From NCBI RefSeq assembly GCF_014524565.1, contig NZ_CP060139.1, forward strand, positions 1,309,501 to 1,373,500: a stretch of 64,000 bases of DNA, written 5' to 3'. Under the pieces are notes generated by a model, which was not told the origin of the DNA, made no database searches, and saw only the letters and a list, made by a program, of their open reading frames with translations. This document shows, one piece after another, positions 1 to 64,000 of this stretch. Position 1 is the first letter of the stretch; the number at the start of each line of letters is the position of its first letter. The DNA comes from Croceimicrobium hydrocarbonivorans. Lineage in GTDB: Bacteria; Bacteroidota; Bacteroidia; Flavobacteriales; Schleiferiaceae. Both the position numbers and the translations under genes were made by a program.

Positions 1-31
1 TGAAAGTGTGAAATGCTATTGAAACAAAAAG

Positions 32-103
32 TAGCCCCGGCAGGAATCGAACCTGCATCTCAAGCTCCGGAAACTTGCATACTATCCATTGTACTACGGA
101 GCC
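32..103 (-). tRNA. tRNA-Arg (anticodon CCG)
   Basis: The minus strand folds into a full cloverleaf. The acceptor arm is GGCTCCG paired with CGGGGCT (one G-U at position 1-72 and one internal G-U). The D-stem is GTAC/GTAT, the anticodon stem is CAAGT/GCTTG with loop TTCCGGA, and the T-arm is GCAGG-TTCGATT-CCTGC. Loop positions 34-36 read CCG, so it decodes CGG (Arg). The discriminator base is A and no CCA is encoded after it. The gene stands alone, divergent from the pyrophosphatase gene. Confidence 0.95.
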
Positions 104-217
104 AATTCTTCTTTCAATATCCAAAGAACTCAAAACTGCTAATTGGAGTCAATTTAGCATAGGTAATTGAGGGCTGCAAAAATAGTACTTGTCGTGAGAA
201 TGACCGGCTACATGCAC

Positions 218-225
218 TAACTTTG
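218..225 (+). promoter_or_regulatory. -7 promoter box for ppa
   Basis: TAACTTTG matches the Bacteroidota -7 consensus TAnnTTTG and lies 14 nt before the ppa start codon. A well-spaced -33 TTG is not obvious. Confidence 0.5.
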
Positions 226-239
226 TCCAAAACACTAAC

Positions 240-785
240 ATGAACACCCCTTTCAACCCCTGGCACTCTGTTTCTCCTGGCGATAAATTCCCATCTTACG
301 TAAATGGTATCATTGAAATTCCCGCGAATACCCGTGCGAAATACGAATTAGATAAAGACTCTGGCCTATTAAAAATGGATAGGGTTTTGTACTCATCTAT
401 GTACTACCCTGCCAATTACGGTTTTATCCCTCAAACTTATTGCGACGATAAAGACCCCCTCGATATTTTAGTGCTTTCGCAAATTACCGTTGTTCCGATG
501 TGCATGGTTTCGGCTCGTGTTATTGGCGTTATGCGAATGCTCGATGGCGGTGAATTGGATGACAAGATCATTGCTGTAGCCGAAAATGATATGAGTGTCA
601 ACCATATTCACGATATTTCAGAATTACCTGTGCACTTTTTAAAGGAGCTTAAAAATTTCTTTGAAGACTATAAAAAGCTGGAAAACAAAACCGTAGAAGT
701 GGAAGATTTCCAAAATGCTGAAATTGCCAGGAAAATTGTACTTCAAAGTCTGGAGGACTATAAAAAATACAGGGCCAATAATTAA
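240..785 (+). CDS. ppa: Inorganic pyrophosphatase, family I
   Basis: Soluble cytoplasmic enzyme that hydrolyses pyrophosphate to two phosphates and so pulls biosynthetic reactions forward. The 181-aa length fits the family (about 175 aa). The family I signature with metal-binding aspartates is at residues 69-75 (DDKDPLD), preceded by the conserved [11 protein letters not shown] stretch at 56-66. The start has a TAnnTTTG box shortly upstream. A small membrane-protein gene follows after 11 nt and is probably co-transcribed. Confidence 0.97.
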
Positions 786-796
786 GCTAAAGCCTT

Positions 797-1222
797 ATGC
801 GTAAAACACTTTTCTGGATCTTGGGTATTGCCCTGATCCTGCTCATCGGATGGATCACTTTCCTTTACTACGGCACCTATTCTGAAGGAGTTCGTGCGGG
901 TACCGTGATTAAACTTTCTCGTAAAGGTGTAGTTTTTAAAACCTGGGAAGGCCAGCTTAATATTCGCTCTTTTGGTGCGGTTAACAGCAATAACAGCCTT
1001 TCCGAGACCTTTGAGTTTTCCATTGAAAGTGATCAAGAGCACATAATTAAAACCCTTGAGGAGGTTTCACTTTCCGGAGAACGTGTTAACTTACACTATA
1101 TCGAAAGATATCGAGTTTTACCCTGGAGAGGAAGCACACGCTATTTCATTACCAAAATTGAGCGTAGTCCTCAGAAAAAGCCTGCTTCAGAAGAAGACGC
1201 GGAACGAGCCCCCTTTAAATAA
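797..1222 (+). CDS. Small membrane-anchored protein, conserved in Bacteroidota
   Basis: 141 aa with one N-terminal transmembrane segment at about residues 5-25 and a basic start (MRK), followed by a soluble, mostly beta-type domain with the stretch KLSRKGVVFKTWEGQL. Proteins of this shape occur widely in Bacteroidota and are sometimes labelled 6-phosphogluconate dehydrogenase; nothing here (no Rossmann motif) supports that enzyme name. The gene sits between ppa and a histidine kinase gene, only 2 nt before the latter, so the two are probably translated from one message. Function unknown. Confidence 0.75.
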   Translation: MRKTLFWILGIALILLIGWITFLYYGTYSEGVRAGTVIKLSRKGVVFKTWEGQLNIRSFGAVNSNNSLSETFEFSIESDQEHIIKTLEEVSLSGERVNLHYIERYRVLPWRGSTRYFITKIERSPQKKPASEEDAERAPFK

Positions 1223-1224
1223 GA

Positions 1225-2529
1225 ATGTCTTATAAGCAGTTTAGAGAAATAGTTTACGGTCGGGAAGATGAATTTGATCTTAAAGAAATCATCTTCCATC
1301 AAATCTGTTTTATCAGTGCTATTGCTTTGAGCATAGGCCTGCTGCTTTCCATTAATATCCGTCAATGGGACCTGGTTTTGGTAATTCTGGGCACCCAATT
1401 AATCTTGATCTTAAGCTACTGGTTTTCCAGAGTGATGGGCTATTTCAAAGTGGGATGGTTCATCTTTATGATCACCTCCTATGCCCTATTTGGATTTAAT
1501 TATTTTCTAAATAGCGGTATTAATGGAACCACCACAGTTCTAAGCTTCATGACTCTGGCCATGCTTTTTGCCACCACTCAAAGCAAGCAACATTGGTTTT
1601 GGACCGTCATTCACGGAATTGTTTTTTCCGGTCTACTGCTCTATGAATACAACTTCGGTCGCCAATACATCGTAGGCTACGAAACGGAGGAACTGCGCTA
1701 TATCGATACGGTATTTAGCTACCTTCTTACCCTGGGGCTTTTCTTTTTAATCTTCCGATTGATCCGACAAGCTTATGAGATGCAACGTCAGAAAGTGGAG
1801 GACCAAAAAATTGAACTGCAACAAAACCAAAAGGAACTAAAAGAGAGCTATAAAGAATTAACCAAAGTTCTTTCTATAATTGCTCATGATGTTCGGAATC
1901 CCTTGGCCTCCATAGAAAGCTATCTTGAATTAGCCCGAGATGGTGCCATTCCGGAGGAAGACCGAATGCAGCTCAAAGCCGAGCTTCTGAAAATGGTGCA
2001 AAACACCTCCCATATGTTGGATGATATGGTGAATTGGTCCAAATCCCAAATCGCCGGCAATCATGCCAATTTCCATTTGGTAAGTTTAGGGTCCTGGTTA
2101 AATCAGACCGTAGAGCATCTAAGAGGTATGGCCAAAGCAAAAGGAATCCTACTGAAAGATGATTACAATGGTCAGGAAAAAGTATTCTGTGACCCCATTT
2201 TGATGACCGTTATTATCCGAAATCTCTTACAGAATGCTGTTAAATTCACTCCTAGTGGTAAAGAGATTTCGCTAAAAGTTCGCAGTACTAAAAACGCTGT
2301 GCTTTTTACGGTAAGTGATCAAGGACTTGGGATTTCAGCTGAAAAACAAAAGACTCTTTTTAGCGGCCGCACAGAAAGTGTTCCGGGTACTCAACAAGAA
2401 CGAGGAAGCGGTTTCGGTCTATTGATAGTGAAGGAATACGTAGACTTGCATCAAGGTAGTATTAGCTTGGATAGCAGCCCTGGAAAAGGCAGCACCTTTA
2501 CGGTTTCCATCCCTTTTAAACCGCATTAA
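1225..2529 (+). CDS. Membrane sensor histidine kinase
   Basis: 434 aa. The first 185 residues carry about six hydrophobic segments with no recognisable periplasmic sensor domain, so sensing is probably within the membrane. A coiled coil (about 185-215) leads into the HisKA dimerisation domain, with the phospho-accepting His221 in HDVRNPLASI. The ATPase domain shows the N-box around residues 331-340 (IRNLLQNAVK), the G1 box DQGLG at 365-369 and the G2 box GSGFGLL at 394-400. No receiver domain is fused and no response regulator gene lies nearby, so the partner is unknown. The 3' end overlaps the convergent DUF2461 gene by 4 bp. Confidence 0.93.
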   Translation: MSYKQFREIVYGREDEFDLKEIIFHQICFISAIALSIGLLLSINIRQWDLVLVILGTQLILILSYWFSRVMGYFKVGWFIFMITSYALFGFNYFLNSGINGTTTVLSFMTLAMLFATTQSKQHWFWTVIHGIVFSGLLLYEYNFGRQYIVGYETEELRYIDTVFSYLLTLGLFFLIFRLIRQAYEMQRQKVEDQKIELQQNQKELKESYKELTKVLSIIAHDVRNPLASIESYLELARDGAIPEEDRMQLKAELLKMVQNTSHMLDDMVNWSKSQIAGNHANFHLVSLGSWLNQTVEHLRGMAKAKGILLKDDYNGQEKVFCDPILMTVIIRNLLQNAVKFTPSGKEISLKVRSTKNAVLFTVSDQGLGISAEKQKTLFSGRTESVPGTQQERGSGFGLLIVKEYVDLHQGSISLDSSPGKGSTFTVSIPFKPH

Positions 2530-3185
2530 GCCTGGCTAATCGCGTCGTCGATAAAATCCATAAATGGAATCGCTGCAGCAAAGGCTTCCTTTAGTTCCTC
2601 TAGTCCTTTAGCTGTAAAAATAGCTTGCTCATCAAGCTGCTTCATGATTAGGAGATCCTTGTGTTTCAGTAGCTCAATATGAGGATGATCCAATTCAAAA
2701 CCCTTGGGATTTCTTTGAAGCTTATCACCTCTAAAAGCACCATACACTTTCTTGAACTGCGGATCTTCTTCAATGGCTTTCAATTCATCTCCACGCACAT
2801 CAATTAAATCGCGCAATGCCAAAAGATGTTCCTTGGCGGGATGATACAATCCGGTGCCAATAAACAAATTACCTGGCTCAATATGTAAATAGAAATCACC
2901 ATAGCCTGGCCCTCTCCTTTTCACCATGAGGGCGAAATTGGTCTTATAGGGCGGTTTATCCGGATGAAAACGACGGTTATTATTAATCCTGGCCAGATAC
3001 TTCTTAGGGTCCATCATGGTCATGGGATAGACCTCGGCAAAGGTCTCCTGAATTTGACCGGCATAGTCGATTAAGCCCTGTCGGATATCCTGATACCATT
3101 TACGATTGGCATCCATCCACTCTTTTGTATTGAGGACTTTTAAAGCTTCTAAAAACTGGTAGGTATCAGGATGTGGTGCTTTCAT
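2526..3185 (-). CDS. DUF2461 family protein
   Basis: 219-aa soluble protein recognised as a DUF2461 (TIGR02453-type) member from its N-terminal layout and conserved stretches such as KYLARINNNRRF and GFELDHPH. The biochemical function of the family is not established. The start lies 1 nt after the metG stop, so it is very likely translated in an operon with metG. The 3' end runs into the convergent histidine kinase gene. Confidence 0.85.
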   Translation of the reverse strand: MKAPHPDTYQFLEALKVLNTKEWMDANRKWYQDIRQGLIDYAGQIQETFAEVYPMTMMDPKKYLARINNNRRFHPDKPPYKTNFALMVKRRGPGYGDFYLHIEPGNLFIGTGLYHPAKEHLLALRDLIDVRGDELKAIEEDPQFKKVYGAFRGDKLQRNPKGFELDHPHIELLKHKDLLIMKQLDEQAIFTAKGLEELKEAFAAAIPFMDFIDDAISQA

Positions 3186-3186
3186 A

Positions 3187-5223
3187 CTATCGGATTACAG
3201 CACCATTAGGCATATCTGCGGGTGCTGAAGTGAATTTAAGATTTCCCTCCGAATCTTCCGCCATTAATATCATTCCCTGGCTCATTACACCCCGCAATTT
3301 TCGCGGAGCTAAATTCACTACCACGGACACCTTAGTGCCTGATAAATCTTCGGGATTAAAATACTGGGCAATTCCACTAACAATACTCCGCTTTTCGAAA
3401 CCTAAATCTACTTCGAGATGTAAAAGCTTATCCGCCTTCTTTACTTTCTGAGCACTAAGAATAGTACCTACTCGGATATCAAGCTTAGTGAAATCCTCAA
3501 ATTGTATTTCTTCCTTTAAAGCCTCGTACTGAGGCTCAGCTTTGGCTGCCGCAGCGGCTTCCAATTTGGCTTTCTGGGCTTCAATAGTTTCATCTTCAAT
3601 TTTAGAAAAGAGATGACCACCACTTTGAATGCGATGCCCGGCCTTAAGTAATTCCTGACTATTGCAATCTTCCCAGGCTAAAGCTTCAATTTGCAGGTCT
3701 GTCCGCAACTTATTAGCGCTAAAAGGCATGAAAGGCTCCATAACCTGGGCCAACTGAGCACAAATTTGGGCAGCCACATATAAGGTGGTTCCCGCTCGCT
3801 CCGGGTCTTCCTTAATTTTCTTCCAGGGCTCTTGATCCGCTAGGTATTTATTCCCTAATCTGGCCAATCCCATCATCCGGCTTAAAGCCTCACGGAATCG
3901 ATAGCTTTCCAAAGACTCAGCAATCGACGCGGGTGTAGCTGCCATCGAGGCTAAGGCCTCTTTATCTTCGCTAGTGAATGCTCCGGCTTTGGGGATTTCG
4001 CCTTCATAATACTTCTGCATTAATACCTGCACCCGATTCACAAAATTGCCCAAAATGGCAACCAACTCACTATTATTCCGAGTTTGGAAATCGCTCCAGG
4101 TAAAATCATTGTCCTTACTCTCGGGAGCCGTAGCAGTTAGTACGTAGCGCAATACATCTTCCTTACCCTCGAAATCCTCGAGGTACTCATGTAACCAAAC
4201 CGCCCAATTACGGCTGGTAGAAATTTTACGTCCCTCCAAATTGAGAAACTCATTGGCTGGCACTTCATCCGCTAAATGAAAACCACCGTGCTCCATCAAC
4301 ATAGCTGGGAAAATGATGCAATGGAAAACGATATTATCCTTACCGATAAAATGCACCAATTTGGTATCGTCCTTAGTCCAATAATCCTCCCAGGCATCTC
4401 CCAACAATTCCTTAGTTGCAGAAATGTACCCAATGGGAGCATCAAACCATACGTATAAAACCTTGCCCTCCGCATCATCGAGAGGAACGGGGATACCCCA
4501 ATCCAAATCGCGGGTCATACTGCGTGCTTGTAAACCATCACCACTGTCTAACCAACTCATGCATTGGCCATAGACATTAGGCTTCCAGTTTTTATGGGAT
4601 TGGATATAATCCTTAATTTTCCCACTCAAGTGATCCAAGGGTAGGAACCAGTGTTTGGTTTCCTTTAAAATGGGCTCCGCTCCACTTAAGCGACTCTTTG
4701 GGCTGATCAGATCAGTAGGACTCAAAGAAGTACCACAATTCTCGCATTGATCTCCATAAGCCTCACCAAAATGGCAATTGGGGCATTCACCCACAATAAA
4801 ACGATCGGCTATAAACTGCTCTGCCTCCGGGTCGAAATACTGCTGCGTTACCTTTTCCTCTAAGGATCCCTTCTCATAGAGTTTAGTAAAAAAGTCCTGC
4901 GCAGTTTTATGATGGATCTCCTTACTGGTGCGAGAAAACACATCGAAACTAATGCCGATCTTATCCAATGAATCGCGGATGATAGCATGGTAACGATCAA
5001 CGATCTCCCGAGGTTCGGCGCCTTCACTTTGAGCCTTCATATTAATGGCCGCACCATGCTCATCCGTTCCACAAACGAAAATGAGGTCTTTGCCATTTTT
5101 ACGCAGATATCGAGCATAAATATCCGAAGGCAAGTAACATCCGGCTAGGTGACCGATGTGTACAGGGCCATTGGCATATGGAAGGGCTGCTGTAATAGTA
5201 TAGCGCGAAATCTCGGAGGACAT
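3187..5223 (-). CDS. metG: Methionine--tRNA ligase
   Basis: Charges tRNA-Met. 678 aa with the class I HIGH motif at about residues 22-25 (VHIGHLAG), a zinc-binding knuckle with paired CxxC motifs near residues 146-168 (CPNC...CENC), and a KMSKS-equivalent KISTS near residue 335. The C-terminus from about residue 575 is the EMAPII/Trbp111-type tRNA-binding and dimerisation domain (DIRVGTILSAQKV). The upstream promoter has TTG, an 18-nt spacer and TACTTTTG. DUF2461 follows immediately. Confidence 0.98.
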   Translation of the reverse strand: MSSEISRYTITAALPYANGPVHIGHLAGCYLPSDIYARYLRKNGKDLIFVCGTDEHGAAINMKAQSEGAEPREIVDRYHAIIRDSLDKIGISFDVFSRTSKEIHHKTAQDFFTKLYEKGSLEEKVTQQYFDPEAEQFIADRFIVGECPNCHFGEAYGDQCENCGTSLSPTDLISPKSRLSGAEPILKETKHWFLPLDHLSGKIKDYIQSHKNWKPNVYGQCMSWLDSGDGLQARSMTRDLDWGIPVPLDDAEGKVLYVWFDAPIGYISATKELLGDAWEDYWTKDDTKLVHFIGKDNIVFHCIIFPAMLMEHGGFHLADEVPANEFLNLEGRKISTSRNWAVWLHEYLEDFEGKEDVLRYVLTATAPESKDNDFTWSDFQTRNNSELVAILGNFVNRVQVLMQKYYEGEIPKAGAFTSEDKEALASMAATPASIAESLESYRFREALSRMMGLARLGNKYLADQEPWKKIKEDPERAGTTLYVAAQICAQLAQVMEPFMPFSANKLRTDLQIEALAWEDCNSQELLKAGHRIQSGGHLFSKIEDETIEAQKAKLEAAAAAKAEPQYEALKEEIQFEDFTKLDIRVGTILSAQKVKKADKLLHLEVDLGFEKRSIVSGIAQYFNPEDLSGTKVSVVVNLAPRKLRGVMSQGMILMAEDSEGNLKFTSAPADMPNGAVIR

Positions 5224-5240
5224 ACATTCAATTTAGCCCA

Positions 5241-5269
5241 CAAAAGTAAGAATTGCGCGGCCTCCGCAA
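5241..5269 (-). promoter_or_regulatory. metG promoter (TTG-N18-TACTTTTG)
   Basis: On the minus strand, TTG (5269-5267), an 18-nt spacer and TACTTTTG (5248-5241) match the Bacteroidota -33/-7 pattern. The expected start of transcription is about a dozen nt before the metG ATG. Confidence 0.6.
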
Positions 5270-5345
5270 TTGCCGATCTGCAAAGGAATTGAATTCCAAA
5301 ACTCAGGTCATTCGCAGGAGCTTAACGATCTTTGCAAAAAAAAGA

Positions 5346-6113
5346 ATGCAACTCTTTTCAAATATTCTTGGCGAAGGTCCGGAAGACCTCATTATCATGC
5401 ACGGCCTTTTTGGGATGAGCGATAATTGGCAAAGCCTGGGTCGCAAGTGGTCAGAGCATTTTAGAGTGCATTTACTGGACCTGCGCAATCATGGTCGTAG
5501 CCCTCATTCTGAGGAATTTTCCTATGATCTGATGGTTGATGATTTACTGGAATACCTCGACCAACATCAAATCGATGAAGCCCATATCATTGGCCATAGT
5601 ATGGGAGGTAAGGTAGCGATGCTGTTTGCGGTACTTCATCCGGAACGTTGTCGCTCTATGATCATTGCCGACATTGCCCCTAAGGCCTACCCTCCTCACC
5701 ATATGGATGTGATTGAAGCGCTGGAAGCCTTGGACCTCTCTAAAATCAGTCGACGCAGTGAAGCCAATGATCAATTTGGCCCCGAACTAGAGCCCGGTGT
5801 ACGTCAGTTTCTTTTAAAGAATCTCTATTGGGAAGAAAGGGATCGACTTAATTGGCGCTTCAACCTCAAGGTATTGTCTCGAGAAATTCAAAAGGTGGGT
5901 GAGAGTCTACCACCCAATGCTTATTACGATCGACCCGCCCTCTTTTTACGCGGTGGTGATTCCTGGTACATCAAGGATGAAGATATCGATGAAATTCAAA
6001 GTCATTACCCCCAAGCAGAATTGGTAACTATCCCCAATGCTGGCCACTGGCTTCATGCCCAGCAACCCGAGCTTTTCTTTGAAGCGGTTAGCGACTTTTT
6101 AGGCGGGCAATAA
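5346..6113 (+). CDS. Alpha/beta fold hydrolase (YbfF-like esterase)
   Basis: 255 aa from the chosen start. The nucleophile elbow GHSMGG places catalytic Ser85; the oxyanion HG is at residues 19-20 (MHGLFG); the likely catalytic His is in NAGHWLHA near the C-terminus. Overall it resembles the YbfF-type esterase group, but the substrate is unknown. The reading frame stays open upstream to 5253, but those 31 codons look non-coding and the motif GATCTTTG, close to a -7 box, lies at 5327-5334; ATG 5346 is therefore preferred. The last 15 bp overlap the convergent murI gene. Confidence 0.88.
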   Translation: MQLFSNILGEGPEDLIIMHGLFGMSDNWQSLGRKWSEHFRVHLLDLRNHGRSPHSEEFSYDLMVDDLLEYLDQHQIDEAHIIGHSMGGKVAMLFAVLHPERCRSMIIADIAPKAYPPHHMDVIEALEALDLSKISRRSEANDQFGPELEPGVRQFLLKNLYWEERDRLNWRFNLKVLSREIQKVGESLPPNAYYDRPALFLRGGDSWYIKDEDIDEIQSHYPQAELVTIPNAGHWLHAQQPELFFEAVSDFLGGQ

Positions 6114-6902
6114 TTTCTCGCTCAATTTAATTTCCTGGCCGAAGAATAGGCGAGCAGTTTTACTGAAGGCCTTGGTCTTTTCGGATACGTAGAATTGAAG
6201 CTTGGGTTCCGTATTCAATTCCCGCAAAAGATCTTTTTCACTTAGCATTTGCTTTAAACGACGAGCGACCATCTCGGCCGAATTAATCACTTGAACATCC
6301 TGCCCCAAGTAGTGCTCAAACTCAGCTTGTAATAAGGGATAATGTGTGCAGCCTAAAATCAAATGACTCAAATCCTTCAGAGCGGGATCGGCCAAATAAT
6401 GTGCTAAAACTCCAGTGCTCACTTCGGTTCCTGCGAAACCTTCTTCCACTAAAGGAGCTAATAAAGGAGTGGCTTTTTGTACGACTTTCAAGTCAGTATC
6501 CAACTTTTGCAATTGCTTGCTATACACTTGTGAGCGTACTGTGGCACGGGTCGCTACTACCCCAACCTTACGCGCTTTTAAGCGAGCCACTTCATCTACC
6601 ACCGGCTCTACCACATTAAGGATGGGCACTTCCGGCCAATCTTGTTTTAGCTCCTTATAGGCCATGGCCGAGGCAGAATTACAGGCAATAACAATGCACT
6701 TGCAATCACTCTCTACCAAGAAACGACTTATGCGTCGAGAATAATCGAGGATGGTACCTTTCGACTTATCCCCATATGGGGCATGCCGGGTATCTCCGAA
6801 ATAAATAAAGGATTCGGAGGGTAGTAATTGGTGAATGGCCGAGGCAACGGTTAAACCACCTACCCCGGAATCGAATATGCCTATGGGATTGTTTTTGGCC
6901 AT
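6099..6902 (-). CDS. murI: Glutamate racemase
   Basis: Makes D-glutamate for peptidoglycan. 267 aa with all family landmarks: FDSGVGG at the N-terminus, the catalytic Cys in ACNSASA (about residue 75) and the second catalytic Cys in GCTHYP (about residue 185). It is the last gene of the envelope block. Its ATG directly follows the T-tract of an intrinsic terminator that ends the ompH transcript (6903-6930), leaving no room for a separate promoter between them. The 3' end overlaps the convergent hydrolase gene by 15 bp. Confidence 0.97.
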   Translation of the reverse strand: MAKNNPIGIFDSGVGGLTVASAIHQLLPSESFIYFGDTRHAPYGDKSKGTILDYSRRISRFLVESDCKCIVIACNSASAMAYKELKQDWPEVPILNVVEPVVDEVARLKARKVGVVATRATVRSQVYSKQLQKLDTDLKVVQKATPLLAPLVEEGFAGTEVSTGVLAHYLADPALKDLSHLILGCTHYPLLQAEFEHYLGQDVQVINSAEMVARRLKQMLSEKDLLRELNTEPKLQFYVSEKTKAFSKTARLFFGQEIKLSEKLLPA

Positions 6903-6930
6903 AAAAAAACCCGCTGTGGATAACAGCGGG
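6903..6930 (-). terminator. Intrinsic terminator abutting the murI start codon
   Basis: Read on the minus strand: an 8-bp perfect stem CCCGCTGT/ACAGCGGG with a 5-nt loop (6930-6910) followed by seven T (6909-6903). The T-tract ends exactly at the murI ATG (6902). This is a textbook terminator placed between ompH and murI. Confidence 0.85.
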
Positions 6931-6957
6931 TACGAAGTTAAGCTATCTAAATGCTTT

Positions 6958-7467
6958 TTATTGGATTCCCAATTTAGCTTTTACCAGCGGCATAATGTCT
7001 TCACCACCTTCGGCGAATACTACCACTGCTTTGCTCTCAGAGCTATCCAAAACATAAGCAAATCCTTTTTCGCGAGCTACATCGGCAATAGCTTTAGAAG
7101 CTTTATCGATTACAGGCTGTAAAAGCTCTACTTGCTTAGATTGTAATTCTTGTTGTGCACTTTGGCTAAACTGCTGAATACGACCTTGTAATTCTTGTAA
7201 TTCTTTGGTCTTAATCTCACGAGTGGAGGTAGTCATCATTTGCTCATTGCGACGGAACTCTTCAATTTTCTTGGTGAGTTCATTTTCCATCTCGGTAAGA
7301 TCCGCTTGCAAACGGTTGCTAAAGTTCTCCAATTCAGTTTGAGCAGCTTTAGTTTCAGGCATTAAGGCTAGGAGTTCGTCTGCATTTATATGGCCAATCT
7401 TTTGTTGAGCGAAAGCAGTACTGCTCAATCCAAAAAATAAGGCGGCTAGTAAAATGATCTTCTTCAT
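6958..7467 (-). CDS. OmpH/Skp family periplasmic chaperone (copy 2)
   Basis: 169 aa with a signal peptide (MKKIILLAALFFGLSSTAFA, cleavage near residue 20), then the OmpH beta-strand start KIGHINADELLALMPE and a long charged, Gln/Glu-rich coiled coil. Skp-type chaperones hold unfolded outer-membrane proteins for the BAM complex. It lies 29 nt after a second ompH gene and shortly downstream of bamA, which fits that job. A strong terminator follows. Confidence 0.92.
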   Translation of the reverse strand: MKKIILLAALFFGLSSTAFAQQKIGHINADELLALMPETKAAQTELENFSNRLQADLTEMENELTKKIEEFRRNEQMMTTSTREIKTKELQELQGRIQQFSQSAQQELQSKQVELLQPVIDKASKAIADVAREKGFAYVLDSSESKAVVVFAEGGEDIMPLVKAKLGIQ

Positions 7468-7496
7468 TGCTGAGTTTGTTTAATGGTCTTGTTTTG

Positions 7497-8009
7497 TTAT
7501 TCGTCTTCTAAATTTTCAATCACTTCATCGCTGATATCAACCTTTTCGCTTACATAAAGGGTTATCAGCTCACTCCCTTTATCAAACACTACGTCGAGGT
7601 TACGGCGTCTTGCCACTTCCTGCACAGCGTTGTAAATCTTATCCTGTATCGGTTTGATTAACTCCTGGCGCTTACTGTAAATCTTGCCTTTAATCCCGAA
7701 GTACAGTTGCTGCTTATTCTTAGCTTCTTCCTCCTTGGCTTTGATGGCAGCCTCTCTTTCGGCTTTCATCTCTTCGGTAAGAAGAACTTTCTCGGCTTCA
7801 TAAGCCTTACGCATGGCATCTGCTTCACTGAGGAGGGCTTCAATTTCACCTTCCCAGGTACGGCTTAGTTGATCCAATTGTTGTTGAGCTTTGGCGTATT
7901 CGGGAATCTGCGTAAGCACGTACTCCGAATCAACGATGCCGAATCGCTGTGCGCTTATCTGAAATCCAAAAACCAGACCAAAAAGAAGAAGCCAAATTTT
8001 TCTATTCAT
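7497..8009 (-). CDS. OmpH/Skp family periplasmic chaperone (copy 1)
   Basis: 170 aa from ATG 8009. A TTG codon 15 nt further upstream is in frame, but the signal peptide begins cleanly at MNRKIWLLLFG. The mature part starts QRFGIVDSEYVLTQIPEYAK, typical of OmpH, then forms a long helical coiled coil and ends in an acidic tail (ENLEDE). It is a divergent paralogue of the next gene and lies just downstream of bamA, matching the usual bamA-skp order. A -7-like box (TATTTTCG, 8075-8068) in the 72-nt gap may give it its own promoter. Confidence 0.9.
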   Translation of the reverse strand: MNRKIWLLLFGLVFGFQISAQRFGIVDSEYVLTQIPEYAKAQQQLDQLSRTWEGEIEALLSEADAMRKAYEAEKVLLTEEMKAEREAAIKAKEEEAKNKQQLYFGIKGKIYSKRQELIKPIQDKIYNAVQEVARRRNLDVVFDKGSELITLYVSEKVDISDEVIENLEDE

Positions 8010-8081
8010 AGTTGCCGTTCGCAAATCGCCTTTTCTCGCTCAAAATGAAAGCATTTCCGAGAGCGGGCGAAAATAGCTTAT

Positions 8082-10565
8082 TTAAAATTGCTGTCCAATT
8101 ATAAAGTGCGTATTCCAACCGCTTGGAGCTGTGGCACCAGGAATAGGATCGAATCCGTATCCGAAGTCTACACCCAGTAATCCGAACATAGGCATAAAGA
8201 TGCGCACTCCAAAGCCAGCGGAACGCTTGAGGTTAAACGGCTCATAGTTCTGAAAAGTATCATAGTTATTACCGGCCTCCAAAAATCCTAAAGTAAAGAT
8301 CTGTGCACTGGGGTTTTCGGTAATCAAATAGCGTAATTCCAAAGTGAATTTATTGTACAAGGCTCCACCAATTTGGGATACAGTAGTAGGTACAATTCGG
8401 TTGTTTGGATATCCGCGCAAGCCAATAATTTCGCGACCATCCAATACGAAGTTCTGCAGACCATCACCCCCAACGAAGAAACGCTCAAATGGAGGCAAGC
8501 CCACTTCAGAATTATAGGTACCTAAATAACCAAATTCACCAGCTGCCTTTATTACCGTCTTAGGGAAGATCTCGGTAAACCAAGAGCTATTCATCTTAAT
8601 CTTATAATACTCCAACCACTCGTAGCGATCACTGGCATCGAGATTAGAATAGTCTCTACCATTGAACAAGGATAAGGGCAAGGTGAACTCACCACTCAAA
8701 TTAAAGAGGTTACCCTTACGCGGGTAAATGGGGAAGTCGACACTGTTTCTTCCCAAGGTGATTTTATAGTTGATATTATTCACTCTACCATCTTCAAAGC
8801 GGATGCCACCTAAAGGATAATCCCTCAAACGATAGCGTTGGAAGTCAATCGCCTGATATAAGGTGAAGTAATCATCCGGCCATTTTAGACGACGGCCTAA
8901 ACCTACCGTTGCCCCGGTGATAGATAGACCTTGATAATTAGGGTCATCACTAGGTAGCCCCGTAAGGTTCTGAATATTATGATATACCGATACAGTTAAT
9001 GAGTTGGGTTTCTTACCTCCCAGCCAAGGCTCAGTGAAAGACGCACTGTAGGATTGGAAGAAAAGACCATTACTCTGAGCCCGCAGGTTAATTGTTTGTC
9101 CATCACCCGCTGGCAATGGCTGCCAGGCTGATTTCTTAAACATATTGCGCGCTGAGAAATTGTTGAAGTTCAATCCCAAAGTACCTACAATACGACCAGC
9201 TCCCCAGCCACCTTGTAATTCTAATTGAGAGGTAGACTGCTCTGCAACGATGTACTGAATATCTACAGTACCGGTCTCTGCATTAGGCTTGGGCTCCACA
9301 TTCAATTTCTGTGGATCGAAGAAGCCTAATTGCTGCAATTCACGTAAAGAACGCTGAATATCACTACGACGGAAAAGCTCACCGGGCTTGGTACGCAGTT
9401 CACGTAAAATAACATGATCATTGGTGCGGTCGTTACCCACCACAGTTACCTTATTGATGGTCGCCTGACGACCCTCTTGAATACGAATTTCCAAATCGAT
9501 GGTATCGTTCTGCACGTTTACCTCAACCGGAACCATATTAAAGAAGAGGTATCCATTATCAAGATAGAGGGAAGATACATCACCACCTTGGGGATCTACA
9601 AATAGACGTTCATTTAGGAAGGATGCATCGTACACATCCCCTCTTTGAATCGCCAATACTTTGGAAAGCACCTCATCAGAGTATTTGGAGTTACCCAACC
9701 AGGTAATATCACCGAAATAATACTTCGGTCCTTCCTTAACGTAAATGTCAATATTAATACGATCGTCATCTACGGCATAAATGCTGTCTTTGATAATCCG
9801 AGCATCCCTAAATCCTTCCGAATTGTATTTCTCGATGATCAGACCTTTATCCGTATCGTAATCGTCTTCAATAAGCTTAGAAGATTTAAAGATGTTCCAA
9901 ATGCGACTGCGCACCGTCTCATCCATGGCCTTTCGCAATTTCTTATCGCTGATCTTCTCATTGCCGATAAAGTTGATATTACGAATCTTAACCCTTTCGC
10001 CACGATCAACAATGATATCTAGGATCACCGAATTACTGCGGGTGGTGTCGGCTCTTTTACGCACCTCCACCTTGGTGTTGAGATAGCCATCCTTCACGAA
10101 GAAATCTCGGGCAATATTGCGGGTATTTACAATCAGGTTTTCCGTAACAATCAGGCCACTGCTCAAGTCGAGCTCATCCCGCAGATTATCGCGCTTGGTT
10201 TTGGAAAGGCCTTTAATTCCGTATTTCGAAAGCTTGGGTAATTCCTTCAATCGAATTTCCAAAAAGACCAATTTTCCTTTTACCTCGGTAACAAAAATGC
10301 CAATATCATCGAAGAGTTTTTGGCGCCATAAGTTCTCAATCGCTTTGGTAGTCGCATCACCCGGAAGGGTAATTTCTTGCCCTACCTGCAAGCCAGAGAT
10401 TAAGGTAATTACTTGTTTATCGAGGTTGTCAGAACCGGTGATGCGAATACCGCCGATTTCGTATTTCACACCAGGTACTACCGTTACGTCGCCGGTAATT
10501 TGACCGATAAGATTCCAAGGTTGCAAGAGCAGAGCTAATGCCGCCAGCCGCAAGAGCTTATGCAT
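8082..10565 (-). CDS. bamA: Outer membrane protein assembly factor BamA
   Basis: 827 aa. A signal peptide is followed by several POTRA repeats over about the first 430 residues and a C-terminal beta-barrel that ends in an aromatic residue (IIGQQF), as outer-membrane proteins do. The barrel holds the Omp85 landmark in loop 6 (LRGYPNNR). It inserts beta-barrels into the outer membrane. The start overlaps uppS by 8 bp, so the two are translationally linked. The following ompH/skp genes encode its likely chaperones. Confidence 0.97.
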   Translation of the reverse strand: MHKLLRLAALALLLQPWNLIGQITGDVTVVPGVKYEIGGIRITGSDNLDKQVITLISGLQVGQEITLPGDATTKAIENLWRQKLFDDIGIFVTEVKGKLVFLEIRLKELPKLSKYGIKGLSKTKRDNLRDELDLSSGLIVTENLIVNTRNIARDFFVKDGYLNTKVEVRKRADTTRSNSVILDIIVDRGERVKIRNINFIGNEKISDKKLRKAMDETVRSRIWNIFKSSKLIEDDYDTDKGLIIEKYNSEGFRDARIIKDSIYAVDDDRINIDIYVKEGPKYYFGDITWLGNSKYSDEVLSKVLAIQRGDVYDASFLNERLFVDPQGGDVSSLYLDNGYLFFNMVPVEVNVQNDTIDLEIRIQEGRQATINKVTVVGNDRTNDHVILRELRTKPGELFRRSDIQRSLRELQQLGFFDPQKLNVEPKPNAETGTVDIQYIVAEQSTSQLELQGGWGAGRIVGTLGLNFNNFSARNMFKKSAWQPLPAGDGQTINLRAQSNGLFFQSYSASFTEPWLGGKKPNSLTVSVYHNIQNLTGLPSDDPNYQGLSITGATVGLGRRLKWPDDYFTLYQAIDFQRYRLRDYPLGGIRFEDGRVNNINYKITLGRNSVDFPIYPRKGNLFNLSGEFTLPLSLFNGRDYSNLDASDRYEWLEYYKIKMNSSWFTEIFPKTVIKAAGEFGYLGTYNSEVGLPPFERFFVGGDGLQNFVLDGREIIGLRGYPNNRIVPTTVSQIGGALYNKFTLELRYLITENPSAQIFTLGFLEAGNNYDTFQNYEPFNLKRSAGFGVRIFMPMFGLLGVDFGYGFDPIPGATAPSGWNTHFIIGQQF

Positions 10566-11322
10566 TATGATAATCAGATTTTAATTGCTCACTTATTTTT
10601 CCAAAACGCCTCTCTCTATTCCGATAATCCAAAATGGCATTGTAGAGGTCCTCAGCCTGAAAGTCGGGCCATAATTTAGGACTGAAATACAATTCCGAAT
10701 AGGCTATCTGCCAAAGCAGATAATTACTGATGCGGTACTCATTACTGGTCCGAATCAATAAATCGGGATCGGGCATAGCTGCTGTATAGAGTTTGGAGGC
10801 CAGAGCTTCTTCGTTAATACTATCCGCAGTGCGGATTCCCTCTGCTACTTCCTGGGCTAATTCGCGTGCTGCCCGGCTTAGCTCTTCCCGACTGCCATAA
10901 GACAGGGCCAGGGTGAGGGTCATATGTTTATGATCTTTAGTAAGTTCGATCACTTCTTCCAATTCGTTTCTACAATTGCCGGGCAAAGATGAAGTATCGC
11001 CGATAGCCTGCAAACGAATTTTATTATCGTTGAGGGTTTTTAACTCCTTCTTAAGACTGCTTACCAGCAAAGTCATCAGAGCTTTCACCTCAGTTTTAGG
11101 TCGGTTCCAATTTTCGCTACTAAAAGCGTAAACCGTTAAGTACTTAATATTCACCTCTGCAGATGCAGTGGCAATACGACGTAAGGCGTCTACTCCATTT
11201 TCATGCCCGAGGGCTCGTAAAAATCCGCGTTTCTTGGCCCAACGACCATTGCCATCCATAATAATGGCTATATGCTCGGGCAGATTTTTTAACGCTTTAA
11301 CTTGTTCTTTGAGCTCAGACAT
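10558..11322 (-). CDS. uppS: Isoprenyl transferase (undecaprenyl diphosphate synthase)
   Basis: 254 aa cis-prenyltransferase that builds the C55 lipid carrier for peptidoglycan and surface glycans. The catalytic Asp23 is in the IMDGNGRWAKKRG motif; further family motifs are SSENWNRPK and DLLIRTSNEYRISNYLLWQ. It overlaps bamA by 8 bp and starts 8 nt after DUF6089, all on one strand. Confidence 0.97.
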   Translation of the reverse strand: MSELKEQVKALKNLPEHIAIIMDGNGRWAKKRGFLRALGHENGVDALRRIATASAEVNIKYLTVYAFSSENWNRPKTEVKALMTLLVSSLKKELKTLNDNKIRLQAIGDTSSLPGNCRNELEEVIELTKDHKHMTLTLALSYGSREELSRAARELAQEVAEGIRTADSINEEALASKLYTAAMPDPDLLIRTSNEYRISNYLLWQIAYSELYFSPKLWPDFQAEDLYNAILDYRNRERRFGKISEQLKSDYHNA

Positions 11323-11330
11323 CCAGTTCC

Positions 11331-12155
11331 TTATTTACCGATAAAGTTTGCACATTTTTCGTACAGCTCACCAAATTTAAACTGCAAGGTAATCCCGGTA
11401 AATATGTACCAATCGCGATTGGTGGGATCCCCGCGTAAAATATTCTCTTTGTTGCTCTGACTTAAACTGCGATCGGCTAAGGTCGCAGATAATTCTGAAA
11501 CCTCAGTGCTTAAAACTACCGGATCGGCGTAGTATCCACTTACATCATCAAGGTAATCGGTATAGGCATTGCGGAAGCTACTTTCGATGGCGATGGAGCT
11601 AAAGCGACCTAAGCCCCATTTGTAGCCCAAACTAAATATGAAGTAGGAACTAGCGGTCGCATAAGGCGAGCCTCTTCCTAGTGAAGTACCCTGTCCTTCC
11701 GTGCGCAAAGGCCTCAAGGCAATCCAATCACCATTATAATTGGCCTCTGGATTAAAGCTGAAAATGCCGAAACCGGCATTAATATAGGGTGTGTGATTGA
11801 GCTTAGTTCCGGGTTCAAATTCGAAGAAATTAAACTCCGCAGCGGCATAGGCTTCCCAAATCTCGGATCGGAAATTCAAATTGCGTTCCTTGCGTTCATC
11901 CAAAGTGGAATTTGCATCATCGGCTGCAATCATTCCATAATTCCCTTGGAAGCGCACCGACCAATAGCGATTGAAGTTATAGCGAAACAATACTCCAGCG
12001 TGATAACCTCGAGGAACATCAATCCGATATGGACCTACATCCCCCAAAAAATTGGAGCCACCACCATTAATTCCGGCCTCTAAGTACTGTGCTGTACTGC
12101 ATAGGGGCAGGATTAAAAGCAGTATGCTTTTGATTATGAAAGATTTATGCTTCAT
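11331..12155 (-). CDS. DUF6089 family secreted/outer-membrane protein
   Basis: 274 aa with a signal peptide (cleavage after CSTAQ) and alternating hydrophobic beta-strands rich in Tyr/Phe/Gly (GINGGGSNFLGDVGPYR, FRYNFNRYWSVRFQGNYG), suggesting a small outer-membrane barrel. This fits the Bacteroidota DUF6089 family, commonly found beside uppS and bamA. Function not established; the neighbourhood points to envelope assembly. A TATATTTG box (12174-12167) lies just before the start. Confidence 0.85.
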   Translation of the reverse strand: MKHKSFIIKSILLLILPLCSTAQYLEAGINGGGSNFLGDVGPYRIDVPRGYHAGVLFRYNFNRYWSVRFQGNYGMIAADDANSTLDERKERNLNFRSEIWEAYAAAEFNFFEFEPGTKLNHTPYINAGFGIFSFNPEANYNGDWIALRPLRTEGQGTSLGRGSPYATASSYFIFSLGYKWGLGRFSSIAIESSFRNAYTDYLDDVSGYYADPVVLSTEVSELSATLADRSLSQSNKENILRGDPTNRDWYIFTGITLQFKFGELYEKCANFIGK

Positions 12156-12166
12156 TTTTGGGAGCG

Positions 12167-12174
12167 CAAATATA
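12167..12174 (-). promoter_or_regulatory. -7 box before DUF6089-uppS-bamA
   Basis: TATATTTG on the minus strand fits TAnnTTTG and lies 11 nt before the DUF6089 ATG, in the 45-nt gap after nadK. It probably starts a separate transcript for DUF6089-uppS-bamA. Confidence 0.5.
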
Positions 12175-12200
12175 AATAAATCAAGGGTATAGATAAGTTT

Positions 12201-13079
12201 TTAGTTTCTTTTATCCATTCCCCACATCAGCTTATTGCGCAAGGTCTTGGCGAAGGTGTGGTCTGCGGTTTCTACCAGAGCAATGCTAAAATCCGCTTTG
12301 CGAATTTTCAAGGGCTCCCCATTACGAATAGAATAGATCCTGGAATCCAGGGACACTAAGTTCCACTCTTCCCGACTGTGCACCTTCAACTCGATCTCAC
12401 AGCTGTTCGGGATAACGAAAGGTCGGGCGGTGAGATTGTGTGGTGCAATTGGCGTTAGCACTAAAGTTTCGGAACCCGGCATCATAATTGGCCCATTGCA
12501 GGATAATGAATATCCTGTACTACCGGTTGGGGTGGCGATTATCAATCCATCCGCCCAATAATTATTAAAGAATTCTCCATTAATGGAAACCTCAACGGTA
12601 ACCATGGCGGTGGTATCTTTTCGACTGACTGTAATCTCATTTAAGGCAAAAGGCAAATCCAAATCCAAGGCCTTGGACTCCATATGCAATAAACGACGAT
12701 GACTGAGCTGGTAATCCTTCCGGAAAAGGGCTTCCAAACTCTCTTCGATTTTCTGGCGATTTACATTGGATAAGAATCCCAATCGACCGGTATTAATCCC
12801 TAAAATCGGAATACCACTATCGCGCACCAAAGTAGCCGCATCGAGGATGGTGCCATCCCCACCAATGGTAATCAAGAAATCCGGAGCATACTCGAGCAAT
12901 TCCTGACTGGTTCGAAACTCTTCGAATTCCAAACCTAAATCGCAATGTTCTTTGATATAAGAATTTAGGCGGTGGAAGACCTTAAAGTCTACGCCCGACT
13001 CGATTAATATCGAATGTAAATTCTCGATATCCTCCCGCGCTTCGGCCGTGATCTTCTTTCCGTATACCGCTAATTTCAT
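12201..13079 (-). CDS. nadK: NAD kinase
   Basis: Phosphorylates NAD to NADP. 292 aa with the GGDGT motif (TIGGDGTILDAA), GINTGRLGFL, NEITVSRKDTTAMV and the Gly/Thr/Ser-rich nucleotide-binding stretch ATPTGSTGYSLSCNGP. Its ATG overlaps the stop of the CBS-domain gene (TGATG), indicating translational coupling. Confidence 0.97.
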   Translation of the reverse strand: MKLAVYGKKITAEAREDIENLHSILIESGVDFKVFHRLNSYIKEHCDLGLEFEEFRTSQELLEYAPDFLITIGGDGTILDAATLVRDSGIPILGINTGRLGFLSNVNRQKIEESLEALFRKDYQLSHRRLLHMESKALDLDLPFALNEITVSRKDTTAMVTVEVSINGEFFNNYWADGLIIATPTGSTGYSLSCNGPIMMPGSETLVLTPIAPHNLTARPFVIPNSCEIELKVHSREEWNLVSLDSRIYSIRNGEPLKIRKADFSIALVETADHTFAKTLRNKLMWGMDKRN

Positions 13080-13738
13080 CAGATATTGAGATATTTCATC
13101 AAACCTTCGTAGCGATCAGAAGCAGTATCATCGAATAAACTTTCGTGATAAAGCTCCACTACCTCATATTGATAGCGCTCGAAAGCTTTAACGATTCGGC
13201 TTAAATCCTGCTGATTGATTTTTAAGGCCACATTGATAAAATCATTGGCATGGGACCGCAATTGCAATCCTAAAATCAGCGCGTCTTCCGACTCTACAAT
13301 TTGGGCGATTTGAGAGATATGATAATCGCGAACAGGAAGACGTAGCACCACTACACCACCACGCTCGGCATACGAAACTTGCCGACCTAAATCCCACATT
13401 AATTCTTGTGGAGAGACATAACCGATATACTGACCTTGCCCATCAATTACAGGCAGGCAGGTTAGATTGCCCTCTCCAATCACTTGAATAGCCTCATAAA
13501 TATGAGTATCGGCCTGCACCTTATAAGGTTTTATCACCTTGAGATGCTTTTCTAAGCTATCCTGATCATTTTGGATATCCAGCAGATCATCTTCAGAGAT
13601 CAGGCCCAAATAGGCACCCTCATGCAGCACCGGTAAATGGCTGCATTTCAACTCCTCCATAGCCAACATAATATCCGCTACTCGCTCCCCGGTACTCAGG
13701 GGTTTAAAATCATTCAGAATGTGATCTCTTACTCTCAT
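13079..13738 (-). CDS. CBS-domain protein
   Basis: 219 aa. Two tandem CBS motifs fill the first half (ATG start [14 protein letters not shown]; second repeat around [19 protein letters not shown]), followed by an ACT-like C-terminal part. CBS pairs usually bind adenine nucleotides and act as energy or ligand sensors; no catalytic domain is attached. An ATG 15 nt upstream (13753) is in frame, but it lies inside the candidate -7 box TATGTTTG (13754-13747), so 13738 is the better start. It is the first gene of the block leading to nadK. Confidence 0.8.
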
Positions 13739-13746
13739 ATTCAAAG

Positions 13747-13768
13747 CAAACATAAGGCTTTATCTTTG
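13747..13768. promoter_or_regulatory. Back-to-back divergent -7 boxes (CBS gene / pdxJ)
   Basis: TATGTTTG on the minus strand (13754-13747) and TATCTTTG on the plus strand (13761-13768) face away from each other with 6 bp between them. Each lies under 10 nt before a start codon (13738 minus, 13775 plus), so both transcripts would be nearly leaderless. Confidence 0.5.
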
Positions 13769-13774
13769 CCAACC

Positions 13775-14497
13775 ATGACAAAGCTTTCCGTTAACATTAA
13801 TAAAATTGCAACCCTGCGCAATGCCCGGGGAGGCAATGTTCCAGATTTGATTCTGGCGGCTCAGAATTGCGAGCGTTTCGGCGCCCAGGGAATCACAGTT
13901 CACCCGCGTCCTGATGAACGCCATATACGTTATAATGACGTTCGCGAGCTCACAAAAGTTGTCTCAACCGAATTTAATATCGAAGGATATCCTTCGGAAG
14001 ATTTCATCGCCTTGGTTTTAGAAGCTGCTCCGGCCCAAGTTACCCTGGTACCCGATCCACCCGGAGTACTCACCTCCAATGCCGGATGGAATGCCATCGA
14101 AAACCAAGTCTTTTTAAAAGAGGTGATCCCTACTTTCAAAAACGCCGGGATACGAGTTTCGGTATTCATGGAATGTGATCCCGAACAAATAAAAGCGGTG
14201 GCTCAAACCGGCACCGATCGCATTGAATTATACACGGAAGATTATGCCCGTGAATACCCCAATGATCCAGAAGCAGCAGTTAAAGCTTATCGCGAAGCAG
14301 CCCTCCTAGCACATGAGCTTGGCTTAGGGATAAATGCGGGTCACGATCTAGACTTAAATAACCTCCGCTATTTCACCAAGGAAGTGCCTCATTTAGCAGA
14401 AGTATCTATTGGTCATGCTTTAATTTCAGATGCACTCTATCTTGGTTTAGAAAACACCATTCAGCGTTATCTGCGCGAAATTGAAATGGCCCAATGA
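13775..14497 (+). CDS. pdxJ: Pyridoxine 5'-phosphate synthase
   Basis: Last step of de novo vitamin B6 synthesis (DXP-dependent route). 240 aa starting [20 protein letters not shown], with the family stretches [13 protein letters not shown] and [14 protein letters not shown]. The frame is open further upstream, but the family N-terminus and the TATCTTTG box at 13761-13768 fix the start at 13775. The stop overlaps the next start (ATGA). Confidence 0.97.
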
Positions 14498-15420
14498 TTC
14501 GCCCGGCATCACTCCAAAAAGGCGATCGGATTCGCATTGTAGCTCCGGCTCGAAAAATTAGTCGGGAAGAATTACAGCCTGCCCTAGACCAAATAGCGAC
14601 CTGGGGCTATGAGGCTTTTTTTACCGAGGATCTATTTGCGGAAGAAAATCAATTTGCGGGTAGTGATGCCATTCGAACCGCCGACTTTCAAGCGGCCTTG
14701 GACGATCCTAAATGCCGCGCCATTCTTTGTGCTCGGGGCGGATATGGATCCGTGCGCTTATTTGATCAGCTCAATTTTGAAGCCTTTGAGAAAAGTCCAA
14801 AATGGCTGGTGGGATACAGCGACATCACTGTATTTCATAGCGCCCTACACAATCTGGGCTATGCCAGTTTGCACGCGTCCATGCCCATTAATTTCAAGGG
14901 GAATAGTGAGGCCGCACTACTAAGTATGCAAAAGGCTTTAGTCGGAGAAAGTTATTCCATCAGCGCTCCTGCGCATGCATTTAATAAAGAAGGCGAAGTA
15001 AAGGCAGCTGTATGTGGCGGGAACTTAAGTATGCTTTACAGTCTACTAGGCTCAAAAGAAAGTGTAGATACTAGTGGTAAAATCCTCTTTCTGGAAGACC
15101 TGGACGAATACCTCTATCATATCGATCGCATGCTCTATAATCTTCGTCGAAATGGCTATTTCGAAAATCTAGCGGGGATTATCGTGGGTGGCATGAGTGA
15201 TATGAATGATAACAGCATTCCATTTGGGGAAAAGGCTGAGGAAATATTGCATCGTCATTTTAAAGATTTGGAGATTCCCATTGCCTTTGGCGTTCCTGCC
15301 GGACATTTAAGCGACAATCAAACGTTTATCTTCGGATTGGATGTGGAGCTATCGGTAGCTTCGCAGGAAACCTTAATCCGTTTTCCGCATGCATCCGAAT
15401 CAAAAACTGGGACAGAGTAG
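14494..15420 (+). CDS. LD-carboxypeptidase (peptidase S66, LdcA-like)
   Basis: 308 aa. Removes the terminal D-Ala from tetrapeptide stems during peptidoglycan recycling. The nucleophile Ser is in [11 protein letters not shown]; the other triad residues are likely the Glu in [13 protein letters not shown] and the His in [11 protein letters not shown]. The N-terminal domain has RGGYGSVRL. No signal peptide, so it is cytoplasmic. It overlaps pdxJ by 4 bp and yraN by 32 bp. Confidence 0.94.
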
Positions 15421-15745
15421 CGAAACCGCTGCTGCGCGCTATCTACTCTCCCATAATTACCAATTGCTGGAACAAAACTGGCGCTTCCGCCGCAAGGAAG
15501 TAGACCTTATTGCTATAGATAAGGAGTGCTTGGTGATAATCGAAGTAAAAGCACGCAGCTCCAATCGCTTTGGGGAGGCCTGGGAATTCGTAAACCAGCA
15601 AAAGCAAAAATTCTTAATCAGCGCTGCCAACCAATACGTTCAGCAAATCAATTGGCAAGGGATGACCCGTTTCGACATCATTGGCATTTGCCTAAATCCT
15701 TATGGATTGCGACATATTGAAGATGCCTTTTACCCCAGCCTTTAA
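15389..15745 (+). CDS. YraN family protein (UPF0102)
   Basis: 118 aa with the Holliday-junction-resolvase-like nuclease core of UPF0102: Glu/Asp in RRKEVDLIAID followed by IIEVKARSS (E-x-K). The biological role of the family is unresolved. It begins inside the 3' end of the LD-carboxypeptidase gene (32-bp overlap, different frame), which strongly suggests coupled translation. Confidence 0.92.
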   Translation: MHPNQKLGQSSETAAARYLLSHNYQLLEQNWRFRRKEVDLIAIDKECLVIIEVKARSSNRFGEAWEFVNQQKQKFLISAANQYVQQINWQGMTRFDIIGICLNPYGLRHIEDAFYPSL

Positions 15746-15771
15746 AGCCTTGATTTCCAGTAAAAGAAATT

Positions 15772-15801
15772 TTGCCACGTCTTGGATTAAATGTACTTTT
15801 G
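15772..15801 (+). promoter_or_regulatory. Promoter TTG-N19-TACTTTTG for the pseudouridine synthase gene
   Basis: TTG at 15772-15774, a 19-nt spacer and TACTTTTG at 15794-15801 match both Bacteroidota promoter elements. The predicted transcript has a leader of about 70 nt. Confidence 0.65.
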
Positions 15802-15807
15802 CCGGCC

Positions 15808-15876
15808 GAAAATAAGCCTGAAGCGTTCCCGGTGTGAACCGGCAGTGGCGATAAGGGCTGTGCAAAATTTAAACGC
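15808..15876 (+). promoter_or_regulatory. Possibly structured 5' leader of the pseudouridine synthase mRNA
   Basis: The leader holds a hairpin CCGGT-GTGA-ACCGG, whose loop is a GNRA tetraloop. AGCC upstream can pair with GGCT downstream to enclose it. A competing pairing GTTC/GAAC overlaps the hairpin. No known riboswitch consensus was recognised. Confidence 0.35.
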
Positions 15877-16767
15877 ATGAGCCGAAACAATTCTCGCAGG
15901 GATCAATCACGTTCCCGCAACTCTAATTCCAATTCCAGAGGCCCTAAATCCTCAAATGGAAATTCTCGTCCTAGCGGTCGCAAACCATTTAAGCGAAAGG
16001 AGCAGGATAACGATAGTAAATACGTAACCAAAACCAAGGCTAATGTAGCGGGCGGCGACAATAATGTTCGCTTGAACCGTTTCTTAGCGAATTCCGGAAT
16101 CTGCTCTCGTCGCGAAGCTGATGATCTGATTGCCGCTGGTTTGGTAGAGGTGAATGGCAAAGTAGTTCAGGAGATGGGCTACAAGGTAGCATCTCGAGAT
16201 AAGGTTCGCTTTAATGGCAGCGAGATTCGTCGCGAAGCCAAAGTGTACTACGTACTCAATAAACCAAAAGGATTTATCACCACCACTAATGATCCCAAGG
16301 CCCGTAAAACGGTAATGGATTTAATGGCCCAAACCGGTCCTGAGCGCATCTATCCCGTAGGTCGTTTGGATCGCCAAACTACCGGTGTTCTCCTTTTTAC
16401 TAATGATGGTGATTTCGCCAAACGCCTTACCCACCCTTCACATGGAGCGCGTAAGGTCTATGATGTAACCTTGGATAAAAACCTGGATTTAAAAGATTTC
16501 CACGCTATTGCAGAAGGCCTGGAACTTAATGACGGACCTATTAAAGTGGATGATATCGCCTTTGTAGAAGGCAAGGATCGCAACCACGTTGGGGTGGTTT
16601 TACACAGTGGTCGAAATCGCATCGTACGTCGTATTTTCGAACACTTAGGATATACCGTAACCAAGCTCGACCGCTCTGTATTTGCCGGTATCACCAAGAA
16701 GAACCTGCGCAGAGGTCAATGGCGCAAATTGAACCCTAAAGAGGTCAACACTTTGATGATGCATTAA
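15877..16767 (+). CDS. rRNA pseudouridine synthase (RluB/RsuA family)
   Basis: 296 aa. The first roughly 60 residues are a low-complexity Ser/Asn/Arg-rich tail, probably disordered and RNA-binding. Then come an S4 RNA-binding domain (VRLNRFLANSGICSRREAD) and the catalytic domain with the active-site Asp in PVGRLDRQTTGVLLFT. It isomerises a uridine in large or small subunit rRNA; RluB-like is the best guess, as in most Bacteroidota. It has its own promoter and a possibly structured leader. Confidence 0.93.
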   Translation: MSRNNSRRDQSRSRNSNSNSRGPKSSNGNSRPSGRKPFKRKEQDNDSKYVTKTKANVAGGDNNVRLNRFLANSGICSRREADDLIAAGLVEVNGKVVQEMGYKVASRDKVRFNGSEIRREAKVYYVLNKPKGFITTTNDPKARKTVMDLMAQTGPERIYPVGRLDRQTTGVLLFTNDGDFAKRLTHPSHGARKVYDVTLDKNLDLKDFHAIAEGLELNDGPIKVDDIAFVEGKDRNHVGVVLHSGRNRIVRRIFEHLGYTVTKLDRSVFAGITKKNLRRGQWRKLNPKEVNTLMMH

Positions 16768-16809
16768 TAAAGATGCATCTTTGACGTTCTGCTTTAGACA
16801 TAGAAGTAT

Positions 16810-19233
16810 ATGTTGAAAGGGATCCTCAGAATATTTGCTTGGATAACAGGAATTTTCCTGCTCATCTTTGGATTAACATTTGCCCTACTCTATTTCCGTC
16901 AGGATCAAATCCGGGATTTGGTATTTGCCAGCCTCAATGAAAATCTGGAAACAGAAATTCAGGTAAAAGAGGCCGGTATTTCCCTACGCAAATTTCCCAA
17001 AGCCGCCATTCGCCTGCAAGCAGTTCATGCGGCTGGCAGTCGAGATTTGAGCGACACCCTCTTTTATGCCGAAGATCTCTTCGTAGAATTTCGGGTATGG
17101 GATATGTTCGATTCTGAGATTCCCATTAGCAGCATTAGCCTGGAGAATGGCCAATTAAATCTGGTTAAAAACGGAGCCCTCAACAACTGGTCTATCTTTA
17201 AGGAAGGTTCCGGCGACTCTCAGGCGGCAGTAAAACTAGAGTCGATCAAGCTCAAGAATATTCGCTACCGATATCAAGATGAAGAGTCATCTTTAAAAGG
17301 ATTTATTAGCGATCTATTAGCCGCTGGTCGGTTTGGCGGATCGGACTGGAATCTAGATTTACAAATACAGTCGCAGGCCGAAAGCTTCAAATCCGGCAAG
17401 GAGCATTATTTGCAAAATCCGATCATCGTAGATGGCGCCTTCAGCCTTAAAGGCGGAGAAGAATTGGAATTAGTTGCCAGTCAATTACAATTGGCCACCA
17501 TCGAAAATCTAAAGGCCTCCTTAAAAACCGGCCAAGCTTCTGTGTTTAGCCTAGAACATCAAGAGCTAGATCTCCAGCAAATCAAAAATATCTACGCCAT
17601 CCTTAATATGGAGTGGCCGGAAAATCTGGACCTGGACGGCAAAGCCGCTTTAAAGGCCCAATTCATCATCCGTGAAAATACCGATTTACGTACTGAGGTT
17701 TTTGCCCAGTTAAAAGGTCTCAATATCGAAAGTGGCGATTTTCAATTTGCAGATTTAGAAGCCCAATTGGAGTACTACCGACAAGGGGCTTTCGATCGCT
17801 TGGAAATCCGAGAATTAAAAAGCCTCTCAGAACAAGTGCAAATTAGAGGCACCATTCGCCAAATCTTAAAACCTCAGCTTAAGCTGAATATTAGTATAGA
17901 TGAGGATCAGGATTTTTGGGCCAAGCTATTGCCGGAAGACTGGCAAATGAAATCCGGGCATTGCAAGGTGGATCTGAATATTGATGGCAGCTTCCCCGAC
18001 TGGAATTCCTTAGGAGGCATCGCCCTGGCTAATGCCAAAATCGACGGCAATATCGACTGGGAAAAACTGGAAATGGAGATTGGCGATAACTTTGCCTTCG
18101 AATCGAAATTAGGCAGAAGTAGCTTCCTGAAACAAAATCTGCAGATCGACACCCTGCTTATAAAGCACGGAGATAGCGACCTCAGCTTAAAAGGACGTCT
18201 AATTCATCCCCTCCGTTTTATAAGCGACAGCCTCACCACCCTGGGTGCAGAAGCTTTAATTGTATCCCAACATTTTAACTTACAAGATTTCCTTTCGGAG
18301 GGCAGTAGCTCGGAAGACGACAGCCTAAGTTTAGATTGGAAAAAACGCTTGGACCTCCGTACTCGGGTTCATCTGCATGAATTCAAGTTCCGAAACTTCG
18401 ATGCCAAAGAATTAAAAGGTCAGGTATATATCAACCGTCGGGCCATTAGCGGTGAAGGGATTTCGCTCTTGGCGGATGAAGGTCGCTACCAAGGAAAATT
18501 TGTACTGCGCACCCCGGAAGATTCCAGCTTCCATTTCCAAGCCGAATTAAAAGCAACTAATGTATTAGTAGCCTCGGTATTTAAAAGCTTCGACAATTTC
18601 AGTCAGGAGACCATTACCGCCGACAATCTGGAAGGCCGCCTAAGCCTGGAGGCCAAAATTGAAGCACCAATTAGCCCAGATTTACAACTAGACCCCAATG
18701 GGCTGGAAGTGCTTAGTGAGATGCAAATTGATCAAGGACATCTCCGAAATTATGAGCCCCTGCAAGCGCTCTCTCGTTTTGCGGAAGTAGATGAGCTGAA
18801 AGACGTAAGCTTTAATACCCTTAAGAATACCATCACCATCGCCAATGGGGAGATTCGGATTCCGGATATGGCTATTGCCAGCAATGTTTTGAATTTGAAC
18901 TTAAGTGGCACCCATAATTTCGAGAATGAAATTGAGTACATCATTACCATGCGATTGGGCGATGTGCTTTTTGCGAAGCGCGATAAGACTTCTGGAAACA
19001 AAGAATTTGAAGAGCATTTATCCGTTTCTAAGCGCGATGACGATCACCGAATTCCCATTCGCATTAGCGGCACGGTAGACGATCCTCAAATCGGAATTGA
19101 CGGCGAAGCCATGGGCAGCTCAGTAAAGGAAAGCTTGAGGAAACAAGGTGAGGAGATCAAAGGGCTCTTCAAGAAAAAAGAAGAGAAAAAGGAGAAGGAC
19201 ACCGGCCTTAAGTTTGAATGGGATGAAGGTTAA
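16810..19233 (+). CDS. AsmA-like protein
   Basis: 807 aa with one N-terminal transmembrane helix (about residues 5-28) and a long periplasmic beta-rich domain, typical of the AsmA/YhdP group (bridge-like lipid-transfer proteins). The region around residues 560-760 (EGRLSLEAKIEAP; IPIRISGTVDDPQIGID) resembles the AsmA C-terminal domain. It ends in a Lys/Glu-rich tail. The likely role is phospholipid transport or outer-membrane homeostasis; this is family inference. Two weak elements lie at its borders: a palindrome AAAGATGCATCTTT (16769-16782) and a small 5-bp hairpin after the stop. Confidence 0.82.
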   Translation: MLKGILRIFAWITGIFLLIFGLTFALLYFRQDQIRDLVFASLNENLETEIQVKEAGISLRKFPKAAIRLQAVHAAGSRDLSDTLFYAEDLFVEFRVWDMFDSEIPISSISLENGQLNLVKNGALNNWSIFKEGSGDSQAAVKLESIKLKNIRYRYQDEESSLKGFISDLLAAGRFGGSDWNLDLQIQSQAESFKSGKEHYLQNPIIVDGAFSLKGGEELELVASQLQLATIENLKASLKTGQASVFSLEHQELDLQQIKNIYAILNMEWPENLDLDGKAALKAQFIIRENTDLRTEVFAQLKGLNIESGDFQFADLEAQLEYYRQGAFDRLEIRELKSLSEQVQIRGTIRQILKPQLKLNISIDEDQDFWAKLLPEDWQMKSGHCKVDLNIDGSFPDWNSLGGIALANAKIDGNIDWEKLEMEIGDNFAFESKLGRSSFLKQNLQIDTLLIKHGDSDLSLKGRLIHPLRFISDSLTTLGAEALIVSQHFNLQDFLSEGSSSEDDSLSLDWKKRLDLRTRVHLHEFKFRNFDAKELKGQVYINRRAISGEGISLLADEGRYQGKFVLRTPEDSSFHFQAELKATNVLVASVFKSFDNFSQETITADNLEGRLSLEAKIEAPISPDLQLDPNGLEVLSEMQIDQGHLRNYEPLQALSRFAEVDELKDVSFNTLKNTITIANGEIRIPDMAIASNVLNLNLSGTHNFENEIEYIITMRLGDVLFAKRDKTSGNKEFEEHLSVSKRDDDHRIPIRISGTVDDPQIGIDGEAMGSSVKESLRKQGEEIKGLFKKKEEKKEKDTGLKFEWDEG

Positions 19234-19319
19234 ATCCCTAAATCGAGGGAAATTTGTCTTTCCTTGTGATGCCCTACAATTCTATATTATGAATCTGTAA
19301 ACAAAAGCCTAAACCTGAA

Positions 19320-20039
19320 ATGTCCTTAAAACCCTTAGCCTACCTGACATTCATAAGTATCTGCCTCTCCAATCCCTTATGGAGTCAGAATAGCTTTAAA
19401 GAGGTGAAAATTAGTTTTGCGAACCTCGTAAAATACCCGCTAGAATCGAGTATAGATCTGTCTCAAAACCAGAACAATCAAATTCCCCTTTTCAATACCA
19501 ATCTTAGCTGGGGTCTTTACAAAAAGGGAAATTCTCGTTTCCCTCTTTACCATGGTTTTAGCCTAGGCAGTCAATTTAGAAGCTATCAAAAGCCAAGCTA
19601 TGCCTTTACCCAATTCGACTATCTAGCCTATAATTATGGGTTTGTATCCACTACTCCAACCCATACCAGCATCCTTACAGATACAAAACAGCTGAAGCTC
19701 GATTTGGCCTATGGATTGAGATATGGAACTAACCTACCCTTTAGACCCGGGCTTCGCAGCAAGCTTAATTTTGGCCTCGACTTTCACTTAGCTACACCCA
19801 TATACATCAGGCAGGAATTTGCTCACATTAGTGGTGAAAAATTTGAGCAGCAGCTTAAGGACGCTCTTTACAGTAACTATATAGATTTAAAACTCGAAGC
19901 CAGCCTAAGGTGGCACTTTAAGCTAAATGAACAAAACTACTTGGGCCTTCTCATTAGCACTACAGGACTCTTATCAAACTTGAATCAAAGTAACTATCTC
20001 GGCTATATTTCTGCCGGTATAAGTTATATCTATCTCTAA
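19320..20039 (+). CDS. Secreted protein, probably outer-membrane barrel
   Basis: 239 aa with a signal peptide (cleavage near SNPLWSQ) and many short aromatic/Gly strands (TNLSWGLYKKG, GFSLGSQFRSY, LDLAYGLRYG, KLEASLRWHF), ending SAGISYIYL, a barrel-like C-terminus. No family recognised. It lies alone between the AsmA-like gene and the secretome cluster; the gap on each side is non-coding. Confidence 0.65.
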   Translation: MSLKPLAYLTFISICLSNPLWSQNSFKEVKISFANLVKYPLESSIDLSQNQNNQIPLFNTNLSWGLYKKGNSRFPLYHGFSLGSQFRSYQKPSYAFTQFDYLAYNYGFVSTTPTHTSILTDTKQLKLDLAYGLRYGTNLPFRPGLRSKLNFGLDFHLATPIYIRQEFAHISGEKFEQQLKDALYSNYIDLKLEASLRWHFKLNEQNYLGLLISTTGLLSNLNQSNYLGYISAGISYIYL

Positions 20040-20219
20040 GCGAGAGATCTCGATAGGCCTCTAATCAGTCACAACAAGCTACATACCAGCCGATTAAACC
20101 CCATGTCCCTGCTCTCAGAAAAGGCCAAAATGGAGGATATCAATCCCATCCGCACAAGGTAAGATTCCCTTAACATTCGCAACAATAGCTTTTGTAACTT
20201 CGCGCCCCAATCGGTAGGT
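20040..20219. other. Intergenic region before the secretome cluster
   Basis: 180 nt with no supported gene. A 19-codon open frame (20103-20162, MSLLSEKAKMEDINPIRTR) is present but has no promoter or family support. A weak -7-like box TAACTTCG (20195-20202) precedes the nuclease gene. Confidence 0.4.
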
Positions 20220-21518
20220 ATGTTTAGAAGCTATATCGGTCTCATTCTTTGCAGTTTAGCTCTGCAGGCCCAGGCCCAAACAGAAACTATAAAAGTGGTT
20301 TCGTACAATTTAATGTATTACAAAACGGGTTCAGCACCCTGTAACCACAGTCGTACCGCCGCTCAGCGAGATGCTGATTTACAAACCATCGTTTCTTACC
20401 TCGCCCCTGATGTTATGGTGGTGAATGAACTGGGTAATAATCCGGTGAATCCCCTCGTAATGCTAAGCGACATTTTTAATGTGAATGGCATTAGTCATTA
20501 CGATCGTGCCGGCAGCAGCAATAACAGCTCCAGTGGCTTAGTAAACATGCTCTTCTATAATAAGGAGAAGTTAGTTTTAGCCTCACAGAGCTCTATCAAT
20601 CTCGATATCAATCAAAGTCCACTGGTTCGGGTAATAGACTTCTACCGTCTCTATGTTAAAGATGCGGGTTTAGGCTCCGCAGGCGTAGATACCGTTTTCT
20701 TCACTATTGGTGTAGCCCACTTAAAAGCTGGAAACAGCGGTGCAGATGCCGCTGAGCGTGCACGTGCTACCGCCGCGGTAATGGACTATATCGATCAGAA
20801 TGTAGCCGACGATAATGTGCTTTTTGCCGGCGACCTTAATGTATACAGTGCTAACCAAGCTGCCTTTCAAAATCTCATTAATTACAGTGGCAATCCCGCC
20901 ATCAGCTTTAATGATCCCGAAAATCAATTAGGTAGCTGGAACAACAACAGCAATTTTGCCGCCTATCATACCCAAAGTACTCATGCCAGCAGCAGTGGCT
21001 GTTTTAGTGGTGGAGGTATGGATGACCGTTTTGACTTCATCCTTATTTCGGATGCTATCGAAAATAACAGCGATGGCTTAGATTTTATCGACTACCGCGC
21101 GGTGGGTCAAGATGGAAGCAGCTGCTGCGGTGGAAGCTTAAGCACCACTAATAATGTATCGGTTAATAGTTCGGTAGCCTCGGCCTTATACAATTTCAGT
21201 GATCACTTACCGGTGGAACTGGAATTGGAAGCCACCGTTTCCGGCATCGGCTTAAGCCCAATTGAGAAGGCCCGTAAAGCCTGGACCCTCTCCAATCCTA
21301 TTGAAAATCAATTAGTGATTAACTTTAGTGGCCTGATGGCTAAAAAGCCGGTTCAGGTAAAAGTTTTGAGCATTAACGGACAAATGATCGGCCACTGGAA
21401 TAGTGAAGCGCAAGCCCGCTTAAGCATCGATTGCAGTGCTTGGCAGAATGGTATTTATTTAATCCAGGTTTCAGATGGCGCTGAGATTCTGGAAACCCGC
21501 AAAGTGATTAAACGATGA
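20220..21518 (+). CDS. Secreted endonuclease/exonuclease/phosphatase-family enzyme with T9SS type A sorting domain
   Basis: 432 aa. Signal peptide (cleavage after QAQAQ), then an EEP catalytic domain with its usual motifs: SYNLMYY, the metal-binding Glu in VVNELGNN, His in VAHLKAG, FAGDLNVYS, DDRFDFILI and the C-terminal NFSDHLPVEL. The last roughly 85 residues form a T9SS type A domain (VLSINGQMIG, GIYLIQVSDG). It likely hydrolyses phosphodiesters or phosphates (extracellular nucleic acid, phospholipid or sugar-phosphate) at the cell surface; the substrate is not determined. It is the first gene of the cluster and overlaps the next by ATGA. Confidence 0.9.
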   Translation: MFRSYIGLILCSLALQAQAQTETIKVVSYNLMYYKTGSAPCNHSRTAAQRDADLQTIVSYLAPDVMVVNELGNNPVNPLVMLSDIFNVNGISHYDRAGSSNNSSSGLVNMLFYNKEKLVLASQSSINLDINQSPLVRVIDFYRLYVKDAGLGSAGVDTVFFTIGVAHLKAGNSGADAAERARATAAVMDYIDQNVADDNVLFAGDLNVYSANQAAFQNLINYSGNPAISFNDPENQLGSWNNNSNFAAYHTQSTHASSSGCFSGGGMDDRFDFILISDAIENNSDGLDFIDYRAVGQDGSSCCGGSLSTTNNVSVNSSVASALYNFSDHLPVELELEATVSGIGLSPIEKARKAWTLSNPIENQLVINFSGLMAKKPVQVKVLSINGQMIGHWNSEAQARLSIDCSAWQNGIYLIQVSDGAEILETRKVIKR

Positions 21519-23692
21519 AGCAGATTCTTCGTATCGGAACTCTATTCAGTCTGATTTTTTCAGGCTACAGCCTGATGGCCCAGAGCTATCAGGAGAAAAC
21601 CACCAATGCCAGTAATGTGCGTTTAAACGTAACCAACCTGGGCACCTTCGGAAATGCCTTCCGCGGGTATCGCGATGGTACCGGAAATCCCAGTGCAGAA
21701 TATCCAGCTGGTTCCGGTGTAGAGCACCTTTTTGAAGGTGGTATCTGGATTGGTGGTAAAGAAAATGGCGGTCAGATCGTAGTATCTACTTCCGCTTATG
21801 ATGCCCCACAAGGCTATGCTCCTGGTCGTGGTGGATTCGAATTTCACGTAGACACATCTATTACCGGGAATGCCCGAAACTTGCAAGAACGCAGTAGCTT
21901 GTTTGACAGTCGCTATTTCGATCCTTTCGCCATTTCTCATCAGGATTATGTAGCCACCTTCAGTGATAAAAGCATTGTGGTGCCCGGAACTCAAATTCCC
22001 ATTAACGACCATACCCGCCCAATGGGGGTGCGTGTGGAAATGGAAACCTATAACTGGAATTACAATTTCACCGACTTTATGGTGATCGTAAACCTGCGTT
22101 TCTATAATGAGGGGCAAAACACCTACGATGATGTATACACCGCCCTTTGGAATAATACCGTAGTACGAAATGTAAACATCACTCCTGCCGGTGCCGGTGG
22201 ATCGGCATTTTACAATCGCGGTGGTAATGGATTTATGGACAGTCTGCACCTGGCTTATTGCTTTGATGCCGATGGAGATCCAGGATTTACCGAAAGTTAT
22301 GTTGGTCAGAAATTTTTGGGTGCTACGGATAAAGAAGGTTTCCACCACCCAGACCTCGACTCCAATTACAATCCTATTAATGGAGCTTGGGAATTGGATC
22401 AGTTCCTGGTAAACTACAATGCTTGGGCCTTCAATGACTTTAGCGCGGATTTCGCCTTCCCAACTACGGAGAACGATCGCTACCAAAAAATGACCCAAGG
22501 CTTAAACCAAAGTCCATGCTGGGATAATCCCAATGATCCTGGCTGTAATGGTCGGAATTTCCAGGCCGAATTAAATGCTTCGGGTAACCGTTCAGATTTA
22601 TTAGCAGCGGGTCCCTTTAGCAGCTTTGCTCCCGGCGATGTTATTGAAGTTTCCTTCGCTTATGTATTCGCTAAGAAAAACGAGGATGGCAATCCCAATA
22701 CCGACAATAATGAGGTGCAGCGCGCCAACTTAATCACCAATGCCGGTTGGGCTCAACAAGCCTTTAATGGTGAAGATCAAAACTTTAATGGCCTCTTGGA
22801 TCCAGGTGAAGACAATGATGGTGATGGTGAAATCACGCGTTTCATTTTACCCTCTCCTCCCAATATCCCTTATACCCGGGTAGAACCAGGCGACGGTCAA
22901 ATTGAAATTTACTGGTCTGATAATGCCGAGCGCAGCATCGATCCAATTTCCAATCGCGAAGATTTTGAAGGCTATCGCTTATACCTCTCCAAATTAGGAT
23001 TTGACGTTACCGGAGTTCAAGATTTAGCGCGCGACTTCAGTTTAATCGCCCAATACGATAAAGCTGGAAACAACCTCTTTAACGAAACGGGCTTTGGCAG
23101 CATCAAGCTTGCTCAACCTTATTATTTTGAAGACGATACCATTGCTTATCACTATCGCTATGTGATTGACAATATTCCCAATGGCTGGCAATATGCCACG
23201 GCAGTAACTGCTTTTGATGAAGGGAACCCGGAAGGGAATCTCGAATCCTTGGAGAGCTCTTTCCTGGCCAATAATAATCGGGCTTTCGCCGGAACCGGTC
23301 CTAATGAAGATATGGGAGCCGATGCACCCTTCGTATATCCTAACCCTTATTACTATGGCGCCGCCTGGGAAGGCAAATCCAACTTCCAGGAAGAAAGCCG
23401 CAAGATCATATTTGCCAATTTACCGGCACGCTGTGTAATCCGCATTTACACTGCTGGGGGTGACTTTATTGACGAGATCCGTCATGATGAAAATTACGAT
23501 GGTAGCGATACTCGCTGGTTCCGCACTTTCGGTGCTGAAGATGCTGGTGAAAACCGTTTTAGCGGCGGTGAGCATGCTTGGGATTTACTGTCCATCGAAA
23601 GCCAAATTATTAGTCGAGGCCTCTATATGTTCTCGGTTGAAGATTTAAACAGTGGTGAAAAGTTCACCGGAAAATTTGTGATAATTAAGTAA
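21515..23692 (+). CDS. Large secreted protein with Ca-binding-like Asp-rich loop
   Basis: 725 aa with a signal peptide (cleavage after LMAQS). No catalytic family recognised. An Asp/Asn-rich stretch near residues 424-440 (DQNFNGLLDPGEDNDGDGE) looks like a thrombospondin-3/EF-type calcium loop and is followed by a fibronectin-III-like part (YTRVEPGDGQIEIYW). The C-terminus (RGLYMFSVEDLNSG...KFVIIK) resembles a FlgD/T9SS-type sorting fold but lacks the clean YPNP motif. It overlaps the upstream nuclease gene by 4 bp. Confidence 0.7.
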   Translation: MKQILRIGTLFSLIFSGYSLMAQSYQEKTTNASNVRLNVTNLGTFGNAFRGYRDGTGNPSAEYPAGSGVEHLFEGGIWIGGKENGGQIVVSTSAYDAPQGYAPGRGGFEFHVDTSITGNARNLQERSSLFDSRYFDPFAISHQDYVATFSDKSIVVPGTQIPINDHTRPMGVRVEMETYNWNYNFTDFMVIVNLRFYNEGQNTYDDVYTALWNNTVVRNVNITPAGAGGSAFYNRGGNGFMDSLHLAYCFDADGDPGFTESYVGQKFLGATDKEGFHHPDLDSNYNPINGAWELDQFLVNYNAWAFNDFSADFAFPTTENDRYQKMTQGLNQSPCWDNPNDPGCNGRNFQAELNASGNRSDLLAAGPFSSFAPGDVIEVSFAYVFAKKNEDGNPNTDNNEVQRANLITNAGWAQQAFNGEDQNFNGLLDPGEDNDGDGEITRFILPSPPNIPYTRVEPGDGQIEIYWSDNAERSIDPISNREDFEGYRLYLSKLGFDVTGVQDLARDFSLIAQYDKAGNNLFNETGFGSIKLAQPYYFEDDTIAYHYRYVIDNIPNGWQYATAVTAFDEGNPEGNLESLESSFLANNNRAFAGTGPNEDMGADAPFVYPNPYYYGAAWEGKSNFQEESRKIIFANLPARCVIRIYTAGGDFIDEIRHDENYDGSDTRWFRTFGAEDAGENRFSGGEHAWDLLSIESQIISRGLYMFSVEDLNSGEKFTGKFVIIK

Positions 23693-23706
23693 ACAATGTA
23701 GTAGTG

Positions 23707-25926
23707 ATGAGAAAATTACTTCCTCTCTTCTTAGGTCTATTTATGACCAGCCTTTTAAGTGCCCAGACCTACCCTCTGGTTACTATTCAGCAAATTAACC
23801 AGGTAATCGACCTGGCTGCTTGTAACGATTCTTCCGTTTATTTGGGAGATACCGTTCGCTTCCGTGCGCATGTTGTTACTGATGGTGGACTTTCTGAAGT
23901 TGCTTCCAGCTCAGTACAAGGTGGTAACCGTCCTTTCATTTACATGATCGATACCGCCATGGGTGGTGTTGTAGATTCATTAGGTGGAATCGAAGTGATG
24001 GGTGTTTACACTGATGGTAGTGGTAACCTGCAGCCAATCCCAGGATTTACTGCCTTATTCCAAGGTGATAAAGTAGAAGTAACCGCGGTTGTTGAGCAAT
24101 ACGAAAACAACACCCAGTTAACTACTTTAGATGTAAACTCAGTAACCTTACTTACTTCTGGCGATTTACCCAGCTCGGCTTTCGTTCCTAAGACCCTTCC
24201 TTTAGGTGACTTAAACGATGCCCAACGTGTAAACAATGTACAGAGCGGTGAGTACTGGCAAAACAGCTTCGTTGAATTGCAAAACGTAACTGTAGTACAG
24301 GTAATTCCTTTCAGTGGAAACCGTGTAAGCTTCAACGTAGCCGATGCTGCTGGTAATGTGATCAACGTTTCTGACCGCTTCCTAGCTCAGAAAACTCCTT
24401 CTTTCAGCACCGTAAACCCTAACTCTCCTTCTAACGGAACCGGTTCTTTCGTAGCTCCTTCCGTAGGTACTTTCTACTCTTCTTTAAAAGGTATTGTTCG
24501 TCACTCAGGTAACGGATGTACCGGTGGTACTGGTCGTGGTTATGAAATCAACCCATTCGACTCTACCCACTATGAAGTAGGTGCCAGCGCTCCTGCTATT
24601 GCCAATGTATTCCACTTCCCTGTAATCCCTACTAGCAGCGATTCAGTATTAATCAGTGCCGACATTTCTGACGCTGATGGTACCATCGATACTGTACAAT
24701 TATTCTGGAGTGCTAATGGTTCTATGCCTACCGGTTCTTTCAACGCTGTGAACATGAACTTGGCTAGTGGAACTACTTATGAGTACTATGTTCCTGCTCA
24801 AGCTAACAACACTTTGGTACGCTATTATATTCGTGCAGTAGACAACGACGGTTCTGCGGTAATTTTCCCTGCTAGCCCTGCTGCCCAAGCTAATCCTAAC
24901 TTCAACCACTATGTGGTTCGCGATAATGGTTTACGCATTTTCGATCTTCAGTTTAGTGGAAACGGAACTGGTTCTAGCGTATTCGAAGGTCAAACTGTAA
25001 CTGTACGTGGTTTCATCACCTCAGCTCGTAAAGATTGTGACTTAGAGTATGTGTACTTACAAGATCCTAATGATACTATCTACGCTGGTATTGCTTTAAT
25101 TCCTAACCAGGACTTAGACAATGTTTATCGCGATCAGGAAATTCAAGTAACTGGTACCATCCAGGAAACTTACGGTGTTACTTACCTGAACGTAGACAAC
25201 TACGTAGGTTTGAACAATAGCCAAACCATTATGCCTATCGCTATCGATCCTTCAGATCCTAACCTGGACATGGAGATGTACGAAGGTATGTTGGTATCTT
25301 ACCAAAACCCTAATGGTGGTAAAATCTACATTACCAATGCTAATGCTGGATTTGCTGAGTACACTGTAGCAACCGATCCTACTTTCGGAAGCAGCCAGTC
25401 TTCTCGCGTAATTGCCGGTCGTCAGAGCGGTACCAGTGCTAACTCTAGCCTTTATGTTTCTTTAATTGCTGACTCTAACTATGTAAGCAATGATGGAACT
25501 CTTCAGGTACCTGCCGTTATCACCAACACCAGCATGGATATGGATGCTATGCACGGTATCCTTTGGTACAGCTTCGGTAACTACAAATTGATGCCTCGTA
25601 ACAACTTCGACATTGTGAACTTGAGCACTCCATTAGATACCAATGGATGTAATGTTCCTACCAATGTGAGCATCGAAGAAGTAGCAACTGCTGAAGTGGC
25701 CATCTACCCTAACCCAGCCCGCAGCCTCTTCAATATTGAGAGCGCGAATGGAACTATTGAATTCCGTTTAATGGACCTCAATGGTCGTGTGATCTTAAGC
25801 AGCAGCGATGCCGCTACCCAGCACGAAGTAAATGTGGCTAATTTAGTGAACGGTGTTTACGTATTAAACACTATCGAAACTAAAACCGGAGCTTCTAACA
25901 GCTTTAAAGTTGTTGTAGCCCACTAA
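23707..25926 (+). CDS. Secreted T9SS type A protein with DUF5689/OB-like domain
   Basis: 739 aa from ATG 23707 (GTG 3 nt earlier also possible). Signal peptide MRKLLPLFLGLFMTSLLSAQ. The middle carries OB-like segments (VTVRGFITSARKDCDLEYVYLQ) reminiscent of DUF5689, and the C-terminus is a T9SS type A domain (VAIYPNPARSLFNIE...NGVYVLNTIET). Codon use is strikingly uniform (GGT, GTA/GTT, AAC, TTC, GCT, TCT) compared with its neighbours, suggesting very high expression. A strong terminator follows directly. Function unknown; a major surface or secreted protein is the inference. Confidence 0.8.
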   Translation: MRKLLPLFLGLFMTSLLSAQTYPLVTIQQINQVIDLAACNDSSVYLGDTVRFRAHVVTDGGLSEVASSSVQGGNRPFIYMIDTAMGGVVDSLGGIEVMGVYTDGSGNLQPIPGFTALFQGDKVEVTAVVEQYENNTQLTTLDVNSVTLLTSGDLPSSAFVPKTLPLGDLNDAQRVNNVQSGEYWQNSFVELQNVTVVQVIPFSGNRVSFNVADAAGNVINVSDRFLAQKTPSFSTVNPNSPSNGTGSFVAPSVGTFYSSLKGIVRHSGNGCTGGTGRGYEINPFDSTHYEVGASAPAIANVFHFPVIPTSSDSVLISADISDADGTIDTVQLFWSANGSMPTGSFNAVNMNLASGTTYEYYVPAQANNTLVRYYIRAVDNDGSAVIFPASPAAQANPNFNHYVVRDNGLRIFDLQFSGNGTGSSVFEGQTVTVRGFITSARKDCDLEYVYLQDPNDTIYAGIALIPNQDLDNVYRDQEIQVTGTIQETYGVTYLNVDNYVGLNNSQTIMPIAIDPSDPNLDMEMYEGMLVSYQNPNGGKIYITNANAGFAEYTVATDPTFGSSQSSRVIAGRQSGTSANSSLYVSLIADSNYVSNDGTLQVPAVITNTSMDMDAMHGILWYSFGNYKLMPRNNFDIVNLSTPLDTNGCNVPTNVSIEEVATAEVAIYPNPARSLFNIESANGTIEFRLMDLNGRVILSSSDAATQHEVNVANLVNGVYVLNTIETKTGASNSFKVVVAH

Positions 25927-25934
25927 TAATTTCA

Positions 25935-25965
25935 GGGAAGCCTTCTCCGGGAGGCTTCCCTTTTT
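25935..25965 (+). terminator. Intrinsic terminator inside the secretome cluster
   Basis: A 9-bp perfect stem GGGAAGCCT/AGGCTTCCC with an 8-nt loop, followed by TTTTT. It lies 8 nt after the stop of the 739-aa secreted protein and 13 nt before the next start codon. Confidence 0.9.
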
Positions 25966-25978
25966 AATTTTCATTCCT

Positions 25979-27436
25979 ATGCCGGGAAAATTAAAATCCA
26001 TCCTTTGGGGCCTCAGCGCGGTTTTGCTCATCGCAGGCTGTCGCAAAGGCGAAATTGATCGCAATGGTTTACCCGATACCTTCATCAGCTATGAAGCTAT
26101 CAATCTAAGCGGTCAGAATCGTTTAAACTCCTCTGTTCGCCTTACTTGGTATGGCACCGATGGAGATGGTTATATTTCCGGCTACGAGCTATCACTCGAC
26201 AATCAGAATTGGGAGTACACCACTACTCAGGATTCTGTTTTCCTATTTGACATTCCTCCGGGTCAGGACTCTGCTGATATCAGCTTCTTCGTACGTGCCA
26301 TTGATAATGATGGTAATATCGATCCCAGCCCGGCTTTCTTAAAAGTTCCACTGATCAACACTCCGCCAGATGCGGCTTTCTTAGACGATCGTGGACCATC
26401 TGATACTGCTTTTATTGCTGCCACTTTCTTTTGGCAAGCTTCCGACCCCGATGGGGACAATACCCTCAAAGCAGTAGAGATGAAAATCAATGAGGGCGAC
26501 TGGGTTGAAATCGACCGCAGTCAAAACCTCATCACCTTCTTGGCTGATACCTCTATTCAAAACGGTGAAGCCAGTGCTGAAATCTATTACGGACAATCAA
26601 CGGCCGCAGCACCTTACAACATTAACGGATTAAAAGTAAACGACACCAACCGTGTTTACATCCGCTCTATCGACATTGCAGATGCAATTAGCGATGTCGA
26701 TACCTCTGAAGTTTTCTACTTCCGCCCTAAAACCAGCGGCGTAAATATGCTTTGGGTTTCCGGTCATAATGCCGGTATTAAAAACCAGTACAAAGGATAC
26801 CTTCAAAGCAATAATCTCAATTACGATCTCTTGAACTTTGGCTATGCCCAAGGAGCGAATCTCCCAAAGTATTTTGATCCAACCGTTCAATTGATCTTTA
26901 AACAATATCAGCAGGCCTTTTTAAACTTGCCTTCTACCAATTTCCGTAATTCGGTTACCGGTGATGAAAAACCTCTTATCGACTATCTGGCGCCGGTTAT
27001 TCAGCGCTTTACGGATAATGGTGGTAAATACTTCCTCACCACTCAATTAACCAGCACTCAGGATCTCAGTGAATCTCGCTCGGTATATCCCATTGATGAT
27101 ATCGTAGTATCAACCGTTCCGGGTTCGCAAGCGCGTATTACTACCGATTCGGCTTTGGTAAATTTGGTGGACACCACCTTATATCCTGAATTGGCTCCCA
27201 CCAATGTAGAGTTTGGCGTTGTGCCCATGGTGGCTTCTGCCGATGCCCAGAATTTTTACTATGCTCAAATTACGCGCTTCCGCGGATGGAATGGCAGCTC
27301 TCAAGTAGTAGCCGCCGTTCGTCGTCGCAATTCTAAAATCTCCCAGGTATTCTTCTGCATGGAGCTTCATCGCTTTGAACGGAATGCCGGTGCTATTGAA
27401 CAATTAATCGGTGAAATCTTCGATAATGAATTCTAA
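25979..27436 (+). CDS. Outer-membrane/surface lipoprotein with Fn3-like domain
   Basis: 485 aa with a lipobox LLIAGC (Cys21). After it comes a beta-sandwich domain with Asp/Gly-rich loops (YGTDGDGYISGYE) of the fibronectin-III/cadherin kind; the second half (about 240-480) is mixed alpha/beta and not recognised. The start lies just behind a terminator, and the 3' end overlaps the TonB receptor gene. It may be the surface partner of that receptor, although it does not look like SusD. Confidence 0.72.
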   Translation: MPGKLKSILWGLSAVLLIAGCRKGEIDRNGLPDTFISYEAINLSGQNRLNSSVRLTWYGTDGDGYISGYELSLDNQNWEYTTTQDSVFLFDIPPGQDSADISFFVRAIDNDGNIDPSPAFLKVPLINTPPDAAFLDDRGPSDTAFIAATFFWQASDPDGDNTLKAVEMKINEGDWVEIDRSQNLITFLADTSIQNGEASAEIYYGQSTAAAPYNINGLKVNDTNRVYIRSIDIADAISDVDTSEVFYFRPKTSGVNMLWVSGHNAGIKNQYKGYLQSNNLNYDLLNFGYAQGANLPKYFDPTVQLIFKQYQQAFLNLPSTNFRNSVTGDEKPLIDYLAPVIQRFTDNGGKYFLTTQLTSTQDLSESRSVYPIDDIVVSTVPGSQARITTDSALVNLVDTTLYPELAPTNVEFGVVPMVASADAQNFYYAQITRFRGWNGSSQVVAAVRRRNSKISQVFFCMELHRFERNAGAIEQLIGEIFDNEF

Positions 27437-30269
27437 GCTCCTTTACCGTCTTCTGGCCTTCCTGTTTTTAGGCCTCAGCCTCCAGGCTCAAAGCGAAGAA
27501 AAAGCCTCCTTAAGTGGAGTGATCACCGATGCCAAAAGCGGGGAAACCTTACCCGGTGCCAATGTGCTTTTGGTAGGAACCTATTTGGGCGCCGCAGCGG
27601 ATATCAATGGTAATTATGTAATCAATGGAATTAAGGCCCAGGATTACACCATTAAGGTTCAGTTTATCGGTTATGAAACCAAGCTTTTTACCGGCATCTC
27701 CTTTGAGCCCGGCGAAAGCAAGGTGCTCAATATCGAATTACGTGAACAACGCGAATCTCTTAATGAGGTAACCATTGTTGGTAAGAAGGAACAAATTAGC
27801 CTTGAGAAAGCCAGCAGTGAAGTAACCATCAGTCAGGAGCAAATCTCGCAGATGAATGTACGCGATGTGCAGGAAGTACTGCAGATGCAAGCTGGGGTGA
27901 TTAAAACTCAGGATGGTTTGCAAATCCGTGGTGCTCGGGTTTACGAAACCGAGTACATCGTTGATGGTATTTCTGCCCAAGATCCACTAGCCGGTACTGG
28001 TTTTGGTGTGGATGTAAATTCGAGCTCCGTGGCCAGTGTAGACCTTATCACGGGTGGTGTGGGTGCCGAATTTGGTGGAGGTAGCTCCGGGGTAGTTAAT
28101 ACCCGCATCCGCGAAGGAGGCGAGAAATTCCAAATTAGTGGTCGCTATCAGCGTGATAACCTTGGAAATTCCGATATCGCCAGTAGCTTTAATACCGATC
28201 GCTTCGAACTGAATGTTGGTTCTCCTATTCCCGGCACTCAAAAAAAATTGACGCTGTTTGCCAGTATCTCGGCCTATATGACCGACGAATATTTCGGAGC
28301 TACAGCCGATCAATTGGAAAGCTCACTCTTTAGTGCCAATCCCGAATTTTGGGCACCGCGCTATACCAACTCCTACACTAATACCATTAAGCTAGCTTAT
28401 AAACTGCGCTCTGGCACCAAATTGACCTTAACCAATCAGCATTCGCTGAACATCAACCAGAATACCCGTACGCTGCAAATTGTAGGTTTTGACGCCATCT
28501 TAACGCCGGGTTTCCAATACAACCGCAGCAATAATTTGGACAATGCAACCACTTATACGCATCACTCCAATTTAACGGCCTTAAACCTCAATCACCTTAT
28601 CACTAAAAACTGGGGACTGAGTGTTTCAGTAGGTCGCTTATTCACTAATTTGCGCGCCGATGCTAATGGTCGTCCTTTCCGTACCGAAACGGTCGATCAG
28701 ATCTTAGATGAACAACACATCATCTCCTCTCCCATTGAAATCTTTAACCCGGGCGATCCTCGTGGTATTTACTACGTATCTGTAGGTGACGGATTAATCA
28801 ACAATGGTGGTATTACCCCTACCTGGCACGATCACTATGTGGAAGAATACAGTGTAAATGGCAAAGCCACCTGGATTCCGGATAACAAACAACATGAGTT
28901 AAGCTTCGGGCTCCAAAACACTTTTACCGAATACCAATGGGTAGATGTTACCCGTCCTTGGGTAGGTGCCCCGATTAAGATCAACGACAGTACCTACACC
29001 CAATCAGTAAGCATTGGTTCAAGCAATGATATCTGGTCGGTAAACCCCATCGAAACCGGTTTATTTGTACAAGATCGCATTAGCTATAAAGGGATTATTG
29101 CTACCCTCGGGCTGCGATTAAACATGTGGGCTCCCGGTAAATTTGTGGATGATGCTGTAAATGATCCTAGCGCTCCGGTAATTGATCAGGTACGCGAAGA
29201 TTATCTCGCTAAAACCAGCGAGGTATTTGGTTTACGGTGGAAAGCACGCTTACTGCCTAAAATCAATGTGAGCTTCCCGGTAACGGAAAATAATGTGCTC
29301 TACTTTAACTACGGGCATAGCATGCGTTTACCTCACCCTCGTTTCATTTATGCCGGATTAGACCCCACCTATCAGGATCGTTCTTTCCTGGCTAGCTTGG
29401 GTAACCCCGATTTGGATCCAGAGGTGAATGTGAGCTACGAGATTGGATTGAAATCCAAATTGAATAAGGATTTGGCCATGAGCCTTACCGCCTTTAACAA
29501 TAACCGTTTCGATTATATCGTATCCCGTCGGGTAATTGTGGCAGATCAAACGGGTCGTCCAACTACCAAGAACTTCTACATCAATCAGGATTATGCCAAT
29601 ATCTACGGTGTAGAATTAGGACTTAATTACCGGATTGGTCGCTATTTAAACAGCTTTGCCAATATTGGCTATCAGGTGGCTCGTGGTAAGTCGAACTCAG
29701 CCCGCGAATCCAGCTTACAGATTGAACAAAACGGAGAGGTATCTTTAAGTCGTGAGCAGTATTTAGCCTTCGACCGCCCTTGGAACATCAATACCGGAAT
29801 CATCTTTGCACCGGATAGCACCCTTCCAATCTTAGGGATGAACTGGACTGGCTTTAGCGCCTTTCTGTCTTATCAATTTACCTCGGGTTTCCGCTACACT
29901 CCACAGCAATTAACCCGCACCAACGAATTAGGTCGTCCTATTTATGAGCCTATCGTTGATCAGTATTTGCAAAATCAAGCCAAACCCTGGCATAATATCG
30001 ATTTGAAATTAAGCTACAATCTACCCCTGGGTATGAAGCGTGGCAAAGGAGTTTCCCTCAGTGTGGAAATCCGAAACCTGGCCAATGCCAAGAATTCTCA
30101 AATCATTAATCCGGTTACGGGTGAAGCTTATGAATACGGAGACGATGTGCCCATTACCTGGCGCGATCCACGTTACAGTGGCCCCCAGGAAAGTGGAGTA
30201 GATCCTCGCAACCCGGCAAGATATCTGGCCCCTCGACAAATTTTATACGGAATCGAATTTCGCTTTTAG
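27426..30269 (+). CDS. TonB-dependent receptor with carboxypeptidase-regulatory domain
   Basis: 947 aa from ATG 27426; a GTG at 27411 is also in frame. Signal peptide ends near LSLQAQ. The N-terminal CarboxypepD_reg-like domain (LSGVITDAKSGETLPGANVLL) is followed by the plug (VQEVLQMQAGVIKTQDGLQIRG; EYIVDGISAQDPLAG) and a 22-strand-type barrel ending GIEFRF. No SusD gene follows, so it is not a classical SusCD pair. It overlaps the lipoprotein gene by 11 bp and is followed after 3 nt by a PorV-like gene. Substrate unknown. Confidence 0.93.
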   Translation: MNSKLLYRLLAFLFLGLSLQAQSEEKASLSGVITDAKSGETLPGANVLLVGTYLGAAADINGNYVINGIKAQDYTIKVQFIGYETKLFTGISFEPGESKVLNIELREQRESLNEVTIVGKKEQISLEKASSEVTISQEQISQMNVRDVQEVLQMQAGVIKTQDGLQIRGARVYETEYIVDGISAQDPLAGTGFGVDVNSSSVASVDLITGGVGAEFGGGSSGVVNTRIREGGEKFQISGRYQRDNLGNSDIASSFNTDRFELNVGSPIPGTQKKLTLFASISAYMTDEYFGATADQLESSLFSANPEFWAPRYTNSYTNTIKLAYKLRSGTKLTLTNQHSLNINQNTRTLQIVGFDAILTPGFQYNRSNNLDNATTYTHHSNLTALNLNHLITKNWGLSVSVGRLFTNLRADANGRPFRTETVDQILDEQHIISSPIEIFNPGDPRGIYYVSVGDGLINNGGITPTWHDHYVEEYSVNGKATWIPDNKQHELSFGLQNTFTEYQWVDVTRPWVGAPIKINDSTYTQSVSIGSSNDIWSVNPIETGLFVQDRISYKGIIATLGLRLNMWAPGKFVDDAVNDPSAPVIDQVREDYLAKTSEVFGLRWKARLLPKINVSFPVTENNVLYFNYGHSMRLPHPRFIYAGLDPTYQDRSFLASLGNPDLDPEVNVSYEIGLKSKLNKDLAMSLTAFNNNRFDYIVSRRVIVADQTGRPTTKNFYINQDYANIYGVELGLNYRIGRYLNSFANIGYQVARGKSNSARESSLQIEQNGEVSLSREQYLAFDRPWNINTGIIFAPDSTLPILGMNWTGFSAFLSYQFTSGFRYTPQQLTRTNELGRPIYEPIVDQYLQNQAKPWHNIDLKLSYNLPLGMKRGKGVSLSVEIRNLANAKNSQIINPVTGEAYEYGDDVPITWRDPRYSGPQESGVDPRNPARYLAPRQILYGIEFRF

Positions 30270-30272
30270 GAG

Positions 30273-31286
30273 ATGAAGAAATTAGCACTATACCTCTTTG
30301 CCCTCCTGTGTAGCTTTTCAGCCACAGCTCAAATCCTACCTAATTACGGTGGGGAGCGAGCAGGACTTTCAGCCTTGAGCTTTTTGAAAAACGATATGAG
30401 CACCCGCTCTTTAGGTTTAGCTGGCACCAGCCTGGCCTTGGAAGGTGATGCTTACTCGGTGATGAACAATCCCGCGGCTCTAACCGAATTGAAATCGACC
30501 ACCTATGCCTTGAGTCACCTCTTTTTAGGTGGAGGGGTAAACCAATCTTTTGCTGCCGCGAACTTCCCGATGAAGGATCGTACCAGTACCTTGAGCTTTA
30601 GCATTAATGCATTGAACTCTGGCGATATGGAAGAACGCACCGAATTTCAACCCATGGGTACCGGTCGTCAGGTGTCGGTGGCCAATATCGCGGTAGGTGC
30701 CACCTATGCTCGTCAGCTTTCCGCCTTATTTAGTGCTGCGGTAAGTGTAAAATACATTTACGAAGGAGTGGCCGGTTTCCACAACAGCAATGCCACGGTA
30801 GACCTTGCTTTCTTATACCGCACGGATTTCCGCGACTTAAAGTTTGCAGCCATGGTACAGAACTTTGGCGGTAATTCCTCTTTAGGTAGTGATGGCGATA
30901 TCCCCACCACATTTAACCGCAGTACCGGAATTGGTCTGGAAGCCAATGTGGTTCCTACCATTTTCAAATTAGGAATTAGCATGGTACCTTGGAAGAAAGG
31001 GGATCACAGCTTATTGACCGCCTTACAATTGAATCATCCTAATGACAATGCCGAGAACTATTCAGCCGGAATTGAATACCATTGGAAAGAGATTTTTTAC
31101 GCCCGCGCTGGCTATCGTATTAGCGTGCGTCACCGTCATATTCCCACCTTCGGAATTGGAGTACGCAGTCGTTTAGGACAGCATCCTTTCTATATCGATT
31201 ATGCTGCCAATCCTACCAACTTTATTGGCATACAACACAGCATTGGACTACGTTTTCAAATTTTAAAAATCGCTGACCGCTCATGA
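30273..31286 (+). CDS. PorV/PorQ family protein
   Basis: 337 aa. Signal peptide (cleavage after ATAQ) and a FadL/PorV-like barrel: N-terminal region with DMSTRSLGLAGTSLALEGDAYSVM and the conserved NNPAALTEL, ending IQHSIGLRFQI. PorV shuttles T9SS cargo from the translocon to the attachment complex; PorQ is related. This copy is embedded with T9SS-sorted genes and may be dedicated to them (inference). Overlaps the next gene by ATGA. Confidence 0.85.
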   Translation: MKKLALYLFALLCSFSATAQILPNYGGERAGLSALSFLKNDMSTRSLGLAGTSLALEGDAYSVMNNPAALTELKSTTYALSHLFLGGGVNQSFAAANFPMKDRTSTLSFSINALNSGDMEERTEFQPMGTGRQVSVANIAVGATYARQLSALFSAAVSVKYIYEGVAGFHNSNATVDLAFLYRTDFRDLKFAAMVQNFGGNSSLGSDGDIPTTFNRSTGIGLEANVVPTIFKLGISMVPWKKGDHSLLTALQLNHPNDNAENYSAGIEYHWKEIFYARAGYRISVRHRHIPTFGIGVRSRLGQHPFYIDYAANPTNFIGIQHSIGLRFQILKIADRS

Positions 31287-32539
31287 AAAAGTCTGTCTTA
31301 TTCAGCATTTTGATTTCAGCGCTGGCCCTGGTTTCTTGCGAAGATTACCTGGGTAAAAAAACCGATCTCGATTTTATCGATGTACCGCCAGACAATAGCG
31401 TGCGTGAGATTGCCTATGTTCCCATCCTTCCTATACTTAGCGATTTTGATCGCCCCAGCGATGTATGCGCCGGTTTCGACGGTTTGATCTACGTGGTAGA
31501 TGAAGGCAGCGAAGAGGTAGTAGCCATGGATGAGTCTGGTCGTATCCTCGGACGTAAATCGGTTCCCGGAGCTCGCAGTGTGATTCAAGATCGTCGCTTT
31601 GACCTATTGGTTATTGGTACTTCAGACTCCCTTTACAATTCAGGTAATGGCGATACTTTATTGACTTTCTCTACCATCTATCGACTAAGAATGGTAGGTA
31701 CCGGTGGCTATGCTATTAGCAATGCCCAGATCGTAAACAAGATCGTACATCCTTTTTACTATACACAAAGTAATCCGGTGCGTCGTACCAATGATTTTGT
31801 ACGCTTCAACAATATTGGCATCATCGGCAATAGCCAAGATCCCAATCGAAATAACCAGTATTATGTGAGTCGCCAATATGTGCGCAATCCGGATCCGGAT
31901 CCCAATAATCCTGAAATAAGCAGTGGCCCCTTAGGCCCCAATGACGCTGTACTTTATTTTGGTAATGATGATGTATTGATTTCCCCCATTTCAGTGCAAA
32001 CTGCTTCGGGCTTTTTCAACGACTTTTTTGAGCATCCTTCGGGCATCACAACCCTTACTCAGCCCCCTCAGTTTGGAGCGCAAACCAGTAGCGATTTCCT
32101 TTACACCTCTTTGGAAGAAGACAATGCCTTAAAGGTGCAATACATCGAATTTGCCGAAACTGAATTTGGTGCGGAATACCGTCCTCGCATTTTAGCATCT
32201 GGAGACACCAGTCAGGCCGATGGCTTTATCAATTCACCCAACAAGTTCCGTCAACCTACCGACATCACTTATGCTGGCGATGGAACTCAATACCTCTTTG
32301 TGGTAGATCGGGAAACCGACTCTCTGTATCAATTCTCTTTTACGGGTTTTGAAGGGGTTCGTCCTCCCGCAGCGGCCGGGGTAGATCGCTTTGTAAAAAC
32401 CAGCTTCGGTGGTACCGGTGGTGGACTGATGCAGTTTAATGATCCGGTGGCAGTTGCTTACTTTAATCAAATCGTATATGTAGCTGATGCTGGCAATGGC
32501 CGGATTATGCGTTATAAGCTTACTTTGGATTTCGATTAA
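31283..32539 (+). CDS. Lipoprotein with beta-propeller (NHL-like) features
   Basis: 418 aa with lipobox ALVSC (Cys19). Repeated blade-like strands such as RPSDVCAGFDGLIYVVDEGS, QPTDITYAGDGTQYLFVVDRE and DPVAVAYFNQIVYVADAGNG follow the NHL propeller pattern (P-x-x-V/I ... V-D-x-G-N-x-R-I). Propellers of this type bind ligands or partners at the surface. It is the last gene of the tight chain from the TonB receptor onward. Confidence 0.8.
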   Translation: MKKSVLFSILISALALVSCEDYLGKKTDLDFIDVPPDNSVREIAYVPILPILSDFDRPSDVCAGFDGLIYVVDEGSEEVVAMDESGRILGRKSVPGARSVIQDRRFDLLVIGTSDSLYNSGNGDTLLTFSTIYRLRMVGTGGYAISNAQIVNKIVHPFYYTQSNPVRRTNDFVRFNNIGIIGNSQDPNRNNQYYVSRQYVRNPDPDPNNPEISSGPLGPNDAVLYFGNDDVLISPISVQTASGFFNDFFEHPSGITTLTQPPQFGAQTSSDFLYTSLEEDNALKVQYIEFAETEFGAEYRPRILASGDTSQADGFINSPNKFRQPTDITYAGDGTQYLFVVDRETDSLYQFSFTGFEGVRPPAAAGVDRFVKTSFGGTGGGLMQFNDPVAVAYFNQIVYVADAGNGRIMRYKLTLDFD

Positions 32540-32588
32540 TCAATCAAGTGCACCTTCACTCAATAAGTCGCAGACTGAACTAAGCACC

Positions 32589-32620
32589 TTGGGCAGATTG
32601 AGTGGAAAAAACTACATTTG
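32589..32620 (+). promoter_or_regulatory. Promoter TTG-N21-TACATTTG
   Basis: TTG at 32589-32591, a 21-nt spacer and TACATTTG at 32613-32620 lie 10 nt before the start of the small type B sorting-domain gene. Confidence 0.5.
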
Positions 32621-32630
32621 GGAAATTAGT

Positions 32631-33047
32631 ATGCGGAAATATCTCTACATAGCAGTACTTTTCTTGGGCTTCGGCCTCGGATCAGCCTGGGCCCAATCTC
32701 CTCACGGAACTGGTTCCAGCGCTTCCAATTCTGCTTTGTGCCCCCTGTACATTCCCAATGCTTTTACTCCTAATGGCGATAATATCAACGATCGCTTTGA
32801 ACTGCGCATCAGTGAAAACTGCGAACTGGTAAAATTCTCCCTGCAGGTTTTTGACCGTTGGGGACGGATGGTCTACCAAAGCAATACCATTGATGCCGAA
32901 AAAGCCTGGGACGGAAGATTCGAAAATGAAGATTTGCAACAAGGTGTTTACCTCTTTAAGCTTAGTGCTGAAATGGTAAATTACAACAATAGCAAAGCGG
33001 ATCCCGTTAAGTACAACAAACAGGGTTCAGTGGTCCTTATTCGCTAA
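32631..33047 (+). CDS. Small stand-alone T9SS type B (gliding-motility-associated C-terminal) domain protein
   Basis: 138 aa. Signal peptide (cleavage near SAWAQ), a short Ser/Gly linker, then directly a CHU_C-type domain: IPNAFTPNGDNINDRFEL, FDRWGRMVYQS, AWDGRF and QGVYLFKLS. This domain normally forms the C-terminal tail of large adhesins; here it is nearly the whole protein. The frame is open upstream to 32487, but a promoter and a clean signal peptide fix ATG 32631. DUF2141 follows after 2 nt. Confidence 0.85.
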   Translation: MRKYLYIAVLFLGFGLGSAWAQSPHGTGSSASNSALCPLYIPNAFTPNGDNINDRFELRISENCELVKFSLQVFDRWGRMVYQSNTIDAEKAWDGRFENEDLQQGVYLFKLSAEMVNYNNSKADPVKYNKQGSVVLIR

Positions 33048-33049
33048 AC

Positions 33050-33439
33050 ATGCGCGTACTTCTTTTTCTGATTTTAATTCCCTTTTTAAGCCTAGCTCAA
33101 AAGCAAAAGTTGAGCATTAAGATTGAAGGCCTAGAACGTATTGAAGGAAAAATAATGCTGCGGGTTAAGAATGCCCAAGGTGAGATCATCCTCAAATACA
33201 GTCAAAAGGTAGATGAGATTCCCGAACTTATTCAATTGGAACTAGCCCCTGGCACCTATGCTATTGCTTGTTTCCACGATGCCAACGATAATGATAAGAT
33301 CGACCGCAATTTTGCCGGTCTGCCAACTGAAATTTATGCTTTCAGCAATAATGTTCGTGGCACCTTTGGCCCGCCCGATTTAGCGGATCAACTCTTTGAA
33401 TTTAAAACGGCTAAAACCATCAGCCTCCGCCTGGAATGA
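33050..33439 (+). CDS. DUF2141 domain protein
   Basis: 129-aa secreted protein with a signal peptide (cleavage after LSLAQ). Recognised as DUF2141 from ACFHDANDNDKIDRNFAGLPTE and FGPPDLADQLFEF. Function of the family unknown. Overlaps the next gene by ATGA, within a small operon of exported proteins. Confidence 0.87.
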   Translation: MRVLLFLILIPFLSLAQKQKLSIKIEGLERIEGKIMLRVKNAQGEIILKYSQKVDEIPELIQLELAPGTYAIACFHDANDNDKIDRNFAGLPTEIYAFSNNVRGTFGPPDLADQLFEFKTAKTISLRLE

Positions 33440-34203
33440 AATATTTCGCCCCTTTGCTCTTCCTCCTTTGCTTCAGTGCGCAGGCACAGGAAAGACTACA
33501 GGGTGATTATTTATGGTTTGCCCTCGGAGGCAGCCTCGACCAGTTTAAAGACGATTATATCTCCCCCAATACTTATCGCGGCTTATCCGGAAATCTAGCC
33601 TTGGGCTGGCATACCTATAAAGGCCATTGGATGAATAATCTCGACATCAGTGGCTTGGAGGGACGCCAAAAGCCCGCAAATTATCCTGATCAACTTAGCC
33701 GAACCACCAGCCTAGGTTTTCGAGGCCATTACAGTCTGCGCTACCGAGTGCATGAGAAAGGGAAACACCAATTTCTAGCCGGAGTCTACAGTCAAAATAT
33801 CTTTATCCTCCGCACTCACAATCAGTATAATAATAGCGCTCAAAGCTTTAGTGGTTTCTTCGGCTATGGCCCCAGCCTGGCTTATACCTATAGTCGAACC
33901 ACCAAAATATGGGGTCGGGATTGGCATTGGTCCTGGCAGAGTGAATGGAACATTCCTTTGGGCACCTATATTCTCAGACCGAATTATATTCGACAATATA
34001 GTGGTGGAGAGATTGCCGATCGTGGACATCATTTTTGGGGCGACACTTGGCAGACTGATTTTCGCCACAGCCTGATCTGGCATCGCAGCAATGGCAATCA
34101 AATTCGATTGATGTACCAATGGGAGTACTTCCAAACCAAGCGCTTTAACCCTTCCTATAATGGAGGGCATTTACTAAGCCTGCAAGTCTTTTATAAGCTA
34201 TGA
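33436..34203 (+). CDS. Secreted barrel-like protein
   Basis: 255 aa with a signal peptide (cleavage after SAQAQ) and many Trp/Tyr-rich strands (NLALGWHTYKGHWMNN, WHWSWQSEWNIPLG, QIRLMYQWEYFQ), ending LSLQVFYKL. This suggests an outer-membrane beta-barrel. No family recognised. It lies between DUF2141 and the S41 peptidase with 4-bp overlaps on both sides, so the three form one operon. Confidence 0.65.
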   Translation: MKYFAPLLFLLCFSAQAQERLQGDYLWFALGGSLDQFKDDYISPNTYRGLSGNLALGWHTYKGHWMNNLDISGLEGRQKPANYPDQLSRTTSLGFRGHYSLRYRVHEKGKHQFLAGVYSQNIFILRTHNQYNNSAQSFSGFFGYGPSLAYTYSRTTKIWGRDWHWSWQSEWNIPLGTYILRPNYIRQYSGGEIADRGHHFWGDTWQTDFRHSLIWHRSNGNQIRLMYQWEYFQTKRFNPSYNGGHLLSLQVFYKL

Positions 34204-35204
34204 GAAAGTGGTTCCTACCTATTGCCCTGCTGCTCTTGCTTAACCTTTCCTGCGAGCGCAGTTTAATGCCCGAAGATCCGGGAGCCTCTCCCCAAGCTAA
34301 TTTTGAAAGCCTGGTTGAAACGGTTGGCAACAAATACAGTTTCTTCCAAATCAAGAACATCAACTGGGAGCAAATCAGCGCCATTCAAAGAGCCCGTGTA
34401 CATTCGAATATGAGCGATGAAGAACTCTTTGAGGTGCTGGATACCTTGCTCTATCAATTGCGAGATGGCCATGTCAATTTAGTAGCACCCTTCGATTTAA
34501 ATCGCAATTGGTCCTGGTACCTGAACTCTCCCGATAATTTTGATGAGCAAGTATTGGAACGTCAGTATTTAGGCTCGGATTATCGCATTATGAATGGCTT
34601 CCGCTATCGCTATCTGCGAGACAGTATTGGCTATATCCATTACAGCAGTTTTAGCTCTGGCTTTACTGAAACGCAAATGGACTTATTATTTAAGTACTTC
34701 GCGAATGCCAAAGGCCTAATTCTCGACTTGCGTAACAATGGCGGTGGCAGCCTCAATAATACCTATCGCCTGGCTTCGCGTTTCCTTACCGAAAGCACCA
34801 CAGTCTTAATCAGCGATGAAAAAACCGGTCCCGGTGCCAATGATTTTGGGAATGCCGTATCCATCGGATTAAGCCCCAGCGGCAATTATCACTTTAGCAA
34901 ACCAGTAGTGCTGCTTAGCAATCGACGTTGTTATTCTGCTACCAACACCTTTACGGCTATTAGCAAATCCATACCGCATATCTACCATATGGGAGATACC
35001 ACTGGAGGTGGCGGAGGCATACCCATAGATTTTGAATTACCCAATGGCTGGCGTTATCGTTTCTCGGCCACCCGCAGCTTTACCCCCGATGGCTTTAATA
35101 TCGAAATGGGGCTTCCGCCGGATAGCGCTTTTAACCTCGATCCTCTGCAATTACAACAGGGCTATGACGCCTATATCGAAGAAGCCCTAAAGCGACTCGA
35201 CTAA
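34200..35204 (+). CDS. S41 family peptidase, lipoprotein
   Basis: 334 aa with lipobox LNLSC (Cys18). The tail-specific protease core is clear: GLILDLRNNGGGSLNN and LLSNRRCYSATNTFTA, with the likely nucleophile Ser in CYSATN. Where typical CtpA/Tsp enzymes carry the catalytic Lys, this one reads GDTTGGGGG, so the dyad may be non-standard. No PDZ domain is obvious. It would face the periplasm or cell surface. The 3' end overlaps the convergent hexapeptide-repeat gene by 4 bp. Confidence 0.85.
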   Translation: MRKWFLPIALLLLLNLSCERSLMPEDPGASPQANFESLVETVGNKYSFFQIKNINWEQISAIQRARVHSNMSDEELFEVLDTLLYQLRDGHVNLVAPFDLNRNWSWYLNSPDNFDEQVLERQYLGSDYRIMNGFRYRYLRDSIGYIHYSSFSSGFTETQMDLLFKYFANAKGLILDLRNNGGGSLNNTYRLASRFLTESTTVLISDEKTGPGANDFGNAVSIGLSPSGNYHFSKPVVLLSNRRCYSATNTFTAISKSIPHIYHMGDTTGGGGGIPIDFELPNGWRYRFSATRSFTPDGFNIEMGLPPDSAFNLDPLQLQQGYDAYIEEALKRLD

Positions 35205-35725
35205 GCTTCCGGGTCCTCAATCCAAGAGCTATACATAATGTAATTATTGGCGATACGATTGATCTCTCCGGATATTAGTTCAGGGGTAATATCCTTCACT
35301 TTCTTAGCGGGCACCCCGGCGAAAATACTGCCACTGGGAATATGCGTTCCCTCTAAAACTACCGCGCCAGCTGCCACAATGCTATTGCTTTCCACTACGC
35401 AGGCATCCATTACAATGGCACCCATTCCAATCAAAACATTATCATGAATAGTACAACCATGTACTATGGCATTATGACCAATGGAAACATTATTACCGAT
35501 TACTAAGGGGTGCTTCTGATAGGTACAATGTAAGGTGGCATTATCCTGCACATTTACCTTATCCCCCATTTTTATATAGTGTACATCGCCACGCGCCACG
35601 CTATTAAACCAAAAGCTGCATTGCTTACCACATTGAATATCTCCTACTAAGGTGGCATTATCTGCCACAAAGCAATCTTCGCCTAATTGTGGCACCTTGC
35701 CTTTCACTGCTTTAATCAAAGCCAT
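35201..35725 (-). CDS. Gamma-carbonic-anhydrase-like hexapeptide-repeat protein
   Basis: 174 aa left-handed beta-helix of the YrdA/PaaY/CaiE group. Repeats include NATLVGDIQCGKQCSFWFNS, NVSIGHNAIVHGCTIHDNV and LIGMGAIVMDACVV. Conserved His residues (ATLHC, IGHNAIVHG) fit a trimer-interface metal site. Carbonic anhydrase or acyltransferase-like activity is possible; it cannot be decided from sequence. Confidence 0.9.
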   Translation of the reverse strand: MALIKAVKGKVPQLGEDCFVADNATLVGDIQCGKQCSFWFNSVARGDVHYIKMGDKVNVQDNATLHCTYQKHPLVIGNNVSIGHNAIVHGCTIHDNVLIGMGAIVMDACVVESNSIVAAGAVVLEGTHIPSGSIFAGVPAKKVKDITPELISGEINRIANNYIMYSSWIEDPEA

Positions 35726-35789
35726 ATTGATTCTCTTTATGTGCTCAAATTAAAGACAAATGAACGGCCCTCGGAAATTGGGCACCTGC

Positions 35790-35797
35790 TATCTTTG
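35790..35797 (+). promoter_or_regulatory. -7 box before the Nfu gene
   Basis: TATCTTTG fits TAnnTTTG exactly and lies 15 nt before the start codon at 35813. No well-spaced TTG seen. Confidence 0.5.
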
Positions 35798-35812
35798 CAA
35801 AAAATTATTCCC

Positions 35813-36451
35813 ATGGATACGGCCAAAGTTCCCGTTAGCGTATATGCAGAAATGACCCCAAATCCCACCGTGCTTAAGTTTGTGGCAAACAAGCCATTGG
35901 TATCGGTAGATTCGGTAGAGTTTCGCAATATCGAAGAAGCCCAGCCTTCGCCTTTGGCCACCAAGCTTTTTCACTTCCCCTTTGTGAAGGAGGTATTTAT
36001 CAGCTCCAATTACGTTGCTATTAGCAAATACGACATCGTTGAATGGGATGAAGTTACCCTGGAGCTACGTGAGCTTATCCGCGACTTTCTAGCGGAAGGT
36101 GGAATCGTATTAAATGAAGCCGCTTTAAAAGCTAAGGAAGAGGAAGCTTCTGAGGAAACAAGCGAAGCTCAAAGCGGATACATTCATCCTGAAGAGAAAG
36201 CTAAGGAAGATTGGGATGCCATCGATACCAAAATCGTTTCCTTATTGGAAGAATATGTAAAACCCGCTGTTGCCAATGACGGAGGTAATATCAAATTCTT
36301 AAACCATAAGGATGGCGTAGTTAGCGTATTATTACAAGGTGCTTGCAGTGGCTGCCCTAGTAGTACCGCTACCCTAAAGCAAGGTATTGAAGCCATGCTT
36401 CAAAACTTCTTACCCGGCCAAATTAAGGCGGTGCAAGCCGTTAATGGCTAG
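35813..36451 (+). CDS. NifU/Nfu-type Fe-S cluster carrier
   Basis: 212 aa. The N-terminal Nfu_N domain (YAEMTPNPTVLKFVANK) is joined by an acidic linker (about residues 100-125) to the C-terminal NifU domain with the cluster-binding CxxC (ACSGCPSSTATLKQG). It hands Fe-S clusters to client proteins. The frame is open 42 codons further upstream, but those codons do not fit the family and lie before the -7 box. Confidence 0.93.
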   Translation: MDTAKVPVSVYAEMTPNPTVLKFVANKPLVSVDSVEFRNIEEAQPSPLATKLFHFPFVKEVFISSNYVAISKYDIVEWDEVTLELRELIRDFLAEGGIVLNEAALKAKEEEASEETSEAQSGYIHPEEKAKEDWDAIDTKIVSLLEEYVKPAVANDGGNIKFLNHKDGVVSVLLQGACSGCPSSTATLKQGIEAMLQNFLPGQIKAVQAVNG

Positions 36452-36483
36452 GAAATAAAAAACTGAATTTTAGTCGAAACGAA

Positions 36484-37599
36484 TTAGGCGCTCAAGCTCG
36501 CGTTGCCATACAGCTTTAAGCTGCGAAGGTGAGCGCGAATAGCTTGACCTAAGGTTCTGTGCTCGTAATAGGGCAAATTGAATTCCTGCGCAGTTTTCTT
36601 CACGATCTCGCTTAAAGCTGGATAGTGAATATGACAGATATGCGGGAATAAGTGGTGTTCTACCTGGAAATTAAGTCCACCAACAAACCAACCTACCAGT
36701 TTATTGCCACGAGCAAAATCAGAGGTTGTTTTTAATTGGTGTGCTAAGAACTCATCATCCATTGCTTTGTCATCCTCAGGAATATGGGCTACCTGAACAT
36801 GATCTACCACATGCGCAAGCTGGAATACAAAGCTCAGTACAAAACCGGCAATGAGGTGCATAATCACAAATCCTAATACGGCAATGTACCAGGGCACAGC
36901 CAGGAATACGATGGGCAATACTAAGAACAAGCCGAAATAAAGAACCTTCGTATAAATCAATTTAATCCACTCTTGACGAAGAGCATCATCACTCAATTTG
37001 GCTACACCAGTCTTCTGGTAGCGGATCAATTGTGAAAAATCCTTCATCACCACCCAATTGAGGGTCAATAAGCTGTACAATAGAGGGGCATACCAAACCT
37101 GGTAGCGATGACGCTTATGTAAAGGCTGATCAGGATGCAAACGCAATAAACCATGCGTATCCAAATCATCATCCAAACCATCGATATTGGTATAGGTATG
37201 GTGTAATACATTGTGCTGTAATCTCCAGGTGGTAAGGTTACCGGAAATCAGATAAATACTGGAAGCAATAAAATCGTTCACCTTAGGACTGCGATGGTAA
37301 GCGCCATGGGCGGCATCGTGCATTACCGACATTCCAACTCCAGACATGCCCATTCCCATAATGGCAAAGAGACCTAAAACGGCCCAAGGTCCGGGATTAA
37401 AGATGAAAAGAGCCAAATAGGGAAGAAAATACATAGCTAACATCGCTACGGTCTTCATGAACATCGCCGTATTGGCTTTGGGGTTTAAGGATTTCTCCTT
37501 AAAATATTGATTTACTCTGCTTCTTAAAGTCTTGCTGAATGAGAGGGAATCTGCTTTTGGGAATCGAACTTTTTGCAGAGGGTAAGTGCTTTCGGGCAT
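36484..37599 (-). CDS. Fatty acid desaturase (acyl-CoA/linoleoyl-type)
   Basis: 371 aa membrane di-iron enzyme. Three His boxes are visible: HDAAHGAYH, HNVLHHTYTN and QVEHHLFPH. At least four hydrophobic segments anchor it. It introduces double bonds into membrane fatty acids. Start MPESTYPLQK is chosen because the longer frame (to 37701) would overlap the divergent pgi gene; the 70-nt divergent gap probably holds both promoters, but no clear TAnnTTTG is seen. Confidence 0.9.
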   Translation of the reverse strand: MPESTYPLQKVRFPKADSLSFSKTLRSRVNQYFKEKSLNPKANTAMFMKTVAMLAMYFLPYLALFIFNPGPWAVLGLFAIMGMGMSGVGMSVMHDAAHGAYHRSPKVNDFIASSIYLISGNLTTWRLQHNVLHHTYTNIDGLDDDLDTHGLLRLHPDQPLHKRHRYQVWYAPLLYSLLTLNWVVMKDFSQLIRYQKTGVAKLSDDALRQEWIKLIYTKVLYFGLFLVLPIVFLAVPWYIAVLGFVIMHLIAGFVLSFVFQLAHVVDHVQVAHIPEDDKAMDDEFLAHQLKTTSDFARGNKLVGWFVGGLNFQVEHHLFPHICHIHYPALSEIVKKTAQEFNLPYYEHRTLGQAIRAHLRSLKLYGNASLSA

Positions 37600-37669
37600 A
37601 CGAATATTTTCATGGCTAAAATAAGAAGGAAGATTAACTTCGCTAACTGAAATCTTAAGATTTAACAAG

Positions 37670-39325
37670 ATGTTGAAACGTATCGATCCCAGCCAAACCA
37701 AAGCTTGGACTCAATTGGAAAGCAAAGCACGGGAAATGAGGGAAAAACACCTCAAAGATCTCTTTGCGGAGGATCCGAATCGCTTCGAAAAAATGAAAAG
37801 AGAGCATAAAGATTTGCTCTTTGATTTCTCCAAGAACCTTATTGATGCTGAAAGCTTAGAGCTGTTGGAGGAACTTTTCAGCGAATGTGGCGTGAAAGAA
37901 GGAATTCAAGCCATGTTAAGCGGTGAAAAAATTAATGAAACGGAAGGTAGAGCAGTACTGCATACGGCCCTTCGAAATTTCAGTGATGAAGAGATTTTAG
38001 TAGATGGTCAATCCGTAAATGAGGATATCGAAAAAGTGCTGGAGCAAATGCAGGACTTTTCGGACCTGATCATTTCCGGCAACTGGAAAGGTTACAGTGG
38101 CAAAACCATTAAGCATATTGTGAATATCGGCATCGGCGGAAGCGACCTTGGTCCTTTGATGGTTTATGAAGCCTTAAAGCCTTATCACAATCATTTACGT
38201 TGCCATTATGTTTCCAATGTCGATGGCGCGCATATTAATGAGACCTTAAAAGATCTTGATCCGGAGCAGACTTTGTTCATTATTGCTAGTAAAACCTTTA
38301 CTACCCAAGAGACCATGACCAATGCTCGATCGGCACGAGAATGGTTCTTGCGCAGCAATGCCTCCGAAAATGATATCGCCAAGCATTTTGTGGCCGTTTC
38401 TACCAATCGGGAGAAGGTAATTGACTTTGGCATTGACCCTACCAATATGTTCGTGTTTTGGGATTGGGTTGGAGGCCGCTATTCCGTTTGGAGTGCCATT
38501 GGCCTTAGCCTGGCCTGCGGATTAGGTTATAAGAACTTCGAAAAATTCTTGCGCGGGGCTCATAGTATGGATCGCCATCTGGCGGAAGCCGACTTTAAGA
38601 ATAATATCCCCATGCAAATGGCCGCCTTAGGCATTTGGTATGTCAACTTTATGGGGGCAGAAAGTGAGGCCATTATCCCTTACGATCAAAACATGCATCG
38701 CTTTGCCGCCTATTTCCAACAAGGAAATATGGAAAGTAATGGCAAATACATCGATCGCAATGGCCAAAAAGTAAGCTATGCCACAGGCCCCATTATTTGG
38801 GGAGAACCTGGTACCAATGGTCAGCATGCCTTCTTCCAATTAATGCATCAAGGTACCCGCTTTATTCCGGCTGATTTTATTGGCTTCGCCGAGAGTCATT
38901 ATACTATGGGAGATCATCATTTAAAGTTGTTATCCAATTTCTTGGCGCAAACCGAAGCTTTAATGATTGGCAAAACAAAAGAAGAGGTAGAAGCGGAAAT
39001 GAAAGCTAAGGGAAGCAGTGAAGAGGAAATTGCCAAGATTGCTCCCTATCGGGTATTCGAAGGCAACCGCCCCACTACTTCTATCCTGGGTCAGAAATCA
39101 GATCCTGAGAGCTTGGGTGCCCTGATTGCCGCTTATGAGCACAAAATATTCATACAAGGTCTTGTTTGGAATATTTACTCCTTTGATCAATGGGGAGTTG
39201 AACTCGGAAAAGCCTTAGCAAACACCATCCTACCGCTGCTTTCAGAGGGAGGTGAAATTGACAAAGATGCTAGTACTAAAGGATTAATTACCTACATTAG
39301 AAACCGCAGAGGGATAAAAGGATAA
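37670..39325 (+). CDS. pgi: Glucose-6-phosphate isomerase
   Basis: Interconverts glucose-6-phosphate and fructose-6-phosphate. 551 aa with family signatures [15 protein letters not shown] and [13 protein letters not shown], the active-site region [13 protein letters not shown] and the conserved Glu/His neighbourhoods ([18 protein letters not shown]). A lipoprotein gene follows after 7 nt. Confidence 0.98.
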
Positions 39326-39332
39326 AAAAAAG

Positions 39333-40205
39333 ATGAAAAAGTGGAGCTTTATCTTGCTTGCAGTCACATTACTGTCATCTTGCAATCAAGAAATTAAGGA
39401 AGAAAATGCCCGTTTAAAGGCTGAATTAGACTCCTTACGTACGGAAAGTGTTGATCAAGATTCTACGATCAGCGATTTCATGACAACTTTCCAACAAGTT
39501 CAAGACAATTTAAGCAGTATCAGAGAGCGCGAAGAATCGATTCGCGAAGTTTCGGAAGGCGGCCTAGAAAATGAAGGCTCTACCCGCGACAAGCTAATTT
39601 CTGATATTGAAGCTATCAACTCCTTAATCGAAAAGAATAAAGGAGCTATTGATGACTTACGTCGCAAATTGGCTTCCAGTCGTGGCGAAAATCGGAAGTA
39701 CCTGAAAATGGTCGAAAACTTGAATCGTCAGATTGAACTGAAAAATGAGCAAGTGGCCGAGTTATATGGCCAACTGGAGCAAGCCAATTTCAAAGTATCG
39801 CAACTAAGTTCTAAAGTTGGATTACTCACTGAAACCGGAATGGCTCAGAAAAAGGTAATCGAACAACAAGACTCCGAATTGAATACGGCTTATTACACCA
39901 TGGGCACTTATGAAGAATTAAAAGAGGCCGGTGTAGTAGATAAAGAAGGAGGATTTATTGGAATCGGAAGAACTGAAACTCTGGCCAAAGACTTTAACAC
40001 CTCTTATTTTACTAAGATCGATATCCGCAATTCTACCGAGCTCAGTTTTAACGGTGAGTATAAAAAAGTGGAAATAATCACAAACCACTCGACCGAATCA
40101 TACGTATATGAGGAGGACAACGAATTCAAAAAAGCGCTAAAGATTACGAATCCAACAGAGTTCTGGAAAAACTCCAAGTATCTGGTAATTCTTTTGGACA
40201 AATAA
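39333..40205 (+). CDS. Coiled-coil lipoprotein
   Basis: 290 aa with lipobox LLSSC (Cys17). Residues about 20-190 are almost entirely heptad-type coiled coil (EENARLKAELDSL; ENLNRQIELKNEQVAELYGQ). The C-terminal roughly 90 residues form a small globular domain (TMGTYEELKEAGVVDKEGG; VEIITNHSTESYVYE). Lies 7 nt behind pgi. Function unknown; a structural cell-envelope role is plausible. Confidence 0.75.
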   Translation: MKKWSFILLAVTLLSSCNQEIKEENARLKAELDSLRTESVDQDSTISDFMTTFQQVQDNLSSIREREESIREVSEGGLENEGSTRDKLISDIEAINSLIEKNKGAIDDLRRKLASSRGENRKYLKMVENLNRQIELKNEQVAELYGQLEQANFKVSQLSSKVGLLTETGMAQKKVIEQQDSELNTAYYTMGTYEELKEAGVVDKEGGFIGIGRTETLAKDFNTSYFTKIDIRNSTELSFNGEYKKVEIITNHSTESYVYEEDNEFKKALKITNPTEFWKNSKYLVILLDK

Positions 40206-40247
40206 TCTTCTGCTCCTATCCACCTCTAAAGGAGCGTTTATACAATT

Positions 40248-40721
40248 ATGAAGGTTAGTAATAAGAGTTTCTTCAATATCATGAAATGGCTCGTGCGATT
40301 GCTCGTGGGCTTTATTTTCCTTGATTTTGGATTATCTATGTTAGCTGGCAGTTTGTCCAGCATCTTCGAGCATCATGAATTGGCATTATTCTCGGCGGTT
40401 GCCATTCTATTATTGGCAGTATTGCGGTTTTCATTTTTCTCTTATGAAGATGAATATGAAATTATCCATATAGATACCCGCAGCTTGGTCTTTGGTTTTT
40501 TAGAAAGTCCACGCCACCGTCATTATGAATTTGCCAAAATCATTTTAGCTGATTATAAAATTGAAAAGGGATTACTCAAGTATCGACTTACCTTAACGGT
40601 AAACTCGAGCTCTGGTGATAAGAAATTACGTCATTTTGACCTCTATTTCCTTAGCAAGGATAAGCAGGAATACGTGGAGAAATCACTTCAACAAGTGCTC
40701 GAAAACAATAGTAAACTCTAG
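40248..40721 (+). CDS. Small two-TM membrane protein
   Basis: 157 aa with two N-terminal hydrophobic segments (WLVRLLVGFIFLDFGLSML; LALFSAVAILLLAVLRF), then a soluble beta-type part ending LYFLSKDKQEYVEKSLQQ. No family recognised. Preceded by a weak hairpin (40212-40235). Confidence 0.6.
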   Translation: MKVSNKSFFNIMKWLVRLLVGFIFLDFGLSMLAGSLSSIFEHHELALFSAVAILLLAVLRFSFFSYEDEYEIIHIDTRSLVFGFLESPRHRHYEFAKIILADYKIEKGLLKYRLTLTVNSSSGDKKLRHFDLYFLSKDKQEYVEKSLQQVLENNSKL

Positions 40722-40746
40722 AAGGCGGAGCCTGCCCCTCTTTGAT

Positions 40747-40754
40747 TAACTTTG
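40747..40754 (+). promoter_or_regulatory. -7 box before the four-TM protein/hflX unit
   Basis: TAACTTTG fits TAnnTTTG and lies 16 nt before the start at 40771. Confidence 0.45.
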
Positions 40755-40770
40755 CAGTAAAATTGCAAAG

Positions 40771-41205
40771 ATGATTACTGGATTACAGCACCTGCACTCT
40801 GGATTACCTTATTTACTTCTCCCCCTTTTATTGATCAGTTGTATTGTATTCTGGATGCGTTCCGGAAATGGTGCCAGCTTCGGTAAAAGCGATAAGCGAT
40901 TAGCTTTAATCACCCTGATCCTGAGTCATCTTCAACTTGTTTTCGGACTATTATTATACTTTACCGGCCCTAAGGGCTTTAACTACACATCCGTTTCCGG
41001 CTTTATGAAGGATTCGGTAATGCGACTGTACGCGGTTGAACATATTGCGGTGATGTTGATTAGTATTACCTTAATCACCATCGGATATTCCCGTGCAAAG
41101 CGAAGCAGCGATAACACTAAAAAATTCCGTGGCCTGGCTATATTCTACAGCCTGGGCTTGCTGCTCATCTTGTCGCGTATCCCTTGGGATGCCTGGCTTT
41201 CTTAA
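40771..41205 (+). CDS. Four-TM membrane protein (cytochrome-b-like)
   Basis: 144 aa with four hydrophobic helices and conserved-looking His residues in membrane context (LQHLHSGLPY, ILSHLQLVF, YAVEHIAVM), a layout reminiscent of small Bacteroidota proteins annotated as cytochrome b. Heme binding is inference only. It is 3 nt before hflX and has its own -7 box. Confidence 0.68.
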   Translation: MITGLQHLHSGLPYLLLPLLLISCIVFWMRSGNGASFGKSDKRLALITLILSHLQLVFGLLLYFTGPKGFNYTSVSGFMKDSVMRLYAVEHIAVMLISITLITIGYSRAKRSSDNTKKFRGLAIFYSLGLLLILSRIPWDAWLS

Positions 41206-41208
41206 TTT

Positions 41209-42408
41209 ATGATTGAAACCAAAAAGAAACGTACCGACCTCCGTGAGCGTGCGGTATTGATTGGGGTAATTACCACCTTTCAAAGTGAAGAAAAAGTCGC
41301 TGAGTACCTGGACGAATTAGCCTTTTTGGCGGATACGGCCGGAGCAGACTCAATGAAGCGCTTCACTCAAAAACTCGATTCGCCAAATCCCAAGACCTTT
41401 TTGGGAAGTGGAAAAATTGAAGAAATCGCCGCTTATATCAAAGCGGAAGATATAGATCTGGCCATTTTTGATGATGAGCTCTCCCCTTCTCAATTGAAGA
41501 ATGTGGAGCGCATTTTCGAAATTAAAGTACTGGATCGTACTAACCTGATTCTCGACATCTTCGCGGCCCGGGCCCAAACCTCTTATGCTCGCACCCAAGT
41601 TGAGCTAGCTCAGTATCAATACCTATTACCTCGCTTAACCAATATGTGGACTCACTTGAGTAAACAAAAAGGGGGTATTGGGATGAAAGGTCCTGGTGAG
41701 CGAGAGATCGAAACCGACCGTCGGATTGTGCGCGATAAAATCAGTTTGCTAAAAAAGCAACTGCAAAAAATCGACAAGCAAATGGCCATACAGCGCTCCA
41801 ACCGGGCCAGTATGGTACGTGTTGCCTTGGTGGGTTACACGAACGTAGGGAAATCAACCCTGATGAACCTCTTGAGTAAATCAGAGGTTTTTGCTGAGAA
41901 TAAACTCTTTGCCACCCTGGATACTACAGTGCGAAAAGTGGTAATACACAACCTGCCCTTCTTAATGTCGGATACGGTAGGTTTCATCCGCAAATTGCCT
42001 ACCCAATTGGTGGAATCCTTTAAATCTACCCTCGACGAAGTGCGAGAAGCAGATGTACTCCTACATGTGGTAGATATTTCGCATCCCAATTTTGAAGATC
42101 ATATCAGCACTGTGGATCGCACCATCGCAGAGATTGACGGGCGGGAAAAACCCACCATTATGATCTTCAATAAAATTGATGCTTATGTTCCTGAGCACCG
42201 TGACCCGGATGACCTTCAGGAACCGGAAAACAACCGACATTTGACCTTAGAAGAATGGAAGTCGACCTGGTTTGCGCGTACCGATCGTCAGGCGATTTTC
42301 ATCTCAGCCACGGAAAAAGAAAATATCGAAGACCTGCGGAATCGTTTGTACGAAACCCTGGCCGAAATTCACGCCCGTCGCTACCCGAACAATAATTTCT
42401 TGTTTTAA
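41209..42408 (+). CDS. hflX: GTPase HflX
   Basis: Ribosome-associated GTPase that rescues or splits stalled ribosomes under stress. 399 aa: N-terminal HflX domain (FLGSGKIEEIAAYIK), a linker with KGGIGMKGPGEREIETDRR, then the G domain with G1 GYTNVGKST, G3 DTVGFIRKLP and G4 FNKID. Upstream is the four-TM protein gene (3 nt); the malic enzyme follows 10 nt later. Confidence 0.96.
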   Translation: MIETKKKRTDLRERAVLIGVITTFQSEEKVAEYLDELAFLADTAGADSMKRFTQKLDSPNPKTFLGSGKIEEIAAYIKAEDIDLAIFDDELSPSQLKNVERIFEIKVLDRTNLILDIFAARAQTSYARTQVELAQYQYLLPRLTNMWTHLSKQKGGIGMKGPGEREIETDRRIVRDKISLLKKQLQKIDKQMAIQRSNRASMVRVALVGYTNVGKSTLMNLLSKSEVFAENKLFATLDTTVRKVVIHNLPFLMSDTVGFIRKLPTQLVESFKSTLDEVREADVLLHVVDISHPNFEDHISTVDRTIAEIDGREKPTIMIFNKIDAYVPEHRDPDDLQEPENNRHLTLEEWKSTWFARTDRQAIFISATEKENIEDLRNRLYETLAEIHARRYPNNNFLF

Positions 42409-42418
42409 AAACAATAAG

Positions 42419-44686
42419 ATGGCCACGAAAATTAGTAAGAAGGTTAGCCTCGAGTACCATGCTCAAGGTCGGCCGGGAAAAATTGAAGTTATTCCCACTA
42501 AACCCAGTAACTCTCAACGTGATCTGTCCATCGCCTATAGCCCTGGAGTGGCAGACCCCTGTTTGGAGATTGCCCGCGATAAAGAAAATGCTTATAAATA
42601 CACGGCCAAGGGAAACCTGGTAGCCGTAATTTCCAATGGTACTGCGGTACTCGGCTTGGGCGATATCGGCCCAGAGGCCAGCAAACCAGTAATGGAAGGT
42701 AAGGGAGTACTCTTTAAAATCTTTGCCGACATCGATGTGTTCGACATTGAGATTAATGAGAAAGATCCAGCCAAATTTGTGGAGCATGTAAAAGCCATCT
42801 CCCCCACTTTTGGCGGCATCAATCTTGAAGATATTAAAGCTCCAGAAAGCTTTTACATCGAAGAGCGCTTAAAAGCAGAGTTGGATATTCCGGTGATGCA
42901 CGACGACCAGCATGGAACGGCCATTATTGCCAGTGCGGCACTTTTAAATGCCACCGAATGTGTAGGCAAAAGCCTGGATAAAATTAAAGTAGTATTTAAT
43001 GGCGCCGGGGCCAGTGCCACTGCTACTGCCAAACTCTTTATGAGTTTAGGTGTGCAAGAGGAAAACCTCTTAATGGCCGATAGCAAGGGGATTATCAATA
43101 CCCGCCGAGAAGATCTGAACGAAGAAAAACGATTCTTCGCCCGCAAGACAGAGCACAATACCTTAAGCGATGCTCTGCAACATGCTGATGTTTTTGTAGG
43201 CCTTTCGGTGGGAGGAATCCTCACTCCAAAGATGGTACGCTCCATGGCTCAGGATCCCATTGTATTTGCCCTAGCCAATCCTACTCCTGAGATAAACTAT
43301 CATGAAGCCAAGCAGGCTCGTAAGGATATTATTATTGCTACCGGTCGGTCCGACCATCCTAATCAGGTAAATAATGTTTTAGGTTTCCCCTTCATTTTCC
43401 GTGGTGCCCTGGACGTGCGCTCCACCAAGATTAATGAGGAGATGAAGATTGCCGCCGCTAAAGCCATTGCGGAATTGGCCAAGGAACCGGTACCCGAAAT
43501 TGTGAACCTTGCCTACAATGAGAGCAATTTGCAATTCGGCCGTGATTATATTATTCCGAAGCCCTTCGACCCACGCCTTATTGTTAAAGTGGCCATGGCC
43601 GTTGCCAAAGCTGCTATGAAGAGTGGAGTAGCGAAAGAACCCATTCGCAATTGGGATGCTTATAAAGAACATTTACTGAGTCGCTTGGGTCGTGATGATA
43701 AATTCATCCGCCTAGCACAGGAAAAAGCGACTAAGAATCCACAGCGAGTGGTTCTGGCAGAAGGCGATGAACTAAAAACTTTAAAGGCCGCCCAAATTGC
43801 GGTAGACGAAGGATTGGCTCAACCAATACTATTAGGTCGACGCGAGAAAATCAGTCGCCTGATCGAAGAAAATGGCCTGGAAGATATTTCGCATTTGCCT
43901 GTTATTGATCCGCATGAACCTAATGAGCGCGCTGAGGCCTATGCCCAATTGCTCTTCAAGAAACGCCAGCGTAAAGGCATGACCTTATACGAGGCCCGCA
44001 AGTATATGCGCGATCGGAATTATTTTGGGGTGGCCATGACCGAAATTGGCGATGCCGATGCTTTTATATCAGGTACTACCCGTCGTTATTCCGAGGTGAT
44101 TAAACCCATCTTCAAAATTATGGGAACTCGCCCTGGCGTGAGTCGCATTGCGGGAATGTATATTATGCTTACCAAGCGCGGCCCCATGTTCTTTGCGGAT
44201 ACTACCGTAATAAAAGAGCCAACGGTAGAAGAAGTGGTTCAGATTACTCGCCTTCTGGCTGATAATATCCGTCGGATCAATTTAGTCCCTCGTATTGCCC
44301 TATTGGGCTACTCCAATTTTGGCAGCAACCAAAGTGATAAGCTTTCGCAAACCATGAGTAAGGCTACCGAAATTTTACATCGTGAAAATCCAGATTTGAT
44401 TGTGGATGGAGAACTTCAGGCCAATTTTGCTTTGGATCGGGAATTACTCAAAGAGAACTTCCCATTCAGCACCCTGGTAGACCAAAAAGTGAATGCCTTT
44501 GTATTCCCCAATTTGGCCGCCGGAAATATTGCTTACAAGATGTTGCAGTCCTTTGAAGCAGCAGAAGCTTTGGGCCCGGTTTTATTGGGAGTAAATCGTC
44601 CGGCGCACATATTACAAATGGGGGCTTCGGTGCGGGAAATTGTAAATATGATTACCTTAGCAAGTGTGGATGCACAAACACGCTAA
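42419..44686 (+). CDS. maeB: NADP-dependent malic enzyme with C-terminal phosphotransacetylase domain
   Basis: 755 aa fusion of the MaeB type. The N-terminal malic enzyme half has [23 protein letters not shown] and the Rossmann segment [12 protein letters not shown]. From about residue 430 a phosphate acetyl/butyryltransferase-like domain follows ([31 protein letters not shown]), usually regulatory in this family. It converts malate to pyruvate with NADPH. The frame is open into hflX, but [17 protein letters not shown] is the family start. Confidence 0.96.
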
Positions 44687-44706
44687 TCGAATCTAAACCT
44701 CTTAAA

Positions 44707-45510
44707 ATGAACATCTTACTTCCCACCGACTTCTCAGAAAATGCGGACATCGCAACTGAGTACGCTTTTAAACTGGCCGAGAAAAGCCAGGGTAAAGTAA
44801 CCATATTACACGCCTACGATCTTCCCTACTCAGATCGTTCTATGAGCACTTCGCTTTTGGAAGTGATGAAAGAGAATGCAGAAAGCAATATGAAGGACTA
44901 TGAGAAAGAGCTTAAAAGCCGCTACTCCACTCCTTTTGAAAGCTTAGTTCGTTTAGGAAACCCTATTCGCTTAATTACGGAAACTTCTCGTTTGGACAGT
45001 ATCGACATGGTGGTAATGGGAACCAAAGGAGCCAGTGGTTTGGAAGAAGTATTGATCGGATCTAATGCCGCCTCGGTAATTCAAAATACCCAAAAGCCGG
45101 TATTGGTAATTCCACCGGTAGCGACTTATACCGATATAAATAAAATCATTTTTGCCACCGACCTTGATCCTAAGGTGAAAGAGCAGCCTTTGCAGAGACT
45201 ACGAGAATTTGCTCAACTGAATAATTCGAGCATTGATCTGGTTTATGTACAAACGGAGAAAGCTCCAGCGGATGGCAGTCGCAAATTCTATAGCTCCAAT
45301 TTAGAAGGTGTAAATCATGAATTTACCATCTTAAAAAGTGGAGATATTGAAAAATCCATCAGTGCGGAAGCTGAAAAGGAAAAGGCCAATTTAATTACCG
45401 CTATTGCTAAGCGCTATGGTTTCTTTGAGGGACTATTTCACCGCAGCATGACTAATAAATTAGCCTACCACAGCCGCTTGCCTCTTTTGGTACTGCATGA
45501 ACCAAAATAA
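44707..45510 (+). CDS. Universal stress protein, two UspA domains
   Basis: 267 aa tandem UspA. The first domain carries LLPTDFSENADIATEYA and the ATP-binding GxxG-type tail VVMGTKGASGLEEVLIGSNA. The second is more degenerate (IIFATDLDPKVKEQ; LITAIAKRYGFFEGLFHRS), ending PLLVLHEPK. Follows maeB by 20 nt. Confidence 0.92.
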   Translation: MNILLPTDFSENADIATEYAFKLAEKSQGKVTILHAYDLPYSDRSMSTSLLEVMKENAESNMKDYEKELKSRYSTPFESLVRLGNPIRLITETSRLDSIDMVVMGTKGASGLEEVLIGSNAASVIQNTQKPVLVIPPVATYTDINKIIFATDLDPKVKEQPLQRLREFAQLNNSSIDLVYVQTEKAPADGSRKFYSSNLEGVNHEFTILKSGDIEKSISAEAEKEKANLITAIAKRYGFFEGLFHRSMTNKLAYHSRLPLLVLHEPK

Positions 45511-45548
45511 ATCTCAGACCTTATAGGAGATAGGTCTAAACCCAATGC

Positions 45549-46625
45549 ATGGAGATAAACGCCCTGTATGATTGGCTAAAGCCAAAATCCAAACCCTTAC
45601 TCATCGCTGGTCCTTGCAGCGTAGAAAGTGAGGAACAAATGATGCGAACCGCAGACTCATTGGCACGAACCGGATTGGTAAGTGCCTTTCGAGGCGGTGT
45701 TTGGAAGCCCCGCACCAAACCGGGATCTTTCGAAGGAATCGGCAGCCCTGCCCTAAAATGGTTAAAGGCCGCCGGTACCAAACATCAAATTCCGGTAATC
45801 ACTGAAGTGGCCAATGCCCGCCATGTGGAAGAAGCACTGGAAGCAGGTATTGACATGCTTTGGATTGGGGCTCGCACCACAGTAAATCCATTTTATGTTC
45901 AGGATATTGCGGATGCCTTAAAGGGAACAGACATTCCAGTATTGGTAAAAAACCCCATTCACCCGGAAGTGAAACTCTGGCTGGGTGCTTTGGAACGCCT
46001 TAATAATGCAGGTATCCAAAAGCTAGGCGCCATTCACCGTGGCTTCTACGCCTATCAAAGTCAACCCTTCCGCAATGAACCCAAATGGGAAGTGTTCTTC
46101 GAATTGCGTCGCCTGGCTCCAGACCTACCGGTAATTTGCGATCCCAGTCATATTGCAGGTCGCAGTGAATTAATTGGTGAAGTTTGTCAATCCGCCCTCG
46201 ATTTAGGGATGGATGGCTTTATGATCGAATCTCATATTGAGCCACATAAAGCCCTAAGTGATCCGCTGCAACAGTTACGTCCTTATGATCTGGATTTGGT
46301 TTATCGTGCCTTGGAGCATCGCGACGAGGCCATTGACGATGAACGCTATATCGCCAAATTAGAAGAGCTACGCTATCAAATAGATAAAGTAGACGCGGAG
46401 ATCTTAAAATTGATATCACGCCGACAGGAACTGGCCAAAGCTATTGGTCCGGTGAAATACGAAAACCAGGCAACCATTTTTCAGATGAAACGTTGGTTTA
46501 AGGTATTGGAAAATCGCAAAGCTCAAGGCCTAAGCCTCGATCTGGAAGATGAATTGGTACATGAACTCTTTCAGTTATTGCATAAATATTCCATTGATAC
46601 CCAAATCAAGAATCACCACGAATGA
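45549..46625 (+). CDS. Bifunctional DAHP synthase / chorismate mutase (type II)
   Basis: 358 aa catalysing the first step of aromatic amino acid synthesis plus prephenate formation. The N-terminal roughly 260 residues are a class Ibeta DAHP synthase (LIAGPCSVESEEQMM; FRGGVWKPRTKPGSFEG; CDPSHIAGR). The C-terminal helical chorismate mutase is KLEELRYQIDKVDAEILKL through FQLLHKYSI. A 6-bp hairpin AGACCT/AGGTCT lies just upstream (45516-45537). Overlaps the YceI gene by 4 bp. Confidence 0.96.
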   Translation: MEINALYDWLKPKSKPLLIAGPCSVESEEQMMRTADSLARTGLVSAFRGGVWKPRTKPGSFEGIGSPALKWLKAAGTKHQIPVITEVANARHVEEALEAGIDMLWIGARTTVNPFYVQDIADALKGTDIPVLVKNPIHPEVKLWLGALERLNNAGIQKLGAIHRGFYAYQSQPFRNEPKWEVFFELRRLAPDLPVICDPSHIAGRSELIGEVCQSALDLGMDGFMIESHIEPHKALSDPLQQLRPYDLDLVYRALEHRDEAIDDERYIAKLEELRYQIDKVDAEILKLISRRQELAKAIGPVKYENQATIFQMKRWFKVLENRKAQGLSLDLEDELVHELFQLLHKYSIDTQIKNHHE

Positions 46626-47149
46626 AAAAGCTCTTTCTATTCCTCTTAGTCCTTGGGCAAATTAGCCTTAAGGCCCAAAATGTAGACCTAGAAAAATCCA
46701 AAGTAAACTTCGAAATTTCCAATTTAGGCTTCAATACCGTAGAAGGGAGCTTCAGTGGATTAGATGGTAAGCTCTATTTAAATATGGATGCGGTGCATAA
46801 GTCCATATTAAAGGTTTGCCTGGAAGTAAACAGCATTGAAACAGGTATCGCTAAGAGAGATGAGCATTTAAAAAGTGAAGATTTCTTCTGGCTCGATAAG
46901 CATCCTCAAATCTGCTTTAATGGCGATAAATTCAAATACCTGGGCGACCATCACTGGCAAGTAAGCGGCTACCTAAACATTCGAGGGATTTCCAAATACA
47001 TCACGGTAGCCCTGACCTATAAAGATGATATCCTGGAATGTGAGTTTATGCTCAATCGCTTTGACTATGAACTAGGCTCTGATATCTCTACTTTCACAGC
47101 AGGTAAAGAAGTAGAAATCAAGGTTCACTTGGAAAAGAAAGCAGCTTAA
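46622..47149 (+). CDS. YceI family secreted protein
   Basis: 175 aa with a signal peptide (cleavage near SLKAQ) and a YceI lipocalin-like barrel (VNFEISNLGFNTVEGSFSG; NIRGISKYITVALTY). Members bind isoprenoid-type lipids. Its start overlaps the DAHP synthase stop by ATGA, which is odd for an exported protein but indicates co-expression. Confidence 0.9.
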   Translation: MKKLFLFLLVLGQISLKAQNVDLEKSKVNFEISNLGFNTVEGSFSGLDGKLYLNMDAVHKSILKVCLEVNSIETGIAKRDEHLKSEDFFWLDKHPQICFNGDKFKYLGDHHWQVSGYLNIRGISKYITVALTYKDDILECEFMLNRFDYELGSDISTFTAGKEVEIKVHLEKKAA

Positions 47150-47206
47150 GCGCTTCGAAAACATTTATCGCTTTAAGGAGCTCCTGGAGCTTTGTAAATT
47201 GCCAGC

Positions 47207-48940
47207 ATGCGTAATGTCCCGGAAATAATCTGGAAGGCGAAGGCCGCGGTTGATCCTATCAAATTAGAAGGCTTGCAAGCGGAATTAGATCTCGATCCTA
47301 AAATCCTAACCCTTCTCCTCCAAAGAGGAATTGAAAGCCTGGATCAAGCCATACAGTTTTTTAAACCCAGCTTAGATGAATTGCATGATCCCTTCTTAAT
47401 GAAGGATATGGATCGGGCAGTTGAAAGAGTTGACCAGGCGGTGAAGGCCGGGGAAAAAATCATGATCTATGGCGATTATGATGTAGATGGAACGACCTCC
47501 GTGGCCATGCTTGCCAATTTCATGCATGGGCATTATAGCAATTTCATCACCTATATTCCGGATCGATATCGCGAAGGATATGGAGTTTCTACCGCCGGCA
47601 TTGACAAGGCTCATGCTGAAAATGCCAGCCTAATTATCGCTTTGGACTGCGGCATTAAGGCGCTGGATAAAGTGGAATACGCCCACAGTTTGGGTATTGA
47701 TTTTATTATTTGCGATCATCATACCCCCGGCCCAAAGCTTCCGGCCGCCGCTGCAGTATTAGATCCGAAAAGAAAGGATTGTAATTATCCCAATAAGGGG
47801 CTCAGTGGTTGTGGAGTAGGATTTAAACTCGCACAGGCCCTTTCCCAGAAATGGCAAATCGATAAATCCGAATGCTGGAAATTATTGGATTTACTGGCTC
47901 TAAGCATAGGGGCAGATATTGTTCCTATGACTGGTGAAAATCGAGTATTGGCTTACTATGGCTTGGAAAAGATAAACTCCGATCCATCGGATGGTATTCA
48001 AGCTTTATTGCGCACGGCTGGTCAGTTGGATCGTCGCCTAAGTATTGGTGATGTGGTTTTTACCTTAGCGCCCCGCATTAATGCAGCAGGTAGATTGGCC
48101 CATGCACAGCAAGCAGTAGACCTTTTGAGGGGAACGGACCTCAGCCTATTACCCGAAATTGCGGATGAAATTGAAATTCGAAATCAGGACCGAAAAAATT
48201 TAGATCGGCAAATCACCAAAGAGGCTCTGCATCAAATTGAAAGGGAAATAGCGCCTGAGGCCCTTAGCACGGTTGTATTTCAGGATGATTGGCATAAAGG
48301 AGTAATAGGCATTGTAGCCTCAAGACTTATTGAAAACTACTACCGGCCAACGGTGGTCCTTACCCAGTCTGGCGACAAATTAGCGGGATCTGCACGCTCT
48401 GTAGAGGGCTTTGATTTATATGATGCCTTAGAAGCTTGTGAGGACTCCCTAATTCAATTCGGTGGACATGCCGCAGCGGCAGGTATGACCTTAAAACCGG
48501 AACAGTTAAACGATTTTAAAATTGCCTTTGAGGAAAGCGTTAAGGCGCGCATCACCGATGAGCAAAAGCAAGCCCGCCTAATTTATGACCTGGACATAGA
48601 GGCCAGTGATATTGACGCCAAATTTTACCGCCTCATTCAGCGTTTTGCCCCCTTTGGCCCCGATAACCTAGCACCACTTTTACGCTGTCGTAATTTGATA
48701 GATCGTGGTTCCCGTACGGTTGGAGATGAAGGCCAGCACCTTAAAATATCGGTGGTAGACCCTGATAGCGGTTTGTGTTTAGAGGGGATCGGTTTTAACT
48801 TAGGACCTAAATTAAAGATCCTTAAAAGCCAGCAACCAGTGGCCTTGCTCTTTCATTTGGAATTGAATGTTTTTAGAGGACAAGCCTCCTTACAATTGAG
48901 AGTATTAGATATTAAAGCGGATAGCGAATTAGAAGATTGA
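47207..48940 (+). CDS. recJ: Single-stranded-DNA-specific exonuclease RecJ
   Basis: 5'-3' ssDNA exonuclease of recombination and mismatch repair. 577 aa with the DHH phosphoesterase motifs YGDYDVDGTTS, ALDCGIK and ICDHHTPG, and the DHHA1 domain signature FGGHAAAAGMTL. The C-terminal OB fold is present. An SDR gene follows after 2 nt. Confidence 0.97.
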   Translation: MRNVPEIIWKAKAAVDPIKLEGLQAELDLDPKILTLLLQRGIESLDQAIQFFKPSLDELHDPFLMKDMDRAVERVDQAVKAGEKIMIYGDYDVDGTTSVAMLANFMHGHYSNFITYIPDRYREGYGVSTAGIDKAHAENASLIIALDCGIKALDKVEYAHSLGIDFIICDHHTPGPKLPAAAAVLDPKRKDCNYPNKGLSGCGVGFKLAQALSQKWQIDKSECWKLLDLLALSIGADIVPMTGENRVLAYYGLEKINSDPSDGIQALLRTAGQLDRRLSIGDVVFTLAPRINAAGRLAHAQQAVDLLRGTDLSLLPEIADEIEIRNQDRKNLDRQITKEALHQIEREIAPEALSTVVFQDDWHKGVIGIVASRLIENYYRPTVVLTQSGDKLAGSARSVEGFDLYDALEACEDSLIQFGGHAAAAGMTLKPEQLNDFKIAFEESVKARITDEQKQARLIYDLDIEASDIDAKFYRLIQRFAPFGPDNLAPLLRCRNLIDRGSRTVGDEGQHLKISVVDPDSGLCLEGIGFNLGPKLKILKSQQPVALLFHLELNVFRGQASLQLRVLDIKADSELED

Positions 48941-48942
48941 TA

Positions 48943-49701
48943 ATGGAAAAGAAAACAGCATTTATAACAGGTGCCACCAGTGGGATTGGCAAAGCATGTG
49001 CGGAGAGGCTTGCTCGCGAAAATTATCGCTTAATCCTATGCGGTCGCCGAGAAGAGCGCTTAGCAGAGCTTGAAAAACAATTAAGCGTTTACACCGATAT
49101 CCATTGCTTGAGTTTTGATGTTCGCAATGCAGAAGCTGTGTCTAATGCCATTGCTTCTTTGCCCTCCGAATTTCAGAAAATTGACATCCTCATTAATAAT
49201 GCTGGCAATGCCCATGGCCTGGACCCCATCCAAACGGGAAGTATTGAAGATTGGGATGCAATGCTCGATATTAATGTAAAAGGACTGCTTTATGTAAGTA
49301 AGCAGATCATCCCTCAATTCATTGAAAGGAAGGAAGGGCATATCATTAATATTGGTTCCACTGCCGCTAAAGAAGTATATCCCAATGGCAATGTGTATTG
49401 CGCTTCCAAACATGCTGTTGATGCCATTAATCAAGGCATGCGCATTGATTTAAACAAGCATAACATTCGGGTAGGAGCGATACACCCTGGCATGGTAGAA
49501 ACAGAATTCAGTGAGGTTCGCTTTAAAGGAGATCAAGAAAGAGCTTCCAAGGTTTACCAGGGATTCCGTCCATTACAGGCAGAAGATATTGCTGATATCA
49601 TTGCCTTCGTCATCAGCAGACCTTACCATGTAAATATTGCCGACCTGGTAGTTATGAGCGTAGACCAGGCCAGTTCAACAATCGTAAATAAGCAAGCTTA
49701 G
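48943..49701 (+). CDS. SDR family NAD(P)-dependent oxidoreductase
   Basis: 252 aa classical short-chain dehydrogenase: cofactor motif TGATSGIGKA, NNAGNAHG, catalytic Ser in NIGSTAAKE and YxxxK in YCASKHAVDA. Closest in feel to the YdfG 3-hydroxy acid dehydrogenase group. Start ATG 48943, since the upstream in-frame TTG falls inside recJ. The 3' end overlaps the convergent M23 gene by 4 bp. Confidence 0.93.
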   Translation: MEKKTAFITGATSGIGKACAERLARENYRLILCGRREERLAELEKQLSVYTDIHCLSFDVRNAEAVSNAIASLPSEFQKIDILINNAGNAHGLDPIQTGSIEDWDAMLDINVKGLLYVSKQIIPQFIERKEGHIINIGSTAAKEVYPNGNVYCASKHAVDAINQGMRIDLNKHNIRVGAIHPGMVETEFSEVRFKGDQERASKVYQGFRPLQAEDIADIIAFVISRPYHVNIADLVVMSVDQASSTIVNKQA

Positions 49702-51023
49702 GATTGCAATTGAGCCAATCGAACTTTAGGTTCTTTAGGCTCTTCCAAAGGTAATTTCAGGGCATCGATGCGCTTTTTCAAAGGCATCATAAAGTCTTGG
49801 AAGCTGGGCATATACTCATCCGTAATAGGCTCTGCTTCCGGTAAATCCTGACTAAGTGGATCCACCTGCTTGCCATTTACCCAAAAACGGTAGCAAACAT
49901 GGGGTCCTGTGGCCAAGCCAGTGCTACCTACATAACCAATTACATCGCCCTGACGTACTCTAGAGCCTTTGCGAATGCCCTTGGCAAACTTGCTCATGTG
50001 TAAGTACTGAGTGGTATAAGTGCTATTGTGACGCACCTTAACATAATTACCATTTCCACGAGTGTAGGCTGCGGCAATTACCTCACCATCGGCAGTAGAC
50101 ATAATGGGCGTACCATGTGGCGCGGCATAGTCTGTACCTAAATGCGGCTTCACGCGCTTCAATACAGGGTGAAAACGACGAGGGTTAAAACGAGAAGAAA
50201 TACGGAAGAAGTCAAGCGGTGCCTTCAAGAAAGCTTTGCGCAGACTACGACCTTCTTCATCGAAGTAATCGCGATAGGTGGTATCATTATCGTAGAAGAA
50301 AGAATAGAAAGAACGACCACTATGATGGAAGTCGGCAGCTAAAATGCGTCCGGTTCCCACCTTAATCGAATCTTGAATATAATTCTCCTCGTAAATCAAT
50401 TTGAAATAATCACCCGGCTGAATTCGGAAGAAGTCAATGGTCCAGGCATAAACCTTAGAAAGTTCTACCGCTAATGCTGGAGAACCACCTTGATCTAATA
50501 AACTTTCATAAAGTGAAGATTCGATTACACCGCTGATGGATTTCTCGCGAACTTCTACATCCTCGGCACCCAGATATACATTTCCGGTATCGCGCAAATC
50601 GAAAACCACATAATCAATGGCCGATGGTTTGTACACCATATAGCGAGCCACCTGATTACTATCTAAATTCTCAGCAAAAATGGTGTAGTCCTTACCACTG
50701 CGCAGATTGCGCACATCGAAGATATCTTTGTAATTGGTGGCGATTCGGTTGATCATGGAATAATCAATCCCGAAGTTCAGCAGGATATTGCTAAAGCTCT
50801 CACCATTGGAAATAACGTTGTCGATAAGCTCAAAAGAATCTACCGGCAAGCCGTATTTCATCTGCACTTCCTTCACCGGAGACAAAGCCTCTTCTTGCTC
50901 CTGATTAGTTTCCGGAGCAGGCTCTTCATTCACAAAATTATCAAAGACTCCAAGGTTATTTAAAATAACTAAAGGGGTCGCCAGAATCAATCCTACAAGG
51001 ACCAATTTTAATCTTAACTGCAT
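49698..51023 (-). CDS. M23 family peptidoglycan DD-metallopeptidase
   Basis: 441 aa. N-terminal signal or anchor (MQLRLKLVLVGLILATPL), a long beta-rich mid region resembling the OapA/LysM-like linker, then the LytM domain with the zinc ligands HLGTDYAAPHGTP and the second motif GPHVCYRF. In typical M23 enzymes the second motif is HLH; here it is HVC, so a Cys may replace the His ligand. A longer frame starts at 51059, but that codon lies inside the -7 box TATATTTG (51064-51057). Confidence 0.9.
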   Translation of the reverse strand: MQLRLKLVLVGLILATPLVILNNLGVFDNFVNEEPAPETNQEQEEALSPVKEVQMKYGLPVDSFELIDNVISNGESFSNILLNFGIDYSMINRIATNYKDIFDVRNLRSGKDYTIFAENLDSNQVARYMVYKPSAIDYVVFDLRDTGNVYLGAEDVEVREKSISGVIESSLYESLLDQGGSPALAVELSKVYAWTIDFFRIQPGDYFKLIYEENYIQDSIKVGTGRILAADFHHSGRSFYSFFYDNDTTYRDYFDEEGRSLRKAFLKAPLDFFRISSRFNPRRFHPVLKRVKPHLGTDYAAPHGTPIMSTADGEVIAAAYTRGNGNYVKVRHNSTYTTQYLHMSKFAKGIRKGSRVRQGDVIGYVGSTGLATGPHVCYRFWVNGKQVDPLSQDLPEAEPITDEYMPSFQDFMMPLKKRIDALKLPLEEPKEPKVRLAQLQS

Positions 51024-51056
51024 AAAAGGTTGTAATAGGTGGTGGTTGCAGGGCCG

Positions 51057-51064
51057 CAAATATA
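51057..51064 (-). promoter_or_regulatory. -7 box before the M23 peptidase gene
   Basis: TATATTTG on the minus strand fits TAnnTTTG, about 34 nt before the chosen start at 51023. Confidence 0.45.
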
Positions 51065-51099
51065 CAAACCCACGGGGGTCTAACGAGCTCCAACTCTGA

Positions 51100-52095
51100 T
51101 TATTGCCCCAGTCCCTGCTTTTTCTTTACTTCTTCCAACACTTCGTTTACCCAGGACTTACCCCATTCCTCTTTTTCTTGCTCTGTCCATAATTGTGGAT
51201 AGAAGATTCGTTTTTGGAAACGAGGGGGTAAATACTTCTGCCAATTGGTTCCACCAGTAGCACGCACATCGGCCGGACGGCGCGCCAGATATACCACAGA
51301 AGTTTTATAGTGTTGTAATGGCCAGTACACGTTCACATTTAAATCGAGTAAACGCATTTGGTCTTGTAAGGCTTCATTGGCCTGCTCTTCTTCCGGAAGT
51401 TCCAGGTATTTTTGCCAAAGATTAGTATGATAGAATTCCTTGGCATGACGAATAATCATTCCGGAATACTTCTTCTCAAATTGCTTTAGGGTAAGGGTTT
51501 TATGACCAGACTCGGCAATAGTCGCTCCCTTTTTCCAATAGATATACTCGTACATCTGCTCGATACTGGGGTCGTGCTCCTTCATCTCATCCCGATGATC
51601 TTTATCCACCAGGTTAATCATATCCGTAGCACAGATTTCCACCAAACGATACTGCACCGATTGAAAGCCAGATGCCGGAATCAAAGACATGCGGAATTTT
51701 AAGAACTGATGACGATCCATTCCTTGTTCCATAATTCCAAAGGAGCGAGTTAAGGCTTCGAAATAGCGATTTACCCGACTCAATTTTTGAGTCATGGACT
51801 CGGCAGTCACCGAATTCTCATCTGCCAATTGACGGAACTCATGCAAGGACAACTTGAAATAGAGTTCTGTAATCTGATGGTACATGATAAAAATCTCCTC
51901 ATCGGGAATATCAGTGATGGGAGTTTGTAAGGATAACAGGGTATCCAGGTGGATATAATCCCAGTAAGTATTGTAATCCTGGTAAAGTAAACCATCTAGG
52001 AAATCCAGTAATTCCTGACCACTAGCCTGGTATTTATCGGCTAATAGATTCAGGCGTTCCTGAATTTCGGGAGTAATCTTTACATCTTGAGGCAT
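51100..52095 (-). CDS. Tryptophan 2,3-dioxygenase family protein
   Basis: 331 aa heme enzyme family that opens the indole ring of tryptophan to N-formylkynurenine. Recognised from MYHQITELYFKLSLHE, SLIPASGFQSVQYRLVE and the C-terminal QHYKTSVVYLARRP, whose His is the likely heme ligand. No other kynurenine pathway gene is in the window. Confidence 0.88.
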   Translation of the reverse strand: MPQDVKITPEIQERLNLLADKYQASGQELLDFLDGLLYQDYNTYWDYIHLDTLLSLQTPITDIPDEEIFIMYHQITELYFKLSLHEFRQLADENSVTAESMTQKLSRVNRYFEALTRSFGIMEQGMDRHQFLKFRMSLIPASGFQSVQYRLVEICATDMINLVDKDHRDEMKEHDPSIEQMYEYIYWKKGATIAESGHKTLTLKQFEKKYSGMIIRHAKEFYHTNLWQKYLELPEEEQANEALQDQMRLLDLNVNVYWPLQHYKTSVVYLARRPADVRATGGTNWQKYLPPRFQKRIFYPQLWTEQEKEEWGKSWVNEVLEEVKKKQGLGQ

Positions 52096-52133
52096 GGTCT
52101 CTTATTTAGCTCTGTAAAACTATAATAAAAGAC

Positions 52134-52952
52134 CTATTTAAAGCTAAGTTTATGACGAAGACCTTTATAGCCGGTTAACTCCACCCGGATGGAGCCGATG
52201 AATAAAGAAGATTCAATCAGTATTGGCACTTTATTCTCGTCATCACTTACGTAGATGGTCATGCCCTCCTCTTCACTAAAGACCCGACCTTCTTGCAATT
52301 TAGGACGTAGGGCTAAACAAGAAATATCGCCCCAATCGGTTTCTACATTCTCGCGACCTAATACCACCAATTTAAATGGGAACTGCTCATGATCCAAAAA
52401 CATGGTGAAGCTGATCTCATCACCCTTCTTCAATTTAGTAGCATCCCAAGAGCGTGCATAGTAAAAGGCACTAATCATATCCTGAGCATACTCCTCATAG
52501 CTAAATTCCCCTTTGTGCATGGCTTTAAGGTCGCGCACGGTTTGCTGGTATTGATCAAATATCAGGTGGCGTTCAATTTCATAGCCCCCCTCATTTACAT
52601 CGCGAATAAACTCCCAGGGCACCATGGCTTCGGTATCGATAAAGCTTTCGTAGCGATCTCGAGTTTTAAAGAACCATTCGGTCATGCCAGTAGTACGGCC
52701 GGTTCCCACCACATGGTAGGAAGGTCTGCCGGAGCGCTCCACAATTTCTTTTACTTCTAATTTGGCTTTGCCCGCTTCGATTAAACCGTAGCGAATGCGA
52801 TACTCGAGCACCTCACCTGGCTTAAAAGCTCTTTGATTGAGGTTTCGTAATTGTTCTACTCTCTGTGCTGCTTGAGGCTTCTCATCCGCCGAAAGGCTGG
52901 GCATGGAAGCCAGGGGCACCAGAGTAAGGAGGCTTAAGAAAAGGGCTTTCAT
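52134..52952 (-). CDS. DUF3108 domain secreted protein
   Basis: 272 aa with a signal peptide (cleavage near ASMPSLSA). DUF3108 stretches: FKPGEVLEYRIRYGLIEAGKAKL and SFTMFLDHEQFPFKLVVLG. Probably periplasmic; function unknown. The -7 box TACGTTTG (52984-52977) lies 24 nt upstream. Confidence 0.87.
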   Translation of the reverse strand: MKALFLSLLTLVPLASMPSLSADEKPQAAQRVEQLRNLNQRAFKPGEVLEYRIRYGLIEAGKAKLEVKEIVERSGRPSYHVVGTGRTTGMTEWFFKTRDRYESFIDTEAMVPWEFIRDVNEGGYEIERHLIFDQYQQTVRDLKAMHKGEFSYEEYAQDMISAFYYARSWDATKLKKGDEISFTMFLDHEQFPFKLVVLGRENVETDWGDISCLALRPKLQEGRVFSEEEGMTIYVSDDENKVPILIESSLFIGSIRVELTGYKGLRHKLSFK

Positions 52953-52976
52953 GGTTGTTCTTTAAGGAGTCTATTA

Positions 52977-52984
52977 CAAACGTA
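52977..52984 (-). promoter_or_regulatory. -7 box before the DUF3108 gene
   Basis: TACGTTTG on the minus strand fits TAnnTTTG and lies 24 nt before the ATG at 52952. Confidence 0.45.
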
Positions 52985-53003
52985 ATGCCAGAGGCTGATG
53001 GTA

Positions 53004-53255
53004 TTAAAATCCGAAGAGTTCAGATAAAAATCCGCGGATGGCGCCATACACATCATCCACCGCACTATCATAACCGGGAATCAAATCAATATGATAATAC
53101 TGCTTGATTTCAAGTAATGCCAAGCCAAATACAATCACCCAAACAATAAGGCCGGCCGACTTAAATAAATAGGAAAAAGCATCCTGGATCAGGAAACGCT
53201 TTTGCTCCTTCTTATTCTTTTTGCGTGGAACTATACTGGGTTGGCCGGGCTTCAT
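53004..53255 (-). CDS. Small one-TM protein
   Basis: 83 aa with a very basic N-terminus (RKKNKKEQKRF), one transmembrane helix (SAGLIVWVIVFGLALLEI) and a short hydrophilic tail. No family recognised with certainty. A TACCTTTA box lies just upstream (53269-53262). Confidence 0.6.
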   Translation of the reverse strand: MKPGQPSIVPRKKNKKEQKRFLIQDAFSYLFKSAGLIVWVIVFGLALLEIKQYYHIDLIPGYDSAVDDVYGAIRGFLSELFGF

Positions 53256-53350
53256 GCCCCGTAAAGGTACAAGTTGCCCGCAGATAGCGACCAGTCCGAG
53301 GGATAGAAATCAAAGGAAGAGCATCCATCCGATTACATAAGAAAGCTATC

Positions 53351-53375
53351 AGTCCCCAATTTTGAAATGGGGACT
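53351..53375. other. Hairpin between leuS and the small membrane protein gene
   Basis: 8-bp perfect inverted repeat AGTCCCCA/TGGGGACT with a 9-nt loop, 13 nt beyond the leuS stop. The flanking T-tract is weak, so it may be a poor terminator or an mRNA 3'-end structure. Confidence 0.45.
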
Positions 53376-53387
53376 TGAAGCAAGTAT

Positions 53388-56174
53388 CTAGAGTACAATA
53401 TTCACAATACGACCGGGCACCACAATCACCTTGCGGGGAGCCTTACCATCTAAATACTGTTGGGTTTTATCTTCCGCCATTACGGTTTTCTCAACCTCAT
53501 CTTTCGACATATCCGCCGGAAGGCTAATGGTAAACCGCACCTTGCCATTAAAGGACACTGGATAATTCACGGAGCTTTCTACCAGATACTTTTCCTCATG
53601 CTGCGGATATGGCTCCTCATTGATTGACCCAACATTACCCAATCGACTCCAAAGTTCTTCAGCAATATGCGGTGCATAAGGTGAAATCAATATGGGCAAT
53701 TGCTCTAAAATGGCCTTTTTACTGCACTTCAAATCGGTCAATTCATTCACCGCAATCATAAAGGCACTTACCGAGGTATTGAAGCTGAAATTGGCGATAT
53801 CTTCATTCAATTTCTTAATCAAGGTGTGCAAGGCTTTCCACTCCTTTTCATTGGGAGCTTCCTCGGTTACATTCCAATTTCCACCTTGATGGTACAAACG
53901 CCAAAGCTTTTTTAGGAAATTATGAACTCCGCTAATGCCGGCGGTATTCCAGGGCTTGCTTTGCTCCAATGGTCCCAAGAACATTTCGTAAAGGCGCAGG
54001 GTGTCGGCACCATATTGCTCGATAATGTCATCCGGGTTCACCACATTGAACTTGGACTTGGACATTTTCTCCACTTCACGACTCACCTTAAAGCTTCCTT
54101 CAAAAACAAACTCTGCATCCTTTAAATCATCTCGCCAGGATTTAAATGCATTTACATCCAATTCGTCCGAAGTGTTTACCAAGCTAACATCCACATGCAC
54201 CTTTGAGGTTTTATGATCTTTAGCCTGCTCTGCGGAGACGAAAGTGTTTGTCCCTTCAATACGGTGAGCAAAAGCTGAATAGCCCAAAATCATCCCCTGG
54301 TTAATCAATTTCTTGAAAGGCTCTTCTTGGTTCAAATAACCTTTATCCACCAGAAATTTATGCCAGAAACGGGTGTATAATAAGTGCCCGGTGGCGTGTT
54401 CGGAACCACCGATATAGAGATCCACATTCTGCCAGTAATCCAATTTCTCCCTATCGGCGAAAGCCTCAGTATTGCGAGCATCCATATAACGGAGGTCGTA
54501 CCAGCTACTGCCTGCCCAACCCGGCATGGTAGTAGTTTCCAAGGGATAGCCTTCACCGGCGGGCACCACTCCTTTATCAGGATGGTAGTTCCACATCGAA
54601 GCACGCGCCAATGGTGGCTCACCGTCTTCGGTAGGTAAAAATTTATCTACAGCCGGTAATTCCAGGGGAAGATGTTCCTCCTTCACCCGACGTGGCATAT
54701 TATCTACATAGTAAATCGGAATGGGCTCTCCCCAATATCGCTGGCGACCGAATACCGCATCGCGCAAGCGGAAGTTAATTTGGGCCTGACCGATTTCTTT
54801 TTTCTCAATAGCTTCGATGGCTTTGGCAATGGCTGCCTTCACTTCCAAACCATTCAAGAAATCGCTATTCACCAATTTCCCTTCTTTGGCATCATAAGAA
54901 GCTTCCTCCACATTGCCACCACTAACCACTTCCTTAATAGGCAAATCAAAGTGCTTGGCAAAGGCCCAGTCGCGACTGTCGTGCCCGGGCACCGCCATAA
55001 CGGCTCCGGTGCCGTAACCTGCAAGTACATAGTCCGCAATCCATACCGGTACTTCCTCTCCGCTGAAAGGATGTTTCACATAAGCACCGGTAAATACGCC
55101 ACTAATGCTTTTCACTTCGGTCATACGATCACGCTCACTTTTGCGAGCCGCTTGCTCTTGATAGGCTTTTACTGCCTCCGCTTGCTCAGGAGTGGTAATC
55201 TCATCCACCAAATAATGCTCGGGAGCCAATACCATAAAGCTCACCCCAAAAATCGTATCCGGGCGAGTGGTAAATACTTCAATATTGGCCTCATGATCCT
55301 TCAATTCGAAGAAAACCGAAGCACCTTGTGATTTCCCAATCCAATTCCGCTGGGATTCTTTTAAGGACTCTGACCAATCAATATGATCCAATCCGGCTAA
55401 AAGCCGATCGGCATAAGCAGTGATTCGCATGCTCCACTGCATCATTTTCTTTTGTACTACAGGATGACCACCTCGTTCGCTTAAGCCATCCTTCACCTCA
55501 TCATTGGCTAAAACGGTTCCCAGGGCCGGACACCAGTTTACGGTGCTTTCACTGCGGTAAGCCAAGCGATAGTTTTGCAAGATCTGCTCGCGAGTAGCAT
55601 CATCATAACCTTCCCATTCATCGGGAGTAAAATGCAAATCTTCACCGCAAGCGGCATTCAATCCATCAGTACCATTCTTATGGAAATACCAAATTAGCTC
55701 CTCGATGGATCTAGCTTGCTCATTGTCGTAATCATACCAGGCATCGAACATCTGTAAGAAGATCCACTGAGTCCAGCGGTAAAAAGATGGATCGGAAGTG
55801 CGTACCTCGCGCGACCAATCAAAGGCAAAGCCAATGCGGTCTAATTGTTGGCGGTAGCGCTTAATATTTTGCTCGGTGGTTACCGCGGGATGTTGACCGG
55901 TTTGAATGGCGTATTGCTCTGCTGGCAAACCAAAGGAGTCGTAGCCCATCGGATGCAAAACATTAAAACCTCGGTGACGCTTATAGCGACTTACAATGTC
56001 CGAAGCGATATAGCCCAGTGGATGCCCCACATGTAAACCAGCCCCGGAAGGATAAGGGAACATATCCAGCACATAGTACTTGGGTTTATCGCTGTTTTCT
56101 TCGGCGGCAAAACTTTTCTGATTGGCCCAGAAGGCTTGCCATTTCTTTTCGATTTCGGAAAAATTGTAATCCAT
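53388..56174 (-). CDS. leuS: Leucine--tRNA ligase
   Basis: 928 aa. Class I motif [15 protein letters not shown] near the N-terminus, the CP1 editing domain with TTRPDTIFG, and [14 protein letters not shown] (KMSKS). The start [16 protein letters not shown] is the family start; a longer frame to 56249 has no family support. Confidence 0.98.
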
Positions 56175-56357
56175 GAGTTTTCGATGGGATGAAAGCGCGA
56201 AAATACAGGCTTTGCCTTTCTTGTCATAATAAAAGAGAGCAATCCCCAAGAATCGAAATTTTGCTTGCCCTCTTCTTCATTAATCGCCAGATACTGTGTC
56301 GCAGGATAAAATTCTACCTTTAGCTCTGAAGAAGCACATACTGCAAGCTTTGAGGGA

Positions 56358-58151
56358 ATGATTCGACTCTGTTTTACCATGCTACTTTTAAATTTGGGAC
56401 CACTCCTTTGGGCCCAGAAGAACATTGATGCTGAGCCTAATACAGAGCCTGACCTAAAAAGGATTTATGATTTATTTGAGCTGGGCGACAATTGCAATGA
56501 TTCCAGTCAAGCCAGCCATTATTTCCATGAAGGCCTAGACTTGGCTCGCAAATTAGGCGATGAAAGTGCAATGATCCAGGCTAAACTGGGAATGGCGCAT
56601 TTGTATTCGCGATTGAATTCTCCCCATTTGGCCATTGAAACCATTTTAGACCTGGATCCCCAGAGTAGTCAGCTATTTGATTTAGCGGACAGCCTCAAAA
56701 TGATGGACATTCTTTCCAGCTCCTTTAGTCAATTAGGTGCCTATGAAATGGCCGTAGATTACAAGAAGATTCATTGTGCGCTCATTAGCAGGACCGACAA
56801 CCAAAAAGACTGTTATTATTCCAACGAGAATCTGGCTTTCTTATATGGCCAAAGTCAACAGTTTGATTCAGCCACCTTTTATTACAAAAAGGCTAATCAG
56901 ATAGCTGAGGACCTTGGTGATGCCTCAATTCGGATGCATTGCAACAATAACATCGGATACAATTATCAGCAAAGGGCCTTATTTGCAGATGCCCTGGAGC
57001 ATTACAATCGAGCAATTGAGATCTTCAAAAGTATGCCGAAGCCATTGGGGCCAGACAGCTTGCTTTTTGCCGTGGTAAAAGGCAATATTGGACATTGCTA
57101 CTTAATTCAAGGGCATTTTCAAAGCGCTGTACAGGAACTAGAAGCCAGCACCCACACTTTGCGAATCCTTAATGATCATGGAAATACCGATAGCCTCCAT
57201 TATGGTTTTTACCTCATACAATTGGCTAAGGCTGAAATTGCCTTAAACCAAAATCAAAGTGCCCTCGAACATTTGGCCTTGGCTCAAAGAAATCTCAAGC
57301 AATCCCCTATTTCGCTCATCGAATACTACGGCACTTTGAGTAAAGCCTATGAAAAGCTGGGAAGATCAGAACAAGCCATCGAATCTCTATGGCAGCAGCA
57401 ACTACTCAATCAACAAATTTCGGCCGGCAAATCACGGGTTAACAGTCATGTGCACGACCTTGTAAATCTGCAACAAAAGCGCATTGAAAGAGAGCGAAAC
57501 CTTTTAGCCTTGTTGATTGAGAGCGAAAGAGAAGTAAACTCCTTAAAAGTTATCCTGATTAGCAGTACCGCAATCCTATTGCTTATTGCGATAATCATTG
57601 CCTTTTACGGTTATCGAAGGCAACAAACCAAAAAGCGCCAACTATTAGAGGTTGAAGGCAACCTTACCAAACTAAAGCTGGAGAACAAATCCTTGGAGAG
57701 TCGGCAATTAAAGGAAGTGCTGAATCATAAAAACCAGGATTTGGTAGATTTTGCCATTGCCATTACTCGAAAACAAGAATTCACCAATGAACTATTGGAT
57801 AAGCTTGATCTTATAAGTCAGGCAGGGGAATCAAGCCCGCAGGATATTAAAGACCTCAAAAACTACATCAAATTTCAATTGCAGGTGGATAGCAATTTGA
57901 AAGTATTTCAAGAGAATATCGCCAAGATAAACCATGAGTTTATGGCTAAGCTCAAGGAGCGATATCCCGATTTAAGTCCAAGCGAACAGCAGATGTGCGC
58001 CCTCTTGCGTTTGAAATTATCTAGCAAAGAAATTGCCACGGTTAAGAATATTTCACCTGCTTCCGTTAAGGTAATGCGCCATCGATTGCGTAAAAAAATG
58101 GACCTTAATTCAGAAATAAACCTGAGTGAGTTCCTCGACACTCTCGCCTAA
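56358..58151 (+). CDS. TPR-containing membrane regulator with LuxR-type HTH
   Basis: 597 aa. Signal peptide (cleavage after LLWAQ), about eight tetratricopeptide-like repeats (about residues 25-370), one transmembrane helix (VILISSTAILLLIAIIIAFYGYR, about 395-417), a coiled coil, and a C-terminal helix-turn-helix (SPSEQQMCALLRLKLSSKEIA...VKVMRHRLRKKM) of the LuxR kind. Such proteins are Bacteroidota transcription regulators that sense in the periplasm. The next gene downstream, across two inverted repeats, encodes a secreted LamG protein. Confidence 0.88.
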   Translation: MIRLCFTMLLLNLGPLLWAQKNIDAEPNTEPDLKRIYDLFELGDNCNDSSQASHYFHEGLDLARKLGDESAMIQAKLGMAHLYSRLNSPHLAIETILDLDPQSSQLFDLADSLKMMDILSSSFSQLGAYEMAVDYKKIHCALISRTDNQKDCYYSNENLAFLYGQSQQFDSATFYYKKANQIAEDLGDASIRMHCNNNIGYNYQQRALFADALEHYNRAIEIFKSMPKPLGPDSLLFAVVKGNIGHCYLIQGHFQSAVQELEASTHTLRILNDHGNTDSLHYGFYLIQLAKAEIALNQNQSALEHLALAQRNLKQSPISLIEYYGTLSKAYEKLGRSEQAIESLWQQQLLNQQISAGKSRVNSHVHDLVNLQQKRIERERNLLALLIESEREVNSLKVILISSTAILLLIAIIIAFYGYRRQQTKKRQLLEVEGNLTKLKLENKSLESRQLKEVLNHKNQDLVDFAIAITRKQEFTNELLDKLDLISQAGESSPQDIKDLKNYIKFQLQVDSNLKVFQENIAKINHEFMAKLKERYPDLSPSEQQMCALLRLKLSSKEIATVKNISPASVKVMRHRLRKKMDLNSEINLSEFLDTLA

Positions 58152-58171
58152 ACAGCCTCTCTAGCAATATT

Positions 58172-58248
58172 TTAACAACCTTGTTAACCTATTGTTTACC
58201 CCCCAAACTTAAGATTTCCGAGAAAACTTTGATACTATTGTTAGTATC
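58172..58248 (+). promoter_or_regulatory. Two inverted repeats between the TPR-HTH regulator and the LamG gene
   Basis: First: TTAACAA-CC-TTGTTAA at 58172-58187 (7-bp perfect arms). Second: GATACTA-TTGT-TAGTATC at 58231-58248 (7-bp perfect arms). TTGTTWA-like heptamers recur at 58181, 58192, 58238 and 58251. No T-tract follows either repeat, so operator sites are more likely than terminators. Confidence 0.5.
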
Positions 58249-58300
58249 CATTGTTTATGAAAAAGAGCGAAGAATTTTATTCATCCTCAAAAGCCTAGAA

Positions 58301-59701
58301 ATGAAGAACCCTTTATTTAATTTGAAATTTAAAGGACTGAGCTTTCTTCTGCTCTTAAGTTGGGCAGGCCAGTCACAAAATGCTCTCGATTTTGACGGCA
58401 TTGATGACCAGGTCACAGTAGCCAGTGCTTCCGGTCAAATTAGTGGTGGAACCGGCATGACTTTGTCTATGTGGGTAAACCCGACTACGGTAAGCACAGG
58501 CTGGCCCGATTTTGATGGCTACGCCGGATTTAGAAATGAAACCAATGCTGATTTCTATATCCTTCAATTAGGAGGTACAGATGTGGAGGCACGCTTCCGC
58601 AACAGTGGCGGTACCGTTTACACCATTACCGCCAACAGCGCTTTGAATTTAAACAGCTGGAACCATTTCGTACTTACCTATGATGGCTCTACCTTGAGTC
58701 TTTATCAGGATGGCACATTCGTATCCTCAATTCCTGCAACCGGTAGCTTTAGCAGCTCAAGCGAGACCTTCAATTTGGGTTTTCTGCCTTTTTCGGGAAA
58801 CAATTTTATGTTTGATGGTCAGTTGGACGATGTGGGTCTTTGGAATCGTGCCTTAAGCAGTACAGAAGTAAACACCCTGTACAATGCTTGCGGAATGGAT
58901 CTAACAGACCCTTCCTTAAAGCTGTCCTATGAATTTAATCAAGGAACAGCCGGTGGTTCCAATAGTGGAATTAGCAGCTTAACCGATAGCAAAGGCAATA
59001 TAAATGGCACCTTATCCAACTTCACTTTATCCGGAAACAGCTCAAACTTTGTAACGTCTCCTCTTCAGGGGATTAACAATATCGTTTTGAATATCAACTC
59101 TTGCGGCCCCTACTTGGGGCCCAATGGGATCAATTATACTCAGAGCGGTCATTATATAGATACCATCAGTCCCAGCACATCCGGTTGCGACACCATCATG
59201 GATCTTACTCTAGTAGTTAATAACCTGGATTCTTCTGCCAGCCGAATTGCCAGTAACACTCTGGAAGCTAATGAAACAGACACAGCCGCAACTTATCAGT
59301 GGTTAAAGTGTACCGACAATTACAGTAAAATTGTAGGAGCCACTCGTCGCCAATTCACTTTTGTGCTGAATGGTTCCTATGCGGTTGAAGTTTCTTTAAA
59401 TGGCTGCGTAGACACATCGGCTTGTATTGTGATCACCAATGTTGGCCTGGAAGAACTTAATGCGGATATGCTCCACATTTATCCCAATCCGGCCCAAAAT
59501 CATATTAATCTAGAATATCCGGCGGGTAGTTTTGACAAATATGAACTACTTAGTCTGGATGGTGCTCTGATTAAACAGGGTAAACTAAACAGATCCGGGA
59601 ATAGCGTAATTGAACTGGCGCAGATTCCCGGTGGACTATTTTTTATTCGCACCATAGGATCGGCGGGAACGCTGACCCAAAAAATTCAGATTACTCCTTA
59701 A
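58301..59701 (+). CDS. Secreted LamG/jellyroll protein with T9SS type A sorting domain
   Basis: 466 aa from ATG 58301. Signal peptide (cleavage near WAGQSQ), a LamG-like jellyroll (ALDFDGIDDQVTVASAS; LNSWNHFVLTYDGSTLSLYQ; GQLDDVGLWNRALSS), a linker domain, then a T9SS type A domain (LHIYPNPAQNHINLEY; GGLFFIRTIG). A likely carbohydrate- or surface-binding protein. The frame opens 40 codons earlier, but those overlap the inverted repeats and lack a signal peptide. Confidence 0.88.
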   Translation: MKNPLFNLKFKGLSFLLLLSWAGQSQNALDFDGIDDQVTVASASGQISGGTGMTLSMWVNPTTVSTGWPDFDGYAGFRNETNADFYILQLGGTDVEARFRNSGGTVYTITANSALNLNSWNHFVLTYDGSTLSLYQDGTFVSSIPATGSFSSSSETFNLGFLPFSGNNFMFDGQLDDVGLWNRALSSTEVNTLYNACGMDLTDPSLKLSYEFNQGTAGGSNSGISSLTDSKGNINGTLSNFTLSGNSSNFVTSPLQGINNIVLNINSCGPYLGPNGINYTQSGHYIDTISPSTSGCDTIMDLTLVVNNLDSSASRIASNTLEANETDTAATYQWLKCTDNYSKIVGATRRQFTFVLNGSYAVEVSLNGCVDTSACIVITNVGLEELNADMLHIYPNPAQNHINLEYPAGSFDKYELLSLDGALIKQGKLNRSGNSVIELAQIPGGLFFIRTIGSAGTLTQKIQITP

Positions 59702-59749
59702 GAACTTCATTTTATAGGTTAAAACAGAAAACATTAGGGAACTGAATAT

Positions 59750-59780
59750 AGAGGCGACTTGCAGAGGTCGCCTCTTTTTT
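59750..59780 (+). terminator. Intrinsic terminator after the LamG protein gene
   Basis: 9-bp perfect stem AGAGGCGAC/GTCGCCTCT with an 8-nt loop followed by a T-rich tail (TTTTTTCTTTT). It may also serve the convergent gene ending at 59784. Confidence 0.88.
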
Positions 59781-59783
59781 CTT

Positions 59784-60425
59784 TTAGTTCAAGAGTTGGA
59801 TTTGGCCATTCACAATCTCTCCTTTAAAACTGATGCTATCTCCTTGACGCCAATTAAATTGGATGAAATCCGCTGAAGTGTAGTGGGAATTCAAATACTT
59901 ACATTCCACATCTACATCTACATCCCAGTTATCTTTATAGGCATCCCTAACAGCACAATCAATGCGGTCTTCCAGACCAATTAAGTTTGGTTTAAAAGCA
60001 GGAGCGCCATTAAATGCCAAGGTAAGCGCCAATTTCCATTCTTCAGATTCTTTACTACTCTCCCTTAAGAAAACCGAATAAGGATCAATGGCTAAAGTAT
60101 ATTCCACATTATCGATACTTAGCTTTAGTGCCTGGCTTGTAGGATGGTATTTATAATTGGTAGTCTTACTTCTGCTGGTTGAACCTAATCCTGATCCGGA
60201 GCTCAATGAATAATCTAAGAGGAAAAAGGCCACACTATCCTCTCCAAGCGGACTTTGATATTGATTCCCTGAAGTGATCACGGCGTGTAATTCTGGCAAT
60301 GCAGCTACCCTCTGCCCTTCCTCAATCGCTCCATCTACCGCTTTGTAAAAGAAATATCCAAAACCAATAAAGATGAGAGTGAAAAGGATCGCTAGTCCAA
60401 TGAGAACTTTTAAAAAGAGCTTCAT
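59784..60425 (-). CDS. Membrane-anchored protein, unknown family
   Basis: 213 aa with one N-terminal transmembrane helix (LIGLAILFTLIFIGFGYFFY) and a soluble domain outside. It recalls Coa1-like small anchored proteins in layout only. A TAAGTTTG box (60456-60449) precedes it. The gene ends at a terminator shared with the LamG gene. Confidence 0.6.
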   Translation of the reverse strand: MKLFLKVLIGLAILFTLIFIGFGYFFYKAVDGAIEEGQRVAALPELHAVITSGNQYQSPLGEDSVAFFLLDYSLSSGSGLGSTSRSKTTNYKYHPTSQALKLSIDNVEYTLAIDPYSVFLRESSKESEEWKLALTLAFNGAPAFKPNLIGLEDRIDCAVRDAYKDNWDVDVDVECKYLNSHYTSADFIQFNWRQGDSISFKGEIVNGQIQLLN

Positions 60426-60448
60426 GAAGGCTGTTTGTTGGTGAAGCG

Positions 60449-60456
60449 CAAACTTA
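60449..60456 (-). promoter_or_regulatory. -7 box before the membrane-anchored protein gene
   Basis: TAAGTTTG on the minus strand fits TAnnTTTG, 23 nt before the ATG. Confidence 0.4.
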
Positions 60457-60520
60457 GGCCATTTCAGGCTTTAGTTGACTTGTGCCCAATGCGGAATCAG
60501 CTTCCTAAGCCCAAATTTAC

Positions 60521-61120
60521 TTAGGCCTTCTCACGATTATCTTGGAAGTAATTACTAAGAATAGAGTCCATTTCCACTTCGCCATTAACCACCTTTTCTA
60601 CCAAATCCCAGGTTTTTGGATTCATCACCGGCTTTAAAGCCTGATCCAATTTCAGAATCCGAGGAAAGACCTTCTTGATCTTATTATCCCATACCTTATA
60701 GTACTTGAGTAAATCATCGGGATAAACCGTTTTACGACGAGTACCTTCATCATAGCCCCGAAAAGGATAGGGAATATTTAAATAGCCATAATCGTCTGTT
60801 AGCTGCTCGCCAGGCTGGATATCGCGAATGGCAATTTCAAAATCATAAGCTGTGGTAAGGCAGTTAGAATTAAAACTGTGATTAACGAAGCGACCATTAT
60901 CCCAACACAAAACCAGATTCCCCTGATTATTGCGAAAGGTATAAGTGTCTAAAATGTTTTGATAAATAGGCTCCAGGGCCTGAAATTCGGCAGGACTGAA
61001 TTCACGATCTAGCTTATCTAAAACCCAGGTTATGGTTCCGGCCGGAATAAATTGCGTAGCTACCACTCCGTAGCCTACCTCGGCGCTGATAAATTTCAGC
61101 TCAGTATGAGGATGTATCAT
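60521..61120 (-). CDS. SET domain protein
   Basis: 199 aa from ATG 61120 (a TTG start 15 nt upstream is possible). A lone SET domain: VGYGVVATQFIPAGTITW at the N-terminus, the cofactor/substrate motif RFVNHSFNSNC and the C-terminal GEQLTDDYGY. SET proteins transfer methyl groups to protein lysines. No pre- or post-SET Cys cluster is evident. The target in this organism is unknown. Confidence 0.85.
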   Translation of the reverse strand: MIHPHTELKFISAEVGYGVVATQFIPAGTITWVLDKLDREFSPAEFQALEPIYQNILDTYTFRNNQGNLVLCWDNGRFVNHSFNSNCLTTAYDFEIAIRDIQPGEQLTDDYGYLNIPYPFRGYDEGTRRKTVYPDDLLKYYKVWDNKIKKVFPRILKLDQALKPVMNPKTWDLVEKVVNGEVEMDSILSNYFQDNREKA

Positions 61121-61279
61121 TAAAATGAAGAGCAATTAGTCTCACAATCAATATCTTCCGAACCACAATTTGAAAAATCGTCCAGCCGGGAAGCAAATTG
61201 ATTGCTTACTTAAATGTACAGCGCAGACTAATATCTTGAATAGACTTCCAAGGCCCTTAAACTTATTTTTTGAAAATTT

Positions 61280-61720
61280 TTAGCTGGATCGATTTTCTGA
61301 CTCCTGATGCTGAATTTCCATCTCATTGCCACAAGACTTACACTTAATGACGGTGCGGTAATAAATGGGATAAACCCCTAGTAAGAAGGATACGATTATG
61401 GATAAAAAACCCTTTCTTCCCTTCATGGATTGATAGGATTCATAGAAATCTGCCGAACCACATTCACTGCAGAGCAAGGGCTCTCCCGCTGAGGTTTCAT
61501 GAGGTGCATGAATAAAGTCCTCAATAATCTCCTGAGCCAGCTCCACATCTTGTGGATGGACCTTTAATTTAATCCCATCCACCGAAAGGTTAAAAAGCGG
61601 ATTTAGACCGACTGTATGTTCATCAAAGAGATAAACTGGAATCCCCTCACTTTCCAGCCGGCTCTTAAGCATATGCGCTTCAATGGACTTTTCAAATGTC
61701 CGAACGGTAATCAACTCCAT
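61280..61720 (-). CDS. DUF2007 domain protein with zinc ribbon
   Basis: 146 aa. The N-terminal DUF2007 (putative signal-transducing) domain, ELITVRTFEKSIEAHMLKSR through ELAQEIIEDF, is followed by two CxxC pairs (LLCSECGSADF; IKCKSCGNEM) that can bind zinc, split by a hydrophobic segment (LSIIVSFLLGVYPIYY). Starts 20 nt after the SnoaL-like gene, so it is co-transcribed. Confidence 0.83.
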   Translation of the reverse strand: MELITVRTFEKSIEAHMLKSRLESEGIPVYLFDEHTVGLNPLFNLSVDGIKLKVHPQDVELAQEIIEDFIHAPHETSAGEPLLCSECGSADFYESYQSMKGRKGFLSIIVSFLLGVYPIYYRTVIKCKSCGNEMEIQHQESENRSS

Positions 61721-61740
61721 AAGGCTTGGATGGCTTTAAT

Positions 61741-62121
61741 TTAGGAACTCTTCAATTGCACAAAGGAAACGATAGACTTCACCTTATTTCCTTTCGCACT
61801 CTTAAAAGTGTAGATGTCAGCAAAGACAAAATGCTTAGCATTCTCCATTAGCATTTCGCCATAAACTGCAGCTTCCTTTCCATGCGTAATGATACTGTGA
61901 AGAATCAGCTCCTTCACCTTATTGTCGCTATGCTCCCGAAGTGCCGCCGCGAAATTTTCTTTACCGTTAATGGCCTGGTCTCCCACTAAAGTCCAATGGA
62001 TATCTTCGTCCATATAGCTCATGGCTAGATCAATTTCATAAGCTGCGAAAAGCTGACTTAGTTCCTTTAAAAACTCGCGTTTAGGAGAATTGCCGCAATC
62101 CACCTGGCAGGTGACCTTCAT
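61741..62121 (-). CDS. SnoaL/NTF2-like protein
   Basis: 126 aa with the SnoaL-like fold pattern: LFAAYEIDLAMSYMDEDIHW, a central acidic/aromatic strand pair and a C-terminal FVFADIYTFKSA...IVSFVQL. Such small barrels bind or convert small ligands; the ligand is unknown. Confidence 0.78.
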   Translation of the reverse strand: MKVTCQVDCGNSPKREFLKELSQLFAAYEIDLAMSYMDEDIHWTLVGDQAINGKENFAAALREHSDNKVKELILHSIITHGKEAAVYGEMLMENAKHFVFADIYTFKSAKGNKVKSIVSFVQLKSS

Positions 62122-62206
62122 ACTATCTTAATCTGAATAAATTCTAATCCTGGCAATTTAGAAGCTAAAAACCAGTTCTAAAAGCCAAGCTTATTCTATT
62201 TGCCCT

Positions 62207-62214
62207 TAAATTTG
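62207..62214 (+). promoter_or_regulatory. -7 box of the GNAT leader
   Basis: TAAATTTG fits TAnnTTTG; a start of transcription near 62219 would give a leader of about 230 nt. No TTG at the right distance. Confidence 0.4.
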
Positions 62215-62220
62215 CAGGGC

Positions 62221-62265
62221 ATGATTAAGACATCTCTTAGCACTTGCCGAACCTCGGTAGTTTAG
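62221..62265 (+). CDS. 14-codon mini-ORF (possible leader peptide)
   Basis: Encodes MIKTSLSTCRTSVV. It begins 6 nt after the TAAATTTG box, the same spacing as pdxJ, and ends where the GACAGCTT stem begins. The short length and lack of homology make translation unproven. Confidence 0.25.
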   Translation: MIKTSLSTCRTSVV

Positions 62266-62327
62266 ACAGCTTCTAGGCAGAAGCATTTATTGCAAACTTC
62301 CAGTAAGCTGTCGAAAATACATTCATG

Positions 62328-62368
62328 GTCTTCAGGCTATTTCAGCCCTGATGCAGACTTCATTTTTT
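62328..62368 (+). terminator. Terminator-like stem-loop in the GNAT leader
   Basis: GTCT-TCAGG, a 10-nt loop, CCTGA, a 3-nt bulge (TGC) and AGAC, followed by TTCATTTTTT. It could end transcription before the GNAT gene. Confidence 0.45.
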
Positions 62369-62405
62369 CATTATTAATACTAAAGCGACTGATCCAATTG
62401 GTCCC

Positions 62406-62433
62406 TTGCTTTCATTCAAGAGAATGAGAGCAG
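62406..62433 (+). promoter_or_regulatory. 12-bp hairpin just before the GNAT start
   Basis: TTGCTTTCATTC pairs with GAATGAGAGCAG (two G-U pairs) around an AAGA loop, 16 nt before the start codon. It has no T-tract, so control of translation or RNA stability is more likely than termination. Confidence 0.55.
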
Positions 62434-62449
62434 CTTAATTCATTTAATC

Positions 62450-63007
62450 ATGTCAACAAATAATATATACCTACGCGAAAGTCAAATTGAAGACTTCGAA
62501 GATATAATGCGGGTTGAGGAGCTTGCTTTTGGATATCCCAAAGAAGCTCAATTATGTGCCGACCTTTTAAAGGACCCCTCGGCAAAGCCTTTACTTTCCT
62601 TATTAGCTTTTGATGGGACTAAGGCGATAGGCCATGTTCTTTTTACACGAGCTTATCTAAATAATCGAGCAAGCAATCAGCCTTTGCATCATATCCTGGC
62701 CCCACTGGCAATAATTCCTGAGTACCAAAAGCAAGGCATAGGCGCTCTGCTTATCCAAGCGGGTATTCAAAAACTGAAATCCATGGGTTCGGAATTACTA
62801 TTCGTGCTCGGACACATGGACTACTATCCTAAACATGGTTTTATACCGGATGCGGGTGCCATGGGCTTCCAAGCTCCCTACCCCATTCCGGTCGAATTTG
62901 CCAATGCCTGGATGGTTCAGAGTTTGAATGGTGAATTAGCCGAAAAGCCAAAAGGCCAAATCCTTTGTTCTCTTGAGTTGAATAAAGAAGAACACTGGCG
63001 TGAATAG
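62450..63007 (+). CDS. GNAT family N-acetyltransferase
   Basis: 185 aa. The acetyl-CoA motif A is LAIIPEYQKQGIGALLIQAG; motif B-like FVLGHMDYYPKHGFIPDAG resembles the YhbS subgroup. Moves an acetyl group to an unknown amine. Divergent from the SnoaL-like gene, with a leader full of stem-loops upstream. Confidence 0.92.
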   Translation: MSTNNIYLRESQIEDFEDIMRVEELAFGYPKEAQLCADLLKDPSAKPLLSLLAFDGTKAIGHVLFTRAYLNNRASNQPLHHILAPLAIIPEYQKQGIGALLIQAGIQKLKSMGSELLFVLGHMDYYPKHGFIPDAGAMGFQAPYPIPVEFANAWMVQSLNGELAEKPKGQILCSLELNKEEHWRE

Positions 63008-63085
63008 ATGAAGTTTATGCTTGAAACTGAAAAGGGGGGAAGGAAAAGGAATATACTTCCCCCTTTCAAACTATCTAGCGAAACA

Positions 63086-63116
63086 TTTAAATGTAACTTC
63101 TTTTGTTACATTTAAA
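63086..63116 (+). promoter_or_regulatory. Inverted-repeat operator overlapping the rrf2-type promoter
   Basis: Perfect 12-nt arms (TTTAAATGTAAC and GTTACATTTAAA) with a 7-nt centre. The core TGTAAC-N7-GTTACA lies at 63092-63110 and covers the -33 TTG (63103-63105) of the promoter TTG-N19-TACCTTTG (-7 box 63125-63132). Confidence 0.75.
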
Positions 63117-63132
63117 AATTAGTTTACCTTTG
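63103..63132 (+). promoter_or_regulatory. Promoter TTG-N19-TACCTTTG of the Rrf2 gene
   Basis: Both elements match the Bacteroidota pattern with the 19-nt spacing also seen for the pseudouridine synthase gene; the ATG follows 8 nt after the -7 box. Confidence 0.65.
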
Positions 63133-63140
63133 TCACCGCT

Positions 63141-63551
63141 ATGAACAATACTCGATTTGCAAGCGCCCTTCACATTTTAACCCTCCTGGCGGATAGTCCG
63201 GGTGAGTGGTTAAATTCGGAGTGGATTGCCGGTAGCCTTAATGTGAATCCGGTGGTAGTGCGCAAAGAGCTTATTGTGCTGCATGAGGCAGGCTTAGTAC
63301 AAAGTCGTAAGGGAAAAAACGGGGGCAGTACTCTGGCTAAGGATCCGCAGAAAATTAGTCTGGCCGAAATTTATTTAGCCGTCAAAAACTCTGAGGTTTT
63401 AGGTAAACGCCATGCCCAACCCAGCCCCGAATGCCCCATCGGCAAACAAATAAATCAGAAACTGACTGTTCTCTATCAAGATATTGATCAGGTACTTTTA
63501 AAGGAATTAGAAGCGCATAGTGTAGCCAGCTTTAGAGCAGAATTTCACTAG
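63141..63551 (+). CDS. Rrf2 family transcriptional regulator
   Basis: 136 aa. N-terminal winged HTH (ASALHILTLLADSPGEWLNS; IAGSLNVNPVVVRKELIVLH) with the wing SRKGKNGGSTLAKDP, then a dimerisation helix. Only one Cys (in PECPIGKQ) remains where Fe-S members have three, so a cluster is unlikely; it resembles the YwnA-like branch. The gene lies between two copies of the operator and probably represses itself and the next gene. Confidence 0.92.
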   Translation: MNNTRFASALHILTLLADSPGEWLNSEWIAGSLNVNPVVVRKELIVLHEAGLVQSRKGKNGGSTLAKDPQKISLAEIYLAVKNSEVLGKRHAQPSPECPIGKQINQKLTVLYQDIDQVLLKELEAHSVASFRAEFH

Positions 63552-63570
63552 GTCTTTTTTTAATCAAAAT

Positions 63571-63589
63571 TGTAACAAATTTTATTACA
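63571..63589 (+). promoter_or_regulatory. Second operator copy before the NmrA/QorB-like gene
   Basis: TGTAAC-N7-ATTACA, the same half-sites and spacing as the operator upstream of the Rrf2 gene (one mismatch), 17 nt before the next start codon. Confidence 0.7.
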
Positions 63590-63605
63590 TATAAATCATA
63601 AATCC

Positions 63606-64000
63606 ATGAAAATAGGAATCACTGGCGCTAGCGGCCAATTAGGAAACCATGTTATTGAACAATTAAAGAAAAGAACTGATGCCGGTAATCTGGTAGCCCT
63701 GATTCGTAATCCAGCTAATATTGAAGGGATCGAAGCCCGTGTCTTTGATTATGAAAAACCGGAAGAATTAGCTTCGGCACTGGAAGGTATCGAAACCTTA
63801 CTGCTAATTTCCGGGAACGAAATTGGTAGCCGTGCCCGTCAGCATGAAAATGTAATTTCCGCGGCCGAAAAAGCTCAGGTTAAGCGCATTGTTTACACCA
63901 GCATTTTACGCGCCGACAGCTCCCAAATCAGTTTGGCCGGAGAACATCTCACTACCGAATTACGCTTAAAGTCTTCCGACCTTAGCTATACCATTCTTCG
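63606..64000 (+). CDS. NmrA/QorB-like NAD(P)-binding oxidoreductase (partial, runs off the edge)
   Basis: The first 131 codons are visible. The start MKIGITGASGQLGNHVIEQL carries the NAD(P)-binding GxxGxxG motif; VVALIRNP-like (LVALIRNPANIEG), ETLLLISGNEIGSRARQH and KRIVYTSILRADSS follow the atypical SDR / QorB quinone oxidoreductase pattern. It sits directly behind an Rrf2 regulator with a matching operator, recalling ywnA-ywnB of Bacillus. The 3' end lies beyond the window. Confidence 0.85.
   Translation, partial: MKIGITGASGQLGNHVIEQLKKRTDAGNLVALIRNPANIEGIEARVFDYEKPEELASALEGIETLLLISGNEIGSRARQHENVISAAEKAQVKRIVYTSILRADSSQISLAGEHLTTELRLKSSDLSYTIL

Follow-up and report, generated by a model that had tools for sequence, protein, structure and literature searches.

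Six neighbouring genes, in the order S725, S740, LIP, TBDR, PORV and NHL, form the core of a seven-gene run in the window (the whole 64,000-nucleotide stretch of DNA that was analysed), and we propose, with a probability of roughly 0.55, that their products make up a TonB-dependent uptake complex in which S725 is exported by the type IX secretion system (T9SS) and docked on PORV. S725 would cross the outer membrane by T9SS and then be held uncleaved, via its PorZ-like C-terminal domain (CTD), on PORV, a PorQ-like barrel presumably encoded for it, and both would adjoin the TonB receptor. Jointly with S740, likewise exported, and with LIP and NHL, the two lipoproteins of the surface, S725 may form a ligand-handling cap comparable to SusD in SusCD, and the product of the seventh gene, EEP, exported separately, would probably cut a phosphodiester polymer, most likely nucleic acid, the pieces of which would be imported. 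We infer that the proteins associate physically, lie at the cell surface and work in the direction of import.

The gene run and its conservation

A run of seven genes had been described here by the original prediction, and all seven were recovered at the same coordinates on the + strand. The secreted half consists of EEP (20220–21518), a secreted endonuclease/exonuclease/phosphatase-family enzyme that ends in a type A type IX tail and counts as accessory, outside the core; S725 (21515–23692), the putative core surface protein; and S740 (23707–25926), also secreted, with regions resembling OB and Ig folds, a type IX tail that is again type A, and a frame that opens at a GTG at 23704 with an ATG at 23707. 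The membrane half consists of LIP (25979–27436), a lipoprotein with two FN3/Ig-like domains and a class I glutamine-amidotransferase-like C-terminal fold; TBDR (27426–30269), a TonB-dependent receptor with the families PF13715 (CarboxypepD_reg), PF07715 (plug) and PF00593 (barrel), where the frame runs from 27411 and the ATG at 27426 is the likelier start; PORV (30273–31286), an outer-membrane barrel of the PorV/PorQ family (NF033709); and NHL (31283–32539), a lipoprotein with propeller-like NHL repeats (PF01436, 31.9 bits).

Gene order was compared in the best 80 of 189 relatives (the named scan) and in 70 genomes from elsewhere in the phylum (L172–L241), hand-chosen and non-random, for family spread and contig room, the count being restricted to loci whose sequence continues for 8.3 kb or more past S725 (58 of the 80 and 68 of the 70). 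The six genes keep their order in 50/58 usable named-scan loci and in 51/68 of the phylum loci, so that the comparison by which the original prediction could have been refuted found the order conserved. Since it is kept across many families of the phylum, the run exceeds chance. Cultured relatives with the cassette include Phaeocystidibacter luteus LMG 25704 (L100), Schleiferia thermophila DSM 21410 (L144) and Thermaurantimonas aggregans LA (L114). In eight genomes the order is broken after TBDR, and in 8/8 of these the PORV-NHL pair was located elsewhere, NHL adjoining PORV in every one, which shows that LIP-TBDR does not have to be linked to PORV-NHL. S740 was undetected in 10/68 phylum loci. 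The sets used comprise the window with 19 of 30 loci (A1), with 18 loci (A2), with 55 of 66 usable loci (A3), with 46 of 65 (A4), with 41 of 50 (A5) and with 26 (A6).

The distribution of S725 is patchy: it occurs in 62/295 class genomes and in 0/39 same-order genomes of other families, no same-order genome except its own was seen among the S725 matches examined in another search, and neither S725 nor PORV was found in two own-family genomes, one of them a single-contig chromosome. This distribution speaks against the set being a machine for surface assembly or envelope maintenance (acting on e.g. surface lipoproteins or LPS-linked cargo) in which the receptor would provide energy coupling or export, as does the finding of no BamA, BamD or PPI family in the run with Pfam and NCBIfam. 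Such a machine would agree with the mean column identity of S725, 73% over 20 family members, which was judged unusual for a nutrient-binding protein, with the combination of a PorV-family barrel and a PorZ-like CTD, recalling the T9SS attachment complex, and with the reported case of a TonB transporter required for secretion, Oar in Myxococcus (PMC6434023); on balance we consider it improbable. The Bacteroidota BAM complex, BamG-K (PMC12578637), similarly combines a FadL-family barrel, BamG, with surface lipoproteins, described there as forming an extracellular dome, but the set has a TonB receptor in place of BamA, PORV gave no BamG match (NF053685 is absent from its four matches at E up to 0.01) and the distribution is patchy, and BAM was rejected as a candidate.

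The S725 tail and its proposed barrel

At E 0.01 the window S725 matches nothing in Pfam or NCBIfam, and its relatives gave nothing usable against the same collections besides the PorZ CTD. When its CTD was compared by hhalign, the PorZ CTD set scored 97.9% (E 3e-13, E-values of single comparisons being rough) and two type A sets 55.5% and 54.1%, making the PorZ CTD, on this sequence comparison, the closest among the known sets compared. The window S725 gave no match to the type A CTD (TIGR04183/PF18962), a model also absent from the tallies of 56 members, and it is not type B, having no TIGR04131/CHU_C match. The whole-protein PorZ cut-off (NF052228, 260 bits) is not reached by S725 members, and the CTD part alone is matched in 19/56 of them (best E 1.4e-4, limit set at 1), a group to which the window S725 does not belong. 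As these CTDs are all related and that of PorZ is counted among type A (PMC10202324), 'PorZ-like' denotes a subtype and not a separate kind.

PORV belongs to the PorV/PorQ family (NF033709, 143 bits, cut-off 90) and its profile matched the solved PorV (6h3i, E 8.8e-10). It was rejected as a canonical PorV (NF033710, 51.5 bits against 250), PorQ (NF033711, 78.6 against 220) or PorV2 (NF052325, 29.8 against 325), cut-offs that are reached by other genes of its own genome, with 458.7, 361.9 and 442 bits respectively, and no PorP/SprF match was found at E 0.01. In trees of 8 named and 17 phylum cassettes, hand-chosen, the cassette PORV forms a clade of its own (25 sampled members, support 0.994). 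A phage-response paper names a PorV/PorQ-family protein in a passage that is unrelated.

Genes with an S725-type CTD are not confined to the cassette. In the 11 hand-picked S725-positive genomes covered, 54 CTD rows were obtained, made up of 11 cassette S725, 4 second segments of one protein and 39 others. Only the 39 were counted, and 38 of them have a PorV-family gene within the next 1 kb, where 0.06 would be expected (kinship ignored). Three genomes contribute 27 of the 39 (G271 11, G435 11 and G104 5); in the remaining eight the pairing is found in 12/12 cases, compared with 0/150 for type A tails in the same eight genomes, the control being the best-scoring 150 of at least 783 matches, a tally in which two genomes were capped at 150. 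The 'dedicated transport helper' that had been predicted is thereby supported, and these 11 genomes give it a more specific form, in which a gene with an S725-type CTD has a PorV-family gene as its partner. A receptor gene lies directly upstream and a barrel gene directly downstream in 37 of 38 CTD genes, the 39th (L340, a tandem CTD-PORV-CTD-PORV array) being left out of this count, so that receptor, CTD protein and barrel make up a recurring triad. In two genomes with 11 paralogous triads each the three genes co-diverge (r 0.79–0.92, p ≤0.0045). Compared by hhalign, the CTDs of the triads match the type A sets as well (95–96%), and in the tree the PORVs of the triads are not gathered in a single clade. 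The cassette is an enlarged triad.

According to PMC10202324, PorZ keeps its CTD, by which PorQ holds it. The barrel-held CTD proteins known are two of the attachment complex, PorU on PorV and PorZ on PorQ, besides the pairs of type B proteins with SprF. That cognate PorV-like barrels shield CTDs from cleavage is given in a review as a supposition only (PMC10202324). The 38 further cases turn the supposition into a testable rule and give a role to many unassigned PorV/PorQ-family genes. From gene pairing only, we infer that the S725 CTD is retained uncleaved and bound to its cognate barrel. By analogy with PorZ-PorQ of the attachment complex (PMC10202324), S725 would, as a CTD protein, owe its delivery to T9SS and its attachment to a barrel of the PorV/PorQ family; the two cases differ in that S725 matches PorZ by its CTD only, PORV is below the PorQ cut-off, the S725-PORV pair travels with a TonB receptor and the own genome encodes PorV and PorQ separately. 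The type B CTD/PorP-SprF pairs (PMC9143113) are likewise reported as surface proteins with their own clustered anchoring barrel, but S725 is not type B, PORV lacks a PorP/SprF match and the triads carry the receptor upstream in 37/38 cases.

The alternative claim of a self-contained surface layer export unit found no support as such, as no type IX core component was found in the run (Pfam/NCBIfam) and sprA, encoding the SprA translocon, is present in the own genome and in 109/109 others with an S725 match above 150 bits (303/395 genomes overall). Its presence in all of them also agrees with export of S725 by T9SS. Seventy of these 109 supplied the phylum loci.

Candidate substrates and related systems

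The predicted model of S725 (pLDDT 84.6) can be divided into a beta-supersandwich (~23–444), a fibronectin-like region, a Ca-loop-like GEDxNFNGxLDxGED, which we take to be a Ca loop, and the PorZ-like CTD (~605–725). Whole-model Foldseek TM-scores by query length are low (≤0.26 for S725, ≤0.27 for LIP) as these are multi-domain proteins, and domain-level Z-scores were therefore relied on instead. In the predicted model residues ~23–444 match the N-domains of dextran dextrinase (Z 19.4, 254 aligned, rmsd 3.3), GH116 and GH94 enzymes, all at Z 15.5–19.4, and a GH174 fucanase (Z 14.3, 240 aligned of 449). Three matches of the S725 profile to sequences of solved structures (E 0.057–0.33) were left unused.

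These likenesses suggest a glycan rather than nucleic acid, and a complex in which the beta-supersandwich of S725 acts on a polysaccharide by binding or cutting it, whether this is extracellular or belongs to the cell itself, with EEP incidental, would account for them. No catalytic glycosidase domain was found by Pfam in the seven proteins, and the matched domain is non-catalytic in GH94 and GH116. Against an incidental EEP stands its position directly downstream of NHL in 7 of the 20 phylum loci with the flank fetched, where 0.019 would be expected (kinship ignored). We regard the glycan reading as unlikely, if the least so of the alternatives.

For EEP itself both PF03372 (28.3 bits) and the PF18962 tail (38.6 bits) are above cut-off, and the motifs NLMYY, NELG, AGDLN and SDHLP at 30, 69, 203 and 327 are presumably the catalytic motifs. 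S740 has a PF18962 tail as well (43.3 bits), which is found in 42/42 members scanned, together with the OB-fold family PF01336 in 17/42 (E up to 0.05), and both proteins pass the type A CTD cut-off of 23 in TIGR04183 (33.3 bits for EEP and 37.5 for S740). The S740 profile matched type IX tails among solved structures and, weakly, Ig parts of peptidylarginine deiminase; as a single sequence EEP had no match there.

Capture of nucleic acid or phosphate esters was one of the purposes originally predicted for the run, and it has indirect support. EEP lies upstream of S725 in 57/74 loci of the named scan (score >60 bits), which with the seven loci after NHL favours it, and so does a match of S740 below cut-off to the non-catalytic part of the ExeM/NucH nucleases (NF033681, 47.6 bits at positions 15–218, cut-off 300). 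On the other side, EEP is outside the core, 13/20 phylum loci having none directly downstream of NHL, and the S725 N-domain is likest to domains of glycan enzymes. At lower scores, the 70 phylum loci show EEP directly upstream on the same strand in one (L188), upstream on the opposite strand in L194, L218 and L222, some 4 kb upstream in L195 and L215, and after NHL in L172, L173, L198, L201 and L220, the 20 loci including L172 and L201. Nucleic acid may be put forward as substrate with some hesitation. The likeness to ExeM/NucH extends to S740 matching the N-terminal part of the model and to EEP being a separate EEP-family enzyme; the difference is that S740 and EEP (16.8 bits) are both far under the 300-bit cut-off and that the catalytic and OB parts are separate genes.

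LIP has no family match, its profile gave none among solved-structure sequences, and it carries a lipobox-like Cys21. In its predicted model (pLDDT 89.2) FN3 pairs are matched by Foldseek, and the 249–485 part has a best Z of 12.7 (183 aligned, rmsd 3.4). As the lipobox Cys is its sole invariant Cys, LIP is probably not an amidotransferase. NHL also has a lipobox-like Cys, and against solved structures its single sequence matched short propeller repeats only, that of TBDR giving no match. TBDR scores 80 bits with SusC/RagA (TIGR04056, cut-off 368.25), and no SusD family is found among the proteins of the run by Pfam or NCBIfam, in agreement with the prediction; with a receptor below cut-off and no SusD, the run does not qualify as a SusCD or polysaccharide utilisation locus. 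A TonB receptor clustered with a surface ligand-handling partner and an enzyme is nevertheless what it shares with SusC-SusD and with the phosphate utilisation (Pus) clusters, for which phosphodiester scavenging is proposed (PMC8115612). It is distinguished from them by the absence of SusD, by a receptor under the SusC/RagA cut-off and by a proposed cap that would be T9SS-exported and barrel-anchored instead of a lipoprotein.

It is suggested that Bacteroidota may supply a TonB receptor with a partner that is exported and anchored by a barrel, in place of a lipoprotein. Such a receptor-partner system was not described in the literature matches listed, as judged by titles and abstract openings with preprints outside the search, and it looks like an undescribed way to equip a receptor. 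More tentatively, at somewhat less than even odds, a receptor, a T9SS-exported uncleaved protein with PorZ-type CTD and an anchoring PorV-like barrel may constitute a third general class of TonB uptake beside SusCD and BtuB-BtuG, with many paralogues per genome in some lineages and with the window cassette as a deeply conserved, enlarged member. If true, this would add a class of transporter that is probably hidden in automatic annotation as hypothetical and PorV/PorQ-family proteins.

The hairpin between S740 and LIP

The run had been described as tight, which holds for EEP/S725 and PORV/NHL with their 4-bp overlaps and does not hold between the secreted and the membrane half, where the S740-LIP gap is 52 bp and contains a strong terminator-like hairpin (25934–25961, + strand, 12-pair stem) with a T run. 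In 46 relatives with both genes delimited the gap is 25–250 bp in 23, ≤25 bp in 22 and 264 bp in one, and 19 of the 23 gaps of 25–250 bp combine a T run (T4) with a fold of less than -9 kcal. With this hairpin, the set is probably transcribed as two units, or as a single one whose internal terminator is leaky.

The hairpin in the window and in these 19 relatives would also fit a reading in which two units without any relation lie side by side, EEP-S725-S740 for a secreted hydrolase and LIP-TBDR-PORV-NHL for a receptor, as would four loci, all of one family, that have S725-S740 only. LIP and TBDR, however, follow S725 in order in 122/126 usable loci (50+8 of 58 and 51+10+3 of 68), and genes with the S725-type CTD have PorV-family partners at other sites too, leaving chance neighbourhood a very improbable explanation.

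The motif TAnnTTTG, which we take to be the Bacteroidota-type promoter motif, is rarer in the window than in shuffled sequence (44 matches against 56.5), and the window scan found none close upstream of EEP or LIP. One TAnnTTTG is situated at 32613–32620, ahead of a small CHU_C gene at 32631.

Gene content, distribution and gene order

The seven genes of the original prediction (EEP, S725, S740, LIP, TBDR, PORV and NHL; 20220–32539) were all found on the + strand of the window, which is part of a 4.04 Mb contig (G000:C1:1309501-1373500, the genome studied here), with 4 bp overlaps between EEP and S725 and between PORV and NHL. EEP contains PF03372 and a type A tail of the type IX secretion system (T9SS), S740 also ends in a type A tail and its relatives show OB-fold-like regions, TBDR consists of CarboxypepD_reg, plug and barrel, and NHL is a lipoprotein, while S725 and LIP matched no family. 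PORV is a member of the PorV/PorQ family NF033709 (143 bits, cut-off 90) and the candidate assignments PorV, PorQ and PorV2 were rejected, its scores falling below all three cut-offs. The family has five members in this genome: a PorV (458.7 bits), a PorQ (361.9 bits), a PorV2 (442 bits), PORV itself, and one beside the simple triad described further down.

A search of this genome and 98 relatives (E 1e-15) matched S725 in 57 and PORV in 56 of the 99 genomes, all within the same family (60 genomes) and neither in any of the 39 genomes from other families of the order. Within the family S725 alone was unmatched in G049 and PORV alone in G051 and G056, and both were unmatched in two genomes of genus g4 (G009 and G043, one of them a single contig), which likely reflects natural loss; two other g4 genomes do have both genes. 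Among the named relatives scanned by GTDB taxonomy are Schleiferia, Thermaurantimonas, Phaeocystidibacter, Owenweeksia and Vicingaceae, from which the window would belong to Schleiferiaceae. Further out, the S725 profile matched 62/295 genomes of the class (E 1e-20) and 150/395 of the phylum (E 1e-10), with 110 phylum genomes, this one counted, above 150 bits and many of the others matched in part only. SprA, of the T9SS translocon, is present in all 109 other genomes with a strong S725 match and in 303/395 overall. S725 is strongly conserved, with a mean column identity of 73% (20 family members).

Gene order was counted with family-built profiles at loci where 8.3 kb or more of sequence follows S725, being 58 of 80 named loci (the best 80 of 189 relatives) and 68 of 70 phylum loci (from genomes selected for family spread and contig room). 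The core, i.e. all genes except EEP, was complete and in order in 50/58 named and 51/68 phylum loci. At ten phylum loci S740 was undetected with the order otherwise kept and three were cut before NHL, neither case occurring among the named loci; only S740-LIP-TBDR followed S725 at eight named and no phylum loci, and only S740 at four phylum and no named loci. The last four (L196, L208, L209 and L210) are all of family f37. All eight named exceptions have a close PORV (420–447 bits) elsewhere in the genome, adjoined each time by NHL, so these parts are retained even where the order breaks.

The C-terminal domain of S725 and its genomic pairing with barrels and receptors

The C-terminal domain (CTD) of S725 in the window was recognised by neither type A nor type B tail models, and 19/56 S725 members weakly matched the PorZ CTD. 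Profile-profile comparison gave 97.9% (E 3e-13) for the S725 CTD against PorZ CTDs, and 55.5% against the type A tail of S740 and 54.1% against that of EEP. Since the PorZ set matches the S740 tail set at 96.8%, and the PorZ CTD is classed as type A in PMC10202324, the S725 CTD is a subtype among related tails.

Eleven genomes, picked among those positive for S725, were searched with the S725-type CTD (an alignment of the window protein plus 26) and with the PorV/PorQ family. This revealed 39 CTD genes in addition to the 11 of the S725 loci, and for 38 of them a PorV-family match starts on the same strand within 1 kb downstream (0.06 expected). In a control covering 8 of the 11 genomes a PorV-family gene followed 12/12 CTD genes as against none of the best 150 type A tails listed. 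A receptor directly upstream together with a PorV-family barrel directly downstream was seen for 37 of the 38 CTD genes counted, an arrangement referred to as the triad, the gene set of the window being an enlarged triad or cassette. Pfam supports four of the upstream genes as TonB receptors and a fifth shows a plug domain; the CTD proteins have 690–1422 residues and four of them run against Pfam gave no match. Locus L322 has the arrangement receptor-barrel-CTD and at L340 the CTD gene lies within a tandem array. The simple triad of this genome (L303, C1:2551000-2562000) encodes a receptor frame of 1166, a CTD protein of 1364 and a PorV-family barrel of 346 residues.

The three triad genes diverge together, both among 11 triads in one genome (r 0.92, 0.89 and 0.89) and among 11 in a second (r 0.92, 0.87 and 0.79; p at most 0.0045 in both), and as triads were compared inside single genomes species relatedness is removed. 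In trees the cassette PORVs (25) form one clade (0.994), as do the cassette TBDRs (25; 1.0), and the triad PORVs form no single clade. No description of the triad was found among the papers, preprints excepted, that literature searches for one listed.

From these data we infer a physical complex engaged in import. S725 would be exported through the T9SS, retain its PorZ-like CTD and dock with it on PORV, in a position where docked S725, LIP, NHL and S740 would cap TBDR, and EEP and other enzymes would supply the TBDR complex. Among the nearest known kinds are PorZ-PorQ, where according to PMC10202324 PorZ docks through a CTD that stays on, and SprB-SprF, PMC9143113 describing type B proteins docking on PorP/SprF; both pair a CTD protein with a barrel, as proposed for S725 and PORV. 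The others are the SusCD and Pus systems (PMC8115612). By the features tested for membership, the cassette belongs to none of the four.

Predicted folds and candidate substrate

The structure model of S725 (pLDDT 84.6, pTM 0.83) has an N-terminal beta-supersandwich that resembles the N-domains found in dextran dextrinase and in GH116 and GH94 enzymes (Z up to 19.4, identity 7–11% in the matches listed) as well as GH174 fucanase (Z 14.3); a fibronectin-like part and the CTD follow in the model. LIP (pLDDT 89.2) is modelled with two FN3/Ig-like domains and a C-terminal fold like class I glutamine amidotransferases (183 aligned in the best match, Z 12.7). Since the one invariant Cys of LIP is that of its lipobox, LIP is unlikely to be an amidotransferase. 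A match of S740 to ExeM/NucH nucleases, scoring under the cut-off, covers their N-terminal part.

The likeness of the S725 fold to glycan enzymes favours a glycan as substrate, a reading judged rather unlikely and behind that of a phosphodiester, to which the EEP-family genes recurring beside the cassette point. With scores above 60 bits EEP lies upstream of S725 at 57 of the 74 named loci with room and at none of 66 phylum loci; when weaker matches are counted, EEP is upstream at a few phylum loci too, and at one of them, L188, it is adjacent and on the same strand. Directly after NHL an EEP-family gene was found at 7 of the 20 phylum loci with the downstream flank examined, 6 of the 7 with a type A tail, where 0.019 would be expected as these genomes hold 0–8 EEP genes each. 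At L355 (in genome G216), one of these 7 loci, the EEP downstream of the cassette is followed by a pair of large T9SS proteins in which lamin-tail, endonuclease I and DUF5689 domains occur, by their domains a putative secreted nuclease set adjoining the cassette. Because of the EEP-family genes after NHL and the nuclease-type proteins of L355, a phosphodiester, perhaps nucleic acid, is the leading candidate substrate (probability judged at about 0.4).

Transcription within and beyond the cassette

A strong terminator-like hairpin with a T run (25934–25961) fills the gap between S740 and LIP. Among 46 relatives with both genes delimited this gap is 25–250 bp in 23, and in 19 of these the sequence at the same place folds at below -9 kcal and has a T run, although the sequences are unrelated. 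As the gap is at most 25 bp in 22 relatives, and 264 bp in one, the hairpin is frequent without being universal. The stretch from the hairpin to the start of LIP in the window leaves no room for a promoter, and a leaky terminator is therefore expected, which would give the secreted proteins in larger amounts than the membrane complex.

At 32631–33047, preceded by the motif TAnnTTTG, lies a gene for a small secreted protein whose sorting domain is of type B (CHU_C). The gene comes after NHL in many relatives, though not in every one, and is probably outside the cassette.
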